Below are positions 1 through 43,164 of a stretch of DNA of 43,164 nt, in pieces. Below the pieces are notes generated by a model. That model was given only the letters and a program-made list of their open reading frames with translations, made no database searches and was not told the origin of the DNA. Both the position numbers and the translations under genes were made by a program. The DNA comes from a virus. The stretch is from the IMG/VR virus record IMGVR_UViG_3300008266_000115, positions 1 through 43,164 of that record. One strand, given 5' to 3'. Position 1 is the first letter of the stretch. Each line of letters starts with the position of its first letter.

Positions 1-501
1 ACCCCTTTCTTTTATGTACTCTTTGGGTCCCATTCCAAAGTACTTATCGAACTGCGCATCAAAATCGCAGAGGACACCGTCCATATCGCAATAAAGTTGG
101 TACTTCTTAAGATCTTCCATAAGCATTCCCAAACTTTTGTTTTCGTATATGATCGGGTGCTGTCTACCGTAAGATCTGAGTATGATACCAGCTTTTGAGT
201 TTGCTTCGTTCTCGTGTTCGCTACCGTCTTTTCCTGATTCTGGTTTTAGCGATCCTTTTTCGTTTTGGCTGTGGTGCACGAGTTCGTGAGCAAGCGTTCT
301 TAGACAATCCGCTAAGTTTCTGTTGTTGTCGTACACTACTATTGCTTTCTCTTGCGGATAGTAGCCTCCGAAACTGTAATTTATTTTTACAAAGTTCTTG
401 TCCCTAGTTATCTTGATACGGGGAGCGTGTTTTATGTTCAACTCTCCGTAACAGAACTTGAGAAAGTCCTTGTATATAGATATTCTTTGTTGTTCTTCCA
501 T
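1..501 (-). CDS. HExxH metallopeptidase-like domain fused to HAD-type phosphatase (partial, 3' end outside window)
   Basis: Open frame from an ATG at 501 down to base 1 with no stop (167 codons seen); the C-terminus lies outside the window. The N-terminal ~115 residues carry HELVH at about 72-76 and an acidic cluster EHENEAN at about 95-101 that could give the third zinc ligand, as in gluzincin-type peptidases. After a linker, DMDGVLCDFD (about 139-148) is the first motif of HAD phosphatases, with the two aspartates used by 5'-nucleotidases. It starts 4 bp after the stop of the gene upstream, so the two are probably co-transcribed. The linker contains L-M-E (127-129), a possible prohead protease site. 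Peptidase and nucleotidase activities are inferred from motifs only. Confidence 0.75.
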   Translation of the reverse strand, partial: MEEQQRISIYKDFLKFCYGELNIKHAPRIKITRDKNFVKINYSFGGYYPQEKAIVVYDNNRNLADCLRTLAHELVHHSQNEKGSLKPESGKDGSEHENEANSKAGIILRSYGRQHPIIYENKSLGMLMEDLKKYQLYCDMDGVLCDFDAQFDKYFGMGPKEYIKERG

Positions 502-505
502 TTAT

Positions 506-2167
506 TTAGAATGATGTTGCTAAACCCCTGAGTATGAAAGATCCTGTTAGTTTAAAAGGCTTATCGTATATGCTCTTGTCACGTATTACAACTCCCTCTT
601 GATCTTCTACTGCGCCTAAAGGACTATCCATAGATTTTAAAACAGCGTCTCCAAGCTGCATGGTTGCCAAATACGTTACGAATCCGTCGATGGCCGCTTT
701 GTAGTCTTCTTCGTTAGCTAAAAGTTTGTCAAGCGGTGTTCCGTTTTTTATTCCTACAAACACTTGCTTACTTAACGCGTCTATTTTTTTACCGTCTGCT
801 AGAGTGACCTTCACGCCTTTCGGTATCTTTGTAGTTTTTAACCAATCTTTTAGACTCTTTGTCTCTTTTTTGCCTTTTGAGTAATTTACAGTGTAAGATT
901 TTGACAGTTCGCTAGAGAAGTTTGGTTCTTTTCCTACCTTTGCTGGTATTGATCCGTATATTTCAAAATCGTACTCTTTTGCAATCGGTGCCATTTTGTT
1001 TATCATCGATTGTAGCGCTTTTTTGTCGTAAGGTATCTCTTTTGCGGCTCTTCTCTTTTCGGTCACTTGCTGTATCTTCAGAAGACCGTGTATGGCCAAA
1101 AAATTTTTACCGTAATCTTGAACGTTTGTCTTGCCTGATACGTATTCTATGTTTAGTAGTATGTTTGGGTTGTCCAGGAGTCCGAGTTTGGCTAGTTCCG
1201 GCTGTATGCTTGGTAAAGATTCGTTGAATATGTCTAACACCTCTCCTCCTATCTTAACCATTCCGTGACCGGGAGCGAACCTATCTTCTAGATCCGCCTT
1301 AGTTATGCCTTTTACATCTAGCGGTTTGTTAGATCCACGGTCCATTACGAACTGTTTCTTACCGTCAAGTTCAACAAGTCTCACAGAAGCGTTAACGCCG
1401 TCTATTTTAACCGAACCAGGATTCTTTTGTAAAGACTTTACAGCTAATATAAAAGTTTTTATTAAGTCGTTTCCTGTGTTTACGCTTGGTAGATCGAATG
1501 GGTGAGCCATATGTCCACCGGTGCCTCCTTCGGTTAACAGGTTTAAGAGCGATATTGAGCTTTCTTTCATAGGTGCGTTATCTTTTTTTTCGAATTTGGA
1601 TTTGATCATGCGCTCTATCTTGGGATCGTACCAACCAAAGATCTGTTTGAAGTCTTCAGCTGTTGATTTTGGGTTTGATAATACAGAACGTATGCTTGTG
1701 CCGCTCATCTCTTGTCCGTCTGGAGTCTTTAGCGATACATGAGGAGCAACTATTAAATAACCGTGCTTTGTAAAGGGTTCCATCTGTTTCCCCGGCTCGT
1801 ACCTCTTAAAGTACCCAGGAGTGCCGTCTTTCTTTAGGCCTATTTTAAATCTCGGATCCTCTTCCATGTCTTTTTTACCGACCATAAATACTATAGCGGT
1901 GGTGTTTGGATCGTAGTTTGATGTCACCTCTTCTGCTTTGTAGGGGTTTTTTACCTTTACGAGGTTGTCTCCAAAACCGTACTTATCAGCGATAGCTTTT
2001 TTTTCTTGAAAATTTAAAGGGCTTTTAGGCATTTCTACCTTATCGGAAGTAACTATGTATGTGTTATCCTTGCCAAATTTGTCTTGAAGCCACTTGAAAG
2101 TAGCTGCATGGTGCTTTCCCATCGGTTGGAAACGTCCAGGATACACAGCTATTACCTTTTTTACCAT
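506..2167 (-). CDS. NMN-adenylyltransferase-like domain fused to RNA/DNA ligase-like nucleotidyltransferase
   Basis: 553 residues, two enzymatic parts. Residues 1-200 resemble nicotinamide-mononucleotide adenylyltransferases: YPGRFQP at 9-15 (the usual HxGH is altered to GKHH) and SGTSIR at 155-160, matching the family's ISSTxxR signature. Residues 215-553 carry ligase-type motifs: KIDGxNxS at 254-261 with the candidate adenylated lysine K254, EGVVIR at 524-529 (motif IV-like) and FKLTG at 538-542 (motif V-like). This half resembles the phage protein family I know as DUF6267, normally a separate protein. The linker at 205-220 contains LNLLTE then GGTGGHMAHP, as if the ligase half kept its own N-terminal tag. 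The start directly follows an ATATTTAT motif. Nucleic-acid end repair plus NAD or AMP supply is plausible but untested. Confidence 0.7.
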   Translation of the reverse strand: MVKKVIAVYPGRFQPMGKHHAATFKWLQDKFGKDNTYIVTSDKVEMPKSPLNFQEKKAIADKYGFGDNLVKVKNPYKAEEVTSNYDPNTTAIVFMVGKKDMEEDPRFKIGLKKDGTPGYFKRYEPGKQMEPFTKHGYLIVAPHVSLKTPDGQEMSGTSIRSVLSNPKSTAEDFKQIFGWYDPKIERMIKSKFEKKDNAPMKESSISLLNLLTEGGTGGHMAHPFDLPSVNTGNDLIKTFILAVKSLQKNPGSVKIDGVNASVRLVELDGKKQFVMDRGSNKPLDVKGITKADLEDRFAPGHGMVKIGGEVLDIFNESLPSIQPELAKLGLLDNPNILLNIEYVSGKTNVQDYGKNFLAIHGLLKIQQVTEKRRAAKEIPYDKKALQSMINKMAPIAKEYDFEIYGSIPAKVGKEPNFSSELSKSYTVNYSKGKKETKSLKDWLKTTKIPKGVKVTLADGKKIDALSKQVFVGIKNGTPLDKLLANEEDYKAAIDGFVTYLATMQLGDAVLKSMDSPLGAVEDQEGVVIRDKSIYDKPFKLTGSFILRGLATSF

Positions 2168-2180
2168 ATAAATAAATATA
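2168..2180 (-). promoter_or_regulatory. ATATTTAT-type promoter-like motif
   Basis: The coding strand reads TATATTTATTTATA immediately before the ATG at 2167. It is one of eight copies of a shared AT motif lying on the coding strand just upstream of genes in this window. If it is a promoter, the transcript would be almost leaderless. Confidence 0.4.
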
Positions 2181-2182
2181 CG

Positions 2183-5100
2183 CTACTTATGCTTAACGTT
2201 TGAGCGACCGTCCACTTTGTTTATCTCTATGTGCGAATCTACAATGTCCCTCATAGAATCTATGTGAGATATTACCATAACAAACTTGAACTGCGTTTTT
2301 AGGTAGTCGAACAACATGGCCATTGAGCTTAGATTTGACTTGTCCAAAGCACCAAAGCCTTCGTCTATAGCCATAAAGTTCGGCCTTGGTAAAGTCGATA
2401 TGCCTATCAAAGACGTTCTTATGGCCAAAGAAGACACAAACTTCTCCATACCCGAGGTTAGTTCTATCGGCCAGTACTCTTCTTCGCTGTACGCTATGTA
2501 CGCGTTTACGTTTTTATCGTCAGTTTGTAGTATTATTCTAAAGTCTACGAGCTGGGATAGTATGTTGTTTACCTCTTCTTCTACTTGAGGTATTGTCATC
2601 GCTATCAAATCGTGCGGTACGCCGTCTCGGTGTACAGCTTCTAAGTAATATTGGTAGTGGAGCATCTCCTGTTCGAAAGTCTTTAGCTCGTTTATAGACT
2701 TCTTTAGGTCCTTTATAGAAGAGTCTAACACTGTCTTCTCTCTGTCGTACTTTGATGCGTTTTCTTCTGCCTCTTTTAACTCTTTGTCAGCCTCTTGCGC
2801 TTGTTTCTTTATTATCTCTATCTCTTGGTTTATTCTATTGTTGCTTTCTATAGCCTTTAATAGTTTCTTTCTCTCTTCAAGCTTTTCGTCTATCTTTTGA
2901 ATGCCTGATTTTACTTTTTGTACACTGTTTTCGTTATCTATTGTGTCTTTCTTTAGCTTTAACTGCGAACTTACTAGCGCATTTAGCTTATTTTTTAGGT
3001 CTAACAGCTTTCTTTTGTCAGCATCTACGTCTCCGTACTGTTGCAGTTGTTCTTTTAACTCGCTTAATTCTTTCTTTTTATTTTGTAAATTAGATTGGTC
3101 CTTTTGTAATTCGCTTTTTGTGTTTATTGCATCCTTAACAAAGATGTTGTCCATGCAATACTTACAGTTTTCGTCGTACTTTAGCTCTTTTAACTGCTCC
3201 ATTTTCTTATTTTTGTGGAAAATGTCGCTCTCTATTTGCTTTATTTCTAAGTTAACCGCGTTTATTTTGTTCTTAACTTCTGATATTGATTTCTCTCTTT
3301 GTTTCAATTGCGCTTCGTCTATCTCATCTATAGAAGATTTCAACGCTTCTTCGTCTTGATTTAAAGAGTCTTCTTTGCGCTTTAGGTTGCTTTTATCAAC
3401 AGAGAGATCGTTTAACATCGACTGGGCTTCGTTCTTCTTGTCCAGTAGCACTGTTTCGTCTATCACAGATTCATCTACGTCCTGGAACTTGGTTGCTAAT
3501 TGAATCCTCTTTTCGTTTAGGTCCTTTATCCTATTTCTTAGGCCTTGAACGTTGCTGATAGCGCTGTTGAGCTGTCTATCGATGTCCTCTATCTTTGTCT
3601 CTTTTTCGTAAAGCTGTTCGTCGTAGTTGTTCTTTTGGTGGTGACGAACTATGGCCATCGTTTCCTTTGAGCTTTCGTTTGCTGCTTCGTACATCTGTTC
3701 GAACACTCCTATGTCAAGGAACTGTGATAGCAGGTCCTTACGGTCCTTTTGGTTCATGTCTATAAAGCCTGTGTTACCGCTTTGCGTTGACAGCGTAGTG
3801 AGTATGAAATCGTCGTAGCTTCCCAAAAGGTTCTTTATGTTGTTGTTGGTGTCTGTTCTCTCTTTACCATTTAGCGATACCTTATTGCCGTCATCGTCTA
3901 AGTGATAAAAGTCTACTTCTACCCTAACGTTTCCACTCTTTTGCCTCCTTGCGTTTCTCTCGATCGCGTAATCTGTGCCGTTCAGCTCAAACTCAAGCTT
4001 GCAATAGAACGTGTTTGAATTGCTATTCATGACTTGGTGTCCCCTCGTACTCTTGGTGCACTTATCGAATATGCAGTACGTGATAGCGTCTAACAGAGTG
4101 GACTTACCGCTTGCGTTTGGAGCAAAAAGACCGTAAGTGCCTTCCATGTTCGTAAAGTCTATGTGATTGTTTTTACCGTAACTGAACATGTTTTCGAACT
4201 CGAAGCGCTTTGGCAACCACATGCTGTTTCTTGGTACTTCGTTCTTTGGCAATTGCGCATTGATCCTATCGTTTATGTCGTGCACCTTTTGTATCGAGGC
4301 TGCATCAAGCTTATATTTGCTGTTTAGGTAGTTGTACAATAGCTCCCTTTGCTTATCTACAGACCTAAAGTCTACGCCTCTAACGTTGTTTGCGCTGTTT
4401 TCTCGCTTGCTTGAATCGTAAAGCTTTTGGTAGGAGACTTCTATGATGTTTTTGTCCCTTTTTATTTCGTTTACTAAGCTTTTTATTGTGCTTTGATCAG
4501 TGTTTTTATACTTTATTCTTAGGTATAGGTTGGTTGGTAGGTTATTTGGCAGCGGGTTGAAAAGCCCGTTGTTAACTTCCACAGTATAGAAAGCGGTATC
4601 GTTGCTGATCTCTAGGAATTCTGAACTAAAATCTTCTATGTTCCACACAAGTATACCGTGTATTAGATCCTCTCCGTGATTTTGCTGTATAAGCGAACCT
4701 GGGTATGCTATAGTCTTACTTTCGTTTAGGTATTGTTGCTTGTGTATGTCCCCAAGTAGCACTAAATCGAATCCGTCGAAAGATTCGGCTTTCATACTAT
4801 CGCTGTGTAGCACATACCCCGCTTCCGTAGTAGAGTTATTTACCAACCCGTGGTATAACGCTATGTTTTTGTGTGAGTCGCTTTTATTTACTTTCGGATA
4901 CTTTGAGGAAGCATCAAACACAGACCAGTGGTAGAACATACAATCTCCTATTTCGAGTACGCCTGAATCCTTGAAGTAGTAAAGGTTTTCGTCGTTTAGA
5001 GCGTTCACTATTGGTGTCAACGCGTCCATACGATTCATGTTGTTTAGATTCGTATCGTGGTTGCCAGGGATCATTAAAACTTTGCCTATAGAACAAAGGT

Positions 5101-5344
5101 TTTTCAACAACGCTTGTACTTCGTGAAAAAGCTCAGGACTCACATCGGTCTTTGAGTGCACTATGTCACCAGTCAAACAGATTATATCGTTTTCTGTTAT
5201 CCTATTTTTTAACTCTTCGTAGAGAGCGCGAAAGACGTTTTTGTATTCTTGGTGTCTCTTGTAGTTCCTAACGTGAATGTCGCTAACGTGGTATATCTTA
5301 CCAATTTTTTCGATGTTCCACTTCGTTTTCTTAATTTTACTCAT
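2183..5344 (-). CDS. Fused Mre11-Rad50 (SbcD-SbcC / gp47-gp46) recombination nuclease
   Basis: A 1053-residue protein joining two subunits that are separate in T4 (gp47, gp46) and in bacteria (SbcD, SbcC). Residues 1-~330 are a calcineurin-like phosphoesterase: SDIH 21-24, GD 59-60, GNHD 94-97 and GDIH 198-201. From ~375 it is an SMC/Rad50 ATPase: Walker A APNASGKST 408-416, a long charged coiled coil of roughly 540-890 interrupted by the zinc hook CKYC (727-730), signature TSGMEK 963-968 and Walker B with IDE at 993-995. Expected role: ATP-dependent processing of DNA ends during recombination-dependent replication and host DNA degradation. Its start overlaps the primase stop by 4 bp (ATGA), indicating translational coupling. 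Both halves keep all key motifs, so this is a functional fusion rather than a decayed gene. Confidence 0.92.
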   Translation of the reverse strand: MSKIKKTKWNIEKIGKIYHVSDIHVRNYKRHQEYKNVFRALYEELKNRITENDIICLTGDIVHSKTDVSPELFHEVQALLKNLCSIGKVLMIPGNHDTNLNNMNRMDALTPIVNALNDENLYYFKDSGVLEIGDCMFYHWSVFDASSKYPKVNKSDSHKNIALYHGLVNNSTTEAGYVLHSDSMKAESFDGFDLVLLGDIHKQQYLNESKTIAYPGSLIQQNHGEDLIHGILVWNIEDFSSEFLEISNDTAFYTVEVNNGLFNPLPNNLPTNLYLRIKYKNTDQSTIKSLVNEIKRDKNIIEVSYQKLYDSSKRENSANNVRGVDFRSVDKQRELLYNYLNSKYKLDAASIQKVHDINDRINAQLPKNEVPRNSMWLPKRFEFENMFSYGKNNHIDFTNMEGTYGLFAPNASGKSTLLDAITYCIFDKCTKSTRGHQVMNSNSNTFYCKLEFELNGTDYAIERNARRQKSGNVRVEVDFYHLDDDGNKVSLNGKERTDTNNNIKNLLGSYDDFILTTLSTQSGNTGFIDMNQKDRKDLLSQFLDIGVFEQMYEAANESSKETMAIVRHHQKNNYDEQLYEKETKIEDIDRQLNSAISNVQGLRNRIKDLNEKRIQLATKFQDVDESVIDETVLLDKKNEAQSMLNDLSVDKSNLKRKEDSLNQDEEALKSSIDEIDEAQLKQREKSISEVKNKINAVNLEIKQIESDIFHKNKKMEQLKELKYDENCKYCMDNIFVKDAINTKSELQKDQSNLQNKKKELSELKEQLQQYGDVDADKRKLLDLKNKLNALVSSQLKLKKDTIDNENSVQKVKSGIQKIDEKLEERKKLLKAIESNNRINQEIEIIKKQAQEADKELKEAEENASKYDREKTVLDSSIKDLKKSINELKTFEQEMLHYQYYLEAVHRDGVPHDLIAMTIPQVEEEVNNILSQLVDFRIILQTDDKNVNAYIAYSEEEYWPIELTSGMEKFVSSLAIRTSLIGISTLPRPNFMAIDEGFGALDKSNLSSMAMLFDYLKTQFKFVMVISHIDSMRDIVDSHIEINKVDGRSNVKHK

Positions 5345-6327
5345 ATATTAGCTAACGCCATTTGCATTTTTTTGAATAGCAATTCCTCCTGTTTTATCGG
5401 TTTCGCTTTTTGCAGAAGTTTGATCATTTGCTCGAATCCGACCTTTGATGGATCTTTGTCTTCTAGGTTGATGTGATACACTTCTTTACCGTAACTTATC
5501 AACTCTTCTACGTACGCGGTTGATTTTTTTAAAGCGTCATTGTCTAATACTATGTACACGGTTTTTACTTTAGATTCTACCAACTTCTTCATTAGGGCGT
5601 TTGATATCGACTTCCCAAAAAGTGGTATAGCGTTCCTTTTTATGGCTATAGCATCGAATGCGCCCTCGCAAAGTATGACTGGCAGGTTCCAATTGATGTA
5701 GTACTCAAAGCCTATTATGTTTTTCTTGTCAACGCTTGCCCCATCGTAAGCCATTCTCTCTTTATCGCTGATTGCTCTTGCAACAAAGTAGTTAAGCTTT
5801 CCGTTGGTATCGTAAGATGGTATTACTACCCTGTTCTTATATTTACCGTATTCGCAATAACCTATGTTGTATTTTATGATGTCCGTTTCAGTTAAACCTC
5901 GTTCCTTTAAAAGGTAATTCAATGCCTTTTTTTCTAAAAGAGACTTTGGTTTTAGCGGAAGTTGCTGGAATTCAGTCGGTAGCGCGGCAACATTCTCTAC
6001 AAACTCTTCGTTTTTTGCAAAGCTTTTGATTTTGTAGTAGCTTCTTATCTCTTGTATGTCTTCTTTTTTCGCGCCGTGCTTCATCAATAGCGTGTCTGGC
6101 TTCTTTCCCTTGGTCGAAGGCTCGCACGTCCAACAATTGTATTTTCCAGTGACTACGTTAACCACAAGCTTGGGTTTCTTGTGCTTGCAAAACGGACAGT
6201 GGAAGACGTAATTGCCTTTCTTGTCAGATTTGGCCTTGCCAAAATTGTGTTCTAATACACCCAATACCAACTTTTGTGTGTCTTTATCAAGAACGTCGCT
6301 ATTTATTTTTAACTGTTGATCGCTCAT
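5341..6327 (-). CDS. DnaG/gp61-type DNA primase
   Basis: 328 residues. An N-terminal zinc ribbon has CPFC at 44-47 and CWTC at 65-68; the core has a Toprim domain with CEGAFDA (220-226, catalytic E221) and LDNDA (261-265, metal-binding acidic pair). This is the bacterial-type primase layout, shorter than cellular DnaG because the helicase-binding C-terminus is missing, as in T4 gp61. It would lay RNA primers for lagging-strand synthesis at the phage fork. It is the first gene of the leftward operon and overlaps the following Mre11-Rad50 gene by 4 bp. The start at 6327 is the first ATG after the divergent intergenic region. Confidence 0.88.
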   Translation of the reverse strand: MSDQQLKINSDVLDKDTQKLVLGVLEHNFGKAKSDKKGNYVFHCPFCKHKKPKLVVNVVTGKYNCWTCEPSTKGKKPDTLLMKHGAKKEDIQEIRSYYKIKSFAKNEEFVENVAALPTEFQQLPLKPKSLLEKKALNYLLKERGLTETDIIKYNIGYCEYGKYKNRVVIPSYDTNGKLNYFVARAISDKERMAYDGASVDKKNIIGFEYYINWNLPVILCEGAFDAIAIKRNAIPLFGKSISNALMKKLVESKVKTVYIVLDNDALKKSTAYVEELISYGKEVYHINLEDKDPSKVGFEQMIKLLQKAKPIKQEELLFKKMQMALANI

Positions 6328-6400
6328 AATTACAGTGAATATATAAAATGTATTTCAAAGTATAAAATTTAAAAATATTGTGAAATTTATTTTTTTTATT

Positions 6401-6408
6401 CAAAATTA
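6401..6408 (-). promoter_or_regulatory. Possible leftward Bacteroidota-type -7 box for the primase operon
   Basis: The minus strand reads TAATTTTG, matching the TAnnTTTG -7 consensus of Bacteroidota sigma-A, about 75 nt upstream of the primase ATG. No clear -33 TTG is visible at the expected spacing, so this is tentative. Confidence 0.35.
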
Positions 6409-6413
6409 ATTTG

Positions 6414-6421
6414 TATATTTG
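6414..6421 (+). promoter_or_regulatory. Rightward Bacteroidota-type -7 box (TAnnTTTG)
   Basis: TATATTTG at 6414-6421 is an exact match to TAnnTTTG in a very AT-rich stretch. Initiation would fall at about 6427-6430, at the start of the structured leader. The -33 element is not obvious. It would drive the rightward early genes from 6670 on. Confidence 0.5.
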
Positions 6422-6640
6422 ATCGTTAACGCGAAAGTTTAGGCTCTATACCGTAGCTTGGTGTGATTCCATGGTCGAGTTTTAGACTAAACAGCAACTT
6501 CGCTACCAGGCGATCGATAATGGGCGTCAGGTATACAAATAGGGAAACGAAATAAAAACAAATTTAATATCGGGTGTACCCGACGGCATAAAGGCCGCTA
6601 AGGGAAATTTGTTATAATCAGTCTACCAAAAAGGAATCAA
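6421..6640 (+). ncRNA. Candidate structured RNA / long 5' leader
   Basis: This gene-free stretch is richer in GC than its flanks and contains many matched segments on the plus strand. GATCG 6421-6425 pairs with CGATC 6511-6515. GTTTAG (about 6437-6442) pairs with CTAAAC (about 6487-6492). GTAGC 6453-6457 pairs with GCTAC 6502-6506. TATACC 6447-6452 pairs with GGTATA 6530-6535, which would form a pseudoknot with the outer helix. A second module at about 6559-6612 has CAAATTT/AAATTTG enclosing CGGG-TGTA-CCCG and CGGC-ATAAAG-GCCG hairpins. No known RNA family was recognised. It could be a leader with a regulatory fold, a ribozyme, or a separate small RNA. Confidence 0.5.
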
Positions 6641-6669
6641 AAAAAAACACAAACCCTTAAGCGCTTACT

Positions 6670-6876
6670 ATGCAATTTAACGCAGAGAAATTAGAAGAAT
6701 TAAAGCAGGATATAACAGAAGAAGATCTGTTGGTGCTTTACAATTACATCGATGAATTCTTTGATAAACTTAATCCTGAAACAAGAGCTACACTGTTTTC
6801 GCTGCTTTTGGAGCTGGACAATAAACTACTAGAAGATGAAGAAAATCAAGATATTGGCTCTCGAAGGCTGCACTAG
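6670..6876 (+). CDS. Small acidic helical protein, unknown function
   Basis: 68 residues, strongly acidic and apparently all helical (runs of Glu/Leu/Asp, no Cys pairs, no membrane segment). It is the first coding sequence after the structured leader and is preceded by an A-rich leader (AAAAAAAACAC) rather than a Shine-Dalgarno sequence. Its 3' end overlaps the glutaredoxin-like gene by 41 bp in another frame, which suggests coupled translation. I do not recognise a family. Position suggests an early gene. Confidence 0.6.
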   Translation: MQFNAEKLEELKQDITEEDLLVLYNYIDEFFDKLNPETRATLFSLLLELDNKLLEDEENQDIGSRRLH

Positions 6877-7186
6877 GTGCGAAACGCTAATTAACCAACT
6901 CAATGAGGCCGGTGTTTTGCATACTGTTGTGCACTGCAACAAAAACGGTGCTGTGTGTGACGAAATGGAAAGGCTCACTGGCACTTTCACGTACCCAATA
7001 TCTGTGATAATAGAGAAAAAGCCCATAGAAAAGAACGGTTTTACAGTTTACAAAGAAATAAGCACTATAGTATATTTTGCAAACAACTACTCGTCTTTCA
7101 CTCCAACCAAAAAGCTTGCGGACGATCGCGTAGCAATCCAGGTTCTGTCTCTAACGGATATGTACAACATTCTCAAGCAATCGTAA
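6836..7186 (+). CDS. Glutaredoxin/thioredoxin-fold protein
   Basis: 116 residues. The first strand (KKIKILALEG) is followed by CTRC at 12-15, the redox-active CxxC of glutaredoxins at the expected position, and TYPIS near residue 60 supplies the cis-proline of the fold. T4-like phages often carry a glutaredoxin (T4 nrdC) that reduces ribonucleotide reductase; that role is likely here but no reductase gene is visible in the window. The C-terminal ~40 residues extend past the usual domain. The ATG at 6836 lies inside the preceding small ORF. Confidence 0.75.
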   Translation: MKKIKILALEGCTRCETLINQLNEAGVLHTVVHCNKNGAVCDEMERLTGTFTYPISVIIEKKPIEKNGFTVYKEISTIVYFANNYSSFTPTKKLADDRVAIQVLSLTDMYNILKQS

Positions 7187-7270
7187 CATACCGCTGTTTT
7201 AAAACGCAACTAGAAAGAATTTTTATTAGAGTTAAAAAAATTGTGTAATATTATATATAAAATCACAGTT

Positions 7271-7924
7271 ATGCATAACACATTACACAAAACAAAAACG
7301 CTTAGCGAGCAACAGCTACAAGACAACTTAGATAGGTTTTACCAATTAATAGATAAATACATCTCTAGTAAGCGTAAGGACGATCTCTTAGATTTCTACA
7401 AAAGCATAGAGCTGACTCTGGTGACAGCACCAGCGTCTTCAAAAGTGTTTCATCACAATTGCTTTATTGGCGGTTACGTTGATCACGTTATCAGAGTGGT
7501 TGAAGCTGCATTAGTTTTGGATAAAGTTTGGGACAGATTCAATCAAAAAAAGGATTACACTGTAGAAGAACTTGTGTTTTGCGCCATCAATCACGATCTA
7601 GGAAAACTTGGTACAAACGAACAACCCTTCTATTTACCGGTTGACGACGCGTGGAAGATAGAAAAACAAGGTTTGCTTTACAAATACAACTCAAACATTC
7701 CTCATATGAGAATCGCTGACAGAAGTCTGTTTTACTTACAGCAGGCTGGTATTGCGGTTAACGAAAGGGAGTACTTGGCAATAAAGTTGCACGATGGCCT
7801 TTACGAAGAGGGTAACAAAGCCTACTACGTAACGTACAACCACGAATTCGAAATAAAATCAAATCTAACATTCATATTACACCAAGCGGACCTAATGGCG
7901 AGTCGGGTAGAAACTCAAAATTAA
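7271..7924 (+). CDS. HD-domain phosphohydrolase
   Basis: Translated from the ATG at 7271 (217 residues) rather than a TTG at 7241, because the ATG follows an AT-rich leader. Motifs in order: HHN and GGYVDHVIRV (first histidine ligands), INHDLGKLG (the HD pair), LHDG, and HQADLMAS, together a complete HD metal site. HD enzymes hydrolyse phosphomono- or diesters of nucleotides; the substrate here is unknown. It sits between the glutaredoxin and the late sigma factor, in an early/middle gene group. It is unrelated to the second HD protein at 36122-36655. Confidence 0.72.
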   Translation: MHNTLHKTKTLSEQQLQDNLDRFYQLIDKYISSKRKDDLLDFYKSIELTLVTAPASSKVFHHNCFIGGYVDHVIRVVEAALVLDKVWDRFNQKKDYTVEELVFCAINHDLGKLGTNEQPFYLPVDDAWKIEKQGLLYKYNSNIPHMRIADRSLFYLQQAGIAVNEREYLAIKLHDGLYEEGNKAYYVTYNHEFEIKSNLTFILHQADLMASRVETQN

Positions 7925-7930
7925 AAAAAA

Positions 7931-8200
7931 ATGACAACACTGATAGTATCAATATCAATTTGGGTTGTAAGCGTTATAGCTTACATAATCTTCAACCTAT
8001 ATACTAAAAACAAAAAACTAGAGAACATTGTTATAAAGCAACAAAACCACATAGCTTTGACTACCAACCTTTACAAAGAATATTGTTCTTTGGTTGATAA
8101 GATAGATTCAACAATGTGGGTGCAATCAGATCCAGAGCTGTTATCCTTATTCGAAAACATCAAACAGATAAAAACAACTACAGAACAGTATCTAGATTAA
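7931..8200 (+). CDS. Small single-pass membrane protein, unknown function
   Basis: 89 residues: an N-terminal hydrophobic helix (about 4-24) followed by a lysine-rich stretch and a soluble helical tail. The topology suggests an inner-membrane anchor with a cytoplasmic tail. It starts 6 bp after the HD gene and ends 1 bp before the late sigma gene, so it belongs to the same transcript. No family recognised. Confidence 0.6.
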   Translation: MTTLIVSISIWVVSVIAYIIFNLYTKNKKLENIVIKQQNHIALTTNLYKEYCSLVDKIDSTMWVQSDPELLSLFENIKQIKTTTEQYLD

Positions 8201-8201
8201 C

Positions 8202-8948
8202 ATGACTGAAATTAAAGAAAACGATTTGCTTTTTACAAAAAAAGGTACCGTTAGAAAAAGAAAACCGAAGAAGAACAACAACTATTTCACAGAAGATACC
8301 CAAAAAGCGATTTTAGAGTATAGAATCACCGAGGATCTTGCAGAAAGGAATAGGATATACAACGAAAAGATACACTATGCTTTCTATAAATTGGTAGAAA
8401 ACATAATACACTCTTTCAAATTCTATCACTTAGACACTGACTCTATAGAAGATCTAAAGTACGAAGTGATATCTTTTTTGTTGCAAAAACTCCATCTGTA
8501 CAAAGAAGAAAATGGAAAGGCGTATTCGTATTTTGGCACTGCCGTAAAGAGGTATTTGATCAATTACAACAAAAACAACTACAAGTCAAAGGTAGCTAAA
8601 GCAGAAATACAAGAGATCGACAACGAAGAAAGAACTATCAATTCTTTGATTTACACTGATTTTAATTCTGACGTTGATATCGAAAAGCTTTTTGACAAGT
8701 ACATAAAAAAATTGAATTTGGAAGTATTCGACATGTTTCAATCTCCCAACGATCTGAAAGCGGCAACGGCGATCATTCAGATATTCGAAAGAAGGAAAAC
8801 TTTGGACCTATCAAATAAAAAGCTGATATACATTTACGTAAAAGAGATGGTAGATGTTCAAACCAATACTATAACAAGGGTGATAAAAAAGTTAAAGACA
8901 GTGTATAAGGTCGTTTTAAATGAATATCTACAAGAAATGGAGTATTGA
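8202..8948 (+). CDS. Late-transcription sigma factor, gp55-like
   Basis: 248 residues. After a basic N-terminus it shows the region-2-like pattern of T4-like gp55 proteins: two helical blocks (about 30-80) with a short acidic stretch, then YSYFGTAVKRYLINYNKNNYK (about 107-127), which resembles the -10 recognition helix of small sigma factors. The C-terminal half is helical with an HTH-like KEMVDVQTNTITRVIKKLK segment. In T4, gp55 directs RNA polymerase to late promoters with the sliding clamp. The gene lies directly before the structural module, and the next gene is preceded by an ATATTTATA motif. Confidence 0.72.
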   Translation: MTEIKENDLLFTKKGTVRKRKPKKNNNYFTEDTQKAILEYRITEDLAERNRIYNEKIHYAFYKLVENIIHSFKFYHLDTDSIEDLKYEVISFLLQKLHLYKEENGKAYSYFGTAVKRYLINYNKNNYKSKVAKAEIQEIDNEERTINSLIYTDFNSDVDIEKLFDKYIKKLNLEVFDMFQSPNDLKAATAIIQIFERRKTLDLSNKKLIYIYVKEMVDVQTNTITRVIKKLKTVYKVVLNEYLQEMEY

Positions 8949-8957
8949 ATATTTATA
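8948..8957 (+). promoter_or_regulatory. ATATTTATA promoter-like motif
   Basis: AATATTTATA, 10 nt before the ATG at 8968 and just after the sigma gene; the best candidate for a late promoter of the structural module. Confidence 0.45.
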
Positions 8958-8967
8958 AAAAAACACC

Positions 8968-9327
8968 ATGGAACTAGAAAAAGAAGTTTTTGCTGGTAAA
9001 AGTATACAGAATTTGGTAGAGGAGCTGTATAATAAGCAAAAAAATCAAGAAGAATTCATACAAAGCGAGATAAAAAAGTTGTCTCAATTCATAGAAGGAC
9101 CGGGAGACGCTGTTGTTATGATACCGTTTATAACAGATCTTTTGGAGTCCAATACAAAAAATAGCGAACTTTTGGTTAAGTTGCTCAATTTGTTTAAGCA
9201 GTCTTCTGAATCTAAAAAGAACAACGAAGCGTCCTCTGGAGTACTTAGCGAAAAGGACATACAACAACTTTTCGAAGAAGTATCTTCTATAGACTTTAAA
9301 AAACAACAAAAGCAGATAGGCTCTTAA
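8968..9327 (+). CDS. Helical protein of the structural module, unknown function
   Basis: 119 residues, predicted almost entirely helical, acidic and lysine-rich, with a conserved-looking central patch EGPGDAVVMIPFITDLLES (about 48-66). It is preceded by an ATATTTATA motif and ends 1 bp before the baseplate hub-like gene, so it is probably a late protein. It could be a baseplate assembly factor or chaperone, but this is position-based only. Confidence 0.6.
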   Translation: MELEKEVFAGKSIQNLVEELYNKQKNQEEFIQSEIKKLSQFIEGPGDAVVMIPFITDLLESNTKNSELLVKLLNLFKQSSESKKNNEASSGVLSEKDIQQLFEEVSSIDFKKQQKQIGS

Positions 9328-9328
9328 C

Positions 9329-10234
9329 ATGGCCCAGTACAAAAGCACCATAAGCAGCGATTCTACCGCGGGAGAAAGCAGGGGATCCTATTTCATTATA
9401 GGTAGAGTTAAGAGCGTTGTGTTAGGCAAAGAAAAATACGACGGAGAACCCGATCCCAATTACACAGGACCAAAAGACCTTGGAAAGATAACGTACGAGA
9501 TACTGTACACCAATCTAAACCAATCAAGAATAGCAAACATATCAATACCCGCTTATCCGATATTCAGTTTTATAAAGCTTTATCCTTTAATTTCTGAGAT
9601 AGTTTTAATAGTCCCTGGACCGAGTTCAGAAATGAACGACGGTGTTGGAAAACAAGACTACTACTATTTCCCTCCCTATTCAACGTGGAACTCTCTGAAT
9701 CACAACGCTTTTCCCAACATGCAGGAATACGCAGAGTATTTGAAAGATTTTTACAACAATCAAGATTACAACAACAACTTAAGACAAGAGACCGAATTTC
9801 CAACCTTACCGCTGGGCGTTACTTTCTCAGAAGCAAAAGACGTTAGAGCTTTACGGCCTTTCGAAGGGGACACGATACTGGAATCTAGGTTCGGTCAATC
9901 GATTAGGTTCAGTAGCACTGTGTTAGCATCAAGAAACTTAAACACGTGGTCAAATTCAGGAGAGTTGGGAAAACCCATAACAATAATAAGAAACGGACAG
10001 GGCAAACAGAACACAAACGACTACTTCGAAAACACAGTTGAAAACGTTAACGTTGACGATGCTACAATATGGATGACTTCAGGTCAAGAAATAGACATAT
10101 CTGGCATTAACGAATACCCGTTGAAGTCCTTTGGCGTTACTCAAATTAAAAACAACGCTATTACTCAAGTATACAAAGTCGAATCTAGCAAAGACACAAT
10201 CAGTCCTAACCAATCAGATAGAGCAACAGTTTAA
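9329..10234 (+). CDS. Baseplate hub protein, gp5-like (OB-fold part)
   Basis: 301 residues. The N-terminal half reads as beta-strands with a YFIIGRVKSVVLG opening typical of OB-fold domains of gp5/VgrG-type proteins. A segment at about 175-200 (RPFEGDTILESRFGQSIRFS) matches a motif I know from hub proteins of T4-like marine phages. No lysozyme domain is present, unlike T4 gp5. The following gene, 2 bp away, looks like the beta-helical spike, so the two may be a split version of one gp5-type protein. Role: centre of the baseplate, membrane-piercing device. Confidence 0.6.
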   Translation: MAQYKSTISSDSTAGESRGSYFIIGRVKSVVLGKEKYDGEPDPNYTGPKDLGKITYEILYTNLNQSRIANISIPAYPIFSFIKLYPLISEIVLIVPGPSSEMNDGVGKQDYYYFPPYSTWNSLNHNAFPNMQEYAEYLKDFYNNQDYNNNLRQETEFPTLPLGVTFSEAKDVRALRPFEGDTILESRFGQSIRFSSTVLASRNLNTWSNSGELGKPITIIRNGQGKQNTNDYFENTVENVNVDDATIWMTSGQEIDISGINEYPLKSFGVTQIKNNAITQVYKVESSKDTISPNQSDRATV

Positions 10235-10236
10235 AA

Positions 10237-10674
10237 ATGTACGTACCTGAATTTCCATACAAAGGCAATCAAATAATAGTAGCTTCGGATAGGTTACACC
10301 TGCACGCTAGAAAGGACTCAATATTCCTATTCGCAAAAGAGGCAGTTTCCCTATCTTCACAAAACACCATAAACTTGGACGCGTCCTCTGCGGTCATTGT
10401 TGATACTCCTAACATAAAGCTTGGAAGTTTAAACGCTAACCAAAGAGTCATACTCGGAGATAAATTTGTAGACGATTTGAAAGATTTTTTGAATTCTTTG
10501 ATAACCGCGTCTGATCTACTAACAAAAGTTTCAGCGGGTAAAACAGCCCCAACGCCTGAACTGGGAGCTAGCATGTCGTTTTTAGCGGTTTTTGGTAAAC
10601 AGGTCAACAAACAGTCTCAAAACTTTTTAAACAAATTGGATGGTTCTTTGTCCAAAAAAACATTTACCGAATAG
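10237..10674 (+). CDS. Baseplate spike protein, beta-helix-like
   Basis: 145 residues. The first ~75 show short repeating strands (DRLHLHARKD, SIFLFAKEAV, SLSSQNTINL, SSAVIVDTPN) typical of the triple beta-helix C-terminus of gp5 or gpV spikes; the remainder is helical. It starts 2 bp after the hub-like gene, and its stop overlaps the GTG start of the next gene by one base. Probably a trimeric needle at the tail tip. Identification is from repeat pattern and position. Confidence 0.55.
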   Translation: MYVPEFPYKGNQIIVASDRLHLHARKDSIFLFAKEAVSLSSQNTINLDASSAVIVDTPNIKLGSLNANQRVILGDKFVDDLKDFLNSLITASDLLTKVSAGKTAPTPELGASMSFLAVFGKQVNKQSQNFLNKLDGSLSKKTFTE

Positions 10675-12509
10675 TGTCCATAAAAACAATATACGAAAAT
10701 AAAGTAAAATCCAATTTCTCCTCAGAAGCAAAGGGACTTGAAAAAGTGGTGCTAAGGGGAACTTTAAGCATGATAGACATAACCGATGGAATGGACAAGA
10801 TTTTTTACGGAAAGCCAATAGAATCCGGTAGCTACGTGAAGGGAAAAAACATTCCTAAGAATCCCCTTGATTTGGGTATTATACCTGTGTTAGATCTTAT
10901 AAATTCGGTTGACTATTGCGACGTAATAAACTACGCGATATCCAAAGTACCCGCTGGATCCAAGTTCAATCCGTTGATAGTTCCAGAAGATCCCTTTGAA
11001 AAAATAAAGTGGAGGTTTCAAAAAACCGCTTTCGATGTTAGATCAGAAATAGACACTTTTTATTCTGGTTACGACGATGCCCTTGACAACGAGTCTAAAA
11101 CAAATCTTTTTAATTCTGTAGGCAGGATTAACAGTCTTTTTTCTACTTGGACAAACGGTTTTAGAAACGCTATAAACGCAGACGGAAATTTCGGCGATCA
11201 GGATTTACAAACTCTAACAACAGCTTTTCCACAATTAAGGAACATTGGAAGCTTTGTAACAGACAAGCTCGAATATTACAATCGATTTACAGATTTTAGA
11301 CAAATACCCAACGAAGATTACCAGAAGCTTTTAAATACAATAAACAAAATAAGGCAGTATTGCATAATAATAGAGTCGTTGAGTACTCCCGCTTCTGTTA
11401 TCACAGGTCTTAATCTGTTGGGTATAAACGGTCAAATAAACGATGCTATAAAAAAAGTTCAAGATTTAATAGATCCCACAAAGGCCATACCTACAATAAA
11501 GAAAATAATAAAAGTTTGCGTAAAGATAAGGAACATATGCAATAGCATTAAAAACTTAATTGCTACTGGTCAACTGTTGATAAAAATAGCTCTGTTGTTA
11601 ATCCGCGTATTTAAGGTTTTTATAAAGTTCTTTAAAGCGCTTCCTTTGGCGAACCTATTTACAACCACTGGGATAACTACTACGTTTTCAGATATAGTAA
11701 AAGACCTAAAAGACAAGGGTGCTTCGACTTTTGAAACAAGGTTGAAACAGTTGAGTTTGTTTTTTAATTTTGTTATCATCTTCTTGGACACCTTAGTACC
11801 TATTTTGGGAGAAGTGATACAGAAGCTAACAACCCTAATAACGTCATTACAAAATTGCGATAACTTCCCAAAAGAAGTCTTAAACGAATTGATAGACGTG
11901 AAGAACGGATTACAGTCAGACTTAGACGAATTTAATAAGTTCTTAGAAAATAAAAAACAGAAAGACAAAACAAAAAAATCTCAAAACAGATTTGGAGACT
12001 TTACCATACAGATAGTAACAGAAGAGGTGGTTGAAGAGGCAATATCCCTTAGAAGGAGGTACGGTGTAGCGCTAAACAATAGAGGGTTGGTGACCGTTCA
12101 AAGCGATCCAACGTTTGCATCAGACGATCAAATAATTATACAAGAGGTAAAATTGCTTTTGCAATCTAAGGGAGTTATAGACTCCGCTTCACCAGATTAC
12201 AACTCGGAAGAACTGAATTTGTTAAACGATACAAGCGCTTATTTATACGAAGACGACATCAATTGGGAAAGCTTCGAACAACAATCGCTTGACTTAGACA
12301 GTCCCAACAACGAAAACGAAGACGAAGACAATTTGGGATTGAATGCTTTTGTAAATAAGCTTGATGGAGGTAAGAGATTAAGAAGGAGGATGAGAAAGAT
12401 GTTAGAAAAAAACAATCAAACATTGCGAAGTAATTTATCAAACACTGATCCTTCTGGTAGATACTCTTCCCGTTTATCTAGCACAATTCCTAGAAACAGT
12501 CAAGCATAA
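10674..12509 (+). CDS. Large baseplate/tail-associated protein, unknown function
   Basis: 611 residues from a GTG that overlaps the previous stop (TAGTG). The middle (about 240-395) is rich in Ile/Leu/Phe helices, including KIALLLIRVFKVFIKFFKAL and FFNFVIIFLDTLVPIL, which could be membrane-active or buried in the hub. The C-terminus is acidic, then basic (RLRRRMRKML), then Ser/Thr-rich. Position between spike and gp25 suggests a hub component. A tape-measure role is unlikely because the protein is short. I do not recognise the family. Confidence 0.6.
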   Translation: MSIKTIYENKVKSNFSSEAKGLEKVVLRGTLSMIDITDGMDKIFYGKPIESGSYVKGKNIPKNPLDLGIIPVLDLINSVDYCDVINYAISKVPAGSKFNPLIVPEDPFEKIKWRFQKTAFDVRSEIDTFYSGYDDALDNESKTNLFNSVGRINSLFSTWTNGFRNAINADGNFGDQDLQTLTTAFPQLRNIGSFVTDKLEYYNRFTDFRQIPNEDYQKLLNTINKIRQYCIIIESLSTPASVITGLNLLGINGQINDAIKKVQDLIDPTKAIPTIKKIIKVCVKIRNICNSIKNLIATGQLLIKIALLLIRVFKVFIKFFKALPLANLFTTTGITTTFSDIVKDLKDKGASTFETRLKQLSLFFNFVIIFLDTLVPILGEVIQKLTTLITSLQNCDNFPKEVLNELIDVKNGLQSDLDEFNKFLENKKQKDKTKKSQNRFGDFTIQIVTEEVVEEAISLRRRYGVALNNRGLVTVQSDPTFASDDQIIIQEVKLLLQSKGVIDSASPDYNSEELNLLNDTSAYLYEDDINWESFEQQSLDLDSPNNENEDEDNLGLNAFVNKLDGGKRLRRRMRKMLEKNNQTLRSNLSNTDPSGRYSSRLSSTIPRNSQA

Positions 12510-12521
12510 ATTCACATTTTA

Positions 12522-12531
12522 AATATTTATA
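12522..12531 (+). promoter_or_regulatory. ATATTTATA promoter-like motif
   Basis: AATATTTATA ending 4 nt before the ATG at 12536; same motif and orientation as at 8948. The short distance would give a leaderless message. Confidence 0.4.
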
Positions 12532-12535
12532 CAAT

Positions 12536-12991
12536 ATGAGTAGTTCATCTATAAATGCACTTAGAAAAATAATTAGAGAAGAGCTAAAAAGCGTTCTCAA
12601 GGAACAGTTAATTGATTTGAAAAGAGAGTTAACTGAATCTCTTTCGAAAAACACAGAAGTTGGTCGCAGCGGTAACAAAAACAATATAAGAGAAAACCTG
12701 AATAAAACCATGTTTCCTCTAACGCTAAACGAAGACGTTAAACCCGCTATCCCAAAGTTCGATACTAGAAACCCTTTGGGATCTCTTTTAAACGAGACCG
12801 CTATATCCATGACGACAGACGATGTGCACAAGTTTAATAATTCCAACTACGCTCCAACAGAAAAGGTTGGATCGGTTCAAGACATGCTAGCGAACGCAAC
12901 TCCCAGTTCTAACATGGACATGGTTCAAATAGATACGGTGCCGGATTTTACGGGCATGATGGATTCCCTTAAAAGAAAAGGATTGTTATAA
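12536..12991 (+). CDS. Small structural-module protein, unknown function
   Basis: 151 residues. The N-terminal 45 form a charged amphipathic helix (LRKIIREELKSVLKEQ) suited to oligomerisation; the rest is low in secondary structure and rich in Asn, Thr and Met. Its stop overlaps the ATG of the gp25 gene by one base (TAATG), so translation is coupled. Probably a minor baseplate or tail-completion component. Confidence 0.6.
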   Translation: MSSSSINALRKIIREELKSVLKEQLIDLKRELTESLSKNTEVGRSGNKNNIRENLNKTMFPLTLNEDVKPAIPKFDTRNPLGSLLNETAISMTTDDVHKFNNSNYAPTEKVGSVQDMLANATPSSNMDMVQIDTVPDFTGMMDSLKRKGLL

Positions 12992-13404
12992 TGGCTTACG
13001 GACTAAAACAGATATCGCCGCTTGATCTAAGACCCTCTACAGCTATAGGGGTAAAGATACCTTTTTCTTCCAAAAGCGCTTTTACCAGTGTTTATACAAC
13101 CAAAGAACAGACTAAATACAATTTAATAAACTTCATGTTGACCGATCCTAGGGAAACGCCAATGATTCAAAACTTTGGCGCTGGACTTAGATCTTTCATA
13201 TTTGAACAGATAGCGGTTAGAGACCTCGAGTCTTTACAGCTGTCTATCGCAACTAAAATAGAGAACAATTTTCCAAACGTTGAAGTTGTAAATTTGGTAG
13301 TTACAGGACAACCCGAAACAAATTCTGTGGTTATAGACTTTAGTTATAGATTGAGAAACTCAAACGAAAACGATACAGTAATAGTACAGATACAAAACAT
13401 GTAA
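12991..13404 (+). CDS. 25: Baseplate wedge protein gp25
   Basis: 137 residues, the usual length of gp25/GPW proteins. The family signature is clear: TDPRETPMIQNFGAGLRSFI (about 50-69), followed by the IATKIENNFPNVEV helix-strand and the closing FSYRLRNSNENDTVIVQI strands. gp25 links the wedge to the hub and sheath in contractile-tail machines. The gene is followed after 1 bp by the gp6-like gene, the standard gene 25-6 order. Confidence 0.88.
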   Translation: MAYGLKQISPLDLRPSTAIGVKIPFSSKSAFTSVYTTKEQTKYNLINFMLTDPRETPMIQNFGAGLRSFIFEQIAVRDLESLQLSIATKIENNFPNVEVVNLVVTGQPETNSVVIDFSYRLRNSNENDTVIVQIQNM

Positions 13405-13405
13405 A

Positions 13406-15262
13406 ATGACTAAAAAGCCTGATATAAAATATCTGAATAAGGACTTTGCAACTTTTAAAACAGATTTGATAGAGTACGCTAAGTCCTATTTCCCAACTGT
13501 GTATAACGACTTTACACAAGCCAGTCCAGGCAGCATGTTCATAAACATGGCGTCTTACGTTGGCGACGTCCTATCTTTTTACTTGGACAACCAATTGCAA
13601 GAAACTTACGTTCAATACGCTAAACAGAAAAACAACCTTTTCGCTCTAGCCTACACAATGGGTTACAGGCCCAAAACTGTTTCTGCCGCAATAGCAGGAC
13701 TTGACGTGTACCAGGTAATTCCAGCTAAAACGAGCGGTAGTTTAAAGTACCCTGATTTTGATTACTCTTTGGTTATACAACCCGGAATGGTTGTTAATTC
13801 GTCCATAAACAGCTCTGTGAACTTCTACGTTCCCGAAAAAATTGATTTTAGAACTTCTTCTTCTTTCGATGAAACAGAGATAACAGTTTATACCACAGCT
13901 GGTGACGGTTCTCCGACCCAGTACCTTTTAAAGAAGAAAGCAAACGCTATATCAGGACAAATCAAGAGTCAAGCATTCACGTTTGGTTCGGCGCAAAGGT
14001 TTCAAACTGTAACAATAAGCGACATAGAGATAGTTGGCGTTGTTAGCGCTGTAGACTCCTCAGGTAACAAATGGTACGAAGTTCCCTACTTGGCGCAAGA
14101 CTTCATTTACAATCCAGTTGCAAACACAGCCGCGAATTACCCGGACTTGGCACAGTACTCCGATCAGGTTCCTTACATACTTGAAAAGGTTAAAGTGGAT
14201 AGAAGGTTTACAACTAGATTTACCAGCAACGACAACCTGGTGATAGAATTCGGTCCAGGCATTAACAGCGTTGCTGATACTGTTGTAATACCAAACCCTA
14301 GTACGGTTGGCGTTGGTTTGACTAGCGGATCTAACACTATAAACACCGCTTTTGATCCCACCAACTACGTTACCACAAAAACTTACGGACTTTCTCCGTC
14401 TAACACAACTATAACGATATCTTATTTAGCAGGCGGTGGAGCTTCCTACAACGTTGGAGCAAACGAACTAACCGTTCCAAGTTCTGTAGTTACAACGGGC
14501 GTCAATACAAGCTTTAGCAACACAGTAGCAGTAAACAACGCAGAACCAGCAACAGGGGGCGGAGACGGAGACACGATAGACGAACTAAGACAAAACATAC
14601 AGGCTTCTTTTGCAAGTCAAACAAGAGCTGTAACACAACAGGACTATTTGGTAAAGGTGATGGAAATGCCTTCCAAGTACGGCAAAATATCAAAAGCCTA
14701 CGTAACAAAGGACGATACTACTTTTGCAAACTACTATAGCTCGGATTACACAAACAAGAACCAAACGCTTGTTAGCATGTACCTTTTGGGATTGGACTCA
14801 AACGGTCACCTTGCGGAGCCAAGCGAAGCGTTATTGAAAAACGTTCAAACGTATCTGTCTGAATACAGAATGATGACAGACGCTATAAACCTAAAACCTG
14901 GGTACGTTATAAACATAGGTTGCAATTTCGATGTGATCATAAGGCCCAATTACACTGGCACAGACGTAATAGCAAGGTGCTTAACAGTGCTAAAGGACTT
15001 TTTTAACATAAGCAATTGGCAAATAAACGAACCTATAGTTCTTAGCGACGTTTACACGCTTTTGGATACTGTAGAGGGCGTACAAACTGTGAAAAGCGTA
15101 GAAATAGTTAACAAATCTGGGGTTTCAAACGGGTACTCTAAGTACGTATACGACATAAACGCAGGTTTGGTAAACGGTATAATTTATCCTTCTTTGGATC
15201 CTTCTGTGTTTGAAGTTAAATACTTAGACACAGACATACAAGGAAGAGTGGTTAGCTTCTAA
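13406..15262 (+). CDS. 6: Baseplate wedge protein gp6 (J-like)
   Basis: 618 residues, close to T4 gp6 length. The N-terminus, with YLNKDFATFKTDLIEYAKSYF and then GSMFINMASYVGDVLSFYLD (about 45-65), is characteristic of gp6 in T4-like marine phages; the middle holds beta-rich insertions and RAVTQQDYLVKVMEMP (about 405-420) is the conserved J-family motif. It forms the wedge iris that changes shape on contraction. It directly follows gp25. Confidence 0.85.
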   Translation: MTKKPDIKYLNKDFATFKTDLIEYAKSYFPTVYNDFTQASPGSMFINMASYVGDVLSFYLDNQLQETYVQYAKQKNNLFALAYTMGYRPKTVSAAIAGLDVYQVIPAKTSGSLKYPDFDYSLVIQPGMVVNSSINSSVNFYVPEKIDFRTSSSFDETEITVYTTAGDGSPTQYLLKKKANAISGQIKSQAFTFGSAQRFQTVTISDIEIVGVVSAVDSSGNKWYEVPYLAQDFIYNPVANTAANYPDLAQYSDQVPYILEKVKVDRRFTTRFTSNDNLVIEFGPGINSVADTVVIPNPSTVGVGLTSGSNTINTAFDPTNYVTTKTYGLSPSNTTITISYLAGGGASYNVGANELTVPSSVVTTGVNTSFSNTVAVNNAEPATGGGDGDTIDELRQNIQASFASQTRAVTQQDYLVKVMEMPSKYGKISKAYVTKDDTTFANYYSSDYTNKNQTLVSMYLLGLDSNGHLAEPSEALLKNVQTYLSEYRMMTDAINLKPGYVINIGCNFDVIIRPNYTGTDVIARCLTVLKDFFNISNWQINEPIVLSDVYTLLDTVEGVQTVKSVEIVNKSGVSNGYSKYVYDINAGLVNGIIYPSLDPSVFEVKYLDTDIQGRVVSF

Positions 15263-15276
15263 TAAAAACAACAAAA

Positions 15277-16377
15277 ATGGCAATATACAAAATATTTTCA
15301 GAAGCGGACACAACGATCTACTCAAAGTTTCCAGCGATGAACACTGGGCTTGACGAGATCTTGGAAGTTAGCGTTAAAAATTCAGAAGACGCAAACAACA
15401 GTTTGATAGCTGGAGTTGGTCCCATATCATCGGATGACTTACGCAGATCTTTGATTAAATTTTCTAGCGACGATCTACAGAAACTCAAAGCGTACGCAAC
15501 TGGTTCTTTTAAAGTGTATTTGAAACTTTACTTGGCCAACGCAGAAAACTTAAACACTGACTACTACTTAGAAATAAGACAGGTTGCTCAGGATTGGGAA
15601 ATGGGTACAGGACACTTTGCTGATTCTCCTCAAACAAAAAACGGAGCTTGTTGGTATACTTCACAGTCTTACTACACAAATGTAACAAATTGGTTAAATC
15701 CTCAGTATTACTTAACACCCGGCGGTGGTTCTTGGAACAACACGTTCACCACCCAATCTTTCGATTACAACAGCGATAAAGACATAAACGTAGACGTTAC
15801 AGCCATAGTTGACGAGTGGTTCAGCGGATCTCAAAGCAATTACGGTTTTTTGGTGAAACACCCGAACGCGGTGGAAAACAATTCAGGAAGCTACATTGCT
15901 TTGAACTTCTACAGCAACGATACTCACACAATATACCCTCCAACCCTAGAAATCAGGTGGGACGATAGCGTATACACGACAGGAAGCCTCTCAGTGTTGA
16001 GCGATAGCGATTCTGTAATAACTCTATCTAACAACATGGGTTATTACAAAAAGAACACAGACATCTATAAGTTCAGAGTCAATTCAAGGGACAAATACCC
16101 GACAAGGGTGTTTACAACCTCTTCTTTATACACTTCAAACAAGAGATTACCACAACAGTCGTATTGGTCTTTAGTAGACGCAAAAACGAACGAAACCGTT
16201 GTTGACTTTGATACCAATTACACAAAGATAAGTTGCGATGGAGTTAGTAGCTATTTTAACGTACACATGAACGGTTTAGAACCAGAACGTTATTACAAAC
16301 TACTCATAAAGTGCAATTTGCCTTCAGGAGAACAGGTAGATTACGACAACAACCTAATATTCAAAGTAACTAATTGA
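15277..16377 (+). CDS. Virion structural protein with DNRLRE-like beta domain
   Basis: 366 residues, beta-rich. The pattern ADTTIYSKFPAMNTGLDEIL, then RRSLIKFS, then a core ending in LEIRW resembles DNRLRE/carbohydrate-binding jelly-roll domains. The C-terminal ~100 residues look like a fibronectin-type or Ig-like fold (RYYKLLIKCNLPSGEQ). Location after gp6 suggests a wedge or peripheral baseplate protein, possibly receptor- or glycan-binding. The stop overlaps the next start (TGATG). Confidence 0.55.
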   Translation: MAIYKIFSEADTTIYSKFPAMNTGLDEILEVSVKNSEDANNSLIAGVGPISSDDLRRSLIKFSSDDLQKLKAYATGSFKVYLKLYLANAENLNTDYYLEIRQVAQDWEMGTGHFADSPQTKNGACWYTSQSYYTNVTNWLNPQYYLTPGGGSWNNTFTTQSFDYNSDKDINVDVTAIVDEWFSGSQSNYGFLVKHPNAVENNSGSYIALNFYSNDTHTIYPPTLEIRWDDSVYTTGSLSVLSDSDSVITLSNNMGYYKKNTDIYKFRVNSRDKYPTRVFTTSSLYTSNKRLPQQSYWSLVDAKTNETVVDFDTNYTKISCDGVSSYFNVHMNGLEPERYYKLLIKCNLPSGEQVDYDNNLIFKVTN

Positions 16378-16718
16378 TGGAAAAAGTAAATTTAGTTAAA
16401 AAAATAAGGGGCGTAAGTACGTACACAAACGCTATAGACAACCAATTTACAGAGCTTATTTCTCCGCAAGTTGTAGAACAAACTCCCATTGTTACAGTAG
16501 AGGATTTTTTTAACTACTACGAACAGCTTTTTTTCGACATACCAACCGAAGGGGAGATAAATTCTCACAAGTATTTGGTAGAAAAAAGTACTCAATACCT
16601 GGGAGGATCGATATTCGATGCAGAAAAAGCGGCACTCGTAGAAGAAATTAACTCGTTAAGACAACAATTAATAGATTTAAGCTCTACATATTTAACAGTT
16701 AACAACATAGCAACCTAA
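16377..16718 (+). CDS. Small baseplate-module protein, unknown function
   Basis: 113 residues from the ATG at 16377, which overlaps the preceding stop by one base; a TTG one codon earlier is less likely. Mixed content, with a C-terminal coiled coil (about 80-100, EEINSLRQQLIDL) suited to trimerisation. Its last base is the first base of the large tail gene. Probably an attachment or assembly partner of that protein. Confidence 0.6.
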   Translation: MEKVNLVKKIRGVSTYTNAIDNQFTELISPQVVEQTPIVTVEDFFNYYEQLFFDIPTEGEINSHKYLVEKSTQYLGGSIFDAEKAALVEEINSLRQQLIDLSSTYLTVNNIAT

Positions 16719-19700
16719 TGGAATTAGTTAATATAACATACAGAGGCACGGGTAAAACTTATCAGGATTACAAACTTGTTGACGATCGGTTGATAGTTAC
16801 AAATTTTATAAACTCCTCCTTTGGTGCTCCTGAAGATTACGTTGAGCTATCGATCTTTGACGAAGTGGGTCAATTGATAGATATAGACTACAACGTCACA
16901 AGCTACTATCCATCACAAGGTTCGACAAATCCCGTAGACGGTTTAGCTTCAAGCATAGAGATCGATCCAAAAAAAGATCTTCAAGACCGCGGTTACAACC
17001 GAGGCTTGCTAAACACGCAATACGGTTTTTATAAGAACTTATTCAATTCTACTTCCAACATAAACTATTGGATAAAGGAAATTTCCAGATCCAGAACGGA
17101 GTTAAAGTTAAGCAGCCAATTTTTAAGTAATACCCAAATACAAGAGGGCTTTGCTGCTTACCAAACTTACGTATCTGGTAAAAACTATTTCACAGACTTC
17201 TACGTCAACTTCGGTTTAAATAGGTTACTGATAGCTAACAACGTCGCTGTTTCGGTTGAGGACGATGGAACTTACCTACTCATAAAACTTTACGAACCTC
17301 TTCCACCAGAGTTCGATTTAAAATCAACGCTTTGGTTAGTTGATGCGCTTTCAGATTCGGTTAGCTTTGACGTTAACATTCAGATAGAAGCTGAATCAGA
17401 AGCGACAATGAACCAACTTAGGGGACCGAATTTCAAAATAAAGGTTTCCGATAGAATAGGTCAAACAACGCCGTACTACAACTACAACGCGCTGTTTAGT
17501 AGCGATCTATCGTCATCGATGCAACAGTTACAAAGCTATTACGACGATAAAGCAATACAGATAAACGTAGACTATTCTAACTTTGAAAACTTCGTTCACT
17601 TCTCTAGCGCAACAGAGAGGCTAAATAACTTCGTTTATAAGCTGTCTTTGATAGAGGATTACAGATCACAGATATCGGATACAACCTCTTTTACTAGCAT
17701 GAGTGTTGATACAAATACTTCTGTTTCTCAATCGAACGTATTGATTCAAAACAAGATAGACAACATCATAAAAAAATTCGATGTTTACGAATACTACCTC
17801 TATTACGAATCTGAATCTTTTGCGTGGCCCAAATCTACGAGTCAAAAGCCGTACGATCTCTATTCAGTGACTTCTTCCCAAGCATTGAATTGGTTGGGAT
17901 CGGAGAATACTACGCCTTCTTTGTCAGGCGTGTCGATACTCTATTCGTCATCGCTGTACGACGCAAACAACTCAGACAGACTAACAAATACCATACCGCA
18001 ATATCTGCTTGAAAACCCAGACAACCAACCATACGTTACATTTGTTGACATGGTTGGACAACACTTCGATAACCTTTGGATATATTACAAGGATCTAAGC
18101 AACAGATACAGCTCTTTTAACAATCCGTACGAAGGTGTGTCTATGGACGTTGTTGCAGACGCATTACGTGGTCTAGGTATGAACTTGTACACAAACACAA
18201 GCGTATCAGATAACCTGTATTACACGCTGTTTGGGATGAACCCAGACGGTTCCCTGCTTCCTCCAACTGGATCAGAAGTAATTACTAGCTACGTTACTTC
18301 TAGCATAGACACTTTACCCTCTAACCAGCTTGAAAAAGAGTTGTACAAGAGACTTTATCACAACTTGCCCTACCTTTTAAAATCAAAGGGTACTCAAAGG
18401 GGAATAAAAGCTTTAATATCTTGTTACGGTATACCAGAAGAGATTCTGACGGTAACCGAATTCGGAGCTAACAACATATACACAGGAAGCGGCTTAATAG
18501 AGGCAAACAACGAAAAGATAAACATTGTAACTTCCAGCATAGCTTTGGGAGAACCTGTCCTTTCCCCGTACACGACAGCGCAAGAGTACAACAACCTAGT
18601 TAGAGCAAATTCGATGGACATAGAAGTTGGATTCTCTCCATCAAACACAATCAATAACAATTTTGAGTCTTCTTCTGGTTACGTAAACTTCAATCAACTA
18701 ATAGGCAATCCAGAAGACCAATACAAATCGTCTTACCCATCGTTAGACGCTTTAAGCAAACAGTACTTTTCGACTTATACGCAACCTCACAGTTTGTACG
18801 AATACTTTAGACTGATAAAGTATTACAACAATTCTCTGTTTAAAATGATAAAGGATTTTGCTCCTGCAAGGTCTAACGTATCAACAGGAATCATAATAAA
18901 GAGTCACATCCTTGAAAGAAATAAGTACGCAAGGCACGAACCAAGCATGAGTTTTTACAACAACTATTCGCAGTCCGTCGACATGATAGACATCTCGGGT
19001 AGTAACGCTTTGGGTTACGAGTTTTCTACAAGTTGGTCTGGTAGCGTTATGTCTCCGTACGGTTTTGCGACTGTGAGCTCTACCGACGGCGTAGAAAAAT
19101 ACACCGGAGAACTTAGCGGAAGTTCGATAGTTGTGACAACGGCAACATCGATAAGCGATCAGTCAGAAATCTCAAGCAACTCTAGCGGTTCTTTGGTTAC
19201 CACGGTAAATTACGGAGCTGTGTACCAAAACGTTACGGCTTCTGTGAGATCTTTAAAGTTCTTAGATCTAGACTACACTTATAACCAAAACACCCCGGTT
19301 AACTTCGGAATAATAACCAAATCAATAATAGATGCTCAAATCGATAACTTCCAAACGTACACCAACCCTAATTCTCCGTACGCTCAGTTACAGGATTCAA
19401 ACTACGCTACCAGAGCTTTTACGTATCCTAGGTTTGTAGGATCGTCGATAAACAGCGCAACCTACAACACGTACACAGCCGGAGACCAGTCTTACGGCAG
19501 CAGCGCAACTATAGACAAAGTAAAACAGAGTTTTGCTTATCTTGTAGACATATACTCAGCATCCATTTTTTTACCGGGCCGCTCAAACGCGCAGATAAAG
19601 TACCTCATAAATAGCAACGAGGCAGTATTGGATTTGAGTAAAGCAAACTTTAACATATTCGATGTACAGAACTTTTTCAAAAGTGGGGAAACGTGCGACG

Positions 19701-20854
19701 TATCCCTATTCGAATACGACGAGAGAAACCCGTACGCCCAGTTATTGGTAAACAATCCCACACTACAAATATTTGAAGGCGGATTTAGATACCTACCGAT
19801 ACTACACAACATAGGAGGATCTTCTACAGTTACGCAGAGCTTTTCTTTACAAATACCTATAGAGGTTAGGTTACCACTGGGATCAACAATACCTCCCTCT
19901 AGCTTGGATCCAACATTGTTCAACGTATTTCTATTCTCTGTCAACGAAACATTTGTAGATCCTCCCGAAAATACAGAGGCAGATTATACGTTTACCGCGA
20001 GAGTTGAAAAGTCCGGGGGAGCTGTGAGCAGCAACACAGGCGTTAATTTCAACTATACTATAACGGGACCAGGCGTATCGTACTCTTCAGCTGGAACACT
20101 AACTATAACAACCGGAAATAGTGACGCAACTGGCGATATTGTAACTCTGCGTATAGCGGGCGTACCCCCTGGTGGTTACACAATCAGCGATTTTACGTTT
20201 ACAGTAAGCGATATATCTATACTTGGTAGAGGCGCAGGAGGAAGTACAACAGGAAGCTTTACAACAACGTTAACTACAGAAGTGAGCAGCAGCCAACCCT
20301 GTTTGTACTACAACACTTCCTCGAACGAGATTGTTTTTGATAGCGCTCTGTCGTACTACTACCGTTACGGACACGTTCCGCTGATGAATTCAACTTCCGA
20401 TCCCTCTTGGAGTACGTCTGGATTGAGTAGAGTTGTGTATCCTTTTTCGATAGGAGTAGGTGATAGGATTAGTTTTTATAACGCATCCTCTTTAGGTTGG
20501 AACGAACGGTGGGAGTACGTTGTTAAAAACGTTTACTTTACAGGCTCTTCGAGCACTTCGGATGTGACCGGATCTAGACTAGTGGCTGGGTTGGGCACAA
20601 CCCTCGACGGTTCTCTGATCAACTCTTCTTCTCTTGTGGATCAAGTCACAGGTGCAAACTTCAGAACTTGCAGATACATTGTCTGGAAACACATTCCCGA
20701 CGAAACGAATGTCATACTGAGATACGATCCGAAAGATCAAACCCTTGTAGAAAACGGGCTTTTGTATCCGCAATACATAGACGAAGACCTTAGAGATAGA
20801 TCTGGTAACATAATAAAATCTCTTAAGGCCCAAAATTTAATCACAAACCAATAA
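16718..20854 (+). CDS. Large baseplate/tail protein (1378 aa) with gpI-like segment
   Basis: The longest gene in the window. Residues 1-~350 and 850-1378 are beta-rich with many Tyr/Asn/Ser, as in wedge and fibre proteins. The central segment at about 545-580 (ELYKRLYHNLPYLLKSKGT, then GIKALISCYGIP) resembles the conserved motif of P2 gpI-type tail proteins that bridge baseplate and fibre. A likely role is the wedge arm (gp7/gp10-like position) carrying the fibres. The Thr/Ser/Gly-rich region at 1080-1180 looks like an Ig-like insert exposed on the virion surface. Confidence 0.65.
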   Translation: MELVNITYRGTGKTYQDYKLVDDRLIVTNFINSSFGAPEDYVELSIFDEVGQLIDIDYNVTSYYPSQGSTNPVDGLASSIEIDPKKDLQDRGYNRGLLNTQYGFYKNLFNSTSNINYWIKEISRSRTELKLSSQFLSNTQIQEGFAAYQTYVSGKNYFTDFYVNFGLNRLLIANNVAVSVEDDGTYLLIKLYEPLPPEFDLKSTLWLVDALSDSVSFDVNIQIEAESEATMNQLRGPNFKIKVSDRIGQTTPYYNYNALFSSDLSSSMQQLQSYYDDKAIQINVDYSNFENFVHFSSATERLNNFVYKLSLIEDYRSQISDTTSFTSMSVDTNTSVSQSNVLIQNKIDNIIKKFDVYEYYLYYESESFAWPKSTSQKPYDLYSVTSSQALNWLGSENTTPSLSGVSILYSSSLYDANNSDRLTNTIPQYLLENPDNQPYVTFVDMVGQHFDNLWIYYKDLSNRYSSFNNPYEGVSMDVVADALRGLGMNLYTNTSVSDNLYYTLFGMNPDGSLLPPTGSEVITSYVTSSIDTLPSNQLEKELYKRLYHNLPYLLKSKGTQRGIKALISCYGIPEEILTVTEFGANNIYTGSGLIEANNEKINIVTSSIALGEPVLSPYTTAQEYNNLVRANSMDIEVGFSPSNTINNNFESSSGYVNFNQLIGNPEDQYKSSYPSLDALSKQYFSTYTQPHSLYEYFRLIKYYNNSLFKMIKDFAPARSNVSTGIIIKSHILERNKYARHEPSMSFYNNYSQSVDMIDISGSNALGYEFSTSWSGSVMSPYGFATVSSTDGVEKYTGELSGSSIVVTTATSISDQSEISSNSSGSLVTTVNYGAVYQNVTASVRSLKFLDLDYTYNQNTPVNFGIITKSIIDAQIDNFQTYTNPNSPYAQLQDSNYATRAFTYPRFVGSSINSATYNTYTAGDQSYGSSATIDKVKQSFAYLVDIYSASIFLPGRSNAQIKYLINSNEAVLDLSKANFNIFDVQNFFKSGETCDVSLFEYDERNPYAQLLVNNPTLQIFEGGFRYLPILHNIGGSSTVTQSFSLQIPIEVRLPLGSTIPPSSLDPTLFNVFLFSVNETFVDPPENTEADYTFTARVEKSGGAVSSNTGVNFNYTITGPGVSYSSAGTLTITTGNSDATGDIVTLRIAGVPPGGYTISDFTFTVSDISILGRGAGGSTTGSFTTTLTTEVSSSQPCLYYNTSSNEIVFDSALSYYYRYGHVPLMNSTSDPSWSTSGLSRVVYPFSIGVGDRISFYNASSLGWNERWEYVVKNVYFTGSSSTSDVTGSRLVAGLGTTLDGSLINSSSLVDQVTGANFRTCRYIVWKHIPDETNVILRYDPKDQTLVENGLLYPQYIDEDLRDRSGNIIKSLKAQNLITNQ

Positions 20855-20883
20855 GATATTTGTGAAACAAGAATCGAAAAACA

Positions 20884-20894
20884 TTATATTTATA
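20884..20894 (+). promoter_or_regulatory. ATATTTATA promoter-like motif
   Basis: TTATATTTATA, 17 nt before the ATG at 20912, in the only sizeable gap (57 bp) of the structural module. Confidence 0.45.
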
Positions 20895-20911
20895 TTTAAA
20901 GCAAATTTATC

Positions 20912-21571
20912 ATGTCTTATTTAAGTCAAACATCAGTTGTAGTAGACGCTATACTGACCAAAAAAGGAAGAGAGGCTCTTTCTAGAAACGATGGATCTTT
21001 TAGAATAACCCAATTCTCGCTATCAGACGACGAAGTGGACTATTCACTTTACAACCCAACCCACCCTTCCGGTTCAGCGTTTTACGGAGAGGCGATCGAA
21101 GCCATGCCAGTGTTGCAGGCTTTCCCCAACGACGAGGAGATCATGAAATATAAGCTCATAACCCTTCCAAGGGGAACCGCTAAACTACCTGTGATTAGCA
21201 TACCTTACAATACAATCATACTAAAGCAAGGTGCATCTCTATCGATAACTCCACAGACCTTGAATTATCTGTCTTCTACCACCCAGTTTGAAGCTTCAGG
21301 TTACGTAGCAACAATCGGCGACGTTAGAACGATGAGTACTTTCACAGGAGTTGGTATCAATACAGCTGAAGCAACATCGTTAAACGCCACAACAACCGTA
21401 GGCACAAACGTTAGCAAGACTGTTATAGGTACAACCATCAACCTAACTGCTACTACAGTGAATACGCTGTTCGGTAACCAAACGACTCTGTACACAACTC
21501 TCATCGTAACGGGTAGAGACTCAGGAGCTAGAATATCGATCCCTGTGCAGATAACAAAAACAAATATATAA
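20912..21571 (+). CDS. Virion structural protein
   Basis: 219 residues. The N-terminus (TSVVVDAILTKKGREALSRND, residues about 8-28, with FRITQFSLSDDEVDYS) is a pattern I associate with structural proteins of marine T4-like phages that lie next to fibre genes. The C-terminal half is Thr/Val-rich beta-structure. It has its own promoter-like motif and is followed by two related structural genes. Exact role unknown. Confidence 0.6.
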   Translation: MSYLSQTSVVVDAILTKKGREALSRNDGSFRITQFSLSDDEVDYSLYNPTHPSGSAFYGEAIEAMPVLQAFPNDEEIMKYKLITLPRGTAKLPVISIPYNTIILKQGASLSITPQTLNYLSSTTQFEASGYVATIGDVRTMSTFTGVGINTAEATSLNATTTVGTNVSKTVIGTTINLTATTVNTLFGNQTTLYTTLIVTGRDSGARISIPVQITKTNI

Positions 21572-21591
21572 CAACACAATAAACAAGAAAT

Positions 21592-22611
21592 ATGTCATTC
21601 ACAGCATTGGATCCAAACGATTTCGTAGTATCGGCCGATTCGGTAACAGCTCCGGCTTGGAGTAGTAACATACCTACGCTATCATCATTCTTTACAGCTT
21701 CGCAAGGCAATTACTACCTTGACGTGTATAATACCGGTTCTAGTCAGATAAACGCTGCCATCCAGTTCTCTATCGCTTACGGTAGAAAAGATGCGTCGGG
21801 TTCGGTACCCATCAATCCTTTGGTGACACAGAACACTCCGACCAGAATAAACTTCGGTCAGTTCAGAAATCTGATATACGGTGACGCTGAATCGAGCGTA
21901 AACTTCGGTACCGGAAACACAGACGCTTACGATCTGATCGCTATAACTGTAGACAGAAGCAGGTACAAAGAGAGCCTAATGCCTGGTACTTTCAATTTGA
22001 GACTTGGATACGGAACCAATAGTCCTTTGAGATTGACTGACAACTCTAACGATACCACAGTAATATCTTACTTGGATTGCGGAAGAGTGTTTCAAGTAGT
22101 TTCAGGTTCAAACGGCACTTCAGCTAATGTTACTGCGCCGTTAGGTGCTTCAACAAATGGTTACACAGTATCGGGATCTTACGGACTGTTCTTACCAGAC
22201 ATCGGAACCATACTTCTTAATCCAAGGGCGTTAGCGCTTACAGCAGCATCGGGCGGTATTGCTATACCTTTTTATTCTGCTAGCGCATTAAACACGGTAA
22301 ATAATAACTTGGTTTTTGAATCTATATCTTCAGGATCTTCTTTTCAACTTTTGTCTCAAGAGACGATTTCTTCGAACTACGTGTTTGTTAGGGTTAGAAA
22401 CGCAGACTACAACTACACTACAAACCCATCGTTCTTGACTGGCTCTGGGGAATTGATTTACAGCAATTTTATAAACAGTCCACAAACTTACCCAACAACT
22501 GTTGGCCTTTATAATGAAAACAACGATCTATTGGCTGTAGCAAAATTGTCTAAACCTCTTACAAAGGACTTCACGAAAGAGATGTTGATAAGAGTGAAAT
22601 TAGATTGGTAA
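21592..22611 (+). CDS. Virion structural protein, paralogue of the next gene
   Basis: 339 residues, beta-rich and poor in charged residues, as in tail fibre or decoration proteins. Its C-terminus (VRVRNADYNYTTNPSF, then TTVGLYNENNDLLAVAKL) aligns with the end of the following 300-residue protein, so the two share a C-terminal domain. The pattern NYT-NPS...TTVGLYN--N-LL-V-KL is probably an attachment domain. It starts 20 bp after the previous stop. Confidence 0.6.
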   Translation: MSFTALDPNDFVVSADSVTAPAWSSNIPTLSSFFTASQGNYYLDVYNTGSSQINAAIQFSIAYGRKDASGSVPINPLVTQNTPTRINFGQFRNLIYGDAESSVNFGTGNTDAYDLIAITVDRSRYKESLMPGTFNLRLGYGTNSPLRLTDNSNDTTVISYLDCGRVFQVVSGSNGTSANVTAPLGASTNGYTVSGSYGLFLPDIGTILLNPRALALTAASGGIAIPFYSASALNTVNNNLVFESISSGSSFQLLSQETISSNYVFVRVRNADYNYTTNPSFLTGSGELIYSNFINSPQTYPTTVGLYNENNDLLAVAKLSKPLTKDFTKEMLIRVKLDW

Positions 22612-22617
22612 AATCTC

Positions 22618-23520
22618 ATGAGTTTATCTTCAAATACACTGTACGCATCAGACGTTACTGTTGTGCCCATAAAACTTAGATATTCGTCTTCGTTTTCGGG
22701 GTCGATATCAGGCAGCAGCATCACTACGTTTAGGGGCGAGAGCGGGTCAATATCGCTCTCAGGAAACATCAATCAAGATTCAATAAACTACTTGTCTATA
22801 AAGCACCTCTACTATTCAAGGTTCTTTAACAACCACTTTCCAAACTCCTCTTCGATGTACGAAAATTGGTTACAATCAACTGCGGCATCAGGAGCTTTGG
22901 ACGCTGATAGGAGGGCATATCCTGTTGGACCAGGCTCTTTAGCAACAGCAATATCGATACCAAGGGAGAAGTACGGAGAGAACATAGCTAGATACAGTTT
23001 TGTAGTTTCTTCATCACTGGGTTACATCACTGACGACGGAAACGGAAATCTAGTAGACATAACGAACAACACCCAACTGTTAAACTTTTCCAAAAACAAC
23101 TACTTCAGCAACCCAAATAATTATTTTGAGTTGATGCCTACGTACATCGTTACGGGTAGTCACGTGGGAAACATAATCTATTCGCAAGGCATGGCGATTA
23201 TAACAGACGGAAACTACGAAGATTTGCTGAACTCTTTGAACTCTTTGAACTTTTACGCCGAATCTACGATATACGAAAACACCGTAAGATGCAGAGTTTC
23301 CGAAAACGATTTCAATTACACTTTAAACCCAAGCGCAAACAAGGCGGGATCGACCGGATCTTACATAGACGCTGTCACTGGTTCGGATTTTAGGCCGTAC
23401 GCTACAACAGTGGGTCTGTACAATCAACAAAACGAGCTACTGTTGGTTGGTAAGCTTGGCAATCCAACGTCAATACCGTCTAACACCGATTTAACGTTCG
23501 TGGTGCGTTGGGACAGTTAA
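22618..23520 (+). CDS. Virion structural protein, paralogue of the previous gene
   Basis: 300 residues, starting 6 bp after its neighbour. The N-terminal ~220 residues differ from the neighbour and include a segment (SINYLSIKHLYYSRFFNNHF) that could fold as a helix in a virion protein. The C-terminal ~80 residues match the neighbour (FNYTLNPSANKAG, then TTVGLYNQQNELLLVGKL). Duplication followed by N-terminal divergence is the simplest explanation. Probably fibre or baseplate-periphery component. Confidence 0.6.
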   Translation: MSLSSNTLYASDVTVVPIKLRYSSSFSGSISGSSITTFRGESGSISLSGNINQDSINYLSIKHLYYSRFFNNHFPNSSSMYENWLQSTAASGALDADRRAYPVGPGSLATAISIPREKYGENIARYSFVVSSSLGYITDDGNGNLVDITNNTQLLNFSKNNYFSNPNNYFELMPTYIVTGSHVGNIIYSQGMAIITDGNYEDLLNSLNSLNFYAESTIYENTVRCRVSENDFNYTLNPSANKAGSTGSYIDAVTGSDFRPYATTVGLYNQQNELLLVGKLGNPTSIPSNTDLTFVVRWDS

Positions 23521-23522
23521 TC

Positions 23523-23531
23523 ATATTTATA
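23523..23531 (+). promoter_or_regulatory. ATATTTATA promoter-like motif
   Basis: ATATTTATA, 13 nt before the ATG at 23545. Confidence 0.45.
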
Positions 23532-23544
23532 TAAAAAGAAGTTA

Positions 23545-24030
23545 ATGCAAAAATGGTTATACGAGGGTATAGAGATAGAGAGTCTCTCCCAATTCCCCGA
23601 AGGCTGCGTAGGTTTTGTATACATGATCACCAATACCACAAACGGTAAGATCTACGTAGGAAAGAAAACGCTGTTCAATACACTCACAAAGAAGCTTACA
23701 AAAAAAGAAACAGAGAACTGGGACAAACCAGGGCGCATTCCAAAGAAAAAGAAAGAGAGGAAAGAAAGCAACTGGTCCGACTACAACGGTAGCAACAAGA
23801 ACCTGCAGGAGGACATTAAACTCATGGGTCTACAACACTTTCACAGGGAAATACTAGAGTTCTGTTTCAACAAAAAGCAGTGCACTTACTACGAAGAACA
23901 GTGGCAACACAAATTAAAAGTGCTTCACGTAGACTCTTACAACGATACGATAGCAGGAAGATACTACAGAAGGGACGTTAAACCAGATCCAGATCTGCAC
24001 CAGAGCGCACCATCAGACAGTATTTATTAA
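23545..24030 (+). CDS. GIY-YIG family endonuclease
   Basis: 161 residues. The GIY-YIG motif appears as GFVYMITNTTNGKIYVGKKT (about 23-42), followed by a lysine-rich insert (about 60-78) and a conserved pattern with EEQWQ and the LEF helix. Such nucleases occur in T4-like phages as free-standing Seg-type homing enzymes or as host-DNA or packaging-related nucleases. No intron is visible beside it. It is the last plus-strand gene before the convergent lysis operon and has its own promoter-like motif. Confidence 0.75.
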   Translation: MQKWLYEGIEIESLSQFPEGCVGFVYMITNTTNGKIYVGKKTLFNTLTKKLTKKETENWDKPGRIPKKKKERKESNWSDYNGSNKNLQEDIKLMGLQHFHREILEFCFNKKQCTYYEEQWQHKLKVLHVDSYNDTIAGRYYRRDVKPDPDLHQSAPSDSIY

Positions 24031-24051
24031 CACGCAATAACCATACTCAAT

Positions 24052-24076
24052 AAAAAAGGAGCTCTGGTGAGCTCCC
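24052..24076 (-). terminator. Rho-independent terminator of the lysis operon (copy 1)
   Basis: GGAGCTC (24058-24064), loop TGGT, GAGCTCC (24069-24075), with AAAAAA on its left, so the minus strand reads a 7-bp hairpin followed by TTTTTT. It ends leftward transcription of the lysis genes. An identical hairpin lies at 26468-26485. Confidence 0.85.
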
Positions 24077-24098
24077 ATTACGTTGTGGTGTTGTACGT

Positions 24099-24704
24099 CT
24101 ACTTACACTTATAGTCCAAAAAATTGGAGCTCCTAGGTTTTTCGTTAAGGAATAAATAGCACTCTGTTTTACCTTGGTAAGATATTTGTTTTTTGAAAGA
24201 CAGCGGTACTATTGCTCCGGAAGCCAACCTTGTAGATCCGAAATTCACTGTGATGAGAACGTTAACTTCTCCGTTCACAGCCAACTCCCTCTCGTAAGCT
24301 TCCAAAAATCTCCAAACGCCCCTATTCAAATACTGGTCCTGTAGCGCGCAGTTGATGTAACTAAAAGTCTTCCTCAACATGTCTGTGTTACAGTTGAAAT
24401 CGGCAGCGGGTGCCATGTGTCCCTTATCGTACACGTTGTTTGCGTAATCTAGATCGTTCGAAGTGTGCACAGTGTCGTTCGTGTAAAAGTTCATACCAGA
24501 CCTGGAAGCGTTCCCCTTTGGGCACTTAACCGTATATCTTATCCACAACGGTTGTTCGAACGTCTCAGAGTACATTATCGTGAATATATCGGATTTTACC
24601 AATACAGAGTCTCTTAACGCGCTTTTACCGAGTGAATTTTTTTGCTGGAAAGAACACAGAGCTAAAAAAACAAGGCCTATCGAAAACTTTTGAAGCCTAT
24701 TCAT
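24099..24704 (-). CDS. Exported DNA/RNA non-specific endonuclease (DRGH family)
   Basis: 201 residues. The N-terminal segment is a signal peptide with hydrophobic core IGLVFLALC (9-17); C17 in LALC could be a lipobox, so the protein may be a lipoprotein. DKGHMAPAADF (93-103) is the catalytic DRGH motif of NUC1/EndoG/Serratia nucleases (His96 general base), and NCALQDQYLNRGVW (118-131) supplies the metal-binding asparagine region. It would degrade nucleic acid in the periplasm or outside the cell, perhaps at lysis. It lies 4 bp after the endolysin in the lysis operon, an unusual addition. Confidence 0.8.
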   Translation of the reverse strand: MNRLQKFSIGLVFLALCSFQQKNSLGKSALRDSVLVKSDIFTIMYSETFEQPLWIRYTVKCPKGNASRSGMNFYTNDTVHTSNDLDYANNVYDKGHMAPAADFNCNTDMLRKTFSYINCALQDQYLNRGVWRFLEAYERELAVNGEVNVLITVNFGSTRLASGAIVPLSFKKQISYQGKTECYLFLNEKPRSSNFLDYKCK

Positions 24705-24708
24705 CGGT

Positions 24709-25308
24709 CTATTTTAAAAGATTGTAATACTCTTTGAAGTGCTTTATGCGATCGGGTAGTCCTATGGTTCCACCGTTAACGCGCTTTGTAACAGAAGTTA
24801 CGACAGCGTCGGTAGCGCCCTGATCGGCTATCTTGTGTAGTCCGTTTTTGTGAAAGAACCAAGCAGCTGATAACAACGGGTATTTAGTGGCTACCAAATC
24901 CGGGTTATCTACAATAGATTCTGCTACAACAGCGTCGAACGCCTTGTAGTTGTCTTTACCGGTTAATTGAATGTATCCACGGCCGCGAAATTTCCAACCC
25001 TCACCGGACGCTTCTGGTCCGTTACCCATTCTACCACCGTACACCAAGTTAGCGATCTTTTCGGGCTTGCGCTCGTACAAAGCTGCCTTCTCAGGCGTGG
25101 GGAAATACTTCTTGAATATTCCCAAAAGGCCTTTTGCGCCGTAGTTTAGATTCTCGTTTACTGCTTTGAAGCCACCGCTCTCGTGGCCCGCTTGGGCTAA
25201 GAAGTGCGCCAAGCGAAGGGGAGTGTTTAGTTCGAATTTTGCGATTGTGTCGGGTAACTGTGCGATAACAGTGTCGGGAACGTGTCCCTTCAGTTTGTTT
25301 AAGTCCAT
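24709..25308 (-). CDS. Endolysin, glycoside hydrolase family 19-like
   Basis: 199 residues, a single chitinase-like domain as in many phage lysins. Key segments: AGHESGGF (40-47, candidate catalytic E43), NENLNYGAKGLLGIF (51-65), and GWKFRGRGYIQLTGKDNYKAF (about 104-124). No signal peptide is visible, so release to the periplasm would need the holin encoded upstream. It cleaves the glycan strands of peptidoglycan. It stands between the o-spanin and the nuclease in one operon. Confidence 0.88.
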   Translation of the reverse strand: MDLNKLKGHVPDTVIAQLPDTIAKFELNTPLRLAHFLAQAGHESGGFKAVNENLNYGAKGLLGIFKKYFPTPEKAALYERKPEKIANLVYGGRMGNGPEASGEGWKFRGRGYIQLTGKDNYKAFDAVVAESIVDNPDLVATKYPLLSAAWFFHKNGLHKIADQGATDAVVTSVTKRVNGGTIGLPDRIKHFKEYYNLLK

Positions 25309-25320
25309 ACTTTATTGTTT

Positions 25321-25707
25321 TTATTTGTTTTGAAACGTAGTGTCGGCCACACTTGTGCTGTCCGAGTTGATTGTTACAGTCGTCTTTTCTTTCCCCCAAA
25401 AGTTCTTCTTCCTTTCTATGTACACCGTATCTACCACCCTAATCACAGTTGGGTTTTTTGTGGCCTGATCCAATGCGCCTTTAACTATAATTATCTCGTT
25501 CTCTAGCGTCTTTATTTTAAATACCGTTTGGGTTATTTTTTTGTTAATAGCTTTTTCGCTTCGTCTATCAATGCTGTCGCTTTTGATAACAGTGGCTTTA
25601 CTACTTTGTATAATTGAATCAGCTTTTTCATAGTTGGTTTCTGTTTTGATTTGGTGTGATGAACAACTTGCTACTAAAGACAATAATAATAAATAAAATA
25701 TTTTCAT
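25321..25707 (-). CDS. Outer-membrane spanin subunit (Rz1-like lipoprotein)
   Basis: 128 residues with a lipoprotein signal: MKIFYLLLLSLVASC, lipobox VASC with C15 as the acylated residue. The mature part is Ser/Thr/Lys-rich with a helical stretch at about 60-85. It lies next to the TM/coiled-coil i-spanin-like gene and the endolysin, the normal Rz/Rz1 position. In two-component spanins it pairs with the i-spanin across the periplasm to fuse the membranes. It is longer than typical Rz1. The assignment rests on topology and position. Confidence 0.65.
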   Translation of the reverse strand: MKIFYLLLLSLVASCSSHQIKTETNYEKADSIIQSSKATVIKSDSIDRRSEKAINKKITQTVFKIKTLENEIIIVKGALDQATKNPTVIRVVDTVYIERKKNFWGKEKTTVTINSDSTSVADTTFQNK

Positions 25708-25708
25708 G

Positions 25709-26011
25709 TTATTGTATTTTACCTAGTTGTTGTAATACGGTTATTTTGGAAGCTGCAGCGGCTAACGTGCTATCAGATTTTCTGAGAGCGTTTGTCAACT
25801 CATCGATCTTTGCTTCTAGTTTCTGGATCTTTTCGTTTTGCGCTTTTTGCGTAGAAGAGTTGCTCATTTTGATGTCTACATAAAGGTATCCAACCGCGAT
25901 GATGCAGATGAACATGAGTCCCTTTACCGGTTCTTTCGCAAACTCTTTAAAGCTGATAGGCGGTTTTACTGTACCGGCTACTGCTTCTACTGCTGATTTT
26001 TTTGTTGCCAT
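25709..26011 (-). CDS. Inner-membrane spanin subunit (Rz-like)
   Basis: 100 residues: a cytoplasmic N-terminus of ~29 residues, a transmembrane segment (about 30-47, GLMFICIIAVGYLYVDI), and a periplasmic coiled coil (about 55-95, NEKIQKLEAKIDELTNAL). This is the i-spanin design, although the N-terminal tail is longer than usual. It sits 2 bp after the holin and 1 bp before the lipoprotein partner. It would join its partner to complete outer membrane disruption. Confidence 0.62.
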   Translation of the reverse strand: MATKKSAVEAVAGTVKPPISFKEFAKEPVKGLMFICIIAVGYLYVDIKMSNSSTQKAQNEKIQKLEAKIDELTNALRKSDSTLAAAASKITVLQQLGKIQ

Positions 26012-26013
26012 GG

Positions 26014-26286
26014 TTATAGGTTTTCTTCTTGTGGTGTTTCTTCGGTTTTATTTTGGTATTTTGTATTGATAAACTTGTCTACAGACGCTATACCAAAAGC
26101 GCCTAAAGTCATAATCAAAAATGAATTGAAAATAAAATCGTTAATCAAGAGCTGTTTGCCCATGTACCCTGTAATTATATCTACTACAGCAAATATTATC
26201 ATCATTAGAAAGGACGCAAAACCAATTACAGATTTTTCATTGATGTCATTGCCATCTCTGAACAGGTTGGATAAAAAGTTTTTCAT
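26014..26286 (-). CDS. Holin, two transmembrane segments
   Basis: 90 residues with two hydrophobic helices (about 19-38, VIGFASFLMMIIFAVVDIIT, and 51-68, FIFNSFLIMTLGAFGIAS) and a charged C-terminus. It is the first gene of the lysis operon, directly before the spanins and endolysin, as expected for a holin that sets lysis timing. An ATATTTATT motif lies 72 nt upstream on the coding strand. Identification is from topology and context. Confidence 0.65.
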   Translation of the reverse strand: MKNFLSNLFRDGNDINEKSVIGFASFLMMIIFAVVDIITGYMGKQLLINDFIFNSFLIMTLGAFGIASVDKFINTKYQNKTEETPQEENL

Positions 26287-26358
26287 AGGTTAGAGGTTTA
26301 CGATGAGTTGTTACAAAAAAAATGGCTACAATGCAATTAACACTATAACCATTCCGTC

Positions 26359-26368
26359 AATAAATATG
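26359..26368 (-). promoter_or_regulatory. ATATTTAT promoter-like motif upstream of the lysis operon
   Basis: The minus strand reads CATATTTATT about 72 nt before the holin ATG, the only candidate promoter between the terminator at 26468 and the lysis genes. Confidence 0.4.
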
Positions 26369-26461
26369 CTTTGCTATCCAAAAAACACAGACTCTCCCAA
26401 ATACTCACCCGTAACTCCCAATTCGAATGTGTTTATTGGGATAGGATAACGTATAGGCCCT

Positions 26462-26486
26462 AAAAAAGGAGCTCTGGTGAGCTCCT
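26462..26486 (-). terminator. Rho-independent terminator (copy 2, identical to copy 1)
   Basis: GGAGCTC-TGGT-GAGCTCC at 26468-26485 with AAAAAA on its left; on the minus strand a 7-bp hairpin plus T-run. It ends transcription of the 26559-31503 operon before the lysis genes. Confidence 0.85.
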
Positions 26487-26502
26487 GGTGTGTCTTGGGC
26501 GC

Positions 26503-26541
26503 ATTGGTTATCAATTGGTTATAACTGATTGGTTTCCAATA
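26503..26541. repeat. Iteron-like ATTGGTT repeats (locus 1)
   Basis: ATTGGTTA occurs at 26503 and 26514, followed by AACTGATTGGTTTCCAAT at 26523-26540, which contains the inverted repeat ATTGG-TTT-CCAAT. The same 13-nt AACTGATTGGTTT recurs at 41439. No gene lies here. Confidence 0.55.
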
Positions 26542-26558
26542 CTTAAATTTTTTGGTGA

Positions 26559-27110
26559 CTATAGTCTATCCGCTAACCATCCTGCGGCATCACTCACTTT
26601 ATATATTTGTTGAATTGCTCTTTCGAGGCCTTCGTTGTCGTCTAATATAGACTGTGCCATATCACCAGCTTGTGCGTCGGAGAACTTATTGTATTTTTTA
26701 TCTTTTGATAAGTCTCTTATGAATTTGTCAAGCTTTGATTTTACGTTCCAATTTTCGGCTTCTTTACCACTAGCAGATATAGCTTTTTCTAACGCAGATT
26801 GTACGTATCCAAAATCTTCAACATAATCAGCGCTCGCTAATACTTTAGCTGATAGATCTGGTTTATCTAAAATGAAAAACCGTAACTGATTCAATCTTGG
26901 TGCTCCTGGTACTGTTTCGTATCTCACTAATACATATTTGTCACCGACTTGTAAAAATGTATTCGATATGCTCGCTCCGTAATTACCAGGGGATTTTTTT
27001 GCAGACAGCTTTTTAAAGTTTAATCCTTTACTATTTGCCCAGTTTTCTATATCAGCGCTTAACTTTGTAGATCCATAAGCCTCGTTTACTAAGTTAGTTA
27101 ACTTTATCAT
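26559..27110 (-). CDS. Unknown protein with short N-terminal LVNE motif
   Basis: 183 residues from the ATG at 27110, preferred over 27149 because the longer frame overlaps the upstream gene and a promoter-like AATATTTATT (27121-27130) sits just before 27110. The N-terminus LTNLVNEAYG resembles short capsid-targeting tags of T4-like phages (hydrophobic patch ending in x-N-E, then small residues), but V replaces the usual L/I. The rest is mixed alpha/beta with no recognised motif. It is the last gene before terminator copy 2. Confidence 0.55.
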   Translation of the reverse strand: MIKLTNLVNEAYGSTKLSADIENWANSKGLNFKKLSAKKSPGNYGASISNTFLQVGDKYVLVRYETVPGAPRLNQLRFFILDKPDLSAKVLASADYVEDFGYVQSALEKAISASGKEAENWNVKSKLDKFIRDLSKDKKYNKFSDAQAGDMAQSILDDNEGLERAIQQIYKVSDAAGWLADRL

Positions 27111-27120
27111 AAGAGTTTTT

Positions 27121-27130
27121 AATAAATATT
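27121..27130 (-). promoter_or_regulatory. ATATTTAT promoter-like motif
   Basis: The minus strand reads AATATTTATT, 10 nt before the ATG at 27110. It would give the last gene of this block its own late expression. Confidence 0.45.
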
Positions 27131-27133
27131 CAA

Positions 27134-28129
27134 TTAATACATTAGACACCTATCTTTAATGCCTTCTAAGAATTCGGGTCTATTACCTAAATTGAACTTA
27201 TCATTGAATATCCAAGTGTAAGGAATATTTTTAGTAGGACGCTTTTCTCCGTGAGATATTGCTATGTGCTTCCAAAAAAAGCAAGTTTTATCTTCTACAT
27301 TCAAGTACTTTTGTGACACCATAGGGTTCTTAGGGTGTTCAACCAGCACTTTCATCTGTCTCAACCACTCGTGCGCCTGTTTGTTTTCTGGTATAAATTC
27401 TCCCGCTGAGTTTACGCTGTACTTAACTTTACCGTTTAAGTTCTGACCATCGAATATCTGGTGAAGTCCGTCGAAGTGGCCAGTACCTCCAAATAGTATC
27501 GACTCTGGATCGACCAAGTGCGGGTAAGACATCGCTACATATCTGGCCGTGTTCTTACAGGGGTAAAGCGGGCTTCTGAACTTCTGGTGTTCTTTGAAAT
27601 ACGACTCTAACAGTTTAGCAAAGCCCATCATCGTGAACTTGGGTCTTACTCCCCTTTCTACTTCGTCCAACACGTGATACAGATCTTCAGCTGCTTGCTT
27701 GGGTCCTTCCAACACCCACTCTTTTACGTTTGTACCCTTAGGGTAATATATCTGAAACAGGTCGTTGCGAGCGTGTCTGTTCTCTTTGAAGTGTTCTCTT
27801 GTTGCTTCTATACCCCCGTCATAAAGCTTCATAAATGTGCCCCAGTGTTCGTTAGTAAAGGAGAACACAAGCGTATAGAACAGTCTCGCTTTGTTACTTA
27901 CTATCTCTTTCATGTACTCGCAGTACGGGTGTTCGTGCCAGTGTAGGCGGTGGGAGAATATCTGGTACTCATTTTTTAGTAGATCGTCCTGTCTGTCGTC
28001 GAACTTGTGACAGAACTCGAAGAACTTGTCTATGCGTTCCTCTTCGGTCCAATCCTTCATCCATGATCTTTGCGGTTTCTTTCCCTTAAAGGGTACTTCG
28101 CACGTGTTATTGTATATTATGTTGGCCAT
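27134..28129 (-). CDS. Possible DNA-base hypermodification enzyme (family uncertain)
   Basis: 331 residues, soluble, rich in aromatic residues and His. A block at about 190-235 (RSPLYPCKNTARYVAMSYPHL, then ESILFGGTGHFDGLHQIF) resembles a block in the 393-residue neighbour (RAFKFQYAAVIADIADWFP, then ESPFYYGTNAIECIEYL), suggesting two divergent members of one family. In company with an HhH glycosylase-like gene this recalls the amino acid:DNA transferase and thymidine-hypermodification proteins predicted in phages, but I cannot confirm the family by eye. It overlaps the 62-residue gene upstream by 23 bp. Confidence 0.5.
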   Translation of the reverse strand: MANIIYNNTCEVPFKGKKPQRSWMKDWTEEERIDKFFEFCHKFDDRQDDLLKNEYQIFSHRLHWHEHPYCEYMKEIVSNKARLFYTLVFSFTNEHWGTFMKLYDGGIEATREHFKENRHARNDLFQIYYPKGTNVKEWVLEGPKQAAEDLYHVLDEVERGVRPKFTMMGFAKLLESYFKEHQKFRSPLYPCKNTARYVAMSYPHLVDPESILFGGTGHFDGLHQIFDGQNLNGKVKYSVNSAGEFIPENKQAHEWLRQMKVLVEHPKNPMVSQKYLNVEDKTCFFWKHIAISHGEKRPTKNIPYTWIFNDKFNLGNRPEFLEGIKDRCLMY

Positions 28130-28295
28130 GGTTGTATTGGTTTAGAAAGTTTTTAAAAGCTGTTAGCATGCGGTCTATCGGATAAGGCCCGCTTTCCGTT
28201 TCATCCCAGAGTTGGTAATCATCTCCAGCTTGGTAATAGAATTCAACCAGTTCAGAGATCTCTACTCTGTCTTTTTTTGTTTCTGTATTGCTCAT
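28107..28295 (-). CDS. Small acidic protein, unknown function
   Basis: 62 residues, acidic, helical, no membrane segment. It overlaps both neighbours (4 bp with the upstream gene, 23 bp with the downstream one), so it is embedded in the same operon and is likely translated by coupling. Perhaps a partner subunit of one of the large proteins beside it. Confidence 0.55.
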   Translation of the reverse strand: MSNTETKKDRVEISELVEFYYQAGDDYQLWDETESGPYPIDRMLTAFKNFLNQYNHGQHNIQ

Positions 28296-29473
28296 AGTCC
28301 GTAGTATTCTTTTACTCGTTGTTTGTATTGTTCTTCTGTCATATTTAAAGACTTGATAACTTTGTCGTCTGACGGATGTTCGGTGATACCATTGAAACTC
28401 GGTACCAACCCAAGGTCTAACATAGCTTTTTGTCTTCCGTAAGGGTGATCTTTAATGCTCGAACTGTTCCAAACGTGGTCGAAGTCCAAGTGATCGTAGT
28501 CTGCACCAGGCTTAACGTAGTTCTCGATCCAACGTATGCTATCGCACGCAACGTCCTCTGCGTTGTACGGGTAGCTACCTGTGTCTTCGTATATCTTCAT
28601 CATTACTGCGTCTAAGAAGTCCTCTTTTGGCATCTTGATAGACTTGGTAGCAAGATACTCGATGCATTCGATAGCGTTTGTGCCGTAGTAGAACGGGCTC
28701 TCTCTGTTCACAAACTCAGGGAACCAATCGGCAATATCAGCGATAACAGCGGCGTACTGGAATTTGAAAGCTCTGAGGTCCCTGTCTTTGTTCCACTTAA
28801 ACATGAAGTCGCCTACTTCACGCAAGTCTTTCTTTTCTCCCTGCTCTAAAAACCTCGTAAGGTCCTCGGCCAACTGCGGTACGTATTCGCAAAGGAAGTA
28901 GTCTCCTCCACGCTTGTATCTGCCTTTGGGCTTAGGAAAGCTTGGGAACTGGTAACCTATAGACGTATAAAACGGTCTGATCGCTTGCTGAATGATCTGT
29001 ACCATTTGCGGTATGTTGTCGGCTTTGTGCATATCGAACAGAAGCGTATTGTGGTACCCTGAAGGCTTCATCGAATAGTTGATAGCGGAGCCTGTTAAAC
29101 GGTGAAACAAGAAAAGGTACATCCACTCTCGCACTCCAAACACATTGCGTTTACCAGTCCAGTTCTTAGATATGATTTCGCGCTGCTTTGACATGATACC
29201 GTCCTTCATCTTGTCCCAATACGGATGGTCCTCTGTGAAACCGTAGAAGCAGTCGTTGACAATCTGGGAGAATCCTGCGTATTTTCTTTCGACCACATCG
29301 TACAGCTCAACGTGCTTCATCAGATCGTCCTCTACGCGTGAGTCGCAGTGTCTGATCTTACCTAAATTGCACTCGGCCTGTTGTACAGTGGCCATTCTAA
29401 AGTACTTCAAAAATTCGTCGTAGTACTTGGTCATCTTTAGGTACTTGACGTTGTTCATTGCTTTTTTGTCCAT
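28292..29473 (-). CDS. Possible DNA-base hypermodification enzyme, distant relative of the 331-aa protein
   Basis: 393 residues, soluble, mostly helical, many Tyr/Phe/Trp/Asp. The segment at about 230-275 shares spacing and residues (Arg, Tyr, Ala, Pro-x2-Val, Glu-Ser, Phe/Tyr-x-Gly-Thr) with the downstream 331-residue protein. The C-terminus (DHLDFDHVWNSSSIKDHP) holds several His/Asp that could form a metal or substrate site. It starts 4 bp after the SGNH-like gene. Operon context suggests nucleic-acid base modification, but no catalytic motif is certain. Confidence 0.5.
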   Translation of the reverse strand: MDKKAMNNVKYLKMTKYYDEFLKYFRMATVQQAECNLGKIRHCDSRVEDDLMKHVELYDVVERKYAGFSQIVNDCFYGFTEDHPYWDKMKDGIMSKQREIISKNWTGKRNVFGVREWMYLFLFHRLTGSAINYSMKPSGYHNTLLFDMHKADNIPQMVQIIQQAIRPFYTSIGYQFPSFPKPKGRYKRGGDYFLCEYVPQLAEDLTRFLEQGEKKDLREVGDFMFKWNKDRDLRAFKFQYAAVIADIADWFPEFVNRESPFYYGTNAIECIEYLATKSIKMPKEDFLDAVMMKIYEDTGSYPYNAEDVACDSIRWIENYVKPGADYDHLDFDHVWNSSSIKDHPYGRQKAMLDLGLVPSFNGITEHPSDDKVIKSLNMTEEQYKQRVKEYYGL

Positions 29474-29476
29474 GTG

Positions 29477-30532
29477 TTATTGTATTCTTGTGTTTTGTTG
29501 ATCTAATTCGTAGTCCCAGTAGTGGAATTCCCTGGAGATGTGTACAGATTGTGGCCTCTCCATAACTTTGAAGTCCAATTCAGCGTTCTCGTTTTTGAAG
29601 ATCGCAGGCACTTTGTAAACGTTCCACTTGTTTCTTTCTGCAATCTCGTTGAGCTTTACGCTTATGTACTTTGCCAACGCTGAGCGCTCTTCCCAAGTTC
29701 CGAAGTACGGCATCTTTTTGTACCAACCAGTTTTGGGGATCTTTCTAGAAACGTTCTCAATAGGCAGTACTTCAGTCAACGTAACAGAATCTAGATTGAG
29801 TTCAAGCAGTTGCTGCTCTAGAGCGGCCATCATTTCGTCAATAGATTTGATTGGGTCTTGCTGTCTCATCAGATGGTGACGAACGTCTATGTTACCCATG
29901 TAAACGATGAGCTCTTTTACCCAAGGAAACACGTAAGACTTCAATCCTCTATTCAAGCAACCGTACATTGTCATACCGTCGTTCCTACACACCATCCAAC
30001 CGGGTCTGTAAGTACTGAAGCAGTGTGAGTCGCCAAACACCAACTTGTCTGTCTTTTCGATGAAGTCTACACGAGGAATAGAAGTAGCACACACGTTGTT
30101 TACCATGTCAGCTTTCTCTAACAGGCTTTTGAACTGTTCTGTGCCCGTTCTGTGGCGAACTTTAATTAAGTCACCGATCAACGGCATGTCAACGTGAAGC
30201 GAGTACATTCTAACGCCTTGCACAAATATCCTTTTAACTTGATCGTACAGTTCGTCGTTGGCGCCTCCAAAGATATTGAAAGTTCCCTTGAACTCCATAC
30301 CGTGTTCTAAAAGTATCACATCGTATTCCGACCAATCCGTTTTCTGATCGTGAATAACTGTGACGTTTGGATACCCAGCGTGCTTTAGTTGATTAGCGAT
30401 CATAGTCGGCCAACCGGCTTTATGAGAGGAGATCTGTCTGCTGATCTTACCCACAAGGGCAGAGATGCCGATCTTTACAGACTTGTCTTTTTCGTAATCT
30501 GTGAAGTAAGTGAAATTGAAATTGTTATCCAT
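29477..30532 (-). CDS. Rossmann-like plus SGNH/GDSL-like protein
   Basis: 351 residues. The N-terminal ~150 read like a Rossmann or GT-B half (KAGWPTMIANQLKHAGYPNV, then WSEYDVILLEHG). From ~165, FGDSHCFSTYRPG and, 45 residues on, VYMGNIDVRHHL match the block I (GDSx) and block III (GxxD) arrangement of SGNH hydrolases. Such enzymes act as esterases or acyltransferases, often on sugars; here the substrate could be a modified base, but that is inference from operon context. The start overlaps the upstream small gene by 8 bp. Confidence 0.5.
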   Translation of the reverse strand: MDNNFNFTYFTDYEKDKSVKIGISALVGKISRQISSHKAGWPTMIANQLKHAGYPNVTVIHDQKTDWSEYDVILLEHGMEFKGTFNIFGGANDELYDQVKRIFVQGVRMYSLHVDMPLIGDLIKVRHRTGTEQFKSLLEKADMVNNVCATSIPRVDFIEKTDKLVFGDSHCFSTYRPGWMVCRNDGMTMYGCLNRGLKSYVFPWVKELIVYMGNIDVRHHLMRQQDPIKSIDEMMAALEQQLLELNLDSVTLTEVLPIENVSRKIPKTGWYKKMPYFGTWEERSALAKYISVKLNEIAERNKWNVYKVPAIFKNENAELDFKVMERPQSVHISREFHYWDYELDQQNTRIQ

Positions 30533-30746
30533 TTTTGTTTGTTTTATTAAATAATTCGCAAAATTCAGGCGCGTATTTTTTAGCTAAGCTTAAGTAGTAC
30601 TGTTGTTTCCACTCTTCGTCTTCTCCCTCTCTTGTGCTGTGTAAACGTATTTGATCCCTCAGCCTTGCCGCCATTTCGTACCTTTCTGTGTCTATGCACC
30701 ACTGAAGCCTATCTTTAATCATTTCTATGTATCCTTCTTTAACCAT
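30525..30746 (-). CDS. Small UVR-motif protein
   Basis: 73 residues. MIKDRLQWCIDTERYEMAAR followed by LRDQIRLHS (about 9-37) fits the UVR motif of UvrB, UvrC and McsA (acidic-aromatic, EMAA, LRDxI), a helical hairpin for protein contacts. It overlaps the glycosylase-like gene upstream and the SGNH-like gene downstream by 8 bp each. Its job may be to bring a repair or modification enzyme to DNA. Confidence 0.6.
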   Translation of the reverse strand: MVKEGYIEMIKDRLQWCIDTERYEMAARLRDQIRLHSTREGEDEEWKQQYYLSLAKKYAPEFCELFNKTNKNG

Positions 30747-31503
30747 GTTGTGCTGCTTTTATTTTAATTCTTTCGAACAACGCTGTTATGTGTTTAGTGT
30801 AGATATCTTCGTTAGTAACCGATGGACTCTCTTCGTTCACCCACTCTTCTTTGCCTTTGCTTATTCCCATGATCTTGATGTTCATTGCGCCCTTCTGGTT
30901 CAACGCGATCTTCCGTGTCTTTTCTATCGCCTCCCCCATTGTCCTTGCCATGACGCAGCAGACGTAGTCTCCCAATTTGTTCCAATTGTTTATGAAGTAA
31001 CGATCGTCCTTGTAGTGAAGGTAATACACAACCATCGGTTTCCACGGAGAACTTTCCCTCTTTAACCTCTCGACCTCCTGTCTTGCCCAATCGACGTACC
31101 AGTTTAGAACGTGATCGTCAACTTCGATGTCGTACTGAAACAATTGAAACACTTTCCACGAATCTAAAGCGTACCTACCCACACCTTTCATGTCTTGTAA
31201 AACTGATATGGGAACCGAAGTACCGTATTCTTCTACTGCTTCTATCCACTGTTTGCTGAACCGCTTCCACGCCTTTGCTCTTCGGTTATAGAAGCCCAGT
31301 GTTTTTATCACCGACGCTATCTCTGATTCTTCTGCTTCTAACAACGCTTCTGCGTTTGGATACCTTTGAAAGAACTCGTGGCGAACCTGGTCGACCTGTT
31401 TGTGGCTTGTCTGGTTGAGCATGAAACACACCATTAACATTTTCCACGGATCGTCTCTGTACTCTTCTTGCCTTGTTTCGTACGGGGAAGTTTGTAGTCT
31501 CAT
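30739..31503 (-). CDS. HhH-GPD DNA glycosylase-like protein (MBD4-like)
   Basis: 254 residues. Residues ~15-145 follow the EndoIII/MBD4 fold: DPWKMLMVCFMLNQTSHKQV (18-37), IKTLGFYNRRAKAWKRFSKQW, the helix-hairpin-helix MKGVGRYALDSW, and EVDDHVLNWYVDW with the candidate catalytic aspartate. No 4Fe-4S cysteines. A further ~110 residues follow that are not part of the glycosylase fold. Such enzymes remove T or hydroxymethyl-U; related folds are also used in predicted phage thymidine hypermodification. It is the first gene of the six-gene operon after the terminator at 31571. Confidence 0.75.
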   Translation of the reverse strand: MRLQTSPYETRQEEYRDDPWKMLMVCFMLNQTSHKQVDQVRHEFFQRYPNAEALLEAEESEIASVIKTLGFYNRRAKAWKRFSKQWIEAVEEYGTSVPISVLQDMKGVGRYALDSWKVFQLFQYDIEVDDHVLNWYVDWARQEVERLKRESSPWKPMVVYYLHYKDDRYFINNWNKLGDYVCCVMARTMGEAIEKTRKIALNQKGAMNIKIMGISKGKEEWVNEESPSVTNEDIYTKHITALFERIKIKAAQHG

Positions 31504-31570
31504 AACTTTGATTGTATACTAAATTAACAAATAGTTCTCAAACAACTAAGCTTATCTTTCAAGTACAAAC

Positions 31571-31600
31571 GAAAAAAAGACCCCAAAGATAGGGTCTTTT
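31571..31600 (-). terminator. Rho-independent terminator
   Basis: AAAAGACCC (31575-31583), 8-nt loop, GGGTCTTTT (31592-31600). The minus strand continues into a T-run, so it ends the operon of the tagged proteins; the plus-strand T4 tail also allows weak bidirectional function. Confidence 0.85.
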
Positions 31601-31620
31601 ACGTATAGATTTTTGTGTTG

Positions 31621-32289
31621 TTATGCAAGTTTGTTGCGCAAGAAGTCCATAAGATCTTCGAGCTCGAAACCATCGTCAATAAGAAACTGAGCTGCAGCCA
31701 ATAGTCTGTCTCCGCCCAATCCCATAATTCGATCGTCTGTAGTACCGAAATCCTCCGTATCGTCTTCTTCCATAGCTGTACCGATCTCTTCTCTTTTTAA
31801 ACTAACACCACGTTTGTACGTTGATTCTATATCTTCTGCGTATTCGCCGTCGTTGTATTTGTCTTCGACCTTATCCAAATAGGGCTTCACAGCTGCCGCG
31901 TAAGATTCAAAATCGGGGTAAGACGCATCTCCAAAAACTTCTTGGTCTACCACTCTATCTCCGAATCCCAAATTAACCTCTCCAGCGATGCCTTCTTCTC
32001 CGTCAAAACCCGGAGTCGCGTACACAACAAGGTCTTCAGGATCTATATCGTCGTGGGTCCACATGTAAACTCCGCTCATATAATCGTAGTCAAACGTCCA
32101 AGATCCCAACTTGCTCTCTATAGCTGAACGTACCCAATCGTCTGTGTACACTTTAGAAGGCTTTTTAAGATCTTCCATAGCTGTACCCATTTCTTCGTTT
32201 ACGGGTTTAATGTCTACGTATCCACCTATGTTTTCGTTCAGTAATTTGTTCCCTTTCAAGAACCCGGTTAAGTTAAAATTGTCTTTCAT
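31621..32289 (-). CDS. Acidic protein with capsid-targeting-like N-terminus
   Basis: 222 residues, acidic. The N-terminus FNLTGFLKGNKLLNE (5-19) matches the next protein's N-terminus and resembles the capsid-targeting peptides of T4 internal proteins, which are cut by prohead protease gp21 after (L/I)xE; LNE (17-19) fits. The motif EEMGTAMED (32-40) is repeated as EEIGTAMEE (167-175). The likely role is an internal head protein ejected with DNA; function after delivery unknown. It follows its sister gene by 10 bp and ends in the terminator at 31571. Confidence 0.62.
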   Translation of the reverse strand: MKDNFNLTGFLKGNKLLNENIGGYVDIKPVNEEMGTAMEDLKKPSKVYTDDWVRSAIESKLGSWTFDYDYMSGVYMWTHDDIDPEDLVVYATPGFDGEEGIAGEVNLGFGDRVVDQEVFGDASYPDFESYAAAVKPYLDKVEDKYNDGEYAEDIESTYKRGVSLKREEIGTAMEEDDTEDFGTTDDRIMGLGGDRLLAAAQFLIDDGFELEDLMDFLRNKLA

Positions 32290-32299
32290 TTTTTATTTA

Positions 32300-32719
32300 T
32301 TATCTGTTTACTGATTTTATGAAATTATCGTAATCGCCGTCATCATCCATATCACCACCGGCTCCGTATTTACTTACATGATTGTTTGTAATTTCGTCTT
32401 GAACCATAGCGTTAACTAGATTCTTAAACGCCACAGCTGTTTTATCTGTATAGAAACCAGGTTCTTCTGGGCTCATTCTTGCGCTAGTAGTCATATATGC
32501 ACCTATGAAAGCGGCCGCTTCGCTTAAGCAGTCTAATAAGTTCTGACCGTTCCCCCCTTTGACAAAACATTTTTCAGCAGCAGCCTTTAAATAAGAAGAC
32601 AGTTCATTATCAGTCGCCTCTTTTAGGCTTTCTTGATCTTCTCCCATTGATGCACCAAGATTCTCGTTTAACAAAGCGTTCTTCTTTAAGTATCCCTGTA
32701 AGTTAAATTTATCTGCCAT
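32300..32719 (-). CDS. Protein with capsid-targeting-like N-terminus, sister of the 222-aa protein
   Basis: 139 residues. The N-terminus FNLQGYLKKNALLNE (5-19) aligns residue for residue with the neighbouring 222-residue protein and ends in LNE, the cut site expected for a T4-type prohead protease. NENLGASMGED follows, matching the neighbour's GTAM motif. The remainder is helical (about 38-75) with an acidic Asp/Gly tail. Preceded by an ATATTTATA motif. Probably packaged inside the capsid. Confidence 0.62.
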   Translation of the reverse strand: MADKFNLQGYLKKNALLNENLGASMGEDQESLKEATDNELSSYLKAAAEKCFVKGGNGQNLLDCLSEAAAFIGAYMTTSARMSPEEPGFYTDKTAVAFKNLVNAMVQDEITNNHVSKYGAGGDMDDDGDYDNFIKSVNR

Positions 32720-32735
32720 TTTGTTTCTGTTTATC

Positions 32736-32744
32736 TATAAATAT
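32736..32744 (-). promoter_or_regulatory. ATATTTATA promoter-like motif
   Basis: The minus strand reads ATATTTATA, 16 nt before the ATG at 32719, at the head of the two tagged-protein genes. It overlaps the end of the upstream gene. Confidence 0.45.
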
Positions 32745-32959
32745 CACCAATCGAGTAAAGGTTCGCCGTCCACTACAACTCTTACTATTTTTCCCCTAAC
32801 TTCGTCGTTGTTCAGCGATTTAATGTACGCCTTTGGGCTTTTGATCTTGTTGTAACTTAACACGTCTCCGTTTTCGAATTCAACGCTCACCGTGTGTCCG
32901 CCCGGTTTCAAAGACAGCGGATTAGTTCTGTACTTGTCTTTTACATAAAACTTTGCCAT
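32744..32959 (-). CDS. Small beta-rich protein, unknown function
   Basis: 71 residues with alternating strands (TVSVEFENGDVLSYNKI, then GKIVRVVVDGEPL), suggesting a small barrel. It lies 12 bp after thymidylate synthase and 25 bp before the next gene. No family recognised. Its codon use looks like the phage genes rather than like thymidylate synthase. Confidence 0.6.
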   Translation of the reverse strand: MAKFYVKDKYRTNPLSLKPGGHTVSVEFENGDVLSYNKIKSPKAYIKSLNNDEVRGKIVRVVVDGEPLLDW

Positions 32960-32971
32960 AACTATTATTTT

Positions 32972-34042
32972 TTAATTAGAAAGAGGTGCTTTAATTGCTG
33001 GGTGTGCTTGGTATTTTATTAATGCAAAATTATCTAAAGTAAGTTCATCAAATTTTAATTTAGGATCATTTATTATGGCCAATATAGGCAATTCAAATGG
33101 CGTTCTAGTAATTTGTTCCTTTGCTTGCTCAATGTGATTACTATATAAATGTACATCACCCAAGTTACCAATCAATTCATCTGGAATCATATTAACTTCT
33201 TTAGCAATTATTTCAAGTAGTAAACCATAAGAAGCAATGTTGAATGGTAAGCCCAAGAATGTATCTACTGAACGTTGATTCCACATTAAAGATATTGCTC
33301 TGGTTGGTGTATCGTTTATTGTTTTATAAGGATTTATATCTTCATCCTGTATTCTGAATAAATGATATCTTTCTTGATTATTCAATTCTCTTGTATAAAC
33401 TTGAAATCCATAATGACAAGGTGGAAGTACCATTTGATCTAATTCACCTACGTTCCAAGCGTTAACCATTAATCGTCTTGAGTCTGGGTTTGTTTTAAGG
33501 TCGTTGATTAGATTTTGGATTTGGTCTATTTGTTTTTTTAATGTTGGTAAATGATGACCACCACTATATTCATCCCCATATTGATATTCCCATTGTCTCC
33601 ATTGCTTACCGTAAATTGGACCTAACTCACCCCACGTCTTAGCAAACTCATCATCTGTTTTTATTTTGTTGATAAACTCCTGTTGTGTAAGAGGTCCACC
33701 AAATAAACCTTTAATTCTAAAATCATACGGACTATCTGTTGGTTCAAAACTTTTACAATAGTTCTTATAAGCATCACCATCCCAAATATGACAATTGTTA
33801 TCAACTAGGTATTTGATGTTTGTATCACCTCTAAGGAACCAAAGTAACTCAGTTACAATGCCTTTGAAGTACATCTTTTTAGTTGTAAGTAATGGAAACC
33901 CATCGCTCATTTTGTGTCGTATCTGTCTTCCAAATACACTTAACGTTCCTGTACCTGTACGGTCTTGTTTTTTTACACCGTTATCAAGTATGTCTTGAAG
34001 TAATGCTTGGTATTGTTTGTCTATGTTATTCATAAGTCCCAT
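32972..34042 (-). CDS. thyA: Thymidylate synthase
   Basis: 356 residues, ThyA type. RTGTGTLSVFGRQIRHKM (29-46), LLTTKKMYFKGI, the catalytic PPCH (about 207-210), QRSVDTFLGLPFNIASYGLL and GDVHLYSNHIEQ are all intact. Asparagine in LPFNIASY is the dUMP-selecting residue; dCMP hydroxymethylases have Asp there, so cytosine specificity is unlikely. A dUMP hydroxymethylase cannot be excluded from motifs alone, which matters given the possible base-modification operon nearby. About 70 extra residues relative to E. coli ThyA include an insertion near residue 85-130. The gene is visibly AT-richer than its phage neighbours, hinting at separate acquisition. Confidence 0.93.
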   Translation of the reverse strand: MGLMNNIDKQYQALLQDILDNGVKKQDRTGTGTLSVFGRQIRHKMSDGFPLLTTKKMYFKGIVTELLWFLRGDTNIKYLVDNNCHIWDGDAYKNYCKSFEPTDSPYDFRIKGLFGGPLTQQEFINKIKTDDEFAKTWGELGPIYGKQWRQWEYQYGDEYSGGHHLPTLKKQIDQIQNLINDLKTNPDSRRLMVNAWNVGELDQMVLPPCHYGFQVYTRELNNQERYHLFRIQDEDINPYKTINDTPTRAISLMWNQRSVDTFLGLPFNIASYGLLLEIIAKEVNMIPDELIGNLGDVHLYSNHIEQAKEQITRTPFELPILAIINDPKLKFDELTLDNFALIKYQAHPAIKAPLSN

Positions 34043-34068
34043 ATACTTTTACTTTATTGTGTAGCATC

Positions 34069-34227
34069 TTATATTTCTCCTTCGGTGTGGTTTTTGTTAT
34101 CGTCCCAATCCAAAAAGTCTTCGCCTTTGTATTCTGGGTGGATATCGTTCATCTCCGCTATTCCGATTATCCAAGCCCAAACTAGGCCTGCAATTGCTAA
34201 TATACCTAAAGCTACAAAATATTTCAT
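34069..34227 (-). CDS. Small single-pass membrane protein
   Basis: 52 residues from the ATG at 34227; the longer frame from 34266 would run into tRNA-Arg. It begins MKYFVALGILAIAGLVWAWI, one membrane helix with little cytoplasmic N-terminus, followed by an acidic hydrophilic tail (HPEYKGEDFLDWDDN). Unknown function. It lies 26 bp upstream of thymidylate synthase in the same orientation. Confidence 0.5.
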   Translation of the reverse strand: MKYFVALGILAIAGLVWAWIIGIAEMNDIHPEYKGEDFLDWDDNKNHTEGEI

Positions 34228-34255
34228 ATATAAGTTTTTAGTGTAAACGATTAGT

Positions 34256-34325
34256 AGTTCCACCAAGAATCGAACTTGGATCTACTGCTTAGAAGGCGGT
34301 CGTTCTTTCCATTGAACTATGGAAC
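34256..34325 (-). tRNA. tRNA-Arg (anticodon TCT)
   Basis: Minus-strand cloverleaf: acceptor GTTCCAT/GTGGAAC, D-arm AGTTCAATGG, anticodon loop CTTCTAA (TCT), T arm CCAAG-TTCGATT-CTTGG. CCA is not encoded. Reads AGA, a codon frequent in this AT-rich phage. Confidence 0.85.
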
Positions 34326-34339
34326 CCAGAAGACAGACT

Positions 34340-34573
34340 TTAAAACCTTTTCAAGAAATAGATTTTCGTACGTCTGTATGGTTGGTACGCCTTCACCGCC
34401 TGATGGACGTATATCAGCAGTCTTGCAAGGTACCCGATGGGGGTGAGAGGCCAAACGATTATCCACGCAAAACCCAACAGTGCGTCTGCTTCAATGTTCC
34501 TTATTGCTCCGTTTATTATCGCTACGACTATCCCTACCGTAACGTAAATTCCAATGATTTGTTCTAGCATCAT
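34340..34573 (-). CDS. Small membrane protein, two hydrophobic segments
   Basis: 77 residues from the ATG at 34573 (two Met in a row); the longer frame would enter tRNA-Leu. Two hydrophobic stretches (IIGIYVTVGIVVAII at about 5-19, and LLGFAWIIVWPLTPIGYLARLLIYV further on) and a basic C-terminus. It sits between two tRNA genes. Unknown; could be a superinfection-exclusion or membrane-modifying peptide. Confidence 0.5.
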   Translation of the reverse strand: MMLEQIIGIYVTVGIVVAIINGAIRNIEADALLGFAWIIVWPLTPIGYLARLLIYVHQAVKAYQPYRRTKIYFLKRF

Positions 34574-34597
34574 ATTGTGTTTATTTAAAGTTTTGTG

Positions 34598-34677
34598 CCC
34601 CATGAGAGACTCGAACTCTCACACCTTTCGGCACCAGATCCTAAGTCTGGTGTGTCTACCAATTTCACCAACGGGGC
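34598..34677 (-). tRNA. tRNA-Leu (anticodon TAG)
   Basis: Class II cloverleaf on the minus strand: acceptor GCCCCGT/ATGGGGC, D arm TGGTGAAATTGGTAGACAC, anticodon arm CCAGA-CTTAGGA-TCTGG (TAG), a variable arm of about 14 nt, T arm GAGAG-TTCGAGT-CTCTC, discriminator A. It marks the left edge of the cassette-like region. Confidence 0.9.
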
Positions 34678-34690
34678 ATTATTAGTAATG

Positions 34691-34894
34691 CTATATCGTT
34701 TTAAACACAAGTTTTCCATCTACCACTTTTGGTATTTCACAATTGTATTGTTTTGCCAACCTTACCAAGTCTTTAAAACTTGTGGATATTCCATTTTCTT
34801 CATACTCTTTTAAATGAGTGTAAAATCCCTCGTAATCCGCACTACTGCTAACATCAGGTTGCTTCAATGGCTTAGTTTCGTTTTCTTTTGACAT
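34691..34894 (-). CDS. Cassette gene, unknown function
   Basis: 67 residues, hydrophilic, with a C-terminal block (TSFKDLVRLAKQYNCEIPKV) resembling a short helix-turn-helix. Preceded by attC-like site A1 (34936-34978) and followed within 14 bp by tRNA-Leu, so its own downstream site is missing. Low-GC composition like its cassette neighbours. Confidence 0.5.
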   Translation of the reverse strand: MSKENETKPLKQPDVSSSADYEGFYTHLKEYEENGISTSFKDLVRLAKQYNCEIPKVVDGKLVFKTI

Positions 34895-34935
34895 ATCTTT
34901 GTTTATTTAAAGTTTGTAATTCTAATCAAGTTTAT

Positions 34936-34978
34936 CTGTTAAGGTCGCCACTAAAGCAACCTGCAAAACGTTATACGC
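34936..34978 (-). other. attC-like recombination site A1 (short)
   Basis: Plus strand ACGTTATACGCCATTT at its right edge overlaps the stop codon of the 34971 gene, as attC edges do. An internal stem pairs GGTCGCC with GGTTGC-type sequence. The left edge GTTAAGG is poor, so this is the weakest site. Confidence 0.4.
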
Positions 34979-35183
34979 CATTTGACAAGCACTCTAATTC
35001 ATTTTGGTACGCTTCCATTTCTTTTTCATACTGCGAAAACGGGATTGCAAAAAACATCATATCGCAATCAAGGTTATACATCTTTGTCTTTAACATTCTA
35101 ATTTTTAGCCATCGTGACAAACGGCGTATAACATTGGTATTACTTCCACCTGTGCTGACGTTCTTTTCTGTACTGTTTTGCAT
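34971..35183 (-). CDS. Cassette gene, unknown function (start uncertain)
   Basis: Open frame of 70 codons. The first ~25 residues (low complexity Ser/Thr/Asn) are encoded across attC-like site A2 (35122-35165), so the real protein may start at Met30 (35096) or Met35, beginning near MLKTKMYNLDCDMMFF and ending LECLSNGV. The stop TAA is part of the next attC-like edge (GTATAACG). No family recognised. Confidence 0.4.
   Translation of the reverse strand: MQNSTEKNVSTGGSNTNVIRRLSRWLKIRMLKTKMYNLDCDMMFFAIPFSQYEKEMEAYQNELECLSNGV
35122..35165 (-). other. attC-like recombination site A2
   Basis: Plus strand GGCGTATAACATTGGTATTAC ends at about 35142 and the element closes with CTGACGTTC. Both ends match site A4 (CTATAACAAGGGTATTTG and CTGACGTTACAC) although the centre is much shorter. 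It lies inside an annotated frame, as happens at cassette joints. Confidence 0.45.
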
Positions 35184-35209
35184 ATTGTAAACTGTTTAAT
35201 TGTTAAATA

Positions 35210-35262
35210 CTGTTGCACTGCCAATTCACAGGCGGCAGTAATACCTATCCGTTATAGGGCAT
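35210..35262 (-). other. attC-like recombination site A3
   Basis: The stem CACTGCC/GGCAGT (35216-35222 with 35234-35239) is followed by the edge CCGTTATAGGGCATTT, whose complement supplies the TAA stop of the 35252 gene (CTATAACG). Confidence 0.5.
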
Positions 35263-35566
35263 TTAATTCAGCCTTCAAACGCTTTAAGAAGTTTTCATCT
35301 CCATCATCCCCAGACAAATACCAATCAACTCGTTGGGCATAGACTGAAGCCTGACGAAGTATTTTGATAGCTTTTCGCATTTCATTTTGCACCTCTAATG
35401 GATGAATATAGTAATACTTTTCTTCTGGGTATTTTTCTAAGTATTCCTTATCAAAATACAATTCGTCTTTAGGCTTTTCTTTGCCCTGACGTTCTAATTC
35501 ACTTTCAATACTATCCGCAATAGTGTTGATGTGATATTGTGTATAATCAAATCTTCCTCCTGACAT
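35252..35566 (-). CDS. Cassette gene of a common phage/Bacteroidota hypothetical family
   Basis: 104 residues from the internal ATG at 35566 (MSGGRFDYTQYHI), preferred over 35614 because the longer frame would start within attC-like site A4. The opening SGGRFDY is a pattern I have seen in many phage and Bacteroidota hypothetical proteins; function unknown. The rest is helical and acidic, with YYYIHPLEVQNEMRKAIKIL near the centre. One gene between two attC-like sites, the layout of a cassette. Confidence 0.6.
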   Translation of the reverse strand: MSGGRFDYTQYHINTIADSIESELERQGKEKPKDELYFDKEYLEKYPEEKYYYIHPLEVQNEMRKAIKILRQASVYAQRVDWYLSGDDGDENFLKRLKAELNAL

Positions 35567-35577
35567 AATAATAAACG

Positions 35578-35672
35578 CCCTATAACAAGGGTATTTGTGC
35601 AAGCGGCTGGACACTTGCGGTTAATTTAAAGGGTATTCGTGCCGCCTTCACAAATACCTGACGTTACACTGC
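35578..35672 (-). other. attC-like recombination site A4 (best example)
   Basis: About 90 bp imperfect palindrome. Left edge CTATAAC (35580-35586), GGTATTTGTG (35590-35599) pairs perfectly with CACAAATACC (35649-35658), AAGCGGC pairs with GCCGCCTT leaving one extra-helical base, right edge GTTACAC (35663-35669). This is the bulged-hairpin design recognised by integron integrases. Confidence 0.65.
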
Positions 35673-35683
35673 CATTGCGAACA

Positions 35684-36058
35684 TTAGTATAAATCCTCGC
35701 TGAATAGCCTAAGTAATGGTTCTGCAATTTGGTTCGCCTGTAATGCAATTTTTGCGGCCTCTTCTCTATCAACAAAACGATTTCTATTCGTCAAAAAGCC
35801 CTGCTCCTTTTCATAAATACCGAGCTGTTTCCTTTCTCCCATCGTGCCACCTATCTGCTGAAAAATACATCCGTGTCTATAGCCGCAAAAAACAAGCCCA
35901 GTAGTAATATTTTTAGGCTGATGCTCATATTGCTCACCATCATCAAACCAAATTGCTGCACATAAAATATACTCCATATCAGAAACGGCAGGTAACATTG
36001 CATTGTTCTTATGCTGGCTTTCGGAAGTACCTTCAAGTTTTGAATTGCTATTATCCAT
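35684..36058 (-). CDS. Cassette gene, unknown function
   Basis: 124 residues. Central segment DMEYILCAAIWFDDGEQYEH, then GLVFCGYRHGCIFQ, with several Cys/His; a pattern I associate with unannotated Bacteroidota proteins, function unknown. The C-terminus (REEAAKIALQANQIAEPLL) is helical. It lies between attC-like site A4 and the degenerate site at 36105-36125, with 60 bp of AT-rich leader. Confidence 0.55.
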   Translation of the reverse strand: MDNSNSKLEGTSESQHKNNAMLPAVSDMEYILCAAIWFDDGEQYEHQPKNITTGLVFCGYRHGCIFQQIGGTMGERKQLGIYEKEQGFLTNRNRFVDREEAAKIALQANQIAEPLLRLFSEDLY

Positions 36059-36104
36059 ATTAAGTAATTGAGTTTTTAGTTAAAAAATATCAGCACAAAA
36101 ACAA

Positions 36105-36125
36105 TGCTACCACGTTGGTGGTCAT
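36105..36125 (-). other. Degenerate attC-like edge
   Basis: Plus strand CCACGTTGGTGGTCATG overlaps the stop of the alarmone-hydrolase-like gene at the place where other cassettes have CGTTATnnGCCATT. CCAC-AACG-type inversion is short and the partner edge is not evident. Confidence 0.3.
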
Positions 36126-36655
36126 GCTACCTTTGACACGCCATAAAGCAATGTGTCTAATTCTTCCAACGGGTATTTATAAATTAAGGCATCAGAACTG
36201 CCCGACATTAAACCAGTTAAAAAACTTGCATTTTCTTTTCTGTAAACTTCCAACATTCGAGAATTGGTATCAACTGAATATTTTACATTAGCAAGCCTAT
36301 CACATAACTTTACATACTTTGCCCAAGCTGTTTCACGAATACCTTTGTAATAATTTTCGCCAGCACGTTCTTTTCTGTTTTTACCCTTATCGTTTGTTAA
36401 AGCGTAAACGATTTCAGCAACTTCATACCCTGCAACTTCTTTTACATCATTGTAAGTAAGTCTGCAATCTTCAATAGTATCATGTAACCATGCAGCATTT
36501 AATACAGTTCCCCAGCATTGTTGAGGTATTGCATCAATATACTTTACTGCATAATGTGCAACCATTGACAAATGGACGGAATAAGGTTTGCCATCATACA
36601 GGTGGTTTACTTTGTTGTGGGCTTCTATTGCAAAGCTGATTATTTTACTATTCAT
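36122..36655 (-). CDS. RelA/SpoT-type HD hydrolase-like protein (small alarmone hydrolase candidate)
   Basis: 177 residues, HD domain only. FAIEAHNKVNHLYDGKPYSVH (8-28) follows the RSH consensus (AH...G.PY..H); AAWLHDTIEDC (54-64) is the RSH HD-ED box; VKLCDRLANVKYS near 115-127 matches the conserved K-x-aDR-x-N helix. No synthetase, TGS or ACT domain, so it fits the SAH (Mesh1-like) hydrolase class that degrades (p)ppGpp. It sits between attC-like elements in the cassette-like array. It could blunt the stringent response or a (p)ppApp-type toxin, which is inference. Confidence 0.72.
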   Translation of the reverse strand: MNSKIISFAIEAHNKVNHLYDGKPYSVHLSMVAHYAVKYIDAIPQQCWGTVLNAAWLHDTIEDCRLTYNDVKEVAGYEVAEIVYALTNDKGKNRKERAGENYYKGIRETAWAKYVKLCDRLANVKYSVDTNSRMLEVYRKENASFLTGLMSGSSDALIYKYPLEELDTLLYGVSKVA

Positions 36656-36693
36656 ATTTTAAAATTTAATTCGTTTTCAAATACCGCCCGAAC

Positions 36694-36762
36694 GCATAAC
36701 ACGGGTTTGGCAAAAGCTGCCTTTTCTACCCACTTCGCAAAGCCGCCAAGCGTTATGTGCCA
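36694..36762 (-). other. attC-like recombination site A5
   Basis: GCATAAC (36694-36700) and GTTATGT (36752-36758) form the inverted edges; TTTGGC pairs with GCCAAG just inside, and the centre is a longer loop. On the minus strand the element runs from just after the 38-residue gene to the leader of the HD gene. Edge sequence CGTTATGTGCCATT matches A1, A3 and A4. Confidence 0.6.
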
Positions 36763-36879
36763 TTAAAGACCACCTATAATTCCAACAGCTACTCCACATA
36801 AAAAGACCAGTAACCAAGCCAAGTTCCATTGCCAATCTTTGTATTTAAACTCTCCGTGTTTTGTTTTAATTGTTACCAT
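36763..36879 (-). CDS. Tiny membrane protein in a cassette (38 aa)
   Basis: 38 codons plus stop. N-terminus MVTIKTKHGEFKYKDWQW is hydrophilic; it ends in one membrane helix (LAWLLVFLCGVAVGIIGGL). The stop codon abuts attC-like edge A5 as in the other cassettes, and a second attC-like edge lies 20 bp upstream, so it fills one cassette alone. No function known; small toxins and membrane peptides of this kind are common in cassettes. Confidence 0.5.
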   Translation of the reverse strand: MVTIKTKHGEFKYKDWQWNLAWLLVFLCGVAVGIIGGL

Positions 36880-37028
36880 TTTAATAATATTAACTGACAC
36901 ATAACAAGGGGTTTTGTGCCATTGGGCTTTGACGAAAATTCATAAAGGTTGTCGTGCAAAAACGCTATCAACTTATGATGCTCTGTTGAGCCAGCGACTA
37001 CATTTAATTTAATTTCTATTTTTGTCAT
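36873..37028 (-). CDS. Short ORF joined to an attC-like half-site (possibly truncated gene)
   Basis: 51 codons beginning MTKIEIKLNVVAGSTEHHKL and running through CACATAACAAGG (A6, 36898-36910) to a stop inside the start of the tiny membrane gene. The last ~20 residues are encoded by the attC-like half-site, so the original C-terminus was probably lost at a recombination joint. Low confidence that a stable protein is made. Confidence 0.35.
   Translation of the reverse strand: MTKIEIKLNVVAGSTEHHKLIAFLHDNLYEFSSKPNGTKPLVMCQLILLKW
36898..36925 (-). other. attC-like half-site A6
   Basis: Plus strand CACATAACAAGGGGTTTTGTGCC matches the left edge of A4 and A5 (TAACAAGGG / TAACACGGG). A matching right edge could not be found, so this is a half-site at the right boundary of the array. 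Confidence 0.4.
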
Positions 37029-37034
37029 AATTTA

Positions 37035-37250
37035 CTAATTAATTATTTCTGGACGAGGGATATAGATATTACAATGACTAGAATAATCTTCACCTACTAC
37101 ATCTTCACTATTCCAATCAATTAAATCTTCTGGTAAATCAAACATAGTTGCTTCATCATCTTTACCTAAAAGGATTTTTAGTTCTTCAATTGTTGGCTCT
37201 CTTTTTAATTGAACTTCAACTTCTTGAACTCTACTAAATTTTAGTTTCAT
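37035..37250 (-). CDS. Small protein, unknown function
   Basis: 71 residues, beta then acidic. N-terminus MKLKFSRVQEVEVQLKREPT, centre TIEELKILLGKDDEAT. It overlaps the end of the upstream 221-residue gene by 17 bp, so it belongs with 37234-38125 rather than with the cassettes. No family recognised. Confidence 0.55.
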   Translation of the reverse strand: MKLKFSRVQEVEVQLKREPTIEELKILLGKDDEATMFDLPEDLIDWNSEDVVGEDYSSHCNIYIPRPEIIN

Positions 37251-37899
37251 AATCTTTTTTATCTATTATATTAGTTTCACTTTTACAATCAAAACACCAT
37301 TCAAGATTAGTTCCTGAATCAGCAGAATAAATTTCTTCTGTATTTACATTTACCCATTTACATCTTGCAACTTCTTCAGAACTACAATATTTACATACTT
37401 GTAAATACTCATCAGGTGTTTTTTGTTCAGCTTCTTCAAGTGTTTCTTGTTTAGGTTCTTCTTTTGGAATGATTATTTTGTACTCATAATATTCATAACC
37501 TGCTTTACCTTCATTATGTTCTTGAATAGTACCAGATTTTACTCTGTAATTACTCTCAACATCAACACTCTCACAACTTGGATTCTTAACAAACCATTCT
37601 AAAAACTCATCATCAATAGCTTGTACACCATCTTTAATTAAGTCTTGGTCTGTTGTTAGAATGATTTTTTTAAATCCTATATAAGATTCATTGTTAGTAC
37701 CTTCAGTTCTTCTTTGAATTGTATTAGTTTTATAATTATAATACCAATCCCCTTCTTTAATTTCTTCATCAGAAGTGATGTAGATGTAAAATCCTTCATT
37801 GGTTGTTCTTACTTTATCCGTAATAGAAAAAAGTAAATTATCACCCGATTTAAATATACCAGTTGGTTTGTCTGTTGGTAATACGTGAATGTTTTTCAT
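37234..37899 (-). CDS. Phage hypothetical protein with C-terminal Cys pairs
   Basis: 221 residues from the ATG at 37899 (MKNIHVLPTDKPTGIFK), which begins 1 bp after the upstream stop; the frame to 37956 would overlap that gene. IYITSDEEIKEGDWYYNY (about 35-52) is a motif I have seen repeatedly in Bacteroidota phage and prophage proteins of unknown role. The C-terminus has CKYC and, after ~30 residues, CFDC, a likely zinc ribbon. Confidence 0.6.
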   Translation of the reverse strand: MKNIHVLPTDKPTGIFKSGDNLLFSITDKVRTTNEGFYIYITSDEEIKEGDWYYNYKTNTIQRRTEGTNNESYIGFKKIILTTDQDLIKDGVQAIDDEFLEWFVKNPSCESVDVESNYRVKSGTIQEHNEGKAGYEYYEYKIIIPKEEPKQETLEEAEQKTPDEYLQVCKYCSSEEVARCKWVNVNTEEIYSADSGTNLEWCFDCKSETNIIDKKDYETKI

Positions 37900-37900
37900 C

Positions 37901-38125
37901 TTATTCTGATTTAAAGGTTTCGTTGTAGTATTGTTCTGCCATACCTTGATAACCAATTAGTCTTGTTGATTCAACTTGACAACCAACACCAAAAGCATCT
38001 ATTATCTGTTCCTTTTCCATTTCTTTGGCTTGTTCAACTTGTACAGATACTACATTTATTACTTTATCTCCATAAGCACCTTGAAATGCTTTTATTAAAA
38101 ATTCTACTGCTGTTTGTTGTGCCAT
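37901..38125 (-). CDS. Small phage protein, unknown function
   Basis: 74 residues with MAQQTAVEFLIKAF at the start and VEQAKEMEKEQIIDAF in the centre, a pattern common to small proteins of Bacteroidota phages. Helical, no metal or membrane motif. First gene of the three-gene block 38125-37035, downstream of tRNA-like element 1. Confidence 0.6.
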   Translation of the reverse strand: MAQQTAVEFLIKAFQGAYGDKVINVVSVQVEQAKEMEKEQIIDAFGVGCQVESTRLIGYQGMAEQYYNETFKSE

Positions 38126-38153
38126 AGTTATTTGATTTTTAATATTTATTTAG

Positions 38154-38260
38154 TAGTCAGGACAGGATTCGAACCTATATTAAGTAGCAACAGAATGTAC
38201 CACATTCAAGCTTTACAACCTTTTGAGTAACTTAATTGACACCAATTCCGCCACCTGACT
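38154..38260 (-). tRNA. tRNA-like element 1, expanded centre (107 nt)
   Basis: Minus strand: acceptor AGTCAGG/CCTGACT (7 bp), D arm GGCGGAATTGGTGTC, T arm ATAGG-TTCGAAT-CCTGT, discriminator A. The 59 nt between D and T arms do not form a normal anticodon plus variable arm: ATTAAGT pairs with ACTTAAT (7 bp) and encloses two hairpins, one with GAATGT/ACATTC. No anticodon can be assigned with confidence. D-arm sequence is leucine-like. Confidence 0.55.
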
Positions 38261-38265
38261 ATGTT

Positions 38266-38463
38266 TTAATCTACCCACTCAGTATCTCTCCATTCCCACC
38301 AACATGAACCACAAGTTACGTCAAACATTCTATATAAAGTTTGTTTGATAGATACTCTTTCCAACCATCTACGTTCATCTCCAATCCTTTTAGGAATGAA
38401 AAGATACTTACTAATTATTCTTTGTTGTCCTTCTTTTCTGTTGTCAATAATTTTACATCTCAT
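38266..38463 (-). CDS. Small protein between tRNA-like elements, unknown function
   Basis: 65 residues from the ATG at 38463; the frame from 38526 would enter tRNA-like element 2. Reads MRCKIIDNRKEGQQRIISKY, then FIPKRIGDERRWLERVSIKQ, and ends with CGSCWWEWRDTEWVD. Basic, with a CxxC near the C-terminus that may bind zinc. No family recognised. Confidence 0.5.
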   Translation of the reverse strand: MRCKIIDNRKEGQQRIISKYLFIPKRIGDERRWLERVSIKQTLYRMFDVTCGSCWWEWRDTEWVD

Positions 38464-38480
38464 AACTTTTATTGTTTTAA

Positions 38481-38578
38481 TAGTCAGGACAGGATTCGAA
38501 CCTGTAATCAACTCTTTTTGCGCCAAGATTTTACCTCGGGGTTGTAATCAACTGCGTCTACCATTCCGCCACCTGACT
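38481..38578 (-). tRNA. tRNA-like element 2, expanded centre (98 nt)
   Basis: Same acceptor (AGTCAGG/CCTGACT) and T arm (ACAGG-TTCGAAT-CCTGT) as elements 1 and 3, D arm GCGGAATGGTAGACGC. The 48-nt centre includes a hairpin CCGAG-GTAAAAT-CTTGG and a CAAC/GTTG pair. An 11-nt direct repeat TGTAATCAACT occurs at 38503-38513 and 38543-38553. Anticodon not assignable. Confidence 0.55.
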
Positions 38579-38795
38579 ATATTCCCCACCTTGAGATTAC
38601 AGGTGAGTAGATGTATCGGTTTTCTTTCTTTCAATAAACCTGCGGGTCTTACCCTCTTAAAATTAGTCAAACTACTTGGAGCCTCTGTTACCTAGCTTTA
38701 TTCCAAAGAGACTGGCGTTTAAGGATGTCCAGTCCAATACCCTATTCATTGTTTAAGTCTTGAATTAAAGACTCTGAGTATCTCTTACTCATAGT
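38579..38795 (-). ncRNA. Structured spacer between tRNA-like elements
   Basis: 217 nt with no convincing ORF but several strong inverted repeats: CACCT/AGGTG near 38587-38606, GGGT-CTT-ACCC, GACTGG/CCAGTC (about 38709-38733), GTCTT/AAGAC and TGAGTA/TACTCA (the last two just before element 3). Could be part of one long structured transcript with the tRNA-like elements or a processed spacer. No known family recognised. Confidence 0.4.
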
Positions 38796-38895
38796 AGTCA
38801 GGACAGGATTCGAACCTGTAAGAACCTACGTGCTTCACTCACTTGCGGTTCAGTTGCTCTGTGAAGGCTTGCGTTACCAATTTCGCCACCTGACT
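38795..38895 (-). tRNA. tRNA-like element 3, expanded centre (101 nt)
   Basis: Acceptor AGTCAGG/CCTGACT and T arm ACAGG-TTCGAAT-CCTGT identical to element 2; D arm GCGAAATTGGTAACGC. The 51-nt centre forms one long arm with AAG/CTT at the base and CTTCAC/GTGAAG inside, instead of anticodon and variable arms. Anticodon not assignable. Confidence 0.55.
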
Positions 38896-38908
38896 ATTTT
38901 AGTTTTTG

Positions 38909-39064
38909 CTATCGGGGAAGGATTCGAACCTTCACACTGGGATTCAGTAAAAGACAAATTAGCATGCTTCGTGGTCAACCCGTATCCTGTTACCTGTTTC
39001 CTAATCAGCGCCCTCGAGACGAGAGGGTGTGTATGCCGTGCGTACGCTTTTCACCACCCGATAG
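38909..39064 (-). tRNA. tRNA-like element 4, strongly expanded centre (156 nt)
   Basis: Acceptor TATCGGG/CCCGATA extended by one C-G pair, T arm GAAGG-TTCGAAT-CCTTC. About 100 nt lie between D-arm and T-arm regions: a CCCTC-TCGTCTC-GAGGG hairpin that has anticodon-arm proportions, ATTAG/CTAAT, and ACTG-AATCC-CAGT beside the T arm. Too small for a group I intron. Anticodon not assignable. Confidence 0.5.
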
Positions 39065-39072
39065 TTTCCGTA

Positions 39073-39222
39073 TTACTTAGTGCTATCTACAGCTACTTTA
39101 ACGGAATCAACGACTGTAGAATCAACTGTTGTAGAATCTGTCGTAACTTGTTCTGTGCTCTCTCCTGAGCCACACGCCGCTAATAAAAAAGCAGCCATCG
39201 TAATTGCGATGATTTTCTTCAT
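39073..39222 (-). CDS. Small lipoprotein (49 aa)
   Basis: 49 residues: MKKIIAITMAAFLLAACGSG is a classic lipoprotein signal with lipobox LAAC (C17). The mature part is only ~33 residues, Thr/Val/Asp/Ser-rich with a repeat (DSTTVDSTVVDS). It would be anchored at the cell envelope, possibly a superinfection-exclusion or surface-masking peptide. It lies between tRNA-like element 4 and the next small gene. Confidence 0.65.
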   Translation of the reverse strand: MKKIIAITMAAFLLAACGSGESTEQVTTDSTTVDSTVVDSVKVAVDSTK

Positions 39223-39249
39223 CTTATGTTTGGTTTTTGGTTACTGATT

Positions 39250-39429
39250 TTATTTTACCCATTCTGAAGCTCCCAAAGCGATAGCTGTTGATACGCTTAT
39301 TTGCGAATTCTCCTTCATGCTTTTAAGAGCCCAAGCCACAACCTCAACTGCAAGTCCGTATTCGTTTGCTTCTTTTAAATAGTACTGAATTATCTGTAAG
39401 TCCTCTTCAGTTATTTTTACTTTTTTCAT
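39250..39429 (-). CDS. Small helical protein (59 aa), unknown function
   Basis: 59 residues, MKKVKITEEDLQIIQYYLKE onward, all helical, neutral to acidic, no membrane segment. It begins 13 bp downstream of tRNA-Met and ends 27 bp before the small lipoprotein gene. Looks like a typical early phage accessory protein; no family recognised. Confidence 0.6.
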   Translation of the reverse strand: MKKVKITEEDLQIIQYYLKEANEYGLAVEVVAWALKSMKENSQISVSTAIALGASEWVK

Positions 39430-39442
39430 GAGTTTATTTTTG

Positions 39443-39516
39443 TGGACCCTGTAGGACTTGAACCTACGACCCCCTGATTATGAGTCAGGTGCTCTAACCA
39501 ATTGAGCTAAGGGTCC
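39443..39516 (-). tRNA. tRNA-Met/Ile2 (anticodon CAT)
   Basis: Regular cloverleaf: acceptor GGACCCT/AGGGTCC, D arm AGCTCAATTGGTTAGAGC, anticodon arm CTGAC-TCATAAT-... with CAT, T arm GTAGG-TTCAAGT-CCTAC, discriminator A, no CCA. Whether it is elongator Met or lysidine-modified Ile cannot be told here. Confidence 0.9.
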
Positions 39517-39519
39517 CAG

Positions 39520-39606
39520 CGGAGGCTCAGGGATTCGAACCCCAGATACAGTTTCCCGTATTTCGGTTTTCAAGACCGACGCATTCGACCGCTCTGCCAA
39601 ACCTCC
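39520..39606 (-). tRNA. tRNA-Ser (anticodon TGA)
   Basis: Class II cloverleaf: acceptor GGAGGTT/AGCCTCC, D arm GGCAGAGCGGTCGAATGC, anticodon arm CGGT-CTTGAAA-ACCG (TGA), variable arm ATACGGGAAACTGTAT, T arm TGGGG-TTCGAAT-CCCTG, discriminator G. Normal size, a useful contrast to the expanded elements nearby. Confidence 0.9.
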
Positions 39607-39678
39607 TTTGTTTTTTTACTAATCTATATAAATCTATAGCATTGGGTTGATACTAAAAAATGTTAGTTTTGCGTACGA

Positions 39679-39993
39679 TTACACCATATCCTCTTCTCCG
39701 AATTCTTTAATTAATTCCTGTTCTACAGTTTTCTTCGCTACTTGTTTGCCGTACCACCTAGTCACGTACTTGTTAAAACTCAATAGTCCCTCTTCTACAA
39801 GTCTCTCGTCCCTGTGCATGTTCATGGGAGAAAGCGCCGAGAAATTATTCTCGTCAGCGGTTACATTTACCCAGCAATCCGGATACATTGAAGAAAACTT
39901 GTGTGCAGCCTTAGACACGTCTGCTGTTTCCCACGTCTTTTCGAAAATAACTTTGTTCTTTTTGTCTGTTATTTTTACTGTAGCTTTTGGCAT
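39679..39993 (-). CDS. Small protein, unknown function
   Basis: 104 residues: N-terminal strands (ATVKITDKKNKVIFEKTWE) followed by helices; the C-terminus is acidic. No catalytic motif seen. It lies downstream of the terminator-like hairpin at 40021 and upstream of tRNA-Ser, so it may start a transcript that runs into the tRNA region. Preceded by an A-rich leader. Confidence 0.6.
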   Translation of the reverse strand: MPKATVKITDKKNKVIFEKTWETADVSKAAHKFSSMYPDCWVNVTADENNFSALSPMNMHRDERLVEEGLLSFNKYVTRWYGKQVAKKTVEQELIKEFGEEDMV

Positions 39994-40020
39994 AACTTTT
40001 ATTTTGTATCGTTTTAGTTA

Positions 40021-40076
40021 AAAAATAGAAAAGATCGGCGCGTAATGCATAGAAATGCACATACTTACCGATCTTG
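40021..40076 (-). terminator. Large hairpin with T-rich tail, probable terminator
   Basis: AAGATCGG (40031-40038) pairs with CCGATCTT (40068-40075), enclosing TGCAT-AGAA-ATGCA. The minus strand continues TTCTATTTTT, so it likely ends the leftward transcript of the HTH gene. Confidence 0.6.
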
Positions 40077-40134
40077 TTGTAACAAATCGCGAACCTTACG
40101 TTAGCGAGAGGTGTTTAAAGGTTCCGAGTACCAG

Positions 40135-40401
40135 TTAGGCTGTAGCTAGTCTCTGGATCTTAATTGTATTAGCTAAGCGTCCACGGGTGTAGTCGTAAGC
40201 TTCGTTAACGATACGATCGTTGAACTGCTTGCCGCTTAACACATCAGACACGTGAGTTGTAGAGTAACCTGTAGCTTCTGCTACAGTTGACACATCACCC
40301 ATGCGGAGTTTGCGGTTGATTAACGACATTTTTTGAATGTAAGTGAGCTTTCTGTAGCTCGTTGGACGGTTAGACGTCCTTTTTGCTGTTTGTTTTTTCA
40401 T
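40135..40401 (-). CDS. Helix-turn-helix DNA-binding protein
   Basis: 88 residues from the ATG at 40401 (MKKQTAKRTSNRPTSYRKLT); the frame extends to 40524 but that part overlaps the upstream gene. Basic N-terminus, then STVAEATGYSTTHVSDVLSG (about 38-57), a clear HTH (A-x3-G-x-S-x2-T/H-V-S-x-V-L-x-G). Likely an early transcription regulator of phage or host genes. Flanked by a terminator downstream. Confidence 0.65.
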   Translation of the reverse strand: MKKQTAKRTSNRPTSYRKLTYIQKMSLINRKLRMGDVSTVAEATGYSTTHVSDVLSGKQFNDRIVNEAYDYTRGRLANTIKIQRLATA

Positions 40402-40475
40402 AAACTGTTTTTGATTATTAATACATAGTAAATATACAACGTTAAGTCGATGTATAAAAGTTTTTGTTTTCGGTT

Positions 40476-40667
40476 TTAAGATTGTTTTCTTTGGTACATT
40501 CCACTGAAATTTAATTCGTAACACCAGCGGTTGAACGCTTCCATTTCGTCTTTGGTGAATTCTTGGTAATTTTTCACAGCGTTGTTTACTCGAGGATACG
40601 CCTTTTCTCCGGTTCTGCGTTGGCCTAAAAGGAATTCTTTAATTGAGTTCAATAGCTTTTTGATCAT
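40476..40667 (-). CDS. Small basic protein, unknown function
   Basis: 63 residues: amphipathic N-terminal helix (MIKKLLNSIKEFLLGQRR) and a C-terminal part with Trp/Cys/Tyr (AFNRWCYELNFSGMY). The N-terminal helix could touch a membrane. Between the HTH gene and the 118-residue gene, same strand, 15 bp gap upstream. No family recognised. Confidence 0.55.
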   Translation of the reverse strand: MIKKLLNSIKEFLLGQRRTGEKAYPRVNNAVKNYQEFTKDEMEAFNRWCYELNFSGMYQRKQS

Positions 40668-40682
40668 GTCTTTTTTTTAAAT

Positions 40683-41039
40683 TTAATAAAATATCTTCGA
40701 ATGGTCTACTTCATCTTCTTCGTACTCTACAACCACTTTTTTGGTGAGCCACTTCTCCCTTACGGTACCGCACTTTCTGTCTTCGATAAACGCCTGGCAC
40801 ACGCCCGAGTCTGCGTAAAGCGTTTCTGCTTCGTAACAATCGACAGCATCTTCATACGTATCAAAAGGTCCGTAAGTGTACACGTCTTTTTCTGAGTATC
40901 CATCCATCAGTTCGAACTCCCAGTCAGGGTTTGATACGTTCGATCTATAGTATGGACCGGTTGTAACGAACCACTTGTTTGGCGTGCCTCCGTCTCCTAC
41001 CACGCGTTTTGCCATTTCTTTTATCTCTTGTTGAGTCAT
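40683..41039 (-). CDS. Unknown early protein (118 aa)
   Basis: 118 residues, acidic, mixed alpha/beta with many Tyr/Trp (WFVTTGPYYRSNVSNPDWEF). Four Cys but no evident zinc pattern. It starts 24 bp after the 87-residue gene. Likely a host-takeover or accessory protein by position; no family recognised. Confidence 0.6.
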   Translation of the reverse strand: MTQQEIKEMAKRVVGDGGTPNKWFVTTGPYYRSNVSNPDWEFELMDGYSEKDVYTYGPFDTYEDAVDCYEAETLYADSGVCQAFIEDRKCGTVREKWLTKKVVVEYEEDEVDHSKIFY

Positions 41040-41063
41040 AACTTTTGATTTTTATTGGTTTAA

Positions 41064-41327
41064 TTAATAGTTATTTACGTTATCGGTTACACCTTTTTTT
41101 GAATTTAAACTGCCAACTGCAGCGTTGAAGCCTGCACTTACGCCTGCATGGAAGAGTATGAGCGCATCTACGCTACCGATGTCTGTAATTTCAACATACA
41201 ACCAATCAATACCATCTTCGTTTTTTACTTCAAGCTTCCAATTTTTCTTACCTCCTTCCCAAGCTTCTAATTCCTTCTGAAGGAATATTCCGCGATCGCG
41301 ACCTACTATAAAACTAATTTTGTTCAT
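41064..41327 (-). CDS. Unknown early protein (87 aa)
   Basis: 87 residues, beta-rich first half (KISFIVGRDRGIFLQKELEA, KNWKLEVKNEDGIDWLYVEI) then a helix (DALILFHAGVSAGFNAAVGS) with glycine/alanine turns. First gene downstream of the iteron-like region, preceded by an A/T leader. Function unknown. Confidence 0.6.
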   Translation of the reverse strand: MNKISFIVGRDRGIFLQKELEAWEGGKKNWKLEVKNEDGIDWLYVEITDIGSVDALILFHAGVSAGFNAAVGSLNSKKGVTDNVNNY

Positions 41328-41413
41328 AACTTTGTACAGTCACTGTTTTGTCAGCGCTGAAAGGTAAAAGTACATAAAAGGGTTGAAATAAAAAAATTCG
41401 GTGGAAAATAGTC

Positions 41414-41485
41414 CATTGGTTTCCAATGAAGAATTTACAACTGATTGGTTTTCAACGGATTAGCAACAGGTTGGTTTCCAATCAG
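41414..41485. repeat. Iteron-like inverted repeats (locus 2)
   Basis: Perfect palindrome CATTGG-TTT-CCAATG at 41414-41428, GATTGGTTTTCAAC at 41443-41456, and an inverted copy GTTGGTTTCCAATCAG at 41470-41485, spaced about 30 bp. The rest of the 41328-41588 gap holds GC-richer sequence with GAGCTC and ATGG-type short inversions and no ORF. Could be a regulator-binding array or replication origin. Confidence 0.55.
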
Positions 41486-41588
41486 TTACACCCGAATCAG
41501 CCCAGGAGCTCATGGCCAATGTATGATCCATGAGGCTGTGGTAACCTAAGCGCCTAAAATTGGGTTAAAGGGTGAGCGCTGGAGTGAA

Positions 41589-42080
41589 CTATGGGGATCC
41601 CTGAATCATGATTGATTTGGCTGCCTCTTCGATTATGAGCTCAGCTTTATCAGACTCGATGCGAAATCCCTCTCGCCTATCGTTCACTCGGTATCCCATG
41701 CTTTCTAGTCTGTGGTGCACTTCCTTTTCGAGTAAAGCCGAGTTCAAACACCTGTAGCTGTATACGCAGTACCACGGCGTTATAACTCCTGTGGCTGAGT
41801 TTATCTCCTTTGTTCTTTGTGCAACAGAAGTGGTAGTCATGCCTATCTTGCATATACCCGGTACCGATTGGTTGACGAGAACGTAGACGTACTCGGGTTT
41901 GGCTATAGCGTGGGAAGGGTCTATCATGCCCTCACCGTAGTAGGTAACTTCTTCCCAACCCGATTCGCCTTCAACATGCGTTAGCGTGAATGCCACCGCG
42001 TGTTTTATAGTTCTTGGGTCGTCTTGAGGAAGTTTCCTGTACATTTTTGCTTCTTCTAAAGTTAGTCTTTTTAAGCTCAT
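41589..42080 (-). CDS. T5orf172-type GIY-YIG domain protein
   Basis: 163 residues. EYVYVLVNQSVPGICKIGMT (about 63-82) is the YVY...KIG core of the T5orf172/GIY-YIG family, followed by QRTKEINSATG and LEKEVHHRLESMGYRVNDRR, which carry the conserved Arg and Glu/His positions. Members are nuclease-like proteins common in phages; activity here is unproven. The N-terminal ~55 residues are a separate small domain. Overlaps the next upstream gene's stop by 4 bp. Confidence 0.7.
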   Translation of the reverse strand: MSLKRLTLEEAKMYRKLPQDDPRTIKHAVAFTLTHVEGESGWEEVTYYGEGMIDPSHAIAKPEYVYVLVNQSVPGICKIGMTTTSVAQRTKEINSATGVITPWYCVYSYRCLNSALLEKEVHHRLESMGYRVNDRREGFRIESDKAELIIEEAAKSIMIQGSP

Positions 42081-42259
42081 TTGTCGGAAGGTTTTGTTAT
42101 TTTATCGTATAGCTGTATAGCTTCTTCTATTTCTTTTGGTGATAGCAAATCTGCAACTTCTTCAAGCTTTTTTGCTGTGTATTCTGAAACTTCACCGAGC
42201 TCGTCTATTTCTGCGTTGGCGTTCATTTGCAATTCTACGAAAGCTTCTACTTTGTTCAT
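42077..42259 (-). CDS. Small acidic helical protein
   Basis: 60 residues, acidic, all helical (AFVELQMNANAEIDELGEVS, then KKLEEVADLLSPKEIEEAIQ). It overlaps both neighbours by 4 bp (ATGA type), so it is translationally coupled. Function unknown. Confidence 0.6.
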   Translation of the reverse strand: MNKVEAFVELQMNANAEIDELGEVSEYTAKKLEEVADLLSPKEIEEAIQLYDKITKPSDK

Positions 42260-42690
42260 CGTGCTGTTTCTTTTAATAGTTTCAAGTTAATAGATACCGG
42301 TTTCCATCCTTTAGCGCTGTAGTCTTGATACAGCCACTCTTTTCCGTCGAATAGATAAACGTAGCTTACGCCTCTTTTGTTTCCTGCATCGCTATAGTTA
42401 TACTCCTCTATTGAGTACGTTTTTGCTTCTACGCCCTCTTCACCCCTATCCCTTCCGTAAGCGGTACAACTATTTTCAACGGTCGTATCGAAATCGTGTT
42501 TCTCACCGATCTCCTCGCCCAATACACTCAGATCTCCAAGCGCTAACAGCTGATCGATCTTATTTGCATCTGCATAGTTCTCAGTTAACAGTTGACCGTT
42601 GTTCTCTAAGTAACCGTCCCAGTGACAGTAGATAGCGGTTACAGTTTTTTTGTCTTCGTTCAGTTTTCCAATCATTGATCTTGTTGCCAT
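42256..42690 (-). CDS. Conserved phage protein of unknown function
   Basis: 144 residues from the ATG at 42690 (MATRSMIGKLNEDKKTVTAI), preferred over 42756. The opening TRSMIGKLNEDxxVTAIYCHWDGYLENNG is one I recognise from unrelated phages and bacteria where it is annotated only as hypothetical; the YCHWDGY block is highly conserved. Beta-rich; C-terminus VYLFDGKEWLYQDYSAKGW. Function not known. Confidence 0.7.
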   Translation of the reverse strand: MATRSMIGKLNEDKKTVTAIYCHWDGYLENNGQLLTENYADANKIDQLLALGDLSVLGEEIGEKHDFDTTVENSCTAYGRDRGEEGVEAKTYSIEEYNYSDAGNKRGVSYVYLFDGKEWLYQDYSAKGWKPVSINLKLLKETAR

Positions 42691-42701
42691 GATATTTTGT
42701 T

Positions 42702-42929
42702 TTATTGATTTTCTATTTTGTTTACCAACGCTTTCAGAGCTTCGTACTGTTCCCACGTCAATTGAAACCGCTGTCTTTGACTCGTCTCAATGTCCACGTC
42801 GAAACCCGCACCGTTGACCCATTCAGTCACTTCTATGTAATCGTCTTCTTTACCGTAACCGAAGCACCACTGTTTACTGATCGGGCCCTGAAGGCATACA
42901 GGCGGATAGAAGCTTTTATATTTTGTCAT
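42702..42929 (-). CDS. Small protein, unknown function
   Basis: 75 residues: beta-rich (WCFGYGKEDDYIEVTEWVNG) then a short C-terminal helix (LTWEQYEALKALVNKIENQ). Twelve bp upstream of the conserved 144-residue protein, same operon. No family recognised. Confidence 0.55.
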   Translation of the reverse strand: MTKYKSFYPPVCLQGPISKQWCFGYGKEDDYIEVTEWVNGAGFDVDIETSQRQRFQLTWEQYEALKALVNKIENQ

Positions 42930-42966
42930 CGTTTATTTTCCATATTTTAAATATAATATTAAAATT

Positions 42967-43152
42967 TTATTTTACCAACCAATCTTCAAAGTCTTCAATA
43001 ATAACTTCATCATCTGCTTCTTGATATAATTCTCTATCACTGAAGGTAAATATGTCTTCTAAATAAGATTTAATATTGTAATGTGAAGCTCCATGCTTTG
43101 TGAGGATGTATGTAATGCGTTGTTCTAAGGGGTCTAGTGGCATATATATCAT
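42967..43152 (-). CDS. Small acidic protein, unknown function
   Basis: 61 residues: MIYMPLDPLEQRITYILTKH with a second possible start at Met4; then a helix and an acidic C-terminus (EADDEVIIEDFEDW). Complete within the window, 37 bp before the next gene. Very AT-rich DNA. No family recognised. Confidence 0.5.
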   Translation of the reverse strand: MIYMPLDPLEQRITYILTKHGASHYNIKSYLEDIFTFSDRELYQEADDEVIIEDFEDWLVK

Positions 43153-43164
43153 ACATTTAATGTT

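What the first reader, a model, noticed from the sequence alone, without database searches (positions are those of the whole stretch)
38154..39064. Four tRNA-like elements with intact acceptor and T arms but oversized non-canonical centres
Elements 1-3 share acceptor AGTCAGG/CCTGACT and nearly identical T arms, yet have 59, 48 and 51 nt between D and T arms where a class II tRNA has about 33, and their centres are unrelated in sequence. Element 4 has about 100 nt. The centres contain strong alternative helices (7-bp ATTAAGT/ACTTAAT in element 1, CTTCAC/GTGAAG in element 3). Ordinary tRNA-Met, -Ser, -Leu and -Arg nearby show that this is not general degeneration. They may be tRNAs with novel small introns, tRNA decoys for host anticodon nucleases, or tRNA-like domains of another RNA.
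Basis: partly seen in the sequence, partly recalled or inferred. Interest (0 to 1): 0.78.

Follow-up and report, generated by a model that had tools for sequence, protein, structure and literature searches.

The report
Phage tRNA chassis with swappable payloads
These elements belong to widespread, unannotated families of phage RNAs that keep the body of a transfer RNA; in three of the four the decoding arm is replaced by a structured, often exchanged payload, so those cannot be decoding tRNAs and are probably stable non-coding RNA effectors.

Summary
One stricter scan of 85,000 prokaryote genomes found one.

Acceptor, D and T stems are kept by compensatory changes; U-1, C74, A73, U48 and A20a are retained. 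Almost none has a canonical anticodon arm. H-type pseudoknots are three times commoner in payloads than in shuffles. In cultured Leuconostoc phages one site is empty, or holds the same arms with one of two payloads.

E4 differs: a conserved 155-168 nt RNA (19 variants) folding as a full cloverleaf with a giant variable arm and a near-fixed anticodon loop UCGUCUC.

Best reading: non-decoding RNAs on a tRNA-Leu chassis, which can lose the anticodon arm because E. coli LeuRS does not need it. A host-specific, probably counter-defence, payload role is inference. Introns, decoding tRNAs and debris are disfavoured. T4 RNA C is the nearest known RNA.

The parts
38154..38260 (-). E1: tRNA-Leu-chassis element, 107 nt; payload 38179-38237 (59 nt), T arm 38162-38178, acceptor 38254-38260 with 38155-38161, A73 at 38154
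   Evidence: RF00005 31.9 bits; MFE z -2.67 with ATTAAGT/ACTTAAT helix. Weakest D stem of the three and no A20a (sequence).
38481..38578 (-). E2: tRNA-Leu-chassis element, 98 nt; payload 38506-38553 (48 nt), T arm 38489-38505, acceptor 38572-38578 with 38482-38488, A73 at 38481
   Evidence: RF00005 43.4 bits; acceptor, D and T stems all in the MFE fold.
38795..38895 (-). E3: tRNA-Leu-chassis element, 101 nt; payload 38820-38870 (51 nt), T arm 38803-38819, acceptor 38889-38895 with 38796-38802, A73 at 38795
   Evidence: RF00005 42.8 bits; acceptor, D and T stems in the MFE fold.
38822..38866 (-). E3 payload pseudoknot: S1 38861-38866 with 38833-38838 (CTTCAC/GTGAAG), S2 38847-38851 with 38822-38826 (GAACC/GGTTC)
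   Evidence: Reached by 2.5% of dinucleotide shuffles; same layout as the enriched class layout.
38909..39063 (-). E4: conserved 155-nt tRNA-like RNA with full cloverleaf; acceptor TATCGGG/CCCGATA (39057-39063 with 38910-38916), G73 at 38909
   Evidence: 19 distinct relatives; 99.6% of cells paired, ten pairs with two-sided changes, 0 of 500 shuffles; same fold for the single sequence.
39011..39027 (-). E4 anticodon-type arm, CCCTC-UCGUCUC-GAGGG; loop 39016-39022, GUC at 39018-39020
   Evidence: Middle stem pair is AU, UA, CG or GC across relatives; loop UCGUCUC in 22 of 24 variants in a scan that did not fix it.
38936..39009 (-). E4 giant variable arm, with palindrome GCATGC at 38962-38967 near its apex
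   Evidence: Five helices in the consensus, several with two-sided changes; palindrome changes sequence but stays a palindrome in relatives.
38917..38933 (-). E4 T arm GAAGG-TTCGAAT-CCTTC
   Evidence: Two pairs with two-sided changes.
39442..39606 (-). Ordinary tRNA-Met (39442-39516) and tRNA-Ser (39519-39606), upstream in the same transcriptional direction
   Evidence: ARAGORN and Rfam.

Best explanation
E1-E3 belong to a large class of phage non-coding RNAs built on a tRNA-Leu chassis. Shown by sequence: acceptor, D arm and T arm are kept as a tRNA body under selection for pairing; the anticodon and variable arms are replaced by one of hundreds of unrelated structured payloads, often an H-type pseudoknot whose last strand ends 2-3 nt before the T stem; payloads differ between related phages at the same site, and in Leuconostoc phages the whole unit is present or absent exactly at the acceptor ends. 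Inferred: the units are transcribed with phage tRNAs, cut by RNase P and 3' processing, CCA-tailed, and probably leucylated by host LeuRS, which does not need the anticodon arm; they are thus stable non-decoding RNAs, a natural counterpart of the laboratory 'tRNA scaffold'. Most speculative: the payload binds or titrates a host-specific target, most likely a defence component, which would explain its turnover. E4 is a second, conserved non-standard tRNA (giant variable arm, anticodon loop UCGUCUC) in the same cluster; it carries the five main AspRS determinants but has U1-A72, C33 and U37.
For: 354 distinct elements, 256 payload clusters. Compensated acceptor and T stems and D stem GAG/CTC to GCG/CGC. 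U-1 82%, A73 86%, C74 97%; U48 in 241 of 256 clusters, A20a in 229. LeuRS determinants A73, A15-U48, G18G19, A20a, with anticodon and variable arms dispensable in E. coli (PMC9976931). T-proximal stem 94 against 36.7 +/- 3.1 and H-type pseudoknots 55 against 17.5 +/- 2.6 of 256. Payload covariation. Payload exchange. Empty site or two payloads in Leuconostoc phages. Interleaved with tRNAs on the same strand. E4.
Against: No expression, processing or charging data. Single pseudoknots are mostly not significant, and covariation in family A2 is weak. The scans fixed most of the D and T arms, so part of their conservation is imposed. E1 lacks A20a. About 11% of elements have G73, which should be poor for LeuRS. 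Payload function has no direct evidence. Some apparent swaps are arrays of different length.
Confidence: 0.6

Rival explanations
1. Decoys: the elements mimic tRNA to absorb tRNA-targeting host effectors (tRNA nucleases or toxins that modify the CCA end), the payload tuning recognition or resistance.
For: Phage tRNAs are known to counter tRNA-targeting defences (PMC10264068, PMC11555353, PMC13096335; [quoted passage not shown] The elements sit in tRNA arrays.
Against: No enrichment of anticodon-loop-like hairpins in payloads; the arm that anticodon nucleases read is missing.
Confidence: 0.17
2. Array debris: degenerate tRNA-Leu genes whose centres were scrambled by recombination and drift, without function.
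For: Arms are recombination-prone and arrays vary in length. Many payloads are singletons. Individual folds are often near chance.
Against: Compensated acceptor, D and T stems, retained U48, A20a and A73, excess of T-proximal stems and pseudoknots, covariation within payload families in different genomes.
Confidence: 0.08
3. Functional decoding tRNAs of unusual shape, for example with a displaced anticodon arm.
For: E4 is a cloverleaf with GUC at 34-36, C38 and G73; 17 AGTCAGG elements have an arm-like hairpin after the D arm.
Against: 312 of 329 AGTCAGG elements have none. E4 has C33 and U37 in nearly all variants. Ordinary tRNA sets are present beside the elements in several arrays.
Confidence: 0.07
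4. tRNA genes with small introns removed by an unknown splicing route.
For: Arms intact and centre oversized.
Against: Centres run continuously from 27 nt upward, too short at the low end for arm plus intron; no canonical arm to restore in most; no shared splice motif is apparent in the listed centres.
Confidence: 0.03
5. A DNA-level mobile unit: the acceptor repeats act as terminal inverted repeats and the tRNA shape is incidental.
For: Clean presence or absence with boundaries at the acceptor ends; modular exchange.
Against: The conserved features (D stem, T stem, U48, U-1, C74) are those of RNA; D and T stems are compensated; no target-site duplication is visible at the Leuconostoc site.
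Confidence: 0.04

Closest known systems
Bacteriophage T4 RNA C and RNA D (species 1 and 2 stable RNAs)
   Same: Stable non-tRNA RNAs at the end of a phage tRNA cluster; RNA C ends in a T-arm-like hairpin CCGGG-TTCGAAT-CCCGG followed by a partly pairing acceptor.
   Different: No match to the AGTCAGG chassis, no significant Rfam tRNA match, no exchangeable payloads known. The relation was not established.
tRNA-Leu (class II tRNA)
   Same: D arm, T arm, A73, U48, G18G19, A20a and maturation signals.
   Different: Anticodon and variable arms replaced; no decoding anticodon in nearly all.
Bacillus cereus tRNA-Other (pseudo-tRNA)
   Same: tRNA-like RNA that does not work in translation and has a cellular effect (PMC3399842).
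   Different: Single bacterial gene with a Trp anticodon; no exchangeable payload.
Laboratory tRNA scaffold for recombinant RNA (own knowledge; PMC3753655 and PMC11101469 listed)
   Same: Foreign RNA placed where the anticodon arm was, so that the cell treats it as tRNA.
   Different: Engineered; the natural units use a Leu body and hundreds of payloads.
Murine gammaherpesvirus 68 tRNA-like RNAs (own knowledge; cited in PMC6409571)
   Same: Viral tRNA-like units that carry other small RNAs.
   Different: Animal virus; payload lies downstream, not inside the tRNA body; other biology.
Type III antitoxin RNAs (ToxI-like; own knowledge, review PMC5086642 listed)
   Same: Short H-type pseudoknots.
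   Different: Made from tandem repeats next to a toxin gene, without tRNA chassis; no payload matched an Rfam family.

Membership tests
canonical tRNA (E1-E3) | 7-bp acceptor, D stem and 5-bp T arm with TTCRANY loop | tested here: met
   E1's D stem is weak.
canonical tRNA (E1-E3) | 5-bp/7-nt anticodon arm with U33 directly after the D arm | tested here: not met
   None in E1-E3; 17 of 329 AGTCAGG elements.
canonical tRNA (E4) | complete cloverleaf | tested here: met
   RNAalifold, RNAfold and pair counts.
canonical tRNA (E4) | U33 and purine 37 in the anticodon loop | tested here: not met
   C33 in 23 of 24 variants, U37 in all 24.
LeuRS substrate (E1-E3 class) | A73, A15-U48, G18G19, A20a | tested here: met
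   A73 in 224, U48 in 241, A20a in 229 and all three in 193 of 256 clusters; A15 and G18G19 were fixed by the scans. Within the window E1 lacks A20a.
LeuRS substrate (E1-E3 class) | measured leucylation | not testable with these tools
   Needs biochemistry.
AspRS substrate (E4) | G73, G34, U35, C36, C38 | tested here: met
   G73 in 19 of 19; loop positions in 24 of 24; determinant list from PMC9976931.
AspRS substrate (E4) | G1-C72 and G2-C71 as in bacterial tRNA-Asp | tested here: not met
   U1-A72 in 19 of 19; G2-C71 in 16 of 19.
intron-bearing tRNA | canonical anticodon arm restored when an intron is removed | tested here: not met
   No such arm in most; shortest centres have no room.
tmRNA | detected by ARAGORN or Rfam tmRNA models | tested here: not met
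type III antitoxin | match to a described RNA family in the payloads | tested here: not met
   Only RF00005 in 13 element-rich loci.
type III antitoxin | tandem repeats next to a toxin gene | not tested
   No common neighbour gene was found, but toxin families were not searched for.
T4 RNA C/D kind | stable processed RNA from a phage tRNA cluster | not testable with these tools
   Only indirect signs: U-1 and C74.

The most novel reading that the evidence does not exclude
Phages carry exchangeable libraries of structured RNA effectors on an aminoacylatable tRNA-Leu chassis; each payload acts on a host-specific target, and payloads pass between unrelated phages as counter-defence cassettes.
Probability: 0.35. 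Interest if true: 0.95.

Novelty: categorically new. Interest (0 to 1): 0.85.

Why it matters
If true, phages use a natural form of the tRNA scaffold to make hundreds of different stable RNAs that annotation programs miss or call broken tRNAs. That gives a systematic way to find new phage RNA effectors and the host factors they act on. It makes part of the old question of what phage tRNA clusters and stable RNAs such as T4 RNA C are for directly testable, in small cultured Leuconostoc phages where close relatives already provide 'empty', 'payload 1' and 'payload 2' states. It also suggests why a tRNA-Leu body is used: E. coli LeuRS is known not to need the anticodon arm.

Tried and rejected
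Antisense to the phage's own window: the longest complements of the E1-E3 payloads (12, 11 and 11 nt) are at chance. Hidden anticodon arms in payloads: 52 against 41 +/- 6.5, with U33 and purine 37 10 against 6.3 +/- 2.2, not significant. A shared partner gene: the commonest neighbour family is in 23 of about 200 loci. Known RNA families in payloads: none in 13 element-rich loci. Hits in cyanophages S-TIP37 and S-TIP28 lie beside an integrase and look like tRNA-Leu fragments used as attachment sites; set aside. Plasmid hits cover only the D arm, as expected of ordinary tRNA-Leu genes. The spacer between E3 and E2 is not specially structured (z -0.56). Promoter and terminator scans are near chance. 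The E4 sequence alone folds into the cloverleaf but without excess stability (z 0.05), so E4 rests on covariation. A first E4 rescan had its gap set too wide and found 4; repeated. Covariation in payload family A2 is weak. Two possible crAssphage cr4_1 elements were not worked out. Ten literature searches of open full text found no description; subscription journals are not covered.

Full report
OBSERVATION. All four elements lie on the minus strand, downstream in that direction of ordinary tRNA-Met and tRNA-Ser. ARAGORN reports none of them. The Rfam tRNA model accepts E1-E3 only by treating the centre as an insert. The window is part of a tailed phage with a baseplate wedge protein nearest to Flavobacterium immuto phages (46%) and a Microcystis phage (45%). 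An independent 70-kb assembly, L121, is identical over the last 5.3 kb of the window and carries a further element at L121:3316-3438.

THE CLASS IS WIDE. Most hits have acceptor AGTCAGG and unrelated centres. Scans for shorter (26-51) and longer (81-110) centres with that acceptor gave 92 stretches and a second saturated list. Centre length is continuous. Pooling everything held gave 354 distinct elements without a canonical anticodon arm, 312 of them with AGTCAGG; only 17 AGTCAGG elements have anything resembling one. The 354 centres fall into 256 sequence clusters, 198 of them singletons. One pattern scan of about 85,000 prokaryote genomes gave a single hit, on a 5.8-kb contig. The motif is thus essentially viral, with the caveat that the genome scan used a stricter pattern.

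THE ARMS ARE UNDER RNA-LEVEL SELECTION. Where the acceptor differs from AGTCAGG both strands usually change together: CAGAGGG/CTCTCTG, TACCAGG/CCTGGTA, GTCAAGG/CCTTGAC, GGACGGG/CCCGTCC, CCGGTGG/CCACCGG and others; T stems likewise (candidates had to pair at 6 of 7 and 4 of 5 positions, so this shows variety of paired stems rather than a rate). In Leuconostoc phages the D stem is GAG/CTC in LN34 and GCG/CGC in Ln-9. The base before the acceptor is U in 82% (66% in ordinary tRNAs of the same loci) and position 74 is C in 97%, which fits RNase P and CCA maturation (inference). Position 48, not fixed by the scans, is U in 241 of 256 clusters; A20a (or A20b) is present in 229 and A73 in 224. With A15 and G18G19 (fixed by the scans) these are the determinants of E. 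coli LeuRS, which charges tRNA-Leu even without anticodon and variable arms (PMC9976931). That is a simple reason why this body can carry a foreign centre.

THE CENTRES ARE STRUCTURED BUT INTERCHANGEABLE. With one representative per cluster, a stem whose 3' strand ends 2-3 nt before the T stem occurs in 94 of 256 against 36.7 +/- 3.1 in dinucleotide shuffles, and an H-type pseudoknot using that stem in 55 against 17.5 +/- 2.6. Individual pseudoknots are mostly not significant; E3 is at 2.5%, LN34, Ln-9 and phiLM33_01 at 20-30%. Families A3 and A4 show two-sided changes that beat shuffles, partly in the chassis and partly in payload helices; family A2 is weak. Of 144 same-payload pairs 120 share no flank homology, and of 22 pairs with homologous flanks on both sides 18 have different payloads, some of them neighbours within one array. 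Close inspection shows arrays of differing length, with the 3' flank orthologous from the T arm onward and the upstream part differing, so recombination between near-identical arms is a likely route of exchange. In the element-rich loci listed the units lie on the strand of the ordinary tRNAs, up to six per locus, in arrays of up to 26 tRNAs. No neighbouring gene is common. No Rfam family other than tRNA matches 13 element-rich loci.

A NATURAL EXPERIMENT IN CULTURED PHAGES. Leuconostoc phages LN34, LNTR2, LNTR3, CHA, CHB, P974 and others carry an unannotated unit (L379, about 340-434) with acceptor GATTTGG/CCAAATC. Ln-9 has the same acceptor and T arm with an unrelated payload. LN25, Ln-8 and LM0121 lack it, and their flanks align up to the acceptor ends. 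Leuconostoc phage phiLM33_01, Enterococcus phage VEsP-1 (203 nt) and MW202828.1 carry further unannotated units. Those in the Leuconostoc phages and VEsP-1 are not recognised by Rfam; they are identified by their paired arms.

E4 IS A DIFFERENT RNA. Two scans found it in 31 and 37 stretches, with 19 distinct full sequences. RNAalifold and the single-sequence fold agree on a cloverleaf: acceptor 7 bp, D stem GTG/CAC, anticodon-type arm of 5 bp and 7 nt, a variable arm of about 75 nt in several helices, T arm. 99.6% of cells pair, and ten pairs have two-sided changes, which none of 500 shuffles reaches. In the scan that did not fix it, the loop is UCGUCUC in 22 of 24 variants and all keep G34 U35 C36 U37 C38. 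With G73 (19 of 19) these are the five main AspRS determinants, but G1-C72 is replaced by U1-A72 and U33 by C33. In most variants the D loop holds an insert that is often a perfect palindrome, and the variable arm holds another near its apex (GCCGGC, GCATGC, GCGCGC, GCGTACGC), which would suit pairing between two molecules (inference). Variant L363 lacks the D-loop insert and has an ordinary class II D arm.

MECHANISM. Shown: tRNA body kept, anticodon arm lost in E1-E3, structured payload, exchange, and presence or absence at one site. Inferred from motifs and known biochemistry: transcription with tRNAs, RNase P and CCA maturation, leucylation, stability. Inferred only from turnover and phage-to-phage differences: a host-specific, probably counter-defence, role of the payload.

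KNOWN OR NEW. The nearest known RNAs are the T4 stable RNAs C and D at the end of the T4 tRNA cluster; RNA C has a T-arm-like end. tRNA-Other of Bacillus cereus shows that tRNA-like RNAs can act outside translation. I found no description of a tRNA chassis with exchangeable payloads in the open literature. Subscription journals were not searchable, and T4 RNA C may prove an early sighting of a related class, so 'categorically new' is meant for the modular class, not for the idea of a non-decoding tRNA-like RNA.

LIMITS. Exact-pattern scans fix most of the D and T arms, so the diversity seen is a lower bound and part of the conservation is imposed. There are no expression data. Payload function is a hypothesis.

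Noticed in passing
L379:340-434 (Leuconostoc phage LN34), L385 (Ln-9), L386-L388 (LN25, LM0121, Ln-8): One genomic site in cultured Leuconostoc phages is empty, or holds the same tRNA-like arms with one of two unrelated payloads; the unit is unannotated and is followed by a long inverted repeat and a T run that looks like a terminator.
   Followed up: partly
L220:396-598 (Enterococcus phage VEsP-1): Unannotated 203-nt element with acceptor GTCACTG/CAGTGAC and a Leu-type D arm, upstream of an annotated tRNA-Arg.
   Followed up: partly
L121:6243-6292 and MW202828.1:637-697: Very short tRNA-like units (50 and 61 nt) that keep acceptor and T arm and have no room for an anticodon arm.
   Followed up: no
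window 38962-38967 and 39040-39047, with the E4 relatives in alignment A1: Two palindromes in E4 (variable-arm apex and D-loop insert) change sequence between relatives but mostly stay palindromic, as a self-pairing (dimer) contact would.
   Followed up: partly
window 38266-38463, minus strand: Small open reading frame of about 65 aa between E1 and E2; no function assigned.
   Followed up: no
window 38506-38553 (E2): Direct repeat AGTTGATTACA after the D arm and again before the T stem of E2, as if a piece next to the T arm had been copied.
   Followed up: no
L373 (crAssphage cr4_1): 1447-1523 and 430-681; record position 51507-51630: Possible further tRNA-like units in a crAssphage (one with T arm and partial acceptor, one a 124-nt RF00005 match), and a group I intron match nearby.
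   Followed up: no
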